Assembly: GCA_949300355.1 (NCBI GenBank)
Contig: CASGDY010000003.1
Location: 1 to 36,546 of the forward strand
Direction of reading: 5' to 3'
Length of the DNA: 36,546 bases
Source: an uncultured Brachyspira sp.
Lineage (GTDB): Bacteria; Spirochaetota; Brachyspiria; Brachyspirales; Brachyspiraceae
The notes beneath the pieces were generated by a model. That model saw only the letters and a list, made by a program, of their open reading frames with translations, had not been told where the DNA came from and made no database searches. A program made the translations under genes and the position numbers. Positions 1 through 36,546 of this stretch are shown piece by piece (position 1 is the first letter of the stretch; each line of letters opens with the position of its first letter).

Positions 1-159
1 AAATAACTTCTTTATAATATTCACTTTTTCAGTTTCTTGATTTGACTTAAGCAAGTTATATTCTAAACATAAATCTTTAGACTTGCTTCTTAAATCTTCT
101 AAATATTTATCAGCACTGCAGTATTCCAATCCTGCAATCATTTTTTCTAACTCAGTCAT
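1..159 (-). CDS. Sugar O-acetyltransferase (maltose/galactoside acetyltransferase family), N-terminal part only
   Basis: The 53 codons visible start at ATG 159 and run off the left edge, so only the N-terminus is present. It begins MTELEKMIAGLEYCSADKYL and continues with a helix rich in Leu, Lys and Glu. This matches the short N-terminal helical domain that precedes the left-handed beta-helix of maltose/galactoside O-acetyltransferases, where a MTEKEKMLAGELY-like start is typical. A GAGGT ribosome binding site lies about 9 bases upstream of the ATG. Such enzymes move an acetyl group from acetyl-CoA to a sugar hydroxyl in the cytoplasm. The catalytic beta-helix lies outside the window, so the family call rests on the N-terminus alone. 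Confidence 0.6.
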   Translation of the reverse strand, partial: MTELEKMIAGLEYCSADKYLEDLRSKSKDLCLEYNLLKSNQETEKVNIIKKLF

Positions 160-255
160 ATTTTAATACCTCATTATAAACTTATGTTTATGATTATAAT
201 GCCAAAATATAATTTATCAATTCTTTTTTACTATAATATTGAATTATAAACTTGC

Positions 256-333
256 CGCACACTTAATAAATTTTTAATATAAAATAATTCTAAATACTGT
301 TTTAATCATATTTATGAATCAGTTAAACATGCG
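256..333 (+). repeat. Degenerate CGCACG/CGTGCG inverted-box module (B module)
   Basis: CGCACA at 256-261 and CATGCG at 328-333 are spaced like the paired boxes of the B module found elsewhere in the window, and the right edge GCGTTAAATAGATT resembles other right edges. Only four of the six box bases can still pair, so this looks like a worn copy. It lies in the 160-583 gap between the acetyltransferase and fbp. I see no gene in that gap; it holds this module and the complete composite element beside it. Confidence 0.4.
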
Positions 334-370
334 TTAAATAGATTATAATTTTAAAGTTTATTTTCATCTG

Positions 371-566
371 CCCGCCCTTTATTCCTTACTGCATTTTTTG
401 CCATTATAATATTTCTTTGTTTTTTAATTTAAATAGTTACTATAGCACCCGCCCAAGTGTTGTTTAAATTTATAATGCCCATACCGCACGTTTGATGAAA
501 TTATTAAATATGGGTTTAATTATAAAAATATAACTTTATTATACTAATAAATCTGCATACCGTGCG
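371..566 (+). repeat. Composite intergenic element, complete copy 1 (196 bp)
   Basis: The boxes in order are CCCGCCC at 371-377, CCCGCCC at 448-454, CGCACG at 485-490 and CGTGCG at 561-566. The gaps are 70, 30 and 70 bases. Extended box contexts are CCCGCCCTTTAT, ATAGCACCCGCCCAAG and ACCGTGCGTTTA. The same plan recurs at 11243-11440 (opposite strand), 11457-11652 and 18155-18350. The interior is AT-rich, has no ORF and is poorly conserved between copies. The right edge is 17 bases from the fbp stop codon. The function is unknown. Confidence 0.75.
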
Positions 567-583
567 TTTAGCAACAAATAAAA

Positions 584-2527
584 TTAATCCACTTTCTCTT
601 TAACAATACCGCTTCTGTATGCCTCTAAAAGTTCTAATAAATCATCTATACGCTTAGATAATTTTTTTCCTGTGTCGGTTTCCCCTACAGTGATTCTTCT
701 TATAAACCGCTCTACTATAATTGATTTAGGACTTAGTTTAAAACCAGATTCAACAACCTCGCTGAAAGGTCTATGCTCAGCTATCACCATCATGTTTGAA
801 TTTGATATCAAAGTATAACCGCCTATACCAGTGCTTTTATGATAAGCCTTTGAAAGCCCTCCGTCTATAACTAAAAGAAGCCCACCGCCTTTTATAGGAC
901 TTTCACCTTTATGACTTTTAACAGGTACATGTCCATTAACTATATGTGATTTATTAATATCAAGATTAAACTCTTTTAATATATTGCTGCAGTATTCTTT
1001 ATTATCTATGTGGTAATAGTAAGGATTGTATGTTTCTTTATGAGTTTCTTTATCTTCTATAAAATACCTTTCAAAAGTAGTCATTTTGTTTTTACCAAAT
1101 AAAGGCGACTTAGGACCAGCCCATAAATACCAGCAATAATCTAAAGCGTTTAACTGCTCCTCGCTTCCAGCTTCTGCATAGAATGCTTTTCGTACTTTGT
1201 CTTCGGCCTGCTCTAAATACCTCTTTCCTGATAAATACTTTCCGTCTATATAAACCTCATCAAAAGAACCATCTTCCTTAGTAGGTATGCATCCATGATA
1301 TAAAAGATTGCTGTTAAATATCTTATATATTCCGCCTTTAGCATATATATAATTTACATGTTTCTGAAGTGTAGGACTGTTCATAAAAGAAAATGCCAAA
1401 GTTTGTATTAATGTATTTTCCCCTTCTGTAAGTTCAAAAGGATTATTTTTATCTATAGTAGGGAAATTTTTATCCTTAAGCTCATAAGTTTTATTATTTA
1501 ATGTAATAGTACCATTATCATAATCTATCTTGTCAAGAAGTATCCTGTTTTCCATACCATAATTAGGGTGTCTCTTTATAAGCTGACATTCTAATTTAAA
1601 TTGTATTATAGATATAGCCTTATGCATTTTGGCAGCTAAATCTTTATCTACTTCATCATATATATTTTTATCTAAAGCATTAGGCTTGAAAACCTCGCAT
1701 GGATCATCTTTATAAATATCATTAGCAAAAGCAGATAAAGATCTTAAATTAATTCCATAGCTGTATTCCAGCAAATCGAAATTATTATATCTCACAGCCA
1801 ACCTAACAGCATTAGCAGCACATATTAAACTTCCTTTAGCTGCACCAAGCCAATGTATATCATGATTGCCCCAAGCAATATCAACTTCATTAAAACTCAT
1901 TATGCTTTCCATAACTTTATCAGGATGCGGTCCTCTGTCATAAATATCCCCTATTATATGAAGCCTATCAACACTGCATTGCCGTATGAGCTGACATAAA
2001 GCTATAATAAATTTATCAGCAGCAGATATTTCTATAATAGAATTGATTATTGAAAAATAATAATTTTCTTTATTTTCTTCCGAATCAGTCTGTAAAAGTT
2101 CATCTAATATATATGCAAAATTAACAGGCATTTTCTTTCTTATTTTAGATCTAGTGTATTTACTTGTTACAAGTTTGCATATTCTAATAAGTCTGTATAT
2201 TGTTATTCGGCACCAATCAGCAAAATCCGCCTCATTATACTTTTTATTTATTAAGTTTTTAGTGTCAACTATCAATATTTGAAGTTCAACTCTATCATGT
2301 TCAGGCAAAGTGTTTTTAAAAAGTAATTCTATCTTTTCTCTTATCACTCCAGAAGAAGTACCAAGCAAATATTCAAATCCGTCAGATTCCCCATGTATAT
2401 CGCTTAGAAAATACTCAGTTCCCTTTGGAAGCTCGGATATGGCTTTTAAATTTATGATTTCTACAGAAGCATCATCTATAGTAGGATATTCCTTAGATAA
2501 TAATTCTAAATAATCTTTATCTCTCAT
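584..2527 (-). CDS. fbp: Fructose-1,6-bisphosphatase, class III
   Basis: This 647-residue protein has the length and sequence of the class III (Firmicutes-type) fructose-1,6-bisphosphatases, which convert fructose 1,6-bisphosphate to fructose 6-phosphate in gluconeogenesis in the cytoplasm. The calcineurin-like metallophosphatase motifs are visible: SDIHGE near residue 42, GDIYDRGPHPDKVME near 197 and GNHDIHWLG near 220. A C-terminal NGHVPVKSHKGESP-type metal-binding histidine motif is also present. The start at 2527 is supported by AGGGGAG about 9 bases upstream. The gene stands alone on the minus strand, divergent from the tRNA genes. Its stop codon is followed 17 bases later by the CGCACG box of a composite repeat. 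Sequence and length are unambiguous for this family. Confidence 0.95.
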   Translation of the reverse strand: MRDKDYLELLSKEYPTIDDASVEIINLKAISELPKGTEYFLSDIHGESDGFEYLLGTSSGVIREKIELLFKNTLPEHDRVELQILIVDTKNLINKKYNEADFADWCRITIYRLIRICKLVTSKYTRSKIRKKMPVNFAYILDELLQTDSEENKENYYFSIINSIIEISAADKFIIALCQLIRQCSVDRLHIIGDIYDRGPHPDKVMESIMSFNEVDIAWGNHDIHWLGAAKGSLICAANAVRLAVRYNNFDLLEYSYGINLRSLSAFANDIYKDDPCEVFKPNALDKNIYDEVDKDLAAKMHKAISIIQFKLECQLIKRHPNYGMENRILLDKIDYDNGTITLNNKTYELKDKNFPTIDKNNPFELTEGENTLIQTLAFSFMNSPTLQKHVNYIYAKGGIYKIFNSNLLYHGCIPTKEDGSFDEVYIDGKYLSGKRYLEQAEDKVRKAFYAEAGSEEQLNALDYCWYLWAGPKSPLFGKNKMTTFERYFIEDKETHKETYNPYYYHIDNKEYCSNILKEFNLDINKSHIVNGHVPVKSHKGESPIKGGGLLLVIDGGLSKAYHKSTGIGGYTLISNSNMMVIAEHRPFSEVVESGFKLSPKSIIVERFIRRITVGETDTGKKLSKRIDDLLELLEAYRSGIVKEKVD

Positions 2528-2635
2528 AAAACACTCCCCTATTATATATAAGTAGTATATAAAAAAAGAAGCAAAAATCTATAATGAATAACAATAATAA
2601 AATTGCATAAAAATAATAAAAATGAATAAAATATA

Positions 2636-2663
2636 TTGACAAAAAAAAATAATATTATATAAT
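2636..2663 (+). promoter_or_regulatory. Sigma-70-type promoter of the tRNA-Pro/tRNA-Arg genes
   Basis: TTGACA at 2636-2641 and TATAAT at 2658-2663 are separated by 16 bases. Both hexamers match consensus exactly, and the predicted start is about 13 bases before tRNA-Pro. Confidence 0.75.
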
Positions 2664-2682
2664 AGCTAAACATAATATTTAC

Positions 2683-2755
2683 GGGATGTAGCGTAATTGG
2701 TTAGCGTACCTGCTTTGGGAGCAGGGGGTTATGAGTTCGAGTCTCACCATCCCGA
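2683..2755 (+). tRNA. tRNA-Pro (anticodon TGG)
   Basis: This 73-base tRNA has a seven-pair acceptor stem (CGGGATG with CATCCCG) and an anticodon stem CCTGC/GCAGG around the loop TTTGGGA, giving anticodon TGG. The T-loop is GTTCGAGTC and the discriminator is A2755. CCA is not encoded. It is first in the cluster, three bases before tRNA-Arg. Confidence 0.93.
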
Positions 2756-2757
2756 AT

Positions 2758-2831
2758 GCGCTAGTAGCTCAATTGGATAGAGCAACTGCCTTCTAAGCAG
2801 TAGGTTACAGGTTCGATTCCTGTCTGGCGCG
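2758..2831 (+). tRNA. tRNA-Arg (anticodon TCT)
   Basis: The acceptor stem GCGCTAG pairs with CTGGCGC, including one G-U pair. The anticodon stem ACTGC/GCAGT encloses CTTCTAA, so the anticodon is TCT, reading AGA/AGG, which suits an AT-rich genome. The T-loop is GTTCGATTC and the discriminator is G. It shares the 18-base string GCTCAATTGGATAGAGCA with tRNA-Arg(TCG) at 7318-7391. Confidence 0.93.
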
Positions 2832-2836
2832 TATAT

Positions 2837-2857
2837 AAGCCGCTGTCATCGGCTTTT
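2837..2857 (+). terminator. Short hairpin after tRNA-Arg, possible terminator
   Basis: AAGCCG and CGGCTT pair around the loop CTGTCAT, followed by TTATT. The stem is only about six pairs and the T tract is short, so this is a weak intrinsic terminator or a processing hairpin before tRNA-His. Confidence 0.5.
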
Positions 2858-2898
2858 ATTGTATGATAAAAAATAATAACTCTTTTTAATGTTTAAAT

Positions 2899-2973
2899 GG
2901 CGAATGTAGCTCAGTTGGTTAGAGCGCCAGATTGTGGATCTGGATGCCGCGGGTTCAAGTCCCGTCTTTCGCC
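2899..2973 (+). tRNA. tRNA-His (anticodon GTG)
   Basis: The anticodon stem CCAGA/TCTGG encloses TTGTGGA, giving anticodon GTG. The acceptor stem GCGAATG pairs with CTTTCGC, with one U-U mismatch. An extra G at 2899 (G-1) opposes C2973 (C73), the hallmark of bacterial tRNA-His, and this placement also puts U8 correctly. It follows the Pro and Arg tRNAs by about 67 bases. Confidence 0.92.
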
Positions 2974-3285
2974 CATTTTTCTTTCTATATTAACTTTCAA
3001 TAATTAATACTATAATTTTTTAGTTATAAATAAGTCCCTAAAATGTCTGACAGTTTTATTTAATATAAAAAATCTAGTTTGAAGCATTTAGCAGCAACCC
3101 TTTATAACATCAGCAAATAATATTGAACACTTAAAATTGATTATTTGTATTTATACGTATAATGTATATATAAATAATTTGTATTAATAAGTAAAAAATA
3201 TTTATTATTCTCATTGATTTTTTATAAGAAATAAAGTAGTTTATTAATATTATATAATAGAATATTTTAAGGAGACCAGAAAATA
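2974..3285. other. Intergenic leader upstream of the beta-barrel gene cluster
   Basis: These 312 bases hold no ORF that I can support. A TATAAT at 3253-3258 lies just before the ribosome binding site AAGGAG of the first barrel gene, but no good -35 stands 16-18 bases before it. A second pair (TTGATT 3137-3142 and TATAAT 3158-3163) has a short 15-base spacer. Promoters for the first barrel gene are therefore only suggestive. Confidence 0.4.
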
Positions 3286-3966
3286 ATGAACAAAATAAAA
3301 AAACTATCATTAGTATTTCTTTTTATATTAGTTTCTAATATAAAAGTATTTGCAGGAAGCGGCTTTGAACTTATGCTTAATGTGCCTTTAGGTGCATCTT
3401 TCGGTATTTTTCAAGGTACAATCACAACTACTACTATCCCAACATATCCATCAACTACAGTAAGCGGAAGTGTTGGTACATCAATAGGATTTGATTCAGG
3501 AGTACAAGCTCAAGTAGGTTATATGCTTGATTTTGGAGGATTTGCAATAAGTCTTTTAGGAGATTTAGGATATAGTTACGATAGCTATAGATTTTCTCTT
3601 TCAGGCAGCAGCCGCGGAATGTATTTACATAGTTTTCAAATAGGTGCTATTCCTAAATTCAATTTCGGAACTTGGGCTTTAGGTATAGGCGGAGGAGTGA
3701 AAATACCATTTGCCGGAACATATGGTTTTGATGATTCATCATATACATACGATTTTAAATCTTCTGAATATGATCCGCCTATTATTGGTTATGTAAAACT
3801 TACAATTGATCAGTATTTCTATATAAATGATTTTCTTGCTATTGGTTTAGGTGCTTATATAGGATATGATATAGGTCTTCAATCTAAAACTGAAGATGCT
3901 AGAGTAGATAGTTTTGATATAGGAATTCAATTGGGATTCAAATTCGGACCTAGACCTGGATATTAA
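3286..3966 (+). CDS. Predicted outer-membrane beta-barrel protein, paralogue 1 of 5
   Basis: This 226-residue protein starts with a signal peptide (MNKIKKLSLVFLFILVSNIK, then VFA and a likely cleavage before GSGFE). The mature part alternates polar and aromatic or hydrophobic residues, as beta-barrels do. Family blocks shared with the four following genes are LNVPLGASFGI, GFDSGVQAQVGY, LGYSYDSY, SFQIGAIPKFNFG, LGIGGGVKIPF, GAYIGYDIGL and a final strand DIGIQLGFKFGPRPGY. The ATG is preceded by AAGGAG. A strong terminator follows at 3991, so this gene is probably transcribed alone. The proteins are shorter than the roughly 39-kDa Brachyspira Vsp proteins and I do not recognise a named family. 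Secretion and barrel fold are inferred; the substrate is unknown. Confidence 0.8.
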   Translation: MNKIKKLSLVFLFILVSNIKVFAGSGFELMLNVPLGASFGIFQGTITTTTIPTYPSTTVSGSVGTSIGFDSGVQAQVGYMLDFGGFAISLLGDLGYSYDSYRFSLSGSSRGMYLHSFQIGAIPKFNFGTWALGIGGGVKIPFAGTYGFDDSSYTYDFKSSEYDPPIIGYVKLTIDQYFYINDFLAIGLGAYIGYDIGLQSKTEDARVDSFDIGIQLGFKFGPRPGY

Positions 3967-3990
3967 TAAATAAAAAATATATATACAATA

Positions 3991-4024
3991 AAAACCTGCA
4001 TATAATCAATATGCAGGTTTTTTT
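3991..4024 (+). terminator. Intrinsic terminator after beta-barrel gene 1
   Basis: AAAACCTGCAT (3991-4001) and ATGCAGGTTTT (4011-4021) form a perfect 11-pair stem with a nine-base loop, and the T run continues to 4024. It lies 25 bases after the stop codon. Confidence 0.88.
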
Positions 4025-4037
4025 ATTAAAATTAAGC

Positions 4038-4066
4038 TTGATATTAAATAATATATTTATTAAAAT
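4038..4066 (+). promoter_or_regulatory. Putative promoter of beta-barrel gene 2
   Basis: TTGATA (4038-4043), a 17-base spacer and TAAAAT (4061-4066). The CTTGATATT context recurs before barrel genes 3 and 5, which supports a real shared promoter. Confidence 0.5.
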
Positions 4067-4095
4067 ATTTTAAAGAAACAGGATTCTAGACTATA

Positions 4096-4830
4096 ATGAA
4101 AAAGATAATAAATATATTATTAATTTTTATACTATCATTTAATATAAAATTATTTGCAGAAAGCGGTTTTGAATCAATATTAAATGTACCTTTAGGAGTA
4201 TCTTTAGGAATATTCAATGGAGAACTTGAATCGATAGGAAGTTCCCCAAAAATAAATACTAAAGCAGGATTTGATTCGGGAATACAAGCTCAAGCAGGCT
4301 ATATAATTTCTTTTGGAAAATTCGGATTAAGTATTTTAGCTGATATAGGATATAGTTATGACAGTTTTAAATATTCATTATATCATAGTGTTTCAGCATT
4401 TGGAGGAAGCGAGGAATATAATATAGAAAATAGTTTGTATCTGCATAGTTTGCAAATCGGGATTATTCCAAAACTTAATTTCGGTGCTTTTTCTCTAGGC
4501 ATAGGCGGAGGAGTGAAAATACCAATTTCCGGAATAAGTGAAATTAAAACTATAAAGACTATAAACATATTTGGAAATTCAATAAAATCAGAGGATAATA
4601 TTAAAAAAAATTATACAAAATCAGACTATTTATCATATGTTATAGGTTATTTTAAATTTACATTTGATTATTCTTTCTTTTTTACAAGTAAATTAGCTTT
4701 CAATGTAGGTGCATATTTTCTATATGATATAGGACTATCGTATAAAGCGGCGGACTTAAATGAAACATATAGAGTAGATAGTTTTGATATAGGTTTTCAG
4801 CTGGGTTTGAGATTTGCCCCTAGATTATGA
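4096..4830 (+). CDS. Predicted outer-membrane beta-barrel protein, paralogue 2 of 5
   Basis: This 244-residue protein has a signal peptide ending near LFA, with mature start ESGFESILNVPLG. It carries all the family blocks: GFDSGIQAQAGY, IGYSYDSF, HSLQIGIIPKLNFG, LGIGGGVKIP, GAYFLYDIGL and the last strand DIGFQLGLRFAPRL. It is closest to paralogue 1 over the central glycine-rich block. It differs from the others mainly in the segments between blocks, where extracellular loops would lie, including a Lys/Ile/Asn-rich insert near residues 155-180. The ATG has only a weak AGGA upstream. Its own putative promoter and the terminator before it suggest independent transcription. The function is unknown. 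Confidence 0.8.
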   Translation: MKKIINILLIFILSFNIKLFAESGFESILNVPLGVSLGIFNGELESIGSSPKINTKAGFDSGIQAQAGYIISFGKFGLSILADIGYSYDSFKYSLYHSVSAFGGSEEYNIENSLYLHSLQIGIIPKLNFGAFSLGIGGGVKIPISGISEIKTIKTINIFGNSIKSEDNIKKNYTKSDYLSYVIGYFKFTFDYSFFFTSKLAFNVGAYFLYDIGLSYKAADLNETYRVDSFDIGFQLGLRFAPRL

Positions 4831-4843
4831 TAACTAATGCAAC

Positions 4844-4872
4844 TTGATATTTTATTTATATTTTAATATACT
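4844..4872 (+). promoter_or_regulatory. Putative promoter of beta-barrel gene 3
   Basis: TTGATA (4844-4849), a 17-base spacer and TATACT (4867-4872). The 65 bases from here to the ATG are nearly repeated before barrel gene 5 (6413-6475), so the promoter and leader were duplicated with the gene. Confidence 0.6.
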
Positions 4873-4902
4873 ATAAAATGTATCTTTTAGGAGATAATTA
4901 TA

Positions 4903-5616
4903 ATGAAAAATATTCCATTGATTATTGCCTTTATACTGCTGGTTAATATAAAATCATTTGCTATAAATAGTTTTGTTGCCATACTTAATGTACCTGTAGG
5001 ATTATCAGTATGCATTGCTGATGGATTAATTTTAGGAGAACCTCTTACTAAAATAGGAGTAAACACTGGAATTAATGCTAAATTAGGATATATGTTTGAT
5101 TTAGGGGAGATCGGAATTACTCCTTTGTTTGAATTTGGATATAGTTATGATACTTATGGAGCAGCTACCTTTTCCGAAACTAAATTTGCCGGAAATCTTA
5201 TAAGACAGTCTTTAAATATGATTTTAATAACACATAGTCTTCAAATGGGAGTTATACCTCAAATTAATATAGGAAATGTTGCAATAGGTCTTGGATTCGG
5301 ACTAAAAATTCCGCTAGCTGCCGAATATGAATATAAAAGAATAGATTCTAGTTACGGCAGCAATAAGGTAGAAGAAAATATAAAAAATAAACTAAATAGA
5401 AAAGATATAGAAAATGCTTACGGCGTCAGTATAATACCATATATAAAACTCAGTTTTGATTACAATCTATTTTTTACAGAAGAATTAGCTGTTACTATAG
5501 GGGCATATTTAGGGTATGATTTCGGACTGCCTACAAAAGAAATATCTCAGAATGTAAGATTAGATGGTTTAGATATAACTGCTCAGATAGGGCTTAAATA
5601 TAACAGTATCTTATAA
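4903..5616 (+). CDS. Predicted outer-membrane beta-barrel protein, paralogue 3 of 5
   Basis: This 237-residue family member begins MKNIPLIIAFILLVNIKSFA, then INSFVAILNVPVGLSV. Conserved blocks are KLGYMFDLGEIGITPL, FGYSYDTYG, THSLQMGVIPQINIG, GLGFGLKIPL, YIKLSFDYNLFF, GAYLGYDFGL and a closing RLDGLDITAQIGLKY strand. It pairs most closely with paralogue 5: both share the AILNVPVGLS and GYMFDxG blocks and a nearly identical 65-base leader. AGGAG stands 8 bases before the ATG. It reads toward paralogue 4 with a 32-base gap and no terminator, so the two are probably cotranscribed. The function is unknown. Confidence 0.8.
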   Translation: MKNIPLIIAFILLVNIKSFAINSFVAILNVPVGLSVCIADGLILGEPLTKIGVNTGINAKLGYMFDLGEIGITPLFEFGYSYDTYGAATFSETKFAGNLIRQSLNMILITHSLQMGVIPQINIGNVAIGLGFGLKIPLAAEYEYKRIDSSYGSNKVEENIKNKLNRKDIENAYGVSIIPYIKLSFDYNLFFTEELAVTIGAYLGYDFGLPTKEISQNVRLDGLDITAQIGLKYNSIL

Positions 5617-5648
5617 AAACTGATAATGTATTTTAGGATTTTGATTCT

Positions 5649-6401
5649 ATGAAAAAAATAAATAATTTTGTATTGATAATTTCCATTTTAATACTTTCAA
5701 ATATTTACGTTTTTGCTGAAAGCGGATTTGAAGCTATAATTGATGTGCCTATAGGTGCTTCTATTACTATGTGTTTTGGTACCCCTGATTTTAATTTAGG
5801 CAATAATAATGTTATTAAGATACAAGAAATAAATGGTAAGGTAAATGCAAGTGCTGGAATAGACGTTAAACTTGGATATTTATTTGATATATATGAGGAT
5901 ATAGGAATAAGTACTTTAGCTGAAATAGGATATAGTTACAATTCTTATACTACAATAATTCATATAAAAGATGAATCAGGAAAACAGCTTGATGATAATA
6001 TAACTAAAAATATAAGAACCCATAGTATAAAAATAGGATTACTGCCTAAATTTAATAAAGGAAATTTTTCTTTAGGTTTAGGTTTTGGAATTAAAGTGCC
6101 TTTATATGCAATTGCGGCAAGAGAAAATTTATATTTTAGTATACCAAACAATTATTATATCAAAAATCAATTCATAGAAAATCTAAATTTTACAGGCATA
6201 AAAGACAATTATGAAACACCTATAATACCTTATATTAAACTTACATTAGATTATTCAATTTTCTTTATTGATGATATAGCTTTAAATATAGGAGCCTATT
6301 TCAATTATGACTTTGGTTTGAAGACTAAAAATACAGATTTTAAACTAGACGGATTGGAGATGGGAATTCAATTAGGATTAAGATTCGCACCTATGTTATA
6401 A
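5649..6401 (+). CDS. Predicted outer-membrane beta-barrel protein, paralogue 4 of 5
   Basis: This 250-residue protein has a signal peptide ending near YVFA and mature start ESGFEAIIDVPIGAS. It keeps the family blocks KLGYLFDI, IGYSYNSY, THSIKIGLLPKFNKG, LGLGFGIKVPL, YIKLTLDYSIFF, GAYFNYDFGL and the last strand LEMGIQLGLRFAPML. It is the most diverged of the five in its first variable segment. Only a weak AGGA precedes the ATG and no promoter is evident in the 32-base gap after gene 3, so it likely depends on the gene 3 promoter. The role is unknown beyond a predicted surface location. Confidence 0.78.
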   Translation: MKKINNFVLIISILILSNIYVFAESGFEAIIDVPIGASITMCFGTPDFNLGNNNVIKIQEINGKVNASAGIDVKLGYLFDIYEDIGISTLAEIGYSYNSYTTIIHIKDESGKQLDDNITKNIRTHSIKIGLLPKFNKGNFSLGLGFGIKVPLYAIAARENLYFSIPNNYYIKNQFIENLNFTGIKDNYETPIIPYIKLTLDYSIFFIDDIALNIGAYFNYDFGLKTKNTDFKLDGLEMGIQLGLRFAPML

Positions 6402-6417
6402 TTAATCTTAATATAAC

Positions 6418-6445
6418 TTGATATTTTTTTATATATTAATATACT
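6418..6445 (+). promoter_or_regulatory. Putative promoter of beta-barrel gene 5
   Basis: TTGATA (6418-6423), a 16-base spacer and TATACT (6440-6445). The sequence to the ATG closely copies the leader of gene 3, including TAGGAGAT and TATAATGAAAA. Confidence 0.6.
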
Positions 6446-6474
6446 ATAGTGTGTATGTGTAGGAGATGATTATA

Positions 6475-7221
6475 ATGAAAAAGATTTTATTAATTATTAT
6501 TTTTATATTATCATTTAATATAAGAACATTTGCTGAAAGCGGCTTTGTAGCTATACTTAATGTGCCTGTCGGATTATCTATAGGTATACCAATTGGAGTT
6601 CATGTAGGAGAAACGCTTAATAAACTAGATGTAAATGCAGACGTTAATACTAAATTAGGATATATGTTTGATTTCGGAAAATTAGGTTTTACGCCATTAT
6701 TAGAATTAGGATATAGCTATGATACTTATGGTTATTCATATTTTCAGCAAGTCAGAATGGATGGAAGTTCTATAAGAGTAAGCTTAAACGAAAGCATCAA
6801 TACTCATAGTATTCAAATCGGACTTATACCGAAATTCAATATAGATAATTTTGCTATAGGACTTGGATTCGGACTTAAAATTCCTTTATATGCAATATAT
6901 TCATATAAAGGTGTAGCACTAGATAATAAAAATGAATATTATATAGAAAGCGGTGAAGAAGGAATGGATACCAAAGATATAGCAAATAAGTATAGAAGAG
7001 TTGTTATTCCATACCTAAAATTAAGTTTTGATTATTATTTTGCTATTACAGAAAAGATAGCAATCGGTGTTGGAACTTATGTGGGATATGATTTCGGCTT
7101 TACTTCAAGGGACTCTAATGAAGAAAGATTAGACAGTTTAGATATATCGCTTCAATTGGGACTTAGATTCGGTCCTGGAATCGAGAAGGAAGAGCTTCCA
7201 AAAATAAAATTTAATTTTTAA
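6475..7221 (+). CDS. Predicted outer-membrane beta-barrel protein, paralogue 5 of 5
   Basis: I place the start at ATG 6475 (248 residues), because the upstream in-frame ATG at 6466 overlaps the ribosome binding site AGGAG at 6461-6465. The protein has a signal peptide (MKKILLIIIFILSFNIRTFA) and the mature start ESGFVAILNVPVGLSIGI. Blocks are KLGYMFDFGKLGFTPL, LGYSYDTYG, THSIQIGLIPKFNI, GLGFGLKIPL, YLKLSFDYYF, GTYVGYDFGF and SLDISLQLGLRFGPG. Unlike the others, it continues past the last strand with a charged tail ending IEKEELPKIKFNF, which could affect insertion if the last strand is the assembly signal. It is the closest relative of paralogue 3. The function is unknown. Confidence 0.8.
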   Translation: MKKILLIIIFILSFNIRTFAESGFVAILNVPVGLSIGIPIGVHVGETLNKLDVNADVNTKLGYMFDFGKLGFTPLLELGYSYDTYGYSYFQQVRMDGSSIRVSLNESINTHSIQIGLIPKFNIDNFAIGLGFGLKIPLYAIYSYKGVALDNKNEYYIESGEEGMDTKDIANKYRRVVIPYLKLSFDYYFAITEKIAIGVGTYVGYDFGFTSRDSNEERLDSLDISLQLGLRFGPGIEKEELPKIKFNF

Positions 7222-7317
7222 GCAAATACTATTGATACTGCACGATTTAATTTGTATTTATTTATGTAAAATATAGTTCATAATTGCCGATAATTCTAGC
7301 AATAAATAATATCAAGA

Positions 7318-7391
7318 GCGTCTGTGGCTCAATTGGATAGAGCAGCGGATTTCGGTTCCGCCGGTTGGGGGTTCGATTCCTCTCAGACGCG
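7318..7391 (+). tRNA. tRNA-Arg (anticodon TCG)
   Basis: The acceptor stem GCGTCTG pairs perfectly with CAGACGC, and the discriminator is G7391. The anticodon stem GCGGA/TCCGC encloses TTTCGGT, giving anticodon TCG. It marks the right end of the beta-barrel cluster and is separated from barrel gene 5 by about 96 bases with no clear terminator or promoter. Confidence 0.93.
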
Positions 7392-7459
7392 AATATAAAT
7401 TGATTATTTAAATAAATATGTTAAAATATATGTAATAGTAAAAAGGTTTTTTACGAGAA

Positions 7460-8641
7460 ATGAAGGAAAAAACTGTAAGAAAACTCAATTTAATTATATT
7501 GATACTATTCCCAATAATGCTTTTAGTATTCTCTATTACATATAATATATATAGTGTAGGTACAGAAAATAGAATTAGAAGAGAACTCGAAAACTTTACT
7601 AACTCACTTTCTTTAAGAATGGAAAGTAAATATATGGATATGATGACTCTTTACTTTAAAGAAGACTTGAATAATTATGCCATAGCAAATGAGTTTACTA
7701 ATTTGGTTAAAGAACAGGTAAGATTAGGTATCACACCGCATTTTAATTCCCTTAAATTTTCTGTAGACTATACAATGAAAAATAATGTAAGAACAACTAC
7801 ATATGCCTTATTATTCATAGCTGTTCTTATGTTTATATTAACTCTTGTAATTAATTTTACTAATAACAATATAAATAATACATCTTATGTCAGTCCGCCT
7901 ATTAATAATGTAAATGATAATGTTAAGGAGGATATTCAAAAACCTTCTAATCCTATAGGAAGTATGATTGATTCATTTTCAAGTGAGGCAATAAGACTTG
8001 AGATAGAGGAAATGTATAAAAAGTTAGTAAAAGAAATGAAAAGCTCCAGAGATGATCAGGCATTAGAAATAATAGAGAAGATGTTTCAATTAGATGATAG
8101 AAATCATTTAGCTTTAAATGGTGCTGGTATATTATATACAAAAATGTACGGCAGAGAAAATAAAGATGAATATTTCAAAAAAGCAAATGAATATTTTCAA
8201 TATGCTTTATCATTATACACAAATAATGAAAGTGTATCAAACAACAAAGCAATATTATATTCTGTAAGATATGAATTAAAGAAATCAGAAGAAGATTATG
8301 AAACTGCTTTGATTATATTTAATGATGCTTTATCTGCTAATCATTTGGATGTAGAGCTTCTTAATAACAGAGCAACATTATATTCAGTGAAGTATAAAAT
8401 AGGCGGCGATGAAAATATATTCACAAGGTCTATAAATGATTTTAATGAACTTATAAAAATAGATTACAATAATATATATGCTCTCAATAATAGAAGTGCT
8501 TTATACTTTACTAAATATAAAAACTCAGGAGATAAAAAATATTTTGATAAATCTATAGAGGACTGTAATACTGCATTCAAAATTAATTCAGCTGAAGCTC
8601 TTTATGATAATAGAGGTTCATTATATATATATAAATATTAA
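7460..8641 (+). CDS. Membrane-anchored TPR-repeat protein, apparently truncated at the C-terminus
   Basis: The 393-residue protein has two transmembrane segments, near residues 9-32 and 111-134, enclosing an external segment of about 80 residues. A cytoplasmic region follows, with tetratricopeptide-type repeats from about residue 190. The repeats have the Brachyspira-like form ALNNRSALYFTKYKNSGD, then a Phe-Asp/Asn-Ala-Leu helix, recurring every 36-38 residues. TPR arrays bind partner proteins; no partner is identified. The protein stops in the first helix of a repeat (SLYIYKY, then TAA), an unusual place to end. The stop codon is directly abutted by the stop codon of the opposing ATPase gene, with no bases between. 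No strong ribosome binding site precedes ATG 7460. Confidence 0.75.
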   Translation: MKEKTVRKLNLIILILFPIMLLVFSITYNIYSVGTENRIRRELENFTNSLSLRMESKYMDMMTLYFKEDLNNYAIANEFTNLVKEQVRLGITPHFNSLKFSVDYTMKNNVRTTTYALLFIAVLMFILTLVINFTNNNINNTSYVSPPINNVNDNVKEDIQKPSNPIGSMIDSFSSEAIRLEIEEMYKKLVKEMKSSRDDQALEIIEKMFQLDDRNHLALNGAGILYTKMYGRENKDEYFKKANEYFQYALSLYTNNESVSNNKAILYSVRYELKKSEEDYETALIIFNDALSANHLDVELLNNRATLYSVKYKIGGDENIFTRSINDFNELIKIDYNNIYALNNRSALYFTKYKNSGDKKYFDKSIEDCNTAFKINSAEALYDNRGSLYIYKY

Positions 8642-9847
8642 TTAGTTAAATATATTTATTTTGTTCTTTGTAAGTCCTAATCTGTTTTTTCTGTACTCTA
8701 TTTCTAAATTATCAATATTGAAATTATTATTTTTTTTGCTTAAATAATCTGTTCTGTAAATACTGCTTATATTATTTTCTTTATCTGCTATGAAATAATT
8801 ATAAAGCATAGTTCCTTCAATACTCATAAGCGATGAATCATGCGTAGAAAGTATAAGCTGAGAAGTATCTGTTTCTATTGTATGAATCTTATTAAAAAAA
8901 CTGCTGCCGAATAAATTTACAACAAATTCCAATAATTCTGACTGTATTCCATTAAACTCATCAACTATGGATAATGTACCGTTAATAAGAGAAACTAATA
9001 TGTAAATCAAGTTAATAGCATAAATTTTACTTCCTTCTGATTCTATTTCATCAAAATCATTTTTATAACTATCATGTTTTGACACAAGCCTTTTATTATC
9101 TATAATGAAAGAAAATTCATTTTTAGACATGCCTTCTTCTATATTCAAATCATCTATATCAATAAAAGATAATAGTTTTTTATATATATACCAAATATTA
9201 TATTTATTGAAATAATCGAAAGCTTCTACTATAGCATAAGAAGAAAAGTCAGCCTCATTTGTAAATGGAAATAAGAAACATAAATTTTTAAATAATGAAA
9301 GATAATAATTTACTTCTTCTCTGTATTCATCTATTTTTTCATCATTTATAAAACTTAAAAATGTATTTGTATCTGGAATATATTTATTATAATTAAATAT
9401 GCCGTCTTTGATATTATTCAATTCTCTTTCAAATACTATAATATCATTATTTTTAATCAATTTTTCTGAATATATTCTTTTATTTTCATTATCCAATACT
9501 AATTCATACAAATATAATATACATTCATCATTAGAGTAAAATTCTAAACAGAATCTGCTTTTATTATTTTTGCCATGAATCATATTAGGGTCTAAAAGTT
9601 TTTTGATGCTGTCATCACTTGAAATTATATAGCCGTTATTAGAATAAAGCATATATTTTAAAGCATTTATTAAATTACTTTTACCCGAACCATTATATCC
9701 GTATAAAAGGCATAATTTTGATATATATTCATCATTTATTTTTTTTAGAAATCGGCATTCATTTTCTTTGTCAATATCAATGGTTAAATCCAAGACAGCC
9801 TCATCATAAAAAGATCTGTAATTTGAAATTGTAAATTTTTTCAGCAT
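8642..9847 (-). CDS. AAA-family ATP-binding protein (RecF/OLD-like, AAA_15/AAA_21 type)
   Basis: This 401-residue protein starts MLKKFTISNYRSFYDEAVLD, the usual opening of RecF/SMC-like ATPases. Walker A is GYNGSGKS (residues 50-57). The ABC-like second half has SIVDEFNGIQSELLEFVV (Walker B near 297-302) and LILSTHDSS (switch histidine near 337). This resembles stand-alone ATPases found in defence or abortive-infection settings, such as the RloA-type ATPases of RloAB pairs. No nuclease or RloB-like partner is encoded beside it, so a defence role is only a possibility. It converges on the TPR gene with zero spacing. Upstream is a CCCGCCC repeat module rather than a clear promoter. Confidence 0.8.
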   Translation of the reverse strand: MLKKFTISNYRSFYDEAVLDLTIDIDKENECRFLKKINDEYISKLCLLYGYNGSGKSNLINALKYMLYSNNGYIISSDDSIKKLLDPNMIHGKNNKSRFCLEFYSNDECILYLYELVLDNENKRIYSEKLIKNNDIIVFERELNNIKDGIFNYNKYIPDTNTFLSFINDEKIDEYREEVNYYLSLFKNLCFLFPFTNEADFSSYAIVEAFDYFNKYNIWYIYKKLLSFIDIDDLNIEEGMSKNEFSFIIDNKRLVSKHDSYKNDFDEIESEGSKIYAINLIYILVSLINGTLSIVDEFNGIQSELLEFVVNLFGSSFFNKIHTIETDTSQLILSTHDSSLMSIEGTMLYNYFIADKENNISSIYRTDYLSKKNNNFNIDNLEIEYRKNRLGLTKNKINIFN

Positions 9848-9936
9848 ATTATTTTATTTTTAAAATATTTTCTCTCTAACTTTATAAAAACAAAACAATA
9901 TAAAATATGTAAAGATTAAAAAACTAAAAAAAGATT

Positions 9937-10021
9937 GGGCGGGTGCTATAATTTCTTATTAAATTAATAAAAAAAATAAATACTAAAACTTCAAAATAAA
10001 GCAGAAAGGATAGAGGGCGGG
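9937..10021 (-). repeat. Composite-element A module alone (paired CCCGCCC boxes)
   Basis: Read on the minus strand, CCCGCCCTCTAT starts at 10021 and ATAGCACCCGCCCAAT ends near 9935. The box-to-box gap is 71 bases, as in the complete elements. No CGCACG module follows on the left. It lies between the divergent ATPase and VWA genes (9848-10088), a gap in which I see no gene. Confidence 0.65.
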
Positions 10022-10088
10022 AAATTAGAGCAGTATTTTTAATTATAAAAACATTTGATTTTTTATTTATTTATTTTATTATTAGAGC

Positions 10089-11231
10089 ATGGATAAAGAT
10101 AATATAGATTATAAAAATGCTACAAGATGGCGTTTAATACTTGGAAGTTTCGCTGAAGATAATATAGAACTTGACAGAGAATACTCTGATATGGACAATG
10201 CATTAGGTTTTTTGTATGACAGAGAATACAGCAGAGAGGCCGGATACGCTGATTTTGAAAATGAAAATAAACAAAGAGGCGGAAAGGATAAAAGTGCTTT
10301 AACTGTTCCTACTTGGGTTGCTAAGGTAAAAAAGTTATTTCCCAAAAAAACAGTTGAAATTATGCAAACTCATGCATTAGAAAAATATAATCTTACCGAG
10401 ATGATTACTGATGAGAATATTTTAAAAGAAATGGAGCCTAATATGGAGCTTTTAAAAAATATTCTCACATTCAAAGATATGATGAACGGCAACGTTAAAA
10501 AACTTGCTTATGATATAGTAAGAAAAGTTGTTGATGATATAAAAAAGAAAATGGAAAGCGATATAAAAAAAGTTTTTTATGGAAAAAAACTTCCAAACTC
10601 CGCCACTCAAAATAAAATATTTAAAAATCTTGATGTAAAAAAAACAATAAGAAATAATTTAAAAAACTATAACATAGAAGATAAAACTATTTTCGTAGAT
10701 AAATTATATTTCAATCAAAACATAAAAAAGTATAATCCTTGGCATATAATAATACTTATAGATGAAAGCGGTTCTATGCTTGACTCTGTTATATATTCTG
10801 CAATAATGGCATCTATATTTTCAAACCTTCCATATCTATCAATTAAACTTGTAATATTCGACACTTCCATAGTTGATTTAAGCGACAGTGTAAAAGACCC
10901 AATAGATGTATTATTCAAAGTGCAGCTTGGAGGGGGTACTGATATTGTTATGGCTTTGGAATATGCTAAAAAGATTACAACCATACCTGATAAAACTATA
11001 GTTCTTCTTATAAGCGATTTATATGATAGTAATGATTACAGGCATATGTATAAAAGTGCAAGGGATATAATAGAGGCAAGGTCTAAACTTTTTGTGCTTC
11101 CTGCTTTGGACTATAATGCAGATGCCAGCTATGATAAAGAGGCTGCAAAGCAACTTGCAAAAATAGGTGCTAAAGTTGCAGCTGTTACACCTGATGAGCT
11201 TTCTAAATGGATAAGCACTGTTATATCATAA
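10089..11231 (+). CDS. yehP: YehP-like von Willebrand factor A domain protein
   Basis: This 380-residue protein aligns from memory along its whole length with Escherichia coli YehP (about 378 residues). Shared features are an RWRLILG start, helical middle, ILIDESGSMLDSVIYSAIMA, FDTSIVDLSD, VQLGGGTDIVMALEYA and an LPALD...Y...AAKQLAKIGAKVAAVTPDELSKW end. The MIDAS metal site is complete: DESGS (225-229), Thr in GGGTD (284) and Asp in LISD (310). In E. coli the gene sits with a MoxR-type AAA+ ATPase and a SWIM zinc-finger gene (yehL/yehQ); none is present here, so it is either an orphan or its partners lie elsewhere. No strong ribosome binding site is seen. The molecular function of the family is not known to me. 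Confidence 0.8.
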   Translation: MDKDNIDYKNATRWRLILGSFAEDNIELDREYSDMDNALGFLYDREYSREAGYADFENENKQRGGKDKSALTVPTWVAKVKKLFPKKTVEIMQTHALEKYNLTEMITDENILKEMEPNMELLKNILTFKDMMNGNVKKLAYDIVRKVVDDIKKKMESDIKKVFYGKKLPNSATQNKIFKNLDVKKTIRNNLKNYNIEDKTIFVDKLYFNQNIKKYNPWHIIILIDESGSMLDSVIYSAIMASIFSNLPYLSIKLVIFDTSIVDLSDSVKDPIDVLFKVQLGGGTDIVMALEYAKKITTIPDKTIVLLISDLYDSNDYRHMYKSARDIIEARSKLFVLPALDYNADASYDKEAAKQLAKIGAKVAAVTPDELSKWISTVIS

Positions 11232-11242
11232 AATTTATTTAA

Positions 11243-11440
11243 CGCACGGTGAATAGATTTTTTGTTTATTATTTTAATGAAAATTTTTGATAATAATATA
11301 TTTAAAAATTTTCTCATCGTGCGGTTAATACAGCTTCAAATTTAAATAACACCTGGGTGGGCAGCTAAAAAATTCTAATTTGATAATAAGGAAAATAAAA
11401 AGTTTATATGCAGATAAAATTAAAAAGCCTAAAGGGTGGG
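11243..11440 (-). repeat. Composite intergenic element, complete copy 2 (198 bp, minus orientation)
   Basis: Read on the minus strand the boxes are CCCACCC (11440-11434), CCCACCC (11361-11355), CGCACG (11324-11319) and CGTGCG (11248-11243). Gaps are 72, 30 and 70 bases. Both first boxes carry the same G-to-A change relative to copy 1. The outer CGCACG box starts 11 bases after the yehP stop codon. Together with copy 3 it fills the 459-base gap 11232-11690; I see no gene there. Confidence 0.75.
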
Positions 11441-11467
11441 GAGTGTCATTCACATACCCTGCCCTTT
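11431..11467. other. Long hairpin at the junction of two head-to-head repeats
   Basis: AAAGGGTGGGGAGTGT (11431-11446) and ACATACCCTGCCCTTT (11452-11467) flank a five-base loop and can pair at 15 of 16 positions, including G-U pairs. The stem is made by the facing first boxes of copies 2 and 3. It could act as a bidirectional terminator between yehP and the methyltransferase gene, although the T tract is short. Confidence 0.6.
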
Positions 11468-11652
11468 TATATTTCTTGATTCATTTTTATAATTTTAACT
11501 TTTTTATTCTTAAAAGCTAAAATTATAAAAACATACCCGCTCAAAAATTATTTAAGTTTAAAATCAATTAAACGCGCGTTTAATAATTTTATGCTAATCA
11601 TTTAATTTGTAATATAAAATATTTTTGTATTTTTAAATTCACTCAACGTGCG
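11457..11652 (+). repeat. Composite intergenic element, complete copy 3 (196 bp)
   Basis: The boxes are CCCTGCCC (11457-11464, one inserted T), CCCGCTC (11536-11542), CGCGCG (11573-11578) and CGTGCG (11647-11652), with gaps of 71, 30 and 68 bases. The third box differs by one base but can still pair with the fourth through a G-U pair. The right edge lies 38 bases from the stop codon of the methyltransferase gene. Confidence 0.68.
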
Positions 11653-11690
11653 TATAGATTTGTTTATATAAATATATTAAAAATAATAGT

Positions 11691-13079
11691 TTAAATATTA
11701 TTTTTTCTTAGTATAACAATATGTTCATTGCACATCGCTTCTAATTTTTTACCAACTGTATTTGTCGGAGAGTTTAATGAAGGCATAACTTTATTAATTA
11801 TATTTCTATTAATTGTATAAACATAATCCATATTATATTGACTTGCAATTTCTTTTATTATCTTATCTGTCTTTAAAAGTTCTCCTTTAACGGTTCTATT
11901 GCCGACAACCCAAAATTGATAACCGCCTGTTTTAGTTTTTTTAGAAATAGCTGATATCGCTTTTTCTAAATCTAAATAAAAACTATATACATCGCCTGCA
12001 CGCTCTAAATCAATATCTTTAATAATTTCTAAAGATTTATTTAAAGTTTTGCTTGGAATCGAAAATTCAAATCCATTTCTAAACTTAGCTCCTCCCATCA
12101 ATGTTTTATCAATCATCATTATTTCTTTATCAGAAAGCCCTAATAAATCTATCCCTATCCATTGAAGTGATAATCTGCTGTATTCTCCATAAGCAACCGT
12201 TGTTCTGCTATCCCCATAAGGAGGAGATGTAATTACTAAATCAACAGATGAATCGGCAATATCAAACAAGTCTATAACATTATTATTAAATATCATAACT
12301 TTTGAAATGCTTCCATTTTTATTACAAGCTTCAGCAAAGCCATTCATTTTTTCTATATTTTTATCTAAAATATCAGTGAATTCTTTTAATACATTCGGCT
12401 TAAAACTTTTTACTTTTATCGGAGGCATTCTAAACATTTTAAACTCTCCGTTTCTGCGATTAGATACAAGCCTAACTGATTCGCTAAATGCCGCAAATAC
12501 AAAATTTCGTATATTTTCATCTTCAATTTTTAATATATGATTTTTAATCATTTGAAGCTGCAATATTACTCTTGGCTTAAACCAATAACCAATATTTTTA
12601 AAATCAGGTACTTCAAAATTATTTTTTTTTGAATCTATATATTTTCTTAAATATTTAGGGGCCTCATTTCCCCATCCGTCTTTTGAAGTAATATCAATAG
12701 TTTTTTCAAAATATTCATCTGCACATTCATAAAAATCTATATTTTCATTATAATCATCATTAATTTGTTTCAATAAAATTGAAGTTTCTTTTTTAAGCTC
12801 ATTTATATCAAGTTTATTAGTTTTTACTTTTGAAATAAATATTGCAAGAGGATTGATATCATTTCCATATACAGTTTTGATATTAGCAAGCATACCTTCC
12901 ACAAGAACTGTACCAGAACCAGAAAACGGATCAAATAAAGAATCTACTTCCATAACTTGCCTAACTATATTAATAATATTCCTGCTTATAGGAAAAACCA
13001 TTACCGCTGGATAACTATGAATACTATGTGTATATTCTTTTGTATTCTCGTATTTAAAATCCCAATAATTATTAGGCAA
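11691..13079 (-). CDS. Orphan DNA methyltransferase (N4-cytosine/N6-adenine type), N-terminus probably frameshifted
   Basis: The open frame encodes 462 residues. AdoMet motif I is LFDPFSGSGTVLVEG (DPFSGSGT at 50-57), followed by YGNDINPLA. The catalytic motif IV is TSPPYGD (284-290). Motif I precedes motif IV with a long recognition-type region between; SPPY is common in N4-cytosine enzymes, so the modified base is uncertain. The only in-frame start is TTG 13079, which has no ribosome binding site. Upstream, the same frame keeps coding-like sequence (ETDKKLISILKK). It can be joined to ATG 13138 if the A6 tract at 13132-13127 were A7. No restriction endonuclease gene is adjacent, so it is an orphan in this window. 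Confidence 0.8.
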   Translation of the reverse strand: MPNNYWDFKYENTKEYTHSIHSYPAVMVFPISRNIINIVRQVMEVDSLFDPFSGSGTVLVEGMLANIKTVYGNDINPLAIFISKVKTNKLDINELKKETSILLKQINDDYNENIDFYECADEYFEKTIDITSKDGWGNEAPKYLRKYIDSKKNNFEVPDFKNIGYWFKPRVILQLQMIKNHILKIEDENIRNFVFAAFSESVRLVSNRRNGEFKMFRMPPIKVKSFKPNVLKEFTDILDKNIEKMNGFAEACNKNGSISKVMIFNNNVIDLFDIADSSVDLVITSPPYGDSRTTVAYGEYSRLSLQWIGIDLLGLSDKEIMMIDKTLMGGAKFRNGFEFSIPSKTLNKSLEIIKDIDLERAGDVYSFYLDLEKAISAISKKTKTGGYQFWVVGNRTVKGELLKTDKIIKEIASQYNMDYVYTINRNIINKVMPSLNSPTNTVGKKLEAMCNEHIVILRKNNI

Positions 13080-13144
13080 TTTTTTAAGTATAGATATTAA
13101 TTTCTTATCTGTTTCTATATGATTGATTTTTTATTCATAGTTTT

Positions 13145-13174
13145 ATTATAATAAACTGCTTAATATATTGTCTG
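13145..13174 (-). promoter_or_regulatory. Putative promoter of the methyltransferase gene
   Basis: On the minus strand CAGACA (13174-13169), an 18-base spacer and TATAAT (13150-13145). The predicted transcription start falls at or next to ATG 13138, which suggests a leaderless or nearly leaderless message and supports that ATG as the true start. Confidence 0.5.
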
Positions 13175-13210
13175 CATTGTATTATTAATAATAAATAAAA
13201 TCAATAATAA

Positions 13211-13243
13211 AAAAGATGCAGAATAATTAATCCTGCACCTTTT
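13211..13243 (-). terminator. Intrinsic terminator of lon
   Basis: On the minus strand AAAAGGTGCAG pairs with CTGCATCTTTT (one G-U pair) around an 11-base loop, followed by a T-rich run. It begins 12 bases after the lon stop codon. Confidence 0.85.
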
Positions 13244-13254
13244 ATGATTTTATA

Positions 13255-15783
13255 TTATAATTTTTTATTTACTTTTTTGTCTGTTTTTTTAGACAATTTT
13301 TTGTTTTCAGATTTATTTGATTTATTTAGCTTATTTAATTTAAACATAAAATCAAATACCTCTTTAACATCTTTTACAGGATGGAAAGTTAAACCCTTTT
13401 TAACATTTTCAGGAATCTCATCCAAATCCCTAATATTCTCATAAGGTATTATTATATGCTTAATGAATCCAAGCCTTTTTGCCGCTATAGTTTTTTCTTT
13501 AAGTCCGCCTATAGGGAGAACTTTTCCATTTAATGAAAGCTCGCCTGTCATAGCAGTATCATTTCTTATAACTTTATTCATAGAAAGCGAAAGCAAAGCA
13601 GTAGCCATAGTAATACCTGCTGAAGGGCCGTCTTTAGGAGTAGCTCCTTCAGGAATATGCAAGTGAATCATAGCATCATTAAAATAGTTTTCAGCAACGC
13701 CGTAATCTTCGGCAACGCTTTTTACATAACTATAAGCTATCTCTACACTCTCGCTCATAACATCGCCAAGCTGTCCTGTTACCTGTATGTTTCCGGAATC
13801 TTTTTTCTCTGATACCTTTATTGATTCTATAGTGAGAGTTGCACCGCCTAAAGATGTCCAAGCTAAGCCTATAGAGTTTCCAGGCTTCAAATCCTTCTCT
13901 GTGAAGTCTTCTGTGAATATTGGCTTTTTAAGATATTTCTCTAAATCTTTTTCATCTACTGTATAGCTGTAAGTTTTTTTATTATGCTCTACAATATCAG
14001 CAGCGATTTTTCTGCATATTCTCTCTATTCTTCTTTCAAAATTTCTAACCCCAGCCTCTCTAGCATATCCGTCTATTATAGTACTTATAGCCTTATTAGT
14101 AAATGTTATATTTTTTATATCAAGTCCATGAGATTTAACCTGTCTAGGTATAATATATTTAGAAGCTATTTTTAATTTCTCTTCCATAATGTATCCTGAA
14201 AGTCTTATAACTTCCATTCTGTCAAGCAAAGGTCTAGGAATTGTATCAAGTGTATTTGCTGTAGTTATGAATAAAACATTTGATAAATCGAAAGGCAAAT
14301 CCAAATAATGATCTCTAAAAGAAGAATTCTGTTCCGGATCTAAAACTTCTAGTAAAGCACTTGAAGGATCACCCTGAAAACTTGTTCCTAATTTATCAAT
14401 TTCATCAAGCATAAGAACAGGATTCTTAACTTTTACTATCTTCAAAGCCTCTATAATTTTACCAGGCATAGCACCTATATAAGTTCTTCTATGTCCTTTA
14501 ATTTCAGCTTCATCTCTCATACCGCCTAAAGAAAATCTGAAGAAAGGTCTGTCTAATGCCTCAGCTATACTTTTACCTATAGAAGTTTTACCAACCCCCG
14601 GAGGGCCTACAAAACATAGTATAGAAGATTTTTTCTCAGGATTTAATTTTCTCACTGCTAAAAATTCGTATATTCTCTCTTTAACATCTTCAAGTCCGTA
14701 ATGATCTCTGTCCAATATATTTTTGCTTTTTGAAATATCTTCTCTTTCTTTATTTTCCTTATTCCAAGGCAAAGCAAATAAAGTATCCAAATAATTTTTA
14801 GAAACTGTATATTCCGGAGAATGAGTATCTATTGTAGAAATCTTTTCTATTTCCTGTTCCATTCTCTCTTTAACTTCATCTATAACATTAATCTCTTCAA
14901 GAGTTTTTTTATATTTCTCTATATCTCTTTGTTTAGGATCTGTATCATAACCCAATTCTTTTTTTATTTCTTTTAATTGTTCTTTTAAGAAATATTCTCT
15001 TTGCTGTTTTTGTACCTTTGAATTGATGCTGCCTTGTATTTTCTGCTGTATTTCAGATATTTCTCTCTCTTTTTGAAGAAGAATATGAACCTTTTCAAGT
15101 CTTTCCTGAATATCAAAAGTTTCAAGTATTTCCTGCTGACTTGCACGCTCTACATTAAGCATAGATGTAACAAAATCAGCCAATCTTCCGGGATCATCAA
15201 CATTCACCATAGTAAGACGCATTTCTTCAGTGAAAAGCGGATTATTCTCGCTTATGGCTTTTATATCTGAAAGCAAAGCTCTAGTATATGCTTTTATTTC
15301 TTTGGCTTCCTTCTCATTTCTAAAAGGATCTATATCAGGTATATAAAGAGGCTCTGCTCTTATTACAGGATCAGTAGTTACAAATTTTATAACTTTATAT
15401 CTTCGTATTGAATTTATAAGAAGATTAAGTCCGCCGTCAGGCAAATTTAATTTTTTGAATACTTTGACAACAACACCAACTTTATAAATTTCATCAACAG
15501 AAGGTGTTTTCTTTTCGTACGGAGTATCAGAAATATATAAATTAAGTCCTAAAAATCCGTCATTTTCGGCTATAGCCTTATTTACAGCATCTGCATGATG
15601 GGCTGGTATCGGAAACGGAGCATAAAGCCCGGGAAATAATGGCTTTCCCATTACAGGTATGATTATTAATCTTGAAGGTAATTTATCTTCCACGATTGCA
15701 ACCGTATTATCCTCTTTTTTACTATTATCGCTATTTTTATCATTATCTATATCTTTATTTAATTTATCTTTGTCTTTAATCAT
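13255..15783 (-). CDS. lon: ATP-dependent protease Lon
   Basis: I prefer ATG 15783 (842 residues) over the in-frame TTG 15789, because AGGAG lies 8 bases before the ATG but only 3 before the TTG. The order is typical of LonA: an N-terminal substrate-binding domain (RLIIIPVMGKPLFPGLYAPF onward), a long coiled coil around 230-320, and the AAA+ module with Walker A GPPGVGKTS (near 395) and Walker B VLMLDEIDKLG. The protease domain has the Ser in DGPSAGITMA and the Lys in PIGGLKEKTIAAKR. The Ser-Lys dyad is intact. The C-terminus ends in a Lys/Asn/Ser-rich tail of about 25 residues not usual for Lon. The enzyme degrades misfolded and regulatory proteins in the cytoplasm. It is transcribed alone. 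Confidence 0.96.
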   Translation of the reverse strand: MIKDKDKLNKDIDNDKNSDNSKKEDNTVAIVEDKLPSRLIIIPVMGKPLFPGLYAPFPIPAHHADAVNKAIAENDGFLGLNLYISDTPYEKKTPSVDEIYKVGVVVKVFKKLNLPDGGLNLLINSIRRYKVIKFVTTDPVIRAEPLYIPDIDPFRNEKEAKEIKAYTRALLSDIKAISENNPLFTEEMRLTMVNVDDPGRLADFVTSMLNVERASQQEILETFDIQERLEKVHILLQKEREISEIQQKIQGSINSKVQKQQREYFLKEQLKEIKKELGYDTDPKQRDIEKYKKTLEEINVIDEVKERMEQEIEKISTIDTHSPEYTVSKNYLDTLFALPWNKENKEREDISKSKNILDRDHYGLEDVKERIYEFLAVRKLNPEKKSSILCFVGPPGVGKTSIGKSIAEALDRPFFRFSLGGMRDEAEIKGHRRTYIGAMPGKIIEALKIVKVKNPVLMLDEIDKLGTSFQGDPSSALLEVLDPEQNSSFRDHYLDLPFDLSNVLFITTANTLDTIPRPLLDRMEVIRLSGYIMEEKLKIASKYIIPRQVKSHGLDIKNITFTNKAISTIIDGYAREAGVRNFERRIERICRKIAADIVEHNKKTYSYTVDEKDLEKYLKKPIFTEDFTEKDLKPGNSIGLAWTSLGGATLTIESIKVSEKKDSGNIQVTGQLGDVMSESVEIAYSYVKSVAEDYGVAENYFNDAMIHLHIPEGATPKDGPSAGITMATALLSLSMNKVIRNDTAMTGELSLNGKVLPIGGLKEKTIAAKRLGFIKHIIIPYENIRDLDEIPENVKKGLTFHPVKDVKEVFDFMFKLNKLNKSNKSENKKLSKKTDKKVNKKL

Positions 15784-15810
15784 TAACAAAACTCCTGATT
15801 AATATTGTAT

Positions 15811-15840
15811 AGTATAATATAAAATATACTTATAAGTCAA
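15811..15840 (-). promoter_or_regulatory. Putative promoter of lon
   Basis: On the minus strand TTGACT (15840-15835), an 18-base spacer and TATACT (15816-15811), about 25 bases before the ribosome binding site. I saw no heat-shock operator of the CIRCE type. The rest of the 15784-16115 gap holds only AT-rich sequence and the chemoreceptor terminator at 16031-16070. Confidence 0.6.
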
Positions 15841-16030
15841 ATAAAATCTTGTTAAGTATTTCATGCAATAAATATACCAATTTAAAAATTTAGATTATTT
15901 TTTATACTGTATTTAATATATTTTATGATAAAAGTATATATATAAAAGCATATATATGTAGAAATAACTTTATTTATATGATGATTTTTACTGATTATAA
16001 AAATAAAATAATACTAATTGTAAAATAATT

Positions 16031-16070
16031 AAAAAGTGTTTTATTATATATGTTTAATAATAAAACACTT
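16031..16070 (-). terminator. Intrinsic terminator of the chemoreceptor gene
   Basis: AAGTGTTTTATTA (16034-16046) and TAATAAAACACTT (16058-16070) form a perfect 13-pair stem with an 11-base loop. On the minus strand the stem is followed by a T run at 16035-16031, 45 bases after the chemoreceptor stop codon. Confidence 0.85.
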
Positions 16071-16115
16071 ATAATTATATATTGTATTTAATTTATACTA
16101 GTATGTAAGTAATCA

Positions 16116-18065
16116 TTATCTTAATTTAAAGAAATCAATTAATTTATTTAAATTTTGAGCTTCATTTAAAAGCAACTGAGATGAAGAGCTTGCCTCCTCT
16201 ACTAAAGCAGCATTTTGCTGAACAGAAGAATCCATTTCATTTATAGCAACATTAATTTGTTCTATTCCATTTTCCTGTTCTTTTGCAGCTATATTAACTT
16301 TCTGCATCAAATCAGAAACTTTATCCATTCTGTCTGCTATATCATTAAAAATCTCCTTAGATTCATTAACACTAGCAGCAGCTAAATTAATTTTGTCATT
16401 ACTATCAACTATCAAAGAAGTAATATTTTTTACGGACTCCTGTGTATTCTGTGCCAAATTTCTAACCTCGCTAGCTACAACAGCAAAACCTTTTCCTTGT
16501 TCTCCAGCCCTTGCCGCCTCTACTGAAGCATTAAGTGCAAGTATATTCGTTTGAAAAGCAATAGATTCTATCATTTTAGTTATATCCATTATTTTAGAAC
16601 TAGCCTCATAAACAGCATCCATTTTATTAACACTTTCTTCTATTATTTTGCCTGCTTTGCCTACATAATCCTTTGCTTCAACAACCATATTTGTGCTATC
16701 AGATACATCTGAAACAGCCAATTTAACATTAGAAGCCATTTCATTCATAGTTGATGCAGTTTCTTCTAAGCTGGAAGCCTGTATTTCTGTTCTATTAGAT
16801 AAATCATTATTTCCTGAAAGAACTTCATTGGCAGCACTTTCAACTTGTTCCGATGATTCTTTAACCGTATTCATAACATTATTTAAATTATCTAATATAT
16901 TTTTTATTGCTCTGGCTATATCCCCCCATTCATCTTTAAGTTCTGTAAATCCTGGAGGAGTATCCCAAGATATATCTCCTTTAGATAATTTAGTTAAATC
17001 CTGAGCAAGTAATTTAATGATAAATACAACTTTTTTATTTATTATTAAAGGTGTAATGATAAACACTGTTGCTAATATTACAGCTAAAATTATAATCATA
17101 ATATTTCTTATATTATTGCTGTCTTTAAGTATTATATAATTAGGAACTAATATTTTCATACCCCAATTCTGGCCTGTTTCAAGTTTTATAGGTACAAATA
17201 TATATGTAGATTTAGTATTTAATGTTGCACTGAAATCCTCAAATATTACAGTTTGACCTGCTTTTATCTTTTCTAACAAATTATTGTCCCTATAATAAGG
17301 ATATGACTCATAAATATTTTTACCAACATGAGTTTCATTTTCTTTATTATAAAGGAGCGTACCATTATGATCAAATAAAGAAGTAAGAGTATTTTCAAAA
17401 GGCTTAATATTATCCATTATAGGGGCTAATGATTCTATAAATATATCCACACCAGCAACTCCTATTATTTGACCATTATTTTTTAAAGGTATAGACCAAG
17501 TATTCATTTTTACCATTTTGCCGCCTACTTCAAAGTCATATATAGAAGTAATATTAATATTTCCTGTAGTTACAGGTACTGAATAATAATCGCTTTTTAA
17601 TTCTTCGCTTGTCATACCTCTGTCGGCAGCAGAACCATTATTTCTATATACATAATCAGAAAACATACCGCCTGCTTCTGAATAGTTAGGGTCATTTATA
17701 TAATCAGCATCATTGCCCATTACATTATTTTTAAATACAAGAAACAAAGCTCCTGTACCTTCTGGTAAAGTTTCAAAAAAATCTTTAGTTGTATTTTTAT
17801 ATACTTCTCTGTTTCTCTCTCCTGATCTGTATAAATTATCTATTGTATATTCAAATGTACTTAAACTATCGAATGCTTCTTGAACAAGGGCCTGTACTTT
17901 GGCTGCCTCTCCTTTGGCACTTTCTTCCAATACCTTATATGAAAGTTTTTTAGTAACATTATTAACAGAAAATATGTTAAATAAATTTGATATAATAAGC
18001 ATGATAATAAAAGGAATAACTATAACCATACTTATTTTAAATTGCAGGCTGTTAAAGATCTTCAT
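16116..18065 (-). CDS. Methyl-accepting chemotaxis protein with Cache-type sensor
   Basis: This 649-residue protein has a transmembrane segment near residues 12-32, then a periplasmic sensor of about 290 residues. That sensor looks like a double-Cache (dCache_1) domain, with PVTTGNINITSIYDF and GVAGVDIFIE. A second membrane segment lies near 320-345, then a HAMP region (LSKGDISWDTPPG) and a full MCP signalling coiled coil. The conserved hairpin tip reads SIAFQTNILALNASVEAARA, followed by GEQGKGFAVVASEVRNLAQ. Such receptors pass ligand information to CheA/CheW and control the flagellar motor. GGAG precedes ATG 18065. There is no C-terminal CheR-binding pentapeptide. The ligand is unknown; dCache domains often bind amino acids or other small organic molecules. 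Confidence 0.92.
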   Translation of the reverse strand: MKIFNSLQFKISMVIVIPFIIMLIISNLFNIFSVNNVTKKLSYKVLEESAKGEAAKVQALVQEAFDSLSTFEYTIDNLYRSGERNREVYKNTTKDFFETLPEGTGALFLVFKNNVMGNDADYINDPNYSEAGGMFSDYVYRNNGSAADRGMTSEELKSDYYSVPVTTGNINITSIYDFEVGGKMVKMNTWSIPLKNNGQIIGVAGVDIFIESLAPIMDNIKPFENTLTSLFDHNGTLLYNKENETHVGKNIYESYPYYRDNNLLEKIKAGQTVIFEDFSATLNTKSTYIFVPIKLETGQNWGMKILVPNYIILKDSNNIRNIMIIILAVILATVFIITPLIINKKVVFIIKLLAQDLTKLSKGDISWDTPPGFTELKDEWGDIARAIKNILDNLNNVMNTVKESSEQVESAANEVLSGNNDLSNRTEIQASSLEETASTMNEMASNVKLAVSDVSDSTNMVVEAKDYVGKAGKIIEESVNKMDAVYEASSKIMDITKMIESIAFQTNILALNASVEAARAGEQGKGFAVVASEVRNLAQNTQESVKNITSLIVDSNDKINLAAASVNESKEIFNDIADRMDKVSDLMQKVNIAAKEQENGIEQINVAINEMDSSVQQNAALVEEASSSSQLLLNEAQNLNKLIDFFKLR

Positions 18066-18098
18066 TAAGGTATCTCCAAAAAATATATTAATAAATTT

Positions 18099-18127
18099 AT
18101 TATATAATAGTATGCATTTATATACAA
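18099..18127 (-). promoter_or_regulatory. Putative promoter of the chemoreceptor gene
   Basis: On the minus strand TTGTAT (18127-18122), a 17-base spacer and TATAAT (18104-18099), about 20 bases before the ribosome binding site. Confidence 0.55.
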
Positions 18128-18154
18128 TAATTTTTTATTAACATATTATAATTC

Positions 18155-18350
18155 CCCGCCCTTTATGCTCAATAATTTACTTTAAAAATTAAAATATTAA
18201 TTTTCTATTATAGTATTATAAGAAAATATAGCACCCGCCCAAGATTTTATTAAATTTATAGTCAATTCAGCACGCGTTTAGTTGGCTGTGTATTATAGAA
18301 TAATACTTTAATAATAACTGTTTTTAAATATAATATCATATCACCGCGTG
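18155..18350 (+). repeat. Composite intergenic element, complete copy 4 (196 bp)
   Basis: The boxes are CCCGCCC (18155-18161), CCCGCCC (18234-18240), CACGCG (18271-18276) and CGCGTG (18345-18350), with gaps of 72, 30 and 68 bases. The last two boxes differ from the usual CGCACG/CGTGCG at two positions each, yet remain exact reverse complements of one another. The element fills the gap between the chemoreceptor promoter and the ruvB promoter; I see no gene in 18066-18398. Confidence 0.75.
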
Positions 18351-18359
18351 TTAAGAAAT

Positions 18360-18388
18360 TTGTTATTTAAAGAATTTTAATATATAAT
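18360..18388 (+). promoter_or_regulatory. Putative promoter of ruvB
   Basis: TTGTTA (18360-18365), a 17-base spacer and TATAAT (18383-18388). The predicted start lies only about 4 bases before ATG 18399, so the mRNA would be almost leaderless, in keeping with the absence of a ribosome binding site. Confidence 0.6.
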
Positions 18389-18398
18389 TGCATAAACC

Positions 18399-19436
18399 AT
18401 GGATAAAGAAAGCATAACAAATGCTGAAGAAAACTCTTATGATAAGCCCAATAATAATATAAGACCTCAAGGTTTTGATGATTTTTTGGGACAGAAAAAT
18501 ATAAAATCAAAATTGAAAGTCTTTATAGATAGTGCTAAAAAAAGAGATGTTTCTTTGGATCATATATTATTTTACGGTCCCCCAGGACTTGGAAAAACAA
18601 CATTAGCCCAAATAATAGCAAATGAAATGGGAAGCAATATAAAAGCTACATCAGCACCTATAATAGAGCGTCCCGGAGATTTGGCTTCTATTCTTACTAC
18701 TTTGGGAGAAAAAGATATACTATTCATAGATGAAATACATAGACTTAGAACTGCAGTTGAAGAAGTGCTTTATTCAGCTATGGAGGATTTTTTTGTAGAT
18801 ATAAAGGTGGGAGAAGGAACATCTGCTAAAAGTTTCAGAGTGAAATTACCTCATTTTACTTTGATAGGTGCTACAACAAGAAGCGGCTTACTAAGTACTC
18901 CTTTATACGACAGATTCGGAATAGTAGAAAGACTAGAATTTTATACCAATGAAGATTTGGCTAATATAGTAAAGAGAAGTTCTGAATTTCTTAATATAGA
19001 TATCACAGACGAGGCTGCCATTTCAATAGCTTCAAGATCAAGAGGAACACCAAGGATAGTTAATAGACTTCTAAGAAGAGTTTTTGACTTTGCCACTGTG
19101 CATGATGTTTTAAAAATAGACGAAGAGTTTGCCTGTGATTCCCTTGAAAAATTAGGAATAGATAAAAACGGCTTTGAAGCACTTGACAAACTTTATTTAA
19201 ATACTATTATTAAACATTATAATGGAGGGCCTGTAGGAGTTGATACTTTATCGGTATCTTTATCCGAACAGATAGAAACTATAGAAGATGTAATAGAGCC
19301 TTATCTTATACAATGCGGCTTTATAAAAAGAACGCCGAAAGGAAGAGTTGCTACAAATAAGGCTTATGGTTATTTAAATCTTTCTTCAAAGTATGACGAT
19401 AATTATAATGAGGAAAGAGGATTATTTGATTTTTAA
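18399..19436 (+). CDS. ruvB: Holliday junction branch-migration helicase RuvB
   Basis: This 345-residue protein is a full-length RuvB. Walker A is GPPGLGKTT (60-68), Walker B is [10 protein letters not shown] (107-116), and the sensor region reads [18 protein letters not shown]. The winged-helix C-terminal domain has [15 protein letters not shown] and [13 protein letters not shown]. RuvB forms the hexameric motor that, with RuvA and RuvC, moves and resolves Holliday junctions during recombinational repair. No ruvA or ruvC is adjacent. No Shine-Dalgarno sequence precedes ATG 18399, and the promoter position suggests a near-leaderless message. The 3' end overlaps or abuts the start of the M23 peptidase gene, so the two are translationally coupled or cotranscribed. 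Confidence 0.96.
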
Positions 19437-20610
19437 GGAGCTTACTATTTTAATTACAGATGATACTTCAACAAAAGAAAAAAAGTCCAATGCTCAGTTG
19501 GATAAATATTATTTGGAAGAAACTTCAAAAGATGTAAAAAATTTAGCTAAACAATTTGTAGGCAATTTTAAAGATGCTAATAAATCTGCTGATAATGCAA
19601 ATTCCAGATTTGATTTAAGCTATAAAAAAAATGTTAAATTAACTCCGTCTTCAAGATATAAAGCCCCTAAAGCAAAAATAAAATTCAATAGAACTAAAAA
19701 AATTATAAATAAATTATATAATGCTACTTACGGAATAAGGCATGTATTTAAATTAGTTATAGGGGCAATTAAAAGAAAAGGAAATCATGAAAGAAGCATA
19801 CTCATATTCTATGATGATGAAGAGCATGGAATAAGACTTCCTATCAATAATTTTATGATTTTCTTCCTTTTGCTAGTATTTTCTGCTTTGATATATACTG
19901 GTTACGATGCATATATTAGACAGAAAGAAGCTAGAGAATTTTATAATACTCTCTCAGCAAGAGAAGCTAAAACTTATACATTAATAGAAGACTATAAAAA
20001 ATCACTTAATAGATTCTCTAAAGCATTAACTGAATATAATAATGTTATGAAATCTATATCTTATGCTATAGATTATAATGATATAGGTACATTTAATAAT
20101 AATTTAAACAACAATGAATCCGGAAATATTGAAAAAATGCTTAGTGAATTGGACTCCTATCAGAAGAATGTTCTTTCATTTATGGAAATATCTCCAAAAA
20201 TACATAAAGAAATTCCTTTAGGCTGGCCTGTTGCAGGAGGCGGAAGAATATCAAGCGGATTCGGTGCCAGAGTTTCTCCTTTCAATCAGGAAAAAAGCTA
20301 TCACTATGGTGTAGATATAGCAGGACCTTATGGTACTCCTATACTTGCAGTTGCTGATGGTACTGTTACATTTGCAGGCTGGAGAAATGGATATGGTTGG
20401 TTTGTTCTAATTACTCATGCTAATGGTTATCAAACTGCATACGGACATAACTCTAAACTTCTTGTTGATTATGGTCAGAAGGTAAAAAGAGGCGAAAAAA
20501 TAGCCCTAATAGGAAATACTGGAAGAACTACAGGAATACACTGCCATTTCGAGATTAGAGTTGGAGGAGATCATAAGAATCCTATGCCTTATTTGAGTGC
20601 TAGATTCTAA
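19426..20610 (+). CDS. Membrane-anchored M23-family (LytM-type) peptidase; start uncertain
   Basis: The protein of about 394 residues has a basic cytoplasmic N-terminal region of about 140 residues and one transmembrane segment ([20 protein letters not shown]). A coiled coil follows, then a C-terminal M23 domain that opens [20 protein letters not shown]. Zinc and active-site residues are present: HYGVD, and HCHFEIR near the end, with [12 protein letters not shown] between. Such enzymes cut peptidoglycan cross-links or activate amidases at the division site. Start choices are ATG 19393 and ATG 19408 without ribosome binding sites, TTG 19426 behind AAAGAGG, or ATT 19447 six bases after the perfect AAGGAG at 19435-19440. 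I chose TTG as the longest start with a site. The frame overlaps the end of ruvB. Confidence 0.85.
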
Positions 20611-20637
20611 TATTTAATCTATTTACTCTAGTGTTAT

Positions 20638-22254
20638 ATGAATGAACATGATTCTAAAAAAAGATATTTAGGAGAGTTTTATACTCCTTTAAATTTCGCT
20701 GAAAAATCTTTATCATACATATACAATACGATAGACAAAAAAGAGTTAGAAAATGGTAATTATAGAATATGGGATATGTCCTCTGGTACAGGTAATTTAG
20801 AATATTATCTTGATGAGAAATATCATAAATATCTTTATATGTCCACAATAGATGATAAAGATATAGAATATTCTAAAGAAAAATTTAAAAATGCCTGCCT
20901 GTTTCAATATGATTACCTTAATGATGATATAAAAGATAATGATTTTGAATATAGTAAACTTCCTAAAAATCTTCAAAACGATTTAAATAATAAAAATATA
21001 AAATGGATTATATTAATCAATCCGCCTTATGCCACAAGTCAGGCAGCAGGTACAAACTCAAAAAGCAAAAAAAATGTCAGCATAAGTAAGATTAGAGATT
21101 TGATGCATAAAGAAAAATTGGGCGATGCCTCAAGAGAACTATATGCACAGTTTATGTTTAGAATACATAAAGAGTTTAAAGACAATAATAAAGTCTATCT
21201 TGCAATATTTTCTAAAACTAATTATATAAAATACAATAACAATGAAAAGTTTAGAAATAAGGTATGCAATTATAAATTTCTAAATGGCTTTATTTTCTCT
21301 TCATCTAATTTTGACAACACATCAAAAACTACCCCATTTCCTGTAAGCTTTATAATTTGGGAAATAAATAATAATCATAATATAAAAACTGAAAATATTA
21401 TTCTCGATGTTCTCGATGATAATTGCAATATAATAAATAAAAAAAGTTATAATGTAATAGAAAGCGATAATCTTCTTAACAAATGGATAAAAAGAATAAA
21501 AACTTCATCAACATTTGTACCGCTTTCATCAGCAATAAAAGTAAAAACATCAGGAAAAGATATAAGAGATAAAGTATGCGATGGCTTTATAGGTTCACTT
21601 ATGAGCTGCGGAAGTGATTTGCAAAAACAAAATCTTACTGCAATATTTTCTGCTCCTCAGGCTTCCGTTGGTTCTCTTTCAATCACAAAAGAAAATTTTG
21701 AAAAAGCCATGATAATACATGCCGTTAGAAGAACTGCTAAAGTTGACTGGCTTAATGGAAGCGATCAATTTTGCATACCTAAAAATGAATTGAAGAGAAA
21801 ATTTATATTAGACTGTGTGATATGGACTTTATTCTCTACTTCCAACCAAACATCCGCTATGGATAATATATTTTATAAAGATAAATACTATACTATCATA
21901 AATCATTTTTACCCTTTTGATTATAAAAAAGTATATTCCGGCTGTACTTTCTTCAAATACGATAATGAAAAAAGATTCTGCTTTGAATATTTAGAAAATA
22001 ACAAAGACTATATATCCGATGAAGCATCTGAATTAATGAATAGTGCAAAAGAACTTTATAAATATTTTTATTCTAATATAGAAAAAATCAATAAAGAAAA
22101 ATTCAAAATATCTTTATGGGACACTGGATTTTGGCAGATAAGAAAATCTCTTAAAGATGTTAAATTGGCTTTAGATATATTAAAAGAAATTAAAATTAAA
22201 AGAAACGTATTAAAAAAGAAGATATCAGAAAATACAAATGATTTTATTTTCTAA
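20638..22254 (+). CDS. Orphan DNA methyltransferase, N6-adenine type (Eco57I/TaqI-like)
   Basis: This 538-residue protein has the three-part layout of N6-adenine methyltransferases that modify DNA. It opens with GEFYTP (residues 12-17). Motif I is WDMSSGTGNLEYYL (DMSSGTGN at 46-53), motif IV is ILINPPYATS (NPPY at 128-131), and a 400-residue C-terminal part probably recognises the target. The NPPY motif and GEFYTP start are shared with type IIG and Eco57I-like enzymes, but no nuclease motif is evident, so it looks like a stand-alone methylase. No restriction gene is adjacent. It follows the M23 gene by 27 bases and may share its transcript. A CGCACG repeat begins 10 bases after its stop codon. 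The target sequence cannot be read from the gene. Confidence 0.8.
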   Translation: MNEHDSKKRYLGEFYTPLNFAEKSLSYIYNTIDKKELENGNYRIWDMSSGTGNLEYYLDEKYHKYLYMSTIDDKDIEYSKEKFKNACLFQYDYLNDDIKDNDFEYSKLPKNLQNDLNNKNIKWIILINPPYATSQAAGTNSKSKKNVSISKIRDLMHKEKLGDASRELYAQFMFRIHKEFKDNNKVYLAIFSKTNYIKYNNNEKFRNKVCNYKFLNGFIFSSSNFDNTSKTTPFPVSFIIWEINNNHNIKTENIILDVLDDNCNIINKKSYNVIESDNLLNKWIKRIKTSSTFVPLSSAIKVKTSGKDIRDKVCDGFIGSLMSCGSDLQKQNLTAIFSAPQASVGSLSITKENFEKAMIIHAVRRTAKVDWLNGSDQFCIPKNELKRKFILDCVIWTLFSTSNQTSAMDNIFYKDKYYTIINHFYPFDYKKVYSGCTFFKYDNEKRFCFEYLENNKDYISDEASELMNSAKELYKYFYSNIEKINKEKFKISLWDTGFWQIRKSLKDVKLALDILKEIKIKRNVLKKKISENTNDFIF

Positions 22255-22263
22255 TTTTAAAAA

Positions 22264-22343
22264 CGCACGTTAAGATAAACTAAAAACATAAATAAATTAA
22301 ATTATACAACTTTTACTATATTTAAAAATCTACTCACCGTGCG
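22264..22343. repeat. Composite-element B module alone (CGCACG ... CGTGCG)
   Basis: CGCACG (22264-22269) and CGTGCG (22338-22343) are exact inverted boxes 68 bases apart, with the usual ACTCACCGTGCGG right edge. It begins 10 bases after the methyltransferase stop codon. No CCCGCCC pair is attached at the expected distance on either side. Confidence 0.65.
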
Positions 22344-22346
22344 GTA

Positions 22347-22375
22347 AATATACTGAAAATTTTTAAGTTTGTCAA
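22347..22375 (-). promoter_or_regulatory. Consensus-like minus-strand promoter facing the B module
   Basis: On the minus strand TTGACA (22375-22370), a 17-base spacer and TATATT (22352-22347). The predicted start falls in the CGTGCG/CGCACG box at 22338-22343. No annotated minus-strand gene lies downstream; a transcript would run through the repeat and antisense to the methyltransferase 3' end. Confidence 0.5.
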
Positions 22376-22394
22376 TTTTTTTATTCAACTTTTT

Positions 22395-22665
22395 CCCGCC
22401 GCACGCCACAGGCGGACTTCGTCAAAGCTGCTGCCGCAGGCACGCTTCGCGAAAGTGCAAATATAAAATTAGTGCTAAATCATACTAAAATTGTCTTACA
22501 TGTAAAATAATTTATTACATTTAAGTTTAAATATAGCCTTTCGCGAAGCGTATCCGAGTTTATCGAGGATATAAGCTTCTCGCCGCAGGCGTACTTCGTA
22601 TGCGGCAATACTTAACAGTACTTCCTTCGGCCGCAAAAGAAGTGGGGTGCGGGCAAAGCCCTGCA
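22395..22665. repeat. GC-rich repeat island with inverted repeats
   Basis: This stretch is far richer in G and C than its surroundings. A short motif recurs: AGGCGGACTTCGTCAAAG (from 22410), AGGCACGCTTCGCGAAAG (from 22438) and AGGCGTACTTCGTATGCGG (from 22587). ACGCTTCGCGAAAG (22442-22455) recurs inverted as CTTTCGCGAAGCGT (22538-22551), able to form a 14-pair stem across an 82-base AT-rich loop. Further hairpins are GCCGCA/TGCGGC near 22583-22605 and TGCGGGCAAAGCCCTGCA at 22648-22665. Short minus-strand frames here have no ribosome binding site or recognisable domain, so I treat it as noncoding or a remnant. Confidence 0.55.
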
Positions 22666-22692
22666 AATATTTTAAATTTAAAAAATTTATTT

Positions 22693-22721
22693 TTGACAAA
22701 ATGTAGTTGTTTAGGTATATA
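22693..22721 (+). promoter_or_regulatory. Consensus-like plus-strand promoter facing a partial composite element
   Basis: TTGACA (22693-22698), a 17-base spacer and TATATA (22716-22721). The predicted start is at about 22728, the first base of the CCCGCCC box. There is no plus-strand gene downstream in the gap, so it may drive a noncoding RNA or be fortuitous. Confidence 0.5.
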
Positions 22722-22727
22722 TAGAAA

Positions 22728-22843
22728 CCCGCCCAAGATTTTTTTAATTAAAAAAATATAAACCGCACGTAGAATAAAATTCATATATAATGATTAAGGA
22801 TTATAAAAATACAACAAAAGATTTAAATCGAATTCACCGTGCG
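22728..22843 (+). repeat. Partial composite element (second A box plus complete B module)
   Basis: CCCGCCC (22728-22734), then CGCACG (22764-22769) and CGTGCG (22838-22843), with gaps of 29 and 68 bases that match the complete elements. The first CCCGCCC box, expected near 22650, is missing; the GC-rich island lies there instead. The right edge is 11 bases from the stop codon of the small minus-strand ORF. Confidence 0.68.
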
Positions 22844-22854
22844 TTGAATGAATT

Positions 22855-22947
22855 TTAATTATTATATTTAATGCTATTATATTCATCTATAAGAATTTTA
22901 TAATCTTCTTCACTTATTAATGAAAAATTAAATAAATTACATATCAT
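22855..22947 (-). CDS. Small hypothetical protein (30 residues)
   Basis: A 30-codon frame starts at ATG 22947 and ends in TAA at 22855; the product begins MICNLFNFSLISEEDYKILI and ends with an Asp/Glu/Asn-rich tail. AAAGGA stands about 6 bases before the ATG, a good ribosome binding site, which is the main reason to list it. It follows the flavin reductase-rubredoxin gene on the same strand, with a perfect hairpin between them. A CGCACG repeat box lies just after its stop codon, as with several larger genes here. No domain is recognised; it may be a real small protein or a remnant. Confidence 0.4.
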   Translation of the reverse strand: MICNLFNFSLISEEDYKILIDEYNSIKYNN

Positions 22948-22967
22948 AAAATTTCCTTTAAATATAT

Positions 22968-22993
22968 GGCAGTACATAGAATTATGTACTGCC
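22968..22993 (-). terminator. Perfect hairpin downstream of the flavin reductase-rubredoxin gene
   Basis: GGCAGTACATA (22968-22978) and TATGTACTGCC (22983-22993) form an 11-pair stem with a four-base loop. On the minus strand it is followed by ATATATTT rather than a clean T run, so termination may be partial, leaving some read-through into the small ORF. Confidence 0.6.
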
Positions 22994-23027
22994 TTAAAAT
23001 TGGGGTAAAAATTAGTTTGATTTATTA

Positions 23028-23693
23028 TTATGAGATTTTTTCAAAGTTACTTTTAGGCTCTCCACATATAGGACATTTCCAATCGCTTGGTAAATCCTCA
23101 AAAGGTATATCGCCTTTATATTCAAATCCGCAAGTTTTACACTTATAAACTGCTTTAATTTGTTTAGCTTCTTCTTTCTTATCTTCTTTTTTATGAGCAT
23201 TTGCAGTAGAAGCATTAGAAGGAGTTGTCCCCTTAATAACATTATAATAATAATCATAAGTCATAGAACTAACTTCATTATCAAATATATCAGCATCTAT
23301 AAGTTCACCTATAAATATAGTATGAGTATGAACTTCCAAACTATCTATTACCTTGCAAATCAAATATGCATTTGCAGCCTTAATTACAGGCAAACCATCT
23401 TTTATTTCATAATCAACATTTTCAAATTTATTATTATCTCTGGAGCTTCTAAATCCGAATCCTCCTATCAATGTAGAATCACTTTTTTCTGAAAGTATAG
23501 ATAAAGCAAATTTACCATATTTTTTTATGCATTCATTAGTATAATTATTTCTATTAACACTAATCATAATTGTTGTAGGTGTAGCTGTTATCTGTGCAGA
23601 AGTATTTATAGTACATCCCACAGGTCTATCATTATCCATAGATGTAAGAATATACATCCCATAAGAAAGTTTAGTTAAAGCAAAAATATTCAT
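23028..23693 (-). CDS. hrb: Flavin reductase-rubredoxin fusion (high-molecular-weight rubredoxin, Hrb-like)
   Basis: The protein has 221 residues from ATG 23693, with AAAGG six bases upstream; an in-frame TTG at 23699 is too close to that site. Residues 1-150 form a flavin reductase-like FMN-binding domain ([28 protein letters not shown]). A Lys/Ala/Glu linker follows, then a C-terminal rubredoxin domain whose four iron ligands appear as CKTCG and CPICG, with [15 protein letters not shown] between. The same order is known in Hrb of Moorella thermoacetica, which passes electrons from NADH to flavodiiron proteins that reduce oxygen or nitric oxide. A role in oxygen protection of this anaerobe is inferred; no flavodiiron gene is in the window. 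Confidence 0.87.
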
Positions 23694-23817
23694 ACGCAAC
23701 CTTTATTGATAATAATTACTAATTATATATTATCTTTATAAAAAATCAATACTAAATAATAAAAAATTACAAATATTTTATATTTTTATTATCAAAAGAA
23801 TTAGTTAATATAACATA

Positions 23818-25190
23818 TCAATCTTTCATTAAAGTAGAATTAGGATCTTTAAGATAATCTCTAGTAAGTTTAGCTATTTTAGGTGACAGTATCAAAAGTC
23901 CAATAAGGTTAGGTATAGCCATAAGTCCATTCAAAGTATCAGCTATAGCCCATATCAAATCTAATTGACTCACAGCACCAACTATACCTATGACTAAAAA
24001 TATTATTCTATATGAATATGAAGCAATTTTATTTCTTTTTGTAAGATATCCTAAAGCTACAACTCCATAATGAGACCATCCTACAAATGTGGAGAAAGCA
24101 AATAATATTAGAGATATAGTAAGTATTATAGAACCTGCATGTCCTAAATTATTTCCAAAGGAAGCAGATATAAGCTCAGCACCATTTAATTTAGTACCTT
24201 GATTTGTCTCTAAAAATATTATAGCTATAAGCCCTGTCAAAGTACATACAAAGAAAGTATCTATAAGCACTTCAAATATACCCCATAAACCTTGTTCTAT
24301 AGGATTTTTTGAATTGCTTGCCCCATGAGCCATAGGAGCAGTACCTAAACCAGCTTCATTAGAAAACACACCTCTTGCAAATCCGAATTTCATACCCATC
24401 ATAATAGTATATCCCATAAATCCTGCCCCAACCTGCTTTAAAGAAAATGCTTCATCAAATATTCTCTGAAAAGCATGAGGTATTTTGTCCATATTCATAA
24501 ATAATATAACTATTCCGGAAAGTATATATATAACGCACATAATCGGAACTAATTTCTCAGTAACAGTAGCTATTCTTCTTATTCCTCCTATAATAATTAC
24601 AGCAGTTAAAATAACAACTACTATTCCTGTAACTATATGAGGCACACCAAAATTCTGATAAACAACCCCCGCCATAGCATTAGTCTGAGTCATATTACCA
24701 GCTCCGAAACATGCTAAAGCAGCAAAAGCAGCAAATATACTTCCAAGCCAAGGCATATTAGCTCCTTTGGATATATAATACATAGGACCGCCATGATGAT
24801 GTCCTAAATCATCTTTAACTCTATAATGAACGGCTAAAATCACCTCTGAATATTTTGTAACCATACCAAAAAAAGCAGCAAACCACATCCAAAATAAAGC
24901 CCCGGGACCTCCTGCCGCTATTGCCGTAGTAACTCCTGCAATATTTCCTGTACCTACAGTACTAGCCAATGCTGTGCTTACTGCCTGAAAAGGGGTAATA
25001 TTATCATCTAAATCATGTTTTTTGCTAATGCCCCAAATGTATGCTTAACCCATAAAGGTATTTTGGTTATTTGCAAAAAACCTGTTATTATACTCAAATA
25101 TATACCTGTTCCTACTAATAATGTAAGCATTATTGGTCCCCATACAAAACCATTAACAACATTATTTATTTTAGTTATCATTTCTATCAT
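23818..25190 (-). pseudogene. Na+/alanine symporter (AGCS family), interrupted by a one-base frameshift
   Basis: Two adjacent minus-strand frames together make one AGCS symporter of about 457 residues. The first runs from ATG 25190 (AAGGAG upstream) and ends at FGALAKNMI with TAG at 25008. The second resumes in another frame with DDNITPFQAVSTALASTVGT, then GNIAG, and continues to 23818 with normal AGCS blocks such as NEAGLGTAPMAHGASNSK and about ten membrane segments. The switch lies at an A6 tract (25023-25018); A7 would give GALAKKHDLDDN and a full-length protein. AGCS proteins import alanine or glycine with sodium. The gene follows alr by 45 bases on the same strand, so they probably form an alanine operon. 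The rest of the gene is undamaged, so sequencing error or slippage is as likely as true loss. Confidence 0.85.
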
Positions 25191-25235
25191 AATGCTCTCC
25201 TTAATTATCTATCATTAATTATACATATAAAAAAA

Positions 25236-26339
25236 TTAATTATTATTTATATAAACTCTTTTCACCCTTTCGCCTATATTTACAAGTATTTCATGGCTTA
25301 TACTATCTATTTTTGAAGCTAAAGTATCTGCATTAAGCTTTTCATCATTTCCAAATATTAATACCTCATCTCCTATTTTTATATTATCATTTCCTATTTC
25401 TGCAATAATAGAATCCATACATACCCTTCCTCTCAAAGGATAATATTTTTCATTAATTTTTACTTCCCAATTATTAGATAATTTTCTAGGTATTCCGTCA
25501 GCATATCCTATAGGTATCACGGCAGCTCTAGTATCTTTATCAGCTGTCCAAGTCATTCCATAAGAAATACTTTCTCCTTTTTTTATACTTCTTATCAAAA
25601 CAACATATGATTTTAAATTTAATATAGGTTTGATGCCTAAAATATCATCATTATATCCATACAATATGATTCCGGCACGAACCATATCAAAATATGTATT
25701 CTTATACGAAATTATTGCTGCAGAATTAGAAGTATGTGCATTTTTTATCTTTATTCCATTTTCATTCAAATTATTTAATACATCATTAAAAATTTTTATC
25801 TGTTTATTAGTAAAATTAATAGAGTAATCATCGTTCATATCAGAAGCGGCATAATGAGTATTAATACCTTCTATATTTAGAGTATTATGAGATAATATTT
25901 TTCTCGCTAGAGAAACTACTTCTTCAGGTTTAGCTCCCATTCTGTTTAATCCTGTATCAACTTTTATATATAAATTTAAACTTCCTCCATTCTTTTTTAA
26001 AAATTTATCATAATATTCTAAACATTCATCATTACTAATAATAGGACTTAAATTATATTTACATACCAAATCCGACTCATCTTTAAAATGCTGAAATAAA
26101 ACCAATATAGGAAGTTTAACTCCCGCCTCTCTTATTCTTACCCCTTCTTCAACATTAGCAACACCCAAAGCATCTGCTCCAAATCTTTCTGAAGCATTAG
26201 ATATTTCTATTAAACCATGCCCATAAGCATTTGCTTTAACAATATTAAGAAGTTTAACATCACCAATAATAGATCTTATAATCTGCATATTCTTCTTAAA
26301 AACAGACAAATCAATTTCCGCAATAGTATAATTTGACAT
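25236..26339 (-). CDS. alr: Alanine racemase
   Basis: This 367-residue PLP enzyme interconverts L- and D-alanine for peptidoglycan synthesis in the cytoplasm. The cofactor lysine is K35 in NIVKANAYGHG, and the catalytic tyrosine is Y260 in SISYGMTWTADKDTRAAV, followed by IPIGYADGIPR. Other family blocks are YIKVDTGLNRMG and VRAGIILYGYN. Length and both catalytic residues are normal. AGGTTGAG precedes the ATG at 26339. It is followed by the alanine symporter gene on the same strand, 45 bases away, which suggests coordinated alanine uptake and racemisation. Confidence 0.95.
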   Translation of the reverse strand: MSNYTIAEIDLSVFKKNMQIIRSIIGDVKLLNIVKANAYGHGLIEISNASERFGADALGVANVEEGVRIREAGVKLPILVLFQHFKDESDLVCKYNLSPIISNDECLEYYDKFLKKNGGSLNLYIKVDTGLNRMGAKPEEVVSLARKILSHNTLNIEGINTHYAASDMNDDYSINFTNKQIKIFNDVLNNLNENGIKIKNAHTSNSAAIISYKNTYFDMVRAGIILYGYNDDILGIKPILNLKSYVVLIRSIKKGESISYGMTWTADKDTRAAVIPIGYADGIPRKLSNNWEVKINEKYYPLRGRVCMDSIIAEIGNDNIKIGDEVLIFGNDEKLNADTLASKIDSISHEILVNIGERVKRVYINNN

Positions 26340-26390
26340 AATCTCAACCTACTTAATTTTTAATAATTAAAACTTTCTTATTAGAGAAAT

Positions 26391-26431
26391 ATAAAAAATG
26401 AGATATTATATTATAGATATAATATCTCATT
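26391..26431 (-). terminator. Intrinsic terminator of the large chemoreceptor gene
   Basis: AATGAGATATTAT (26397-26409) and ATAATATCTCATT (26419-26431) form a perfect 13-pair stem with a nine-base loop. On the minus strand it is followed by TTTT and more T-rich sequence, 23 bases after the stop codon. Confidence 0.85.
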
Positions 26432-26454
26432 ATTAAAATTCACAAATATAATAT

Positions 26455-29340
26455 TTACATACTAAACATTTCAGGATTTTTAAAGTCCTCTTTAAGCATC
26501 TCTAATACATCATCATCTTTTTTGAATTCATCATTATCTTTTTTGAACTCTTCCTCAAGACTTCTAAGCTCCATATCCATTCTTTCATCTACAGTATAAT
26601 TTTCAGGATTCTTATTAACAAGATTATCGTTTTTACCGCCTTCTGTATCATCAGCATTTGTGATAAATTTACCCATAAGCTCATTAAATTTAACAAAGAT
26701 TTCATTTAATTTATTAGTGGCAGTATAGAATTCTTTATTACCCTCAACAGTTTTTACGGAAAGCTCATTCAAAAAGCTCATAGCATGCATAACTTCTTTA
26801 GCACCTGCACTATTAGCTTCAATTATATCAGAAACTTCCCTCGTAATCTGGTCAAGCAAAGTAATTTGGCTGTCCACCACATCACCGCTGTTCATCTGTT
26901 CTTTTACACTGTCTTTAACACCTGTAGTAATATTATTCAAGTGTCTAATTGTTTCAAGTATATCTCTACCTCCAACCTCTAATTCACTGTTGGCAGTATT
27001 TATTTCAGAAACAACTCTCGCTGTATTTTCTGACATATCAAGTATGTTATCAAGAGATTTACCGCTGTTGCTTGCAAGTTCCACTGTTTCTTCTATTCTT
27101 TTAGTAATAGCTTTAATAATGTTTGTAATAGATTTAGTGTTATCAGCTGTGTGTTCAGCCAAAGATCTAATCTCATCAGCAACTACAGAGAAGCCTCTTC
27201 CTTGCTCTCCGGCATGTGCTGCCTCAATAGCTGCGTTCATAGCCAAAAGGTTAGTCTGCTCAGCAATACCTTGAATAACATTAACTATCTCTTTAATCTG
27301 GTCAGAGCTTTCCTCAATACCTCTAACCGCCTCAATAACTTCATCTACCGTATCACCGCCGTCATGAGCATCAACAAGAAGTTTTTTAGAGAAACTATCT
27401 GCTTTATTAACGCTTCTTGCCACTGATGTAATATTCGATATCATCTCCTCAATAGAAGCTGATGTCTGTTCTACAGCTGATGACTGACGCTCCATATTAT
27501 CATTAATTTTATAGATTGTCTGTAAAAGCTCTTCTACAGCAATAGAGGCTGATGAAAAGGCATGTCTTTGCTGATCTGTAGAATTAGTAACATTTTGTAT
27601 AGAAGTAATAATATTATTAACACTTGCTACACTTTCAGTAATGCTGGAACTTTGATCATTTATTCTATTTGTATTTTCATCAATAATTTTTTCTATTACT
27701 TTTATCTCTTCAAATACTTTATAACTTTCTATTTTTAAGTCTCCTATGAGATTATCTAAACTAGATAAGAATAAATTAAAGTTATAAATTAAAAGTCCTA
27801 TCTCATCATTATTTTTTGAATATATTCTTTTTCTCAAATCTCCATTTCCGCCTAAAAGCATTTTTGTAGATTGATTTGCTCTGTTTATTGAAGATAAGAG
27901 TATTTTCAAAATAATTAAATAAACAATAAAGAATAAAATAAATATAGATATAAATATAAATATATAATTAAATATAGTAAAATTCATATCAGAATCTTTT
28001 ATTATAGTATTTACATCTTTATAATATAAGCCTATAAGTTTTAATTCTTCTATATATGAAATTATAGCGATGGACTTTTTTCCTGCTATATCAATAGGAT
28101 AAAATATTTCAAATGTTTTATTAGCCCCAAATGATTTCTCAAAATTCTCTATATTCTTAATAAGTTCCGGAGATGATGATAATATTTCAGAAGAGCTTGA
28201 AGATATATATCTGCTGTCAGCACTAAGTATTATATCTCTTTTTACAGCAAGATAGTAAATATAAAACCATTGTGAAAGAATATTATTCTTTCTTATTATA
28301 CTATTGAAATTTTCCACTCCTGTTTCAGATATAAGATATCCTATATCGTTTCCAAACAATTTTAAAGGAGTATAAGCAGATACATATATATTATTTCTGT
28401 CGTAAACATTTATACCCAAAGTTACAATATTATCCTGTATTTCATTTTCTAAAAAATTATGGATAGTCAAAGCATCTGATACTCTGCTTGTATATCTATC
28501 AGTGGCAGAATCTTTGGATATTGTTACTGAATAAGGAAGATCTGTATTCAAATATTCCTGATTTATATTAACAGAAATTGTATTATATTTATTTTTTAAA
28601 GTATTATTTATATATCCTAATCTATTAACAAAACCTGTTTGTATATCATCTCTTGAAATTATATTTTTATTAGAATAAATACTAAGTACTGCTTCGGAAT
28701 AAACCAGCATATCTGATTTTATATTATCATCAAATTTCTTCATATTATCAGATATAGAAAGCATTTCATTTAATACAGAGTTGCTGTAATTATGTAAATA
28801 AATATCTTCTTCAACAGAGACATGATTCATAAGAAAAGCTAATATTATAGTTGAGAAAAATAAATATACTATAAGACCTAATTTAGCTATAAGAGGTATA
28901 TAAAATGTTACTATATTTTCTTCCAATTCAAAATTATGGGAAACCATTTTAAATAGAAACATAAATACGCATGACAATAGAGCAGCATTTATCGTAGCAT
29001 TGAATATAGCTAATGTCATAGTATGCAGGAATATTTTGTTTATAATAGAATATGCCACTACCTCTACAATGCTTCCTATTAGGGAAATGATAAAAAATAC
29101 TAATATAACTTTACTTGCTAATTTTATTTCAGAATTTAATCTCCAAAATTTTAAATATTTAAAAAAGAATATAAAAGAAATTACAGAAAAGAGTATTTTT
29201 AATCCATATATAGGCGGAACTTCTTTATATATAAAAAATAATGCTATATTCCAAATTACAATATCAACTAATAAATATATTGGAATAGTTAAAAATTTAA
29301 GCCTTCTAATAATATGTAGTTTTATCTTTTCTGAAGCCAT
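26455..29340 (-). CDS. Large methyl-accepting chemotaxis protein with multi-pass N-terminus
   Basis: This 961-residue receptor differs from the other one in its N-terminal 170 residues, which hold five or six hydrophobic segments (for example [17 protein letters not shown]). A predicted extracytoplasmic sensor of about 280 residues follows, then a membrane segment near 470-495 and HAMP ([20 protein letters not shown]). The signalling domain has the tip [20 protein letters not shown] and [20 protein letters not shown]. The multi-pass N-terminus recalls membrane-embedded sensor domains, but I cannot name it. The C-terminus is long and acidic, with duplicated [14 protein letters not shown] units. 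AGAGGA precedes ATG 29340. It probably signals to CheA/CheW; the stimulus is unknown. Confidence 0.9.
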
Positions 29341-29438
29341 AATATCCTCTATTAAATAAATGCAATTAATATACTATTATATATTATCGTTTATTTTTTA
29401 TCAAAATTTATTCGTAAAAAAGAAGAATATATTAAAAA

Positions 29439-30287
29439 TTAAACTCTGCCCACTTCATTAATTACTCTTCCAACTAAAGTATCATGAGTGGCTATAGTTT
29501 TAGAATTTAATTCATAAGCGCGTTGAACTTCAATCATTCTAACCATTTCATTTATAGGATTTACATTGCTCATCTCTAAGAATCTTGATAATACTTTAGG
29601 TCTATCAACCCCCTTCTGAGCTATATAAGCAGGACCGCTGATATCTGTATCAACCCAGAAAGATTCGCCTTCTTTTTTCAAATATCTTTCATTATCAAAT
29701 CTTACTACTTTTAATGTATCAAGAATTTCTTCATCTTCCCATTCATTATCATTAAACTGTACAAATGTATTGCCGTCTTGATATCTTCTATTAATAGATA
29801 CTCTTCCTTCTTCGTCTATATTGAAGTTATTAGTTTTTATCTGAATATAACCATTCTCACCCATAACTTTATAGCCATGTTTAGTTACAAGATAATGATC
29901 TTTATCTATTAAAAAACTTCCGTTTCTTGTGTATCTTTCACCATTAGGAGTTTCTATGGCAAAGAATCCTTTATCTCCCAAAGCTATATCAAGCTGATTG
30001 CCTGTTTCTCTTAAAGAACCCTGCTCCCATTCTGTGAAAACTTCATTAACTTCAACGCCTGTTCCCATTCTGCCTACATAAGGTCTTACATCTGTAGAAC
30101 CAAGCGGAAATATTACTACTCCGTCATCTTCTGTTCTTGCAGCCATCATTTCTGGGAAAGCCTTAAAGCTTACTGTATCTCTTTTAAATCCAGGTTTATC
30201 TACATTAGCCAAATTGTTAGCTACAACATCTAGTCTAGCCTGTTCAGCCATCATTCCGCTAGCACCTGTATAAACTCCTCTTACCAT
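29439..30287 (-). CDS. Flagellar basal-body rod protein, FlgF/FlgG family
   Basis: This 282-residue protein has the N-terminal rod motif ASGMMAEQARLDVVANNLAN followed by VDKPGFKRD, and the C-terminal helix SNVNPINEMVRMIEVQRAYE that packs the axial coiled coil. FlgF and FlgG form the proximal and distal rod of the periplasmic flagella in spirochaetes. The MVRGVYTGASGM start favours the FlgF/FlhO type, but the length is slightly above usual and no second rod gene lies next to it, so I leave the exact member open. The central insertion (PLGSTDVRPYVGRMGTGVEV) is family-like. It lies 40 bases after murA on the same strand, probably in one transcript. Confidence 0.88.
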   Translation of the reverse strand: MVRGVYTGASGMMAEQARLDVVANNLANVDKPGFKRDTVSFKAFPEMMAARTEDDGVVIFPLGSTDVRPYVGRMGTGVEVNEVFTEWEQGSLRETGNQLDIALGDKGFFAIETPNGERYTRNGSFLIDKDHYLVTKHGYKVMGENGYIQIKTNNFNIDEEGRVSINRRYQDGNTFVQFNDNEWEDEEILDTLKVVRFDNERYLKKEGESFWVDTDISGPAYIAQKGVDRPKVLSRFLEMSNVNPINEMVRMIEVQRAYELNSKTIATHDTLVGRVINEVGRV

Positions 30288-30327
30288 CTATAATCCCCCT
30301 AATTTTTATATTCTTAAACAATATTAA

Positions 30328-31605
30328 TTATAAAATATCATCTTTTTCTTTTTTTGTTTCTATATTAATACTTTTTAATTTTTCTTCTAAATTTTCATAT
30401 CCTCTTTCTATATGATAGATTCTATGAACATTAGTTGTACCTTTAGCTATAGCTCCGGCAGCAACCAAAGCAGCACCTGCACGCAAATCACTAGCCTGAA
30501 CATCGGCACCTGATAACTCTCTGCCGCCGTTTACAACTATATCTGAAGTATTCAACTCTATATCAGCACCCATACGAACAAGTTCCGGTACATGACTGAA
30601 TCTATCAGGATAAATACCCTCTATAAGCTCGCTCTTACCTTTTATAGTGCATGCTAATGTTGTGTAAATAGCCTGTAAATCTGTAGGAAAACCGGGATAA
30701 GGCAATGTTTCTACTTTAAAAGGCTTTAATTCTTTATTTCTTGCATCTATCTCTATAGTATTTTCTGTAGTTTTTATATCACATCCTATATCTGAAAGCA
30801 AATCTAATACATAAGTTAAATGTTTAGGCTCTGCATTTTCAAGCTTCAATTTGCCTCTTCCGGCAGCAGCTATTGCTAAGAAAGTACCTGTTTCTATTCT
30901 ATCAGGAATAACAGTAAACTCAGCACCATGAAGAGCCTCAACTCCTTCTATAGTTATAATATCAGTACCGCCGCCTGTAATTTTCGCTCCCATAGCATTA
31001 AGCAAATCAACCAAGTTAGTACATTCCGGTTCTTTTGCAGCATTTCTTATGATAGTAGTACCTTTAGCCAAAGCAGCTGCCATCATAACATTATCAGTAC
31101 CTAATACTGTAGGACCGAATTTACCTGATAAGTCCATATCTGCACCTATCAAATTACCTTCAACTTTAGCATCTATATATCCTGCTGTAATATCTATCTT
31201 GGCACCCAATGCTTCCATTCCTTTCAAATGCAAATCTATTGGTCTTGGTCCGAAAGCACATCCGCCAGGATATGATACTCTGCAATGTTTCCTTTTAGCT
31301 AGTAATGGCCCTAATACTATTATAGAACCTCTCATCTTTTTAACTAATTTATAAGGAGCTTCCTCGCTTTTTCCGTTATGAGATATTATTACAGTTGTAT
31401 TATTTTTAAAGTCTACTTTTTTCCCTAAAGGCTCTAATATATTTATAAGAACATGCACGTCTACCAAATCCGGAACATTATGAAGTATAACAGGCTCATC
31501 TGTTAAAATAGATGCAACGAGCAAAGGCAATGATGCATTTTTTGACCCTGATACTTTTAATACTCCCCCAATATTGTTTGAACCTTCTATCATATATTTA
31601 TACAT
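30328..31605 (-). CDS. murA: UDP-N-acetylglucosamine 1-carboxyvinyltransferase MurA
   Basis: The start is ATG 31605 (425 residues, the usual length), because AAAGGCGG lies about 6 bases before it and the product then begins MYKYMIEGSNNIGGVLKVSG. The frame is open further upstream to 31671, but that extension is not family-like. MurA adds enolpyruvate from PEP to UDP-GlcNAc, the first committed step of peptidoglycan synthesis. K22-N23 (SKNAS) are present. The catalytic cysteine is C116 in PGGCAFGPRPID, so the enzyme should be fosfomycin-sensitive, unlike variants with aspartate there. The gene precedes flgF/flgG by 40 bases. Of the 324-base gap 31606-31929 upstream, the only clear content is the cas promoter. 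Confidence 0.95.
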   Translation of the reverse strand: MYKYMIEGSNNIGGVLKVSGSKNASLPLLVASILTDEPVILHNVPDLVDVHVLINILEPLGKKVDFKNNTTVIISHNGKSEEAPYKLVKKMRGSIIVLGPLLAKRKHCRVSYPGGCAFGPRPIDLHLKGMEALGAKIDITAGYIDAKVEGNLIGADMDLSGKFGPTVLGTDNVMMAAALAKGTTIIRNAAKEPECTNLVDLLNAMGAKITGGGTDIITIEGVEALHGAEFTVIPDRIETGTFLAIAAAGRGKLKLENAEPKHLTYVLDLLSDIGCDIKTTENTIEIDARNKELKPFKVETLPYPGFPTDLQAIYTTLACTIKGKSELIEGIYPDRFSHVPELVRMGADIELNTSDIVVNGGRELSGADVQASDLRAGAALVAAGAIAKGTTNVHRIYHIERGYENLEEKLKSINIETKKEKDDIL

Positions 31606-31840
31606 ATATTTTCCGCCTTTAAACTTTAAAAGTATAAAAATTCTGCTTTCTTTATTTTCGGTATAATACAAATTTGCTTAATAAATTTTATTCATATATT
31701 ATGTAAATTAAATAATTTTTTAATACATAAATACGGAACTATATATTGTTTATAATTTAATTTTATATTATATAATTAGAAATTTTACTATTCAATAAAT
31801 ATTTACACTGTATTTTTTTATAAATTACTCCGGATTTTCA

Positions 31841-31869
31841 TTGACAACACTATTTATTTTTACTATATT
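31841..31869 (+). promoter_or_regulatory. Promoter of the cas operon
   Basis: TTGACA (31841-31846), a 17-base spacer and TATATT (31864-31869), giving a leader of roughly 55 bases before cas6. AAGGA stands about 8 bases before the cas6 ATG. No CRISPR repeats or obvious operator were seen in the leader. Confidence 0.7.
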
Positions 31870-31929
31870 ATATTTACATAACATTTATATGATAATTTTA
31901 ATTATATAAATATACATAAGGATACATAT

Positions 31930-32691
31930 ATGAGAATAAATCTTAACTTTGAATTAGAAAGTAATATCATTATTAAAGAATACAGACTTGCCATTATAAG
32001 TTTTATTAAACATGCATTAGAAAATAAATATCCTAATACATACAATGCTCTATATAAAGACAATACAAAAATGAAGGCTTTTACTTTCGGGGTATTCCTT
32101 CCAAATGCCAAAATAAATGATAACAACATAGAAATTTCTAAAACAGATAATAATCAAACATACATTAATATAACTTTCTCTATATTTGATAATGAGCTTT
32201 TTATAGAATTTTATAATTCATTCAACAGCATGATAAATAAAAAATATACATATAATAATTCTATGATTATTGCATTAAGAAAAATAACTATGCTAAATGA
32301 AAAAACTATTAGCAAAAATAGAGTACTAATAAAATTTTTAAGCCCTCTAATACTACGAGATCATAACAGGGAAACTAATAAGGATATTTATTTAACTTTC
32401 AAAGATGAAAATTTTAATTCACTATTAAATCAGTCAGTAGAAAGAATTGCAAAAGAATTCAATTTTGAAAGCTCTGAAATAAAATTAATAACTGTAAAGA
32501 CAACAGATGAAAACGGAAATATTATACAAGAGGAATCAAAAACAACAGTAGTACCGTTCAAAGAAAATTTAATCAGTGCCTCTTTTGGAAAATTCTGTTT
32601 GGAAGGGGACACTACCCTATTAAACAATCTCTACAAAACAGGTATAGGAAGCAGAAGAAGCGATGGTTTCGGACTATTTGAAGTTTTATAA
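31930..32691 (+). CDS. cas6: CRISPR pre-crRNA endoribonuclease Cas6
   Basis: This 253-residue protein ends in the glycine-rich loop of Cas6, GIGSRRSDGFGLFEVL (residues 238-253), and has a histidine near the N-terminus (SFIKHALENKYP) that could be catalytic, as in other Cas6 enzymes. The two ferredoxin-like halves are consistent with the length. Cas6 cuts the CRISPR transcript within repeats and often keeps hold of the crRNA 5' or 3' handle. It is first in the operon, 26 bases before cas8. The family is clear from the C-terminal loop and context; the catalytic residues are assigned by position only. Confidence 0.88.
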   Translation: MRINLNFELESNIIIKEYRLAIISFIKHALENKYPNTYNALYKDNTKMKAFTFGVFLPNAKINDNNIEISKTDNNQTYINITFSIFDNELFIEFYNSFNSMINKKYTYNNSMIIALRKITMLNEKTISKNRVLIKFLSPLILRDHNRETNKDIYLTFKDENFNSLLNQSVERIAKEFNFESSEIKLITVKTTDENGNIIQEESKTTVVPFKENLISASFGKFCLEGDTTLLNNLYKTGIGSRRSDGFGLFEVL

Positions 32692-32717
32692 TATTTTTTA
32701 TTTAAGGAATTTTTATT

Positions 32718-34460
32718 ATGACAAAAACAAAAAAATCTAGTCAGCATGAATTAAATTTAGAAGATAATCAAAACAATAACCTTGAAGAAGAATATTTGGA
32801 AATTAATCTTGACACTTTTCTTTTTAATGCTGGAGTTATAGGGTTTATAGAAGTTTTGGAAGAAGCAAAGGCATCAAAAGGCGAAAGTTTAGAAGATAGA
32901 AAAGATTTTTATTATGAAGGGCAAACATTATATGTTAATAAACAATTTTTATTAAATTTAGATTTTTCAAAATACTATTTAAAAACTGTATACAATAAAT
33001 TTTATAAAAATACTACTTTATATCAAATATTAAATACAAATAAAAAAGATTCAGAAAGTATAAAAAAATATAATAGTTTCCTAAAAAGGAAAACTTTAAT
33101 TACTATAGCTGATACATTAAAAGATAATAAAATAAAAGAATTATTATCTAATTATCAAGACAATAAAGATAATAAAGAAATTAATTTTAAAGAAATAGTT
33201 TTATATATAAATAATAATGAAAAATTAAAATATTATTTATATATTGCTAATATATTTTATGATAAATTTAGCCTAATATTTTATAATATGTATTTTTTAA
33301 AATATAGTTCAAGGCAAAAAACTCATAAAATAGAAGAAAATATTGATTTATATAAATCTATCAATAATAATTTTAATTTAACTAAGAAATATATAATTGA
33401 ATATGGAAAGAATAATTTACAAAAAAACAAATGCATTATTTGTGAATCAAAAATAAAAAAAGAATTGAATATGAATTTTCTATTTGAAATAGGAGTAGAT
33501 CCAAATAAAAAACAATCTGCTTACTGGAATTTACAATCTGATATGTTTATATGCCATATTTGCTATATGATATATTCTTGCACTCCTCTGGGGTTTATAG
33601 ACATGTCTAATTTAATGCTTTTTGTTAATCAAAATGACAGCATAGAAACTTTAATAAATATGAATGAAAAAATAGATTTTATAAATAATGAAGATAATAA
33701 AACATACACGGTATACAATGAAATAATTAGAAGAATACTTGCAGAAAAGACTAAAGAGTTAAAATCTATTCAGGTTATAGTAAGAGATAAGAATCACTAT
33801 TTATTTAACACTATAGGAAAAGATTCTCTTCAAATTATTGAGTCAAGAAAAAAAGAATTAAAAAACATATCAAAAATAAAATCTGTGAAAATTACAGATG
33901 CTTATTGGATTGATGTTTATAAAGAATGCTTAGAAAATATTTTTAATTTTAGAAATCAATGGAACTTAATATTTAAACTTCTAAAAATAGAAGATAATAA
34001 ATTTATATTAAATACAATATTCAATATACTAAAAATACAAATAGCAAAAAATACTATATTTTTAAATAATAAAACTTTAAAGGAGGATAATAATATGCAA
34101 AAACAATTTGATTTAGCATACATAGCCTATAAAAGCGGCAATGAAATAAGAGCTAAATTAATTGGGGCAAACAGCAGTGCCAATTTAAATAGCGAACAAA
34201 ATAAAGAAGCTGATAATAAATTGAGAGGTTTAGTATATCAGCTAATAAATTATGTTCATACTTCAAATAGAGATTTATTTTTAAGCAATATCACAAGGCT
34301 TTATGCAGGAATGAATTTGAGCATACCAAGTATATTTCTAAATATTTTTAAAAGCGATGATGAGTTTAAAGTAATAGGAAATGCTTATATACTTGGACTT
34401 AAAGGTTCATTCTATGATGATGACAGCAGCAAAAATAATAACGATAAAAAAGATAATTAA
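32718..34460 (+). CDS. cas8: Type I-B CRISPR large subunit Cas8 (Cst1-like, CXXC-CXXC family)
   Basis: This 580-residue protein sits in the position of the Cascade large subunit. It contains CIIC (residues 239-242) and CHIC (279-282), the paired CXXC motifs of the Cst1/Cas8a1 family; these may bind zinc. An LDTFLFNAGVIGFIEVLEEA start is also Cst1-like. The large subunit recognises the PAM and recruits Cas3. The gene is preceded by AAGGA. Near its 3' end, AAAGGAGGAT precedes an in-frame ATG at residue 460, probably the start of a separate Cas11 small subunit. The low-complexity Asn/Lys/Asp tail is typical of this AT-rich genome. Overall divergence between Cas8 families is high, so the subtype rests on the CXXC pairs and neighbours. 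Confidence 0.85.
   Translation: MTKTKKSSQHELNLEDNQNNNLEEEYLEINLDTFLFNAGVIGFIEVLEEAKASKGESLEDRKDFYYEGQTLYVNKQFLLNLDFSKYYLKTVYNKFYKNTTLYQILNTNKKDSESIKKYNSFLKRKTLITIADTLKDNKIKELLSNYQDNKDNKEINFKEIVLYINNNEKLKYYLYIANIFYDKFSLIFYNMYFLKYSSRQKTHKIEENIDLYKSINNNFNLTKKYIIEYGKNNLQKNKCIICESKIKKELNMNFLFEIGVDPNKKQSAYWNLQSDMFICHICYMIYSCTPLGFIDMSNLMLFVNQNDSIETLINMNEKIDFINNEDNKTYTVYNEIIRRILAEKTKELKSIQVIVRDKNHYLFNTIGKDSLQIIESRKKELKNISKIKSVKITDAYWIDVYKECLENIFNFRNQWNLIFKLLKIEDNKFILNTIFNILKIQIAKNTIFLNNKTLKEDNNMQKQFDLAYIAYKSGNEIRAKLIGANSSANLNSEQNKEADNKLRGLVYQLINYVHTSNRDLFLSNITRLYAGMNLSIPSIFLNIFKSDDEFKVIGNAYILGLKGSFYDDDSSKNNNDKKDN
34095..34460 (+). CDS. cas11: Predicted Cascade small subunit Cas11, from an internal start within cas8
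   Basis: An in-frame ATG at 34095 lies 8 bases after AGGAGG (34081-34086), within AAAGGAGGAT, the strongest ribosome binding site in the operon. Translation from there gives a 121-residue protein beginning MQKQFDLAYIAYKSGNEIRA. It is mostly helical, with LRGLVYQLINYVHTSNRD and an acidic, Asn-rich tail, and its size fits Cas11. Internal translation of Cas11 from the large-subunit gene has been shown experimentally for type I-B, I-C and I-D systems (McBride and colleagues). Here the site and frame are seen directly; expression is inferred. The same residues also form the C-terminal helical domain of Cas8. Confidence 0.72.
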   Translation: MQKQFDLAYIAYKSGNEIRAKLIGANSSANLNSEQNKEADNKLRGLVYQLINYVHTSNRDLFLSNITRLYAGMNLSIPSIFLNIFKSDDEFKVIGNAYILGLKGSFYDDDSSKNNNDKKDN

Positions 34461-34482
34461 ATAATTTTAAGGAGAATAAAAA

Positions 34483-36108
<1,626 letters not shown>

Positions 36109-36109
<1 letters not shown>

Positions 36110-36546
36110 TGGAAAAAGAAAATTTTTTAGCGAAAAGCAATAAATATAATGATTCATATCATACAGAAAGCATTGAAAAACATACTGAAAATCTTATAAA
36201 ATTATTTGAAGATTTTAAAAGTATGTATGAAAAATATTTTAATGAAAAAGAATTAGAGCTTATAAAAATAGCATGCGAAACTCATGACTTGGGAAAGATG
36301 AATTATAAATTTCAAAAGAAAATTTATAAAAGTATAAATCAAAATTTTGAAATTAATAATGATTTAGAGAAATTATATAAAGAGCTAAACATTGAAGAAA
36401 TTCCGCATGGTATTTTAAGCTGTGCTTTTTTGAATATTAATGAATTAGAAGAAAAATTTTCAGAAGATGAAATAAAAGCATTATCAAGTGCAGTTTATAA
36501 TCATCATACAAGAAAAGCTTTAAATAATAATGGTTTAGAAATAAGT
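36109..36546 (+). CDS. cas3: CRISPR helicase-nuclease Cas3, HD-domain part, 3' end beyond the window
   Basis: The first 146 codons are present, starting at ATG 36109 in the TAATG overlap with cas5. The HD nuclease domain is recognisable: HTENLIKLF with H25, the HD pair in ETHDLGKMNYKFQ (H59, D60), IPHGILSC and VYNHHTRKA, which supply metal ligands. Cas3 is recruited by Cascade to the displaced strand and degrades it. Whether the helicase is fused, as in most type I-B Cas3 proteins, cannot be seen. The cas1, cas2 and cas4 genes and the array would lie to the right if present. Confidence 0.88.

Follow-up and report, generated by a model that had tools for sequence, protein, structure and literature searches.

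A predicted internal start for Cas11b within the Cst1-like cas8 gene of a Brachyspira type I-B CRISPR-Cas operon

Type I-B systems of the Cst1 kind are found in Clostridia, Listeria, Aquificota and spirochaetes; no small-subunit gene is listed in their operons. Where a small subunit might be encoded is the question raised by a 36,546-nt stretch of DNA from an uncultured Brachyspira sp. (the whole of which is hereafter called the window), whose 3' end carries a type I-B operon in the order cas6-cas8-cas7-cas5-cas3. The initial annotation of this DNA had proposed that Cas11 is translated separately from a start inside cas8. The analysis described here indicates that cas8 is very probably dual-coding in one frame, specifying Cas8b and, from an internal start, a predicted free Cas11b. 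If Cas11b is indeed made from within cas8, it must be kept or provided whenever these systems are reconstituted, deleted or used heterologously, and the internal start could be annotated by a simple rule, namely a Shine-Dalgarno (SD) sequence plus a start codon at the aligned linker.

The operon and its large subunit

All genes of the operon are read from the forward strand. The 253-aa product of cas6 (31930..32691) matches TIGR01877 (2e-23) and the Cas6b profile PDLC01783 (3e-62), and the gene for the large subunit, cas8b (32718..34460, 580 codons), is recognized by PF09706 (6e-8) and by the Cas8b profile PDLC02050 (2e-81). Downstream, cas7 of the Cst2/DevR family (34483..35376, 297 aa; TIGR02585, 2e-68) is preceded by its own SD, AAGGAGA, and cas5b (35369..36109) reaches 1.7e-26 with TIGR01895, slightly under the cut-off of that model. 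The listed open reading frame (ORF) of cas5b begins at 35339; the ATG at 35369 has a better SD and agrees with the start of the 246-aa protein of a relative. The HD part of cas3 (36109..36546; TIGR01596, 3e-18) continues past the contig end. The operon of a complete related genome goes on with a full-length cas3 and then putative cas4 and cas1 ORFs, the CRISPR array comprises at least 44 repeats of ATTTCTAATCTAACCATACTGGAATGTAAA, and the interval between cas8 and cas7 holds no additional gene. A separate cas11b is present neither in the window's operon nor in the complete operon of the related genome G010. A search with the profile PDLC01193 likewise gave no stand-alone cas11b in G010 or in the window's own genome (G000, 85% complete), and it detected stand-alone copies in G038 and G063.

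Elsewhere in the window, a tandem array of five paralogous ORFs, each 226-251 aa long (3286-7221; repeat families D1-D7), resembles a surface-protein family. Short intergenic repeats with a ACCGTGCG core, direct as well as inverted (D15, I24), lie at 11229-11330 and 22314-22857, and a dispersed intergenic repeat, TATAGCACCCGCCCAAG, is found in both orientations at 416-474, 9914-9996 and 18181-18263 (D11, I1, I2).

The large subunit had been labelled Cst1-type, a designation that holds for close Brachyspira relatives and that the window protein itself misses. The protein carries a CxxC...CxxC zinc motif in which cysteines C239, C242, C279 and C282 are invariant, and scores 33.0 bits against PF09706 (Cas_CXXC_CXXC; cut-off 21), and it gives no match at E 0.1 to TIGR01908, the model for Cst1, the Cas8 of type I-B Tneap. 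The same model is passed by its Brachyspira relatives in G008 and G019, 64-66% identical, with 27-28 bits against a cut-off of 19.4, and by L010 with 31 bits. The operon partners, a Cst2/DevR Cas7 (TIGR02585) and a Cas5t (TIGR01895), fit what is expected of a Cst1 system. Because the zinc motif and the partners fit, the protein's own TIGR01908 score fails and relatives at 64-66% identity pass, the window protein is, as judged from its sequence, best described as a Cst1-like Cas8b.

The gene itself (32718-34460) has a mosaic character. Residues 61-235 are like those of one Brachyspira group (59-86% vs 23-44% identity) and residues 301-580 like those of the other (73-98% vs 50-59%), a pattern that points to recombination in cas8 near residues 236-300.

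The internal start and its conservation

Inside cas8, on the forward strand, an SD of sequence AAAGGAGG occupies 34079..34086, as part of AAAGGAGGAT (34079-34088), and its GGAGG (34082-34086) is separated by an 8-nt spacer from an ATG at 34095-34097. Since (34095-32718)/3 = 459, this ATG is the in-frame codon 460 of the 580-codon gene, and the predicted cas11b frame (34095..34460) runs from it to the stop common with cas8, giving 121 aa. Against the anti-SD CACCUCCUUU, the SD pairs with a computed energy of -11.7 kcal/mol; the anti-SD is the assumed standard one because the exact pattern of the canonical 16S 3' end finds no match in the draft genome. The corresponding values are -4.9 for cas6, -5.1 for cas8, -8.2 for cas7, -4.0 for cas3 and -4.3 at best for cas5. 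Thus, the SD 8 nt before an in-frame ATG at residue 460, the product of 121 residues and the superiority of this SD over those of the operon's own genes (-11.7 vs -4.0 to -8.2 kcal/mol) all proved to be as the initial annotation had read them. Among all 1285 ATGs of the window, on both strands, the one at 34095 has the top SD pairing, and the RNA round the site is unstructured (-0.1 kcal/mol over 51 nt).

Relatives were collected by a profile of the Brachyspira proteins and by TIGR01908, the latter being searched in the class of Defluviitalea (Clostridia), in Aquificota, the phylum to which a Hydrogenothermaceae genome belongs, and in Spirochaetota. Of the 76 distinct proteins obtained, 73 reach the C-terminal domain, among them that of L009, which ends at a contig edge just past the start. 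This set of Brachyspira and Cst1-family genes spans Spirochaetota, Bacillota, Aquificota and an Elusimicrobia MAG, and forms 38 clusters at 60% identity and 13 at 40%. Conservation had been set beforehand as the test able to refute the internal start, and it came out the opposite way: at the aligned position, 73/73 genes keep an in-frame start preceded by a good SD, a count over sequences related by descent in which, of the starts within 14 residues, the best one was taken. Sixty-two of these starts fall in the exact alignment column and the other 11 within 3 residues, their SDs pair at -6.4 to -14.8 kcal/mol (median -10.7), and the complete internal products measure 99-129 aa. The chance background was taken from the window's ATGs and from the other internal ATGs of the homologous genes; an SD reaching -8.8 kcal/mol is present at 70/73 aligned sites vs 2/537 other internal ATGs of the same genes.

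Some genes carry GTG (L085) or TTG (Acetoanaerobium noterae) in place of ATG, which argues that the start, rather than methionine itself, is what is conserved. The Listeria monocytogenes gene has an internal SD of -9.9 kcal/mol and a product of 107 aa, and that of Lactobacillus intestinalis a weaker SD (-5.9) at the same position. Within Brachyspira, a homologue was found in 10 of 26 genomes, the window's own counted, and every homologue that reaches the region keeps the site, the peptide preceding it varying in both length and sequence.

Several loci deserve separate mention. In Brachyspira sp. G79 (L053 and L018), a frameshift close to codon 155 breaks cas8 and the ORF of cas3 is shortened, but the internal SD-ATG is undamaged and so is the Cas11 frame. 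At positions 2195-2600 of L119 (G079, Spirochaetota), the cas8 frame stops at the internal start, where AGAAGGAGGTAGAAGATTATG is present, and the sequence for the Cas11 domain continues in other frames, with two shifts, as in a decaying gene, an assembly error or a split in progress. Genome G003 holds two cas8 copies that belong to one family and have diverged (L010 and L013), each with an internal start; their contigs are the same as L023 and L024 of Brachyspira catarrhinii.

The C-terminal domain and its relation to Cas11b

The product had been expected to be helical, and the AlphaFold2 model of the 121 residues bears this out, with five helices, a confident core and a mean pLDDT of 81.5. 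In the AlphaFold2 model of the whole Cas8, a helix belonging to the body covers residues 428-450 and the next one, which opens the C-terminal domain, starts at 458; the internal start therefore coincides with a domain boundary. The linker between them, residues 451-459 (34068..34094, + strand), differs in length among Brachyspira species, as seen from indels in the alignment. Comparison with known Cas11 structures gave a divided answer: the helical bundle was recovered, and Foldseek matched the model to no solved Cas11 in the PDB at E <= 0.001. This negative has little power because the Cas8 model too found no significant solved Cas8. Neither the window's Cas8 nor the alignments of Cas8 and of Cas11 retrieved anything relevant from the PDB sequences, and Pfam and NCBIfam hold no model for the C-terminal domain.

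The assignment to Cas11b comes instead from profile homology. The window's 121 aa match the PADLOC Cas11b profiles weakly (E 0.02), so the identity rests on the family. The Cas8 C-terminus of the Aquificota locus L035 matches PDLC01193 (4e-10) and PDLC01190 (7e-8), and further relatives reach 8e-4 (G042) and, with PDLC01541, 9e-4 (L021). Six sister loci have a short Cst1-like cas8 (350-445 codons) without the C-terminal domain and, between cas8 and cas7, a separate ORF of 174-212 codons, whose ATG, with its own SD, lies in several of them at or just within the end of cas8. These stand-alone ORFs are at L038 1513-2049, L127 2147-2647, L036 4804-5358, L037 4675-5247 and L124/L125. Those of L038, L127 and L036 are called Cas11b by PADLOC (E down to 2e-53) and are left unnamed by the Pfam and NCBIfam models. 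When the internal domain was aligned to the stand-alone proteins, hhalign returned 96.4% with a score of 59.4, vs at most 19.8 in 200 column shuffles. Taken together, the profile homology and the stand-alone cas11b genes of sister systems support the proposal that the internal product is a Cas11, as far as sequence comparison can tell.

Competing readings, mechanism and known systems

The SD-like string could be an incidental by-product of conservation in the linker peptide, the domain existing only within Cas8 and no free Cas11 being made. Such a reading agrees with an earlier account in which the helices at the C-terminus of Cas8b are a small subunit fused to it (Makarova 2011, PMC3150331), and with the many lineages that encode the motif by Gly-Gly, for which GGA-GGN yields an SD almost automatically; in most lineages of this kind the synonymous-codon null, built on each gene's own codon usage, is not significant. 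Over the whole set 21 of the 73 genes fall below 0.05, and the pooled test is driven mainly by few lineages. Against it, the linker peptide is unconserved, Met460 is nearly invariant in the alignment next to a linker of variable length, and GTG or TTG is accepted as the start. The SD core occurs across the three codon phases (39/27/5), and the peptides that encode it differ (LKED, KGGE, FQEV, LRGL, GGSEA and others). Brachyspira retains the SD-forming AAG GAG where AAA GAA gives the same peptide, with p <= 0.013 in 9/11 genes. The other two, distant copies (29% identical) that share one genome, give p = 0.28 and 0.62 and place AGGAG in another phase, AAA GGA G.. vs AAG GAG G... In the Brachyspira clade, the site is under selection beyond that on the amino-acid sequence. 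Given also that the domain is a separate gene in sister systems, we consider the by-product reading highly unlikely.

Pausing of ribosomes by SD sequences has been proposed in bacteria, and the internal SD, which sits at the linker between the body of Cas8 and the C-terminal domain, might slow elongating ribosomes there for co-translational folding, with no initiation. Pausing needs no start codon at the spacing used for initiation, yet one is kept 4-11 nt 3' of the SD in almost all genes, and among the readings weighed here this has the slimmest chance of being right. It might also be that a free C-terminal protein is made and is not a Cascade subunit, being for example a regulator or an inhibitor. 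The lack of a Foldseek match to Cas11 is compatible with this, as is the finding that Haloferax transcripts are more widely altered without Cas11b (PMC11899642). The homology to Cas11b profiles, the separate cas11b genes between cas8 and cas7 and an operon devoid of any other small subunit speak for a Cascade component, which leaves the regulator or inhibitor a very slim chance.

Under dual coding, initiation at 32718 would give the 580-aa Cas8b, whose C-terminus is the small-subunit domain, and initiation at the ATG at 34095 by way of the SD at 34079-34086 would release a free 121-aa Cas11b. That this protein is made, in what stoichiometry and where it sits within the complex is what we infer. 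By analogy with the solved I-B Cascade of Synechocystis, the belly of the complex may be lined by a single Cas8b together with about three copies of free Cas11b, which would hold the non-target strand. An excess of Cas11b would follow from the internal SD being strong and that of cas8 weak; in Brachyspira the internal SD and the cas7 SD are each stronger than that of cas8, an order that would fit the Synechocystis subunit ratios. A broader proposal is that dual coding of the two subunits occurs in every member of the Cst1 branch, is obligate there, and represents one stage in a cycle by which the gene for the small subunit is fused and split again. The same SD-ATG would, in sister lineages, now start a separate cas11b overlapping the end of a shortened cas8, and the SDs, strong for cas11 and cas7 and weak for cas8, would set the Cascade ratio at translation. 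This extension is offered tentatively, at somewhat less than an even chance.

Several experimentally studied systems offer a comparison. In Synechocystis sp. PCC 6714, cas8b contains, close to its 3' end, an internal ribosome binding site (RBS) from which Cas11b is made (McBride 2020, cited in PMC11096372), and the I-B complex contains one Cas8b, seven Cas7 and three Cas11 (PMC11096372; PDB 8H67), where the free Cas11 copies, identical in sequence to the C-terminus of Cas8, hold the non-target strand (PMC11096372). The product predicted for the window resembles it in the internal RBS, the identity with the Cas8b C-terminus, the helical bundle and a mass under 15 kDa. The Synechocystis protein belongs to the Cmx8/Cas8b3 branch, the window's Cas8 found no match to it among PDB sequences, and expression is shown there and predicted for the window. 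In Haloferax volcanii, mutating an internal Met of cas8b abolishes Cas11b (PMC11899642); this Met is likewise in frame, with an SD-like GGATG 5' of it, whereas that Cas8b is archaeal and its Cas11b, at 28.9 kDa, is much larger than the window's 121 aa.

The I-B1 system of Thermotoga maritima has a predicted internal start in cas8b1 for a small Cas11 of 15.1 kDa, a start that was not functional in E. coli (PMC13199841, 2026). Without Cas11, Cas8 fails to purify with the complex, and Cas11 is needed for assembly (PMC13199841). The Cas8 is of the TM1802 family and native use of the start is a prediction. By analogy, the failure of this start in E. coli would count against our reading of the window, though for a different Cas8b family. 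The idea that the T. maritima prediction already covers the Cst1 branch was considered and rejected, since the control genome matches TIGR02556, not TIGR01908. The stand-alone Cas11b proteins (PDLC01190, PDLC01193) are homologous to the internal product over the last ~70-100 residues; they differ in having their own gene beside a short cas8, a length of ~170-190 aa and an extra N-terminal part. Cas11c (I-C) and Cas11d (I-D) go with other large-subunit families.

No report of internal Cas11 in the Cst1 branch was found in the papers searched, and McBride 2020 may list Cst1-type genes. A search for Cst1 and Cas11 together in one paper gave only Makarova 2011, and the extra C-terminal helices of Cas8b were there taken for a hidden small subunit (Makarova and others, PMC3150331). 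Translation of Cas11 from an internal start is described as a conserved feature of I-B, I-C and I-D (PMC10212523, citing McBride 2020). Because it is established in other type I systems, what the window would contribute is a new branch, not a new mechanism: a strong prediction and a modest surprise, by which Cst1 would join the other I-B, I-C and I-D systems in which the mechanism is known.
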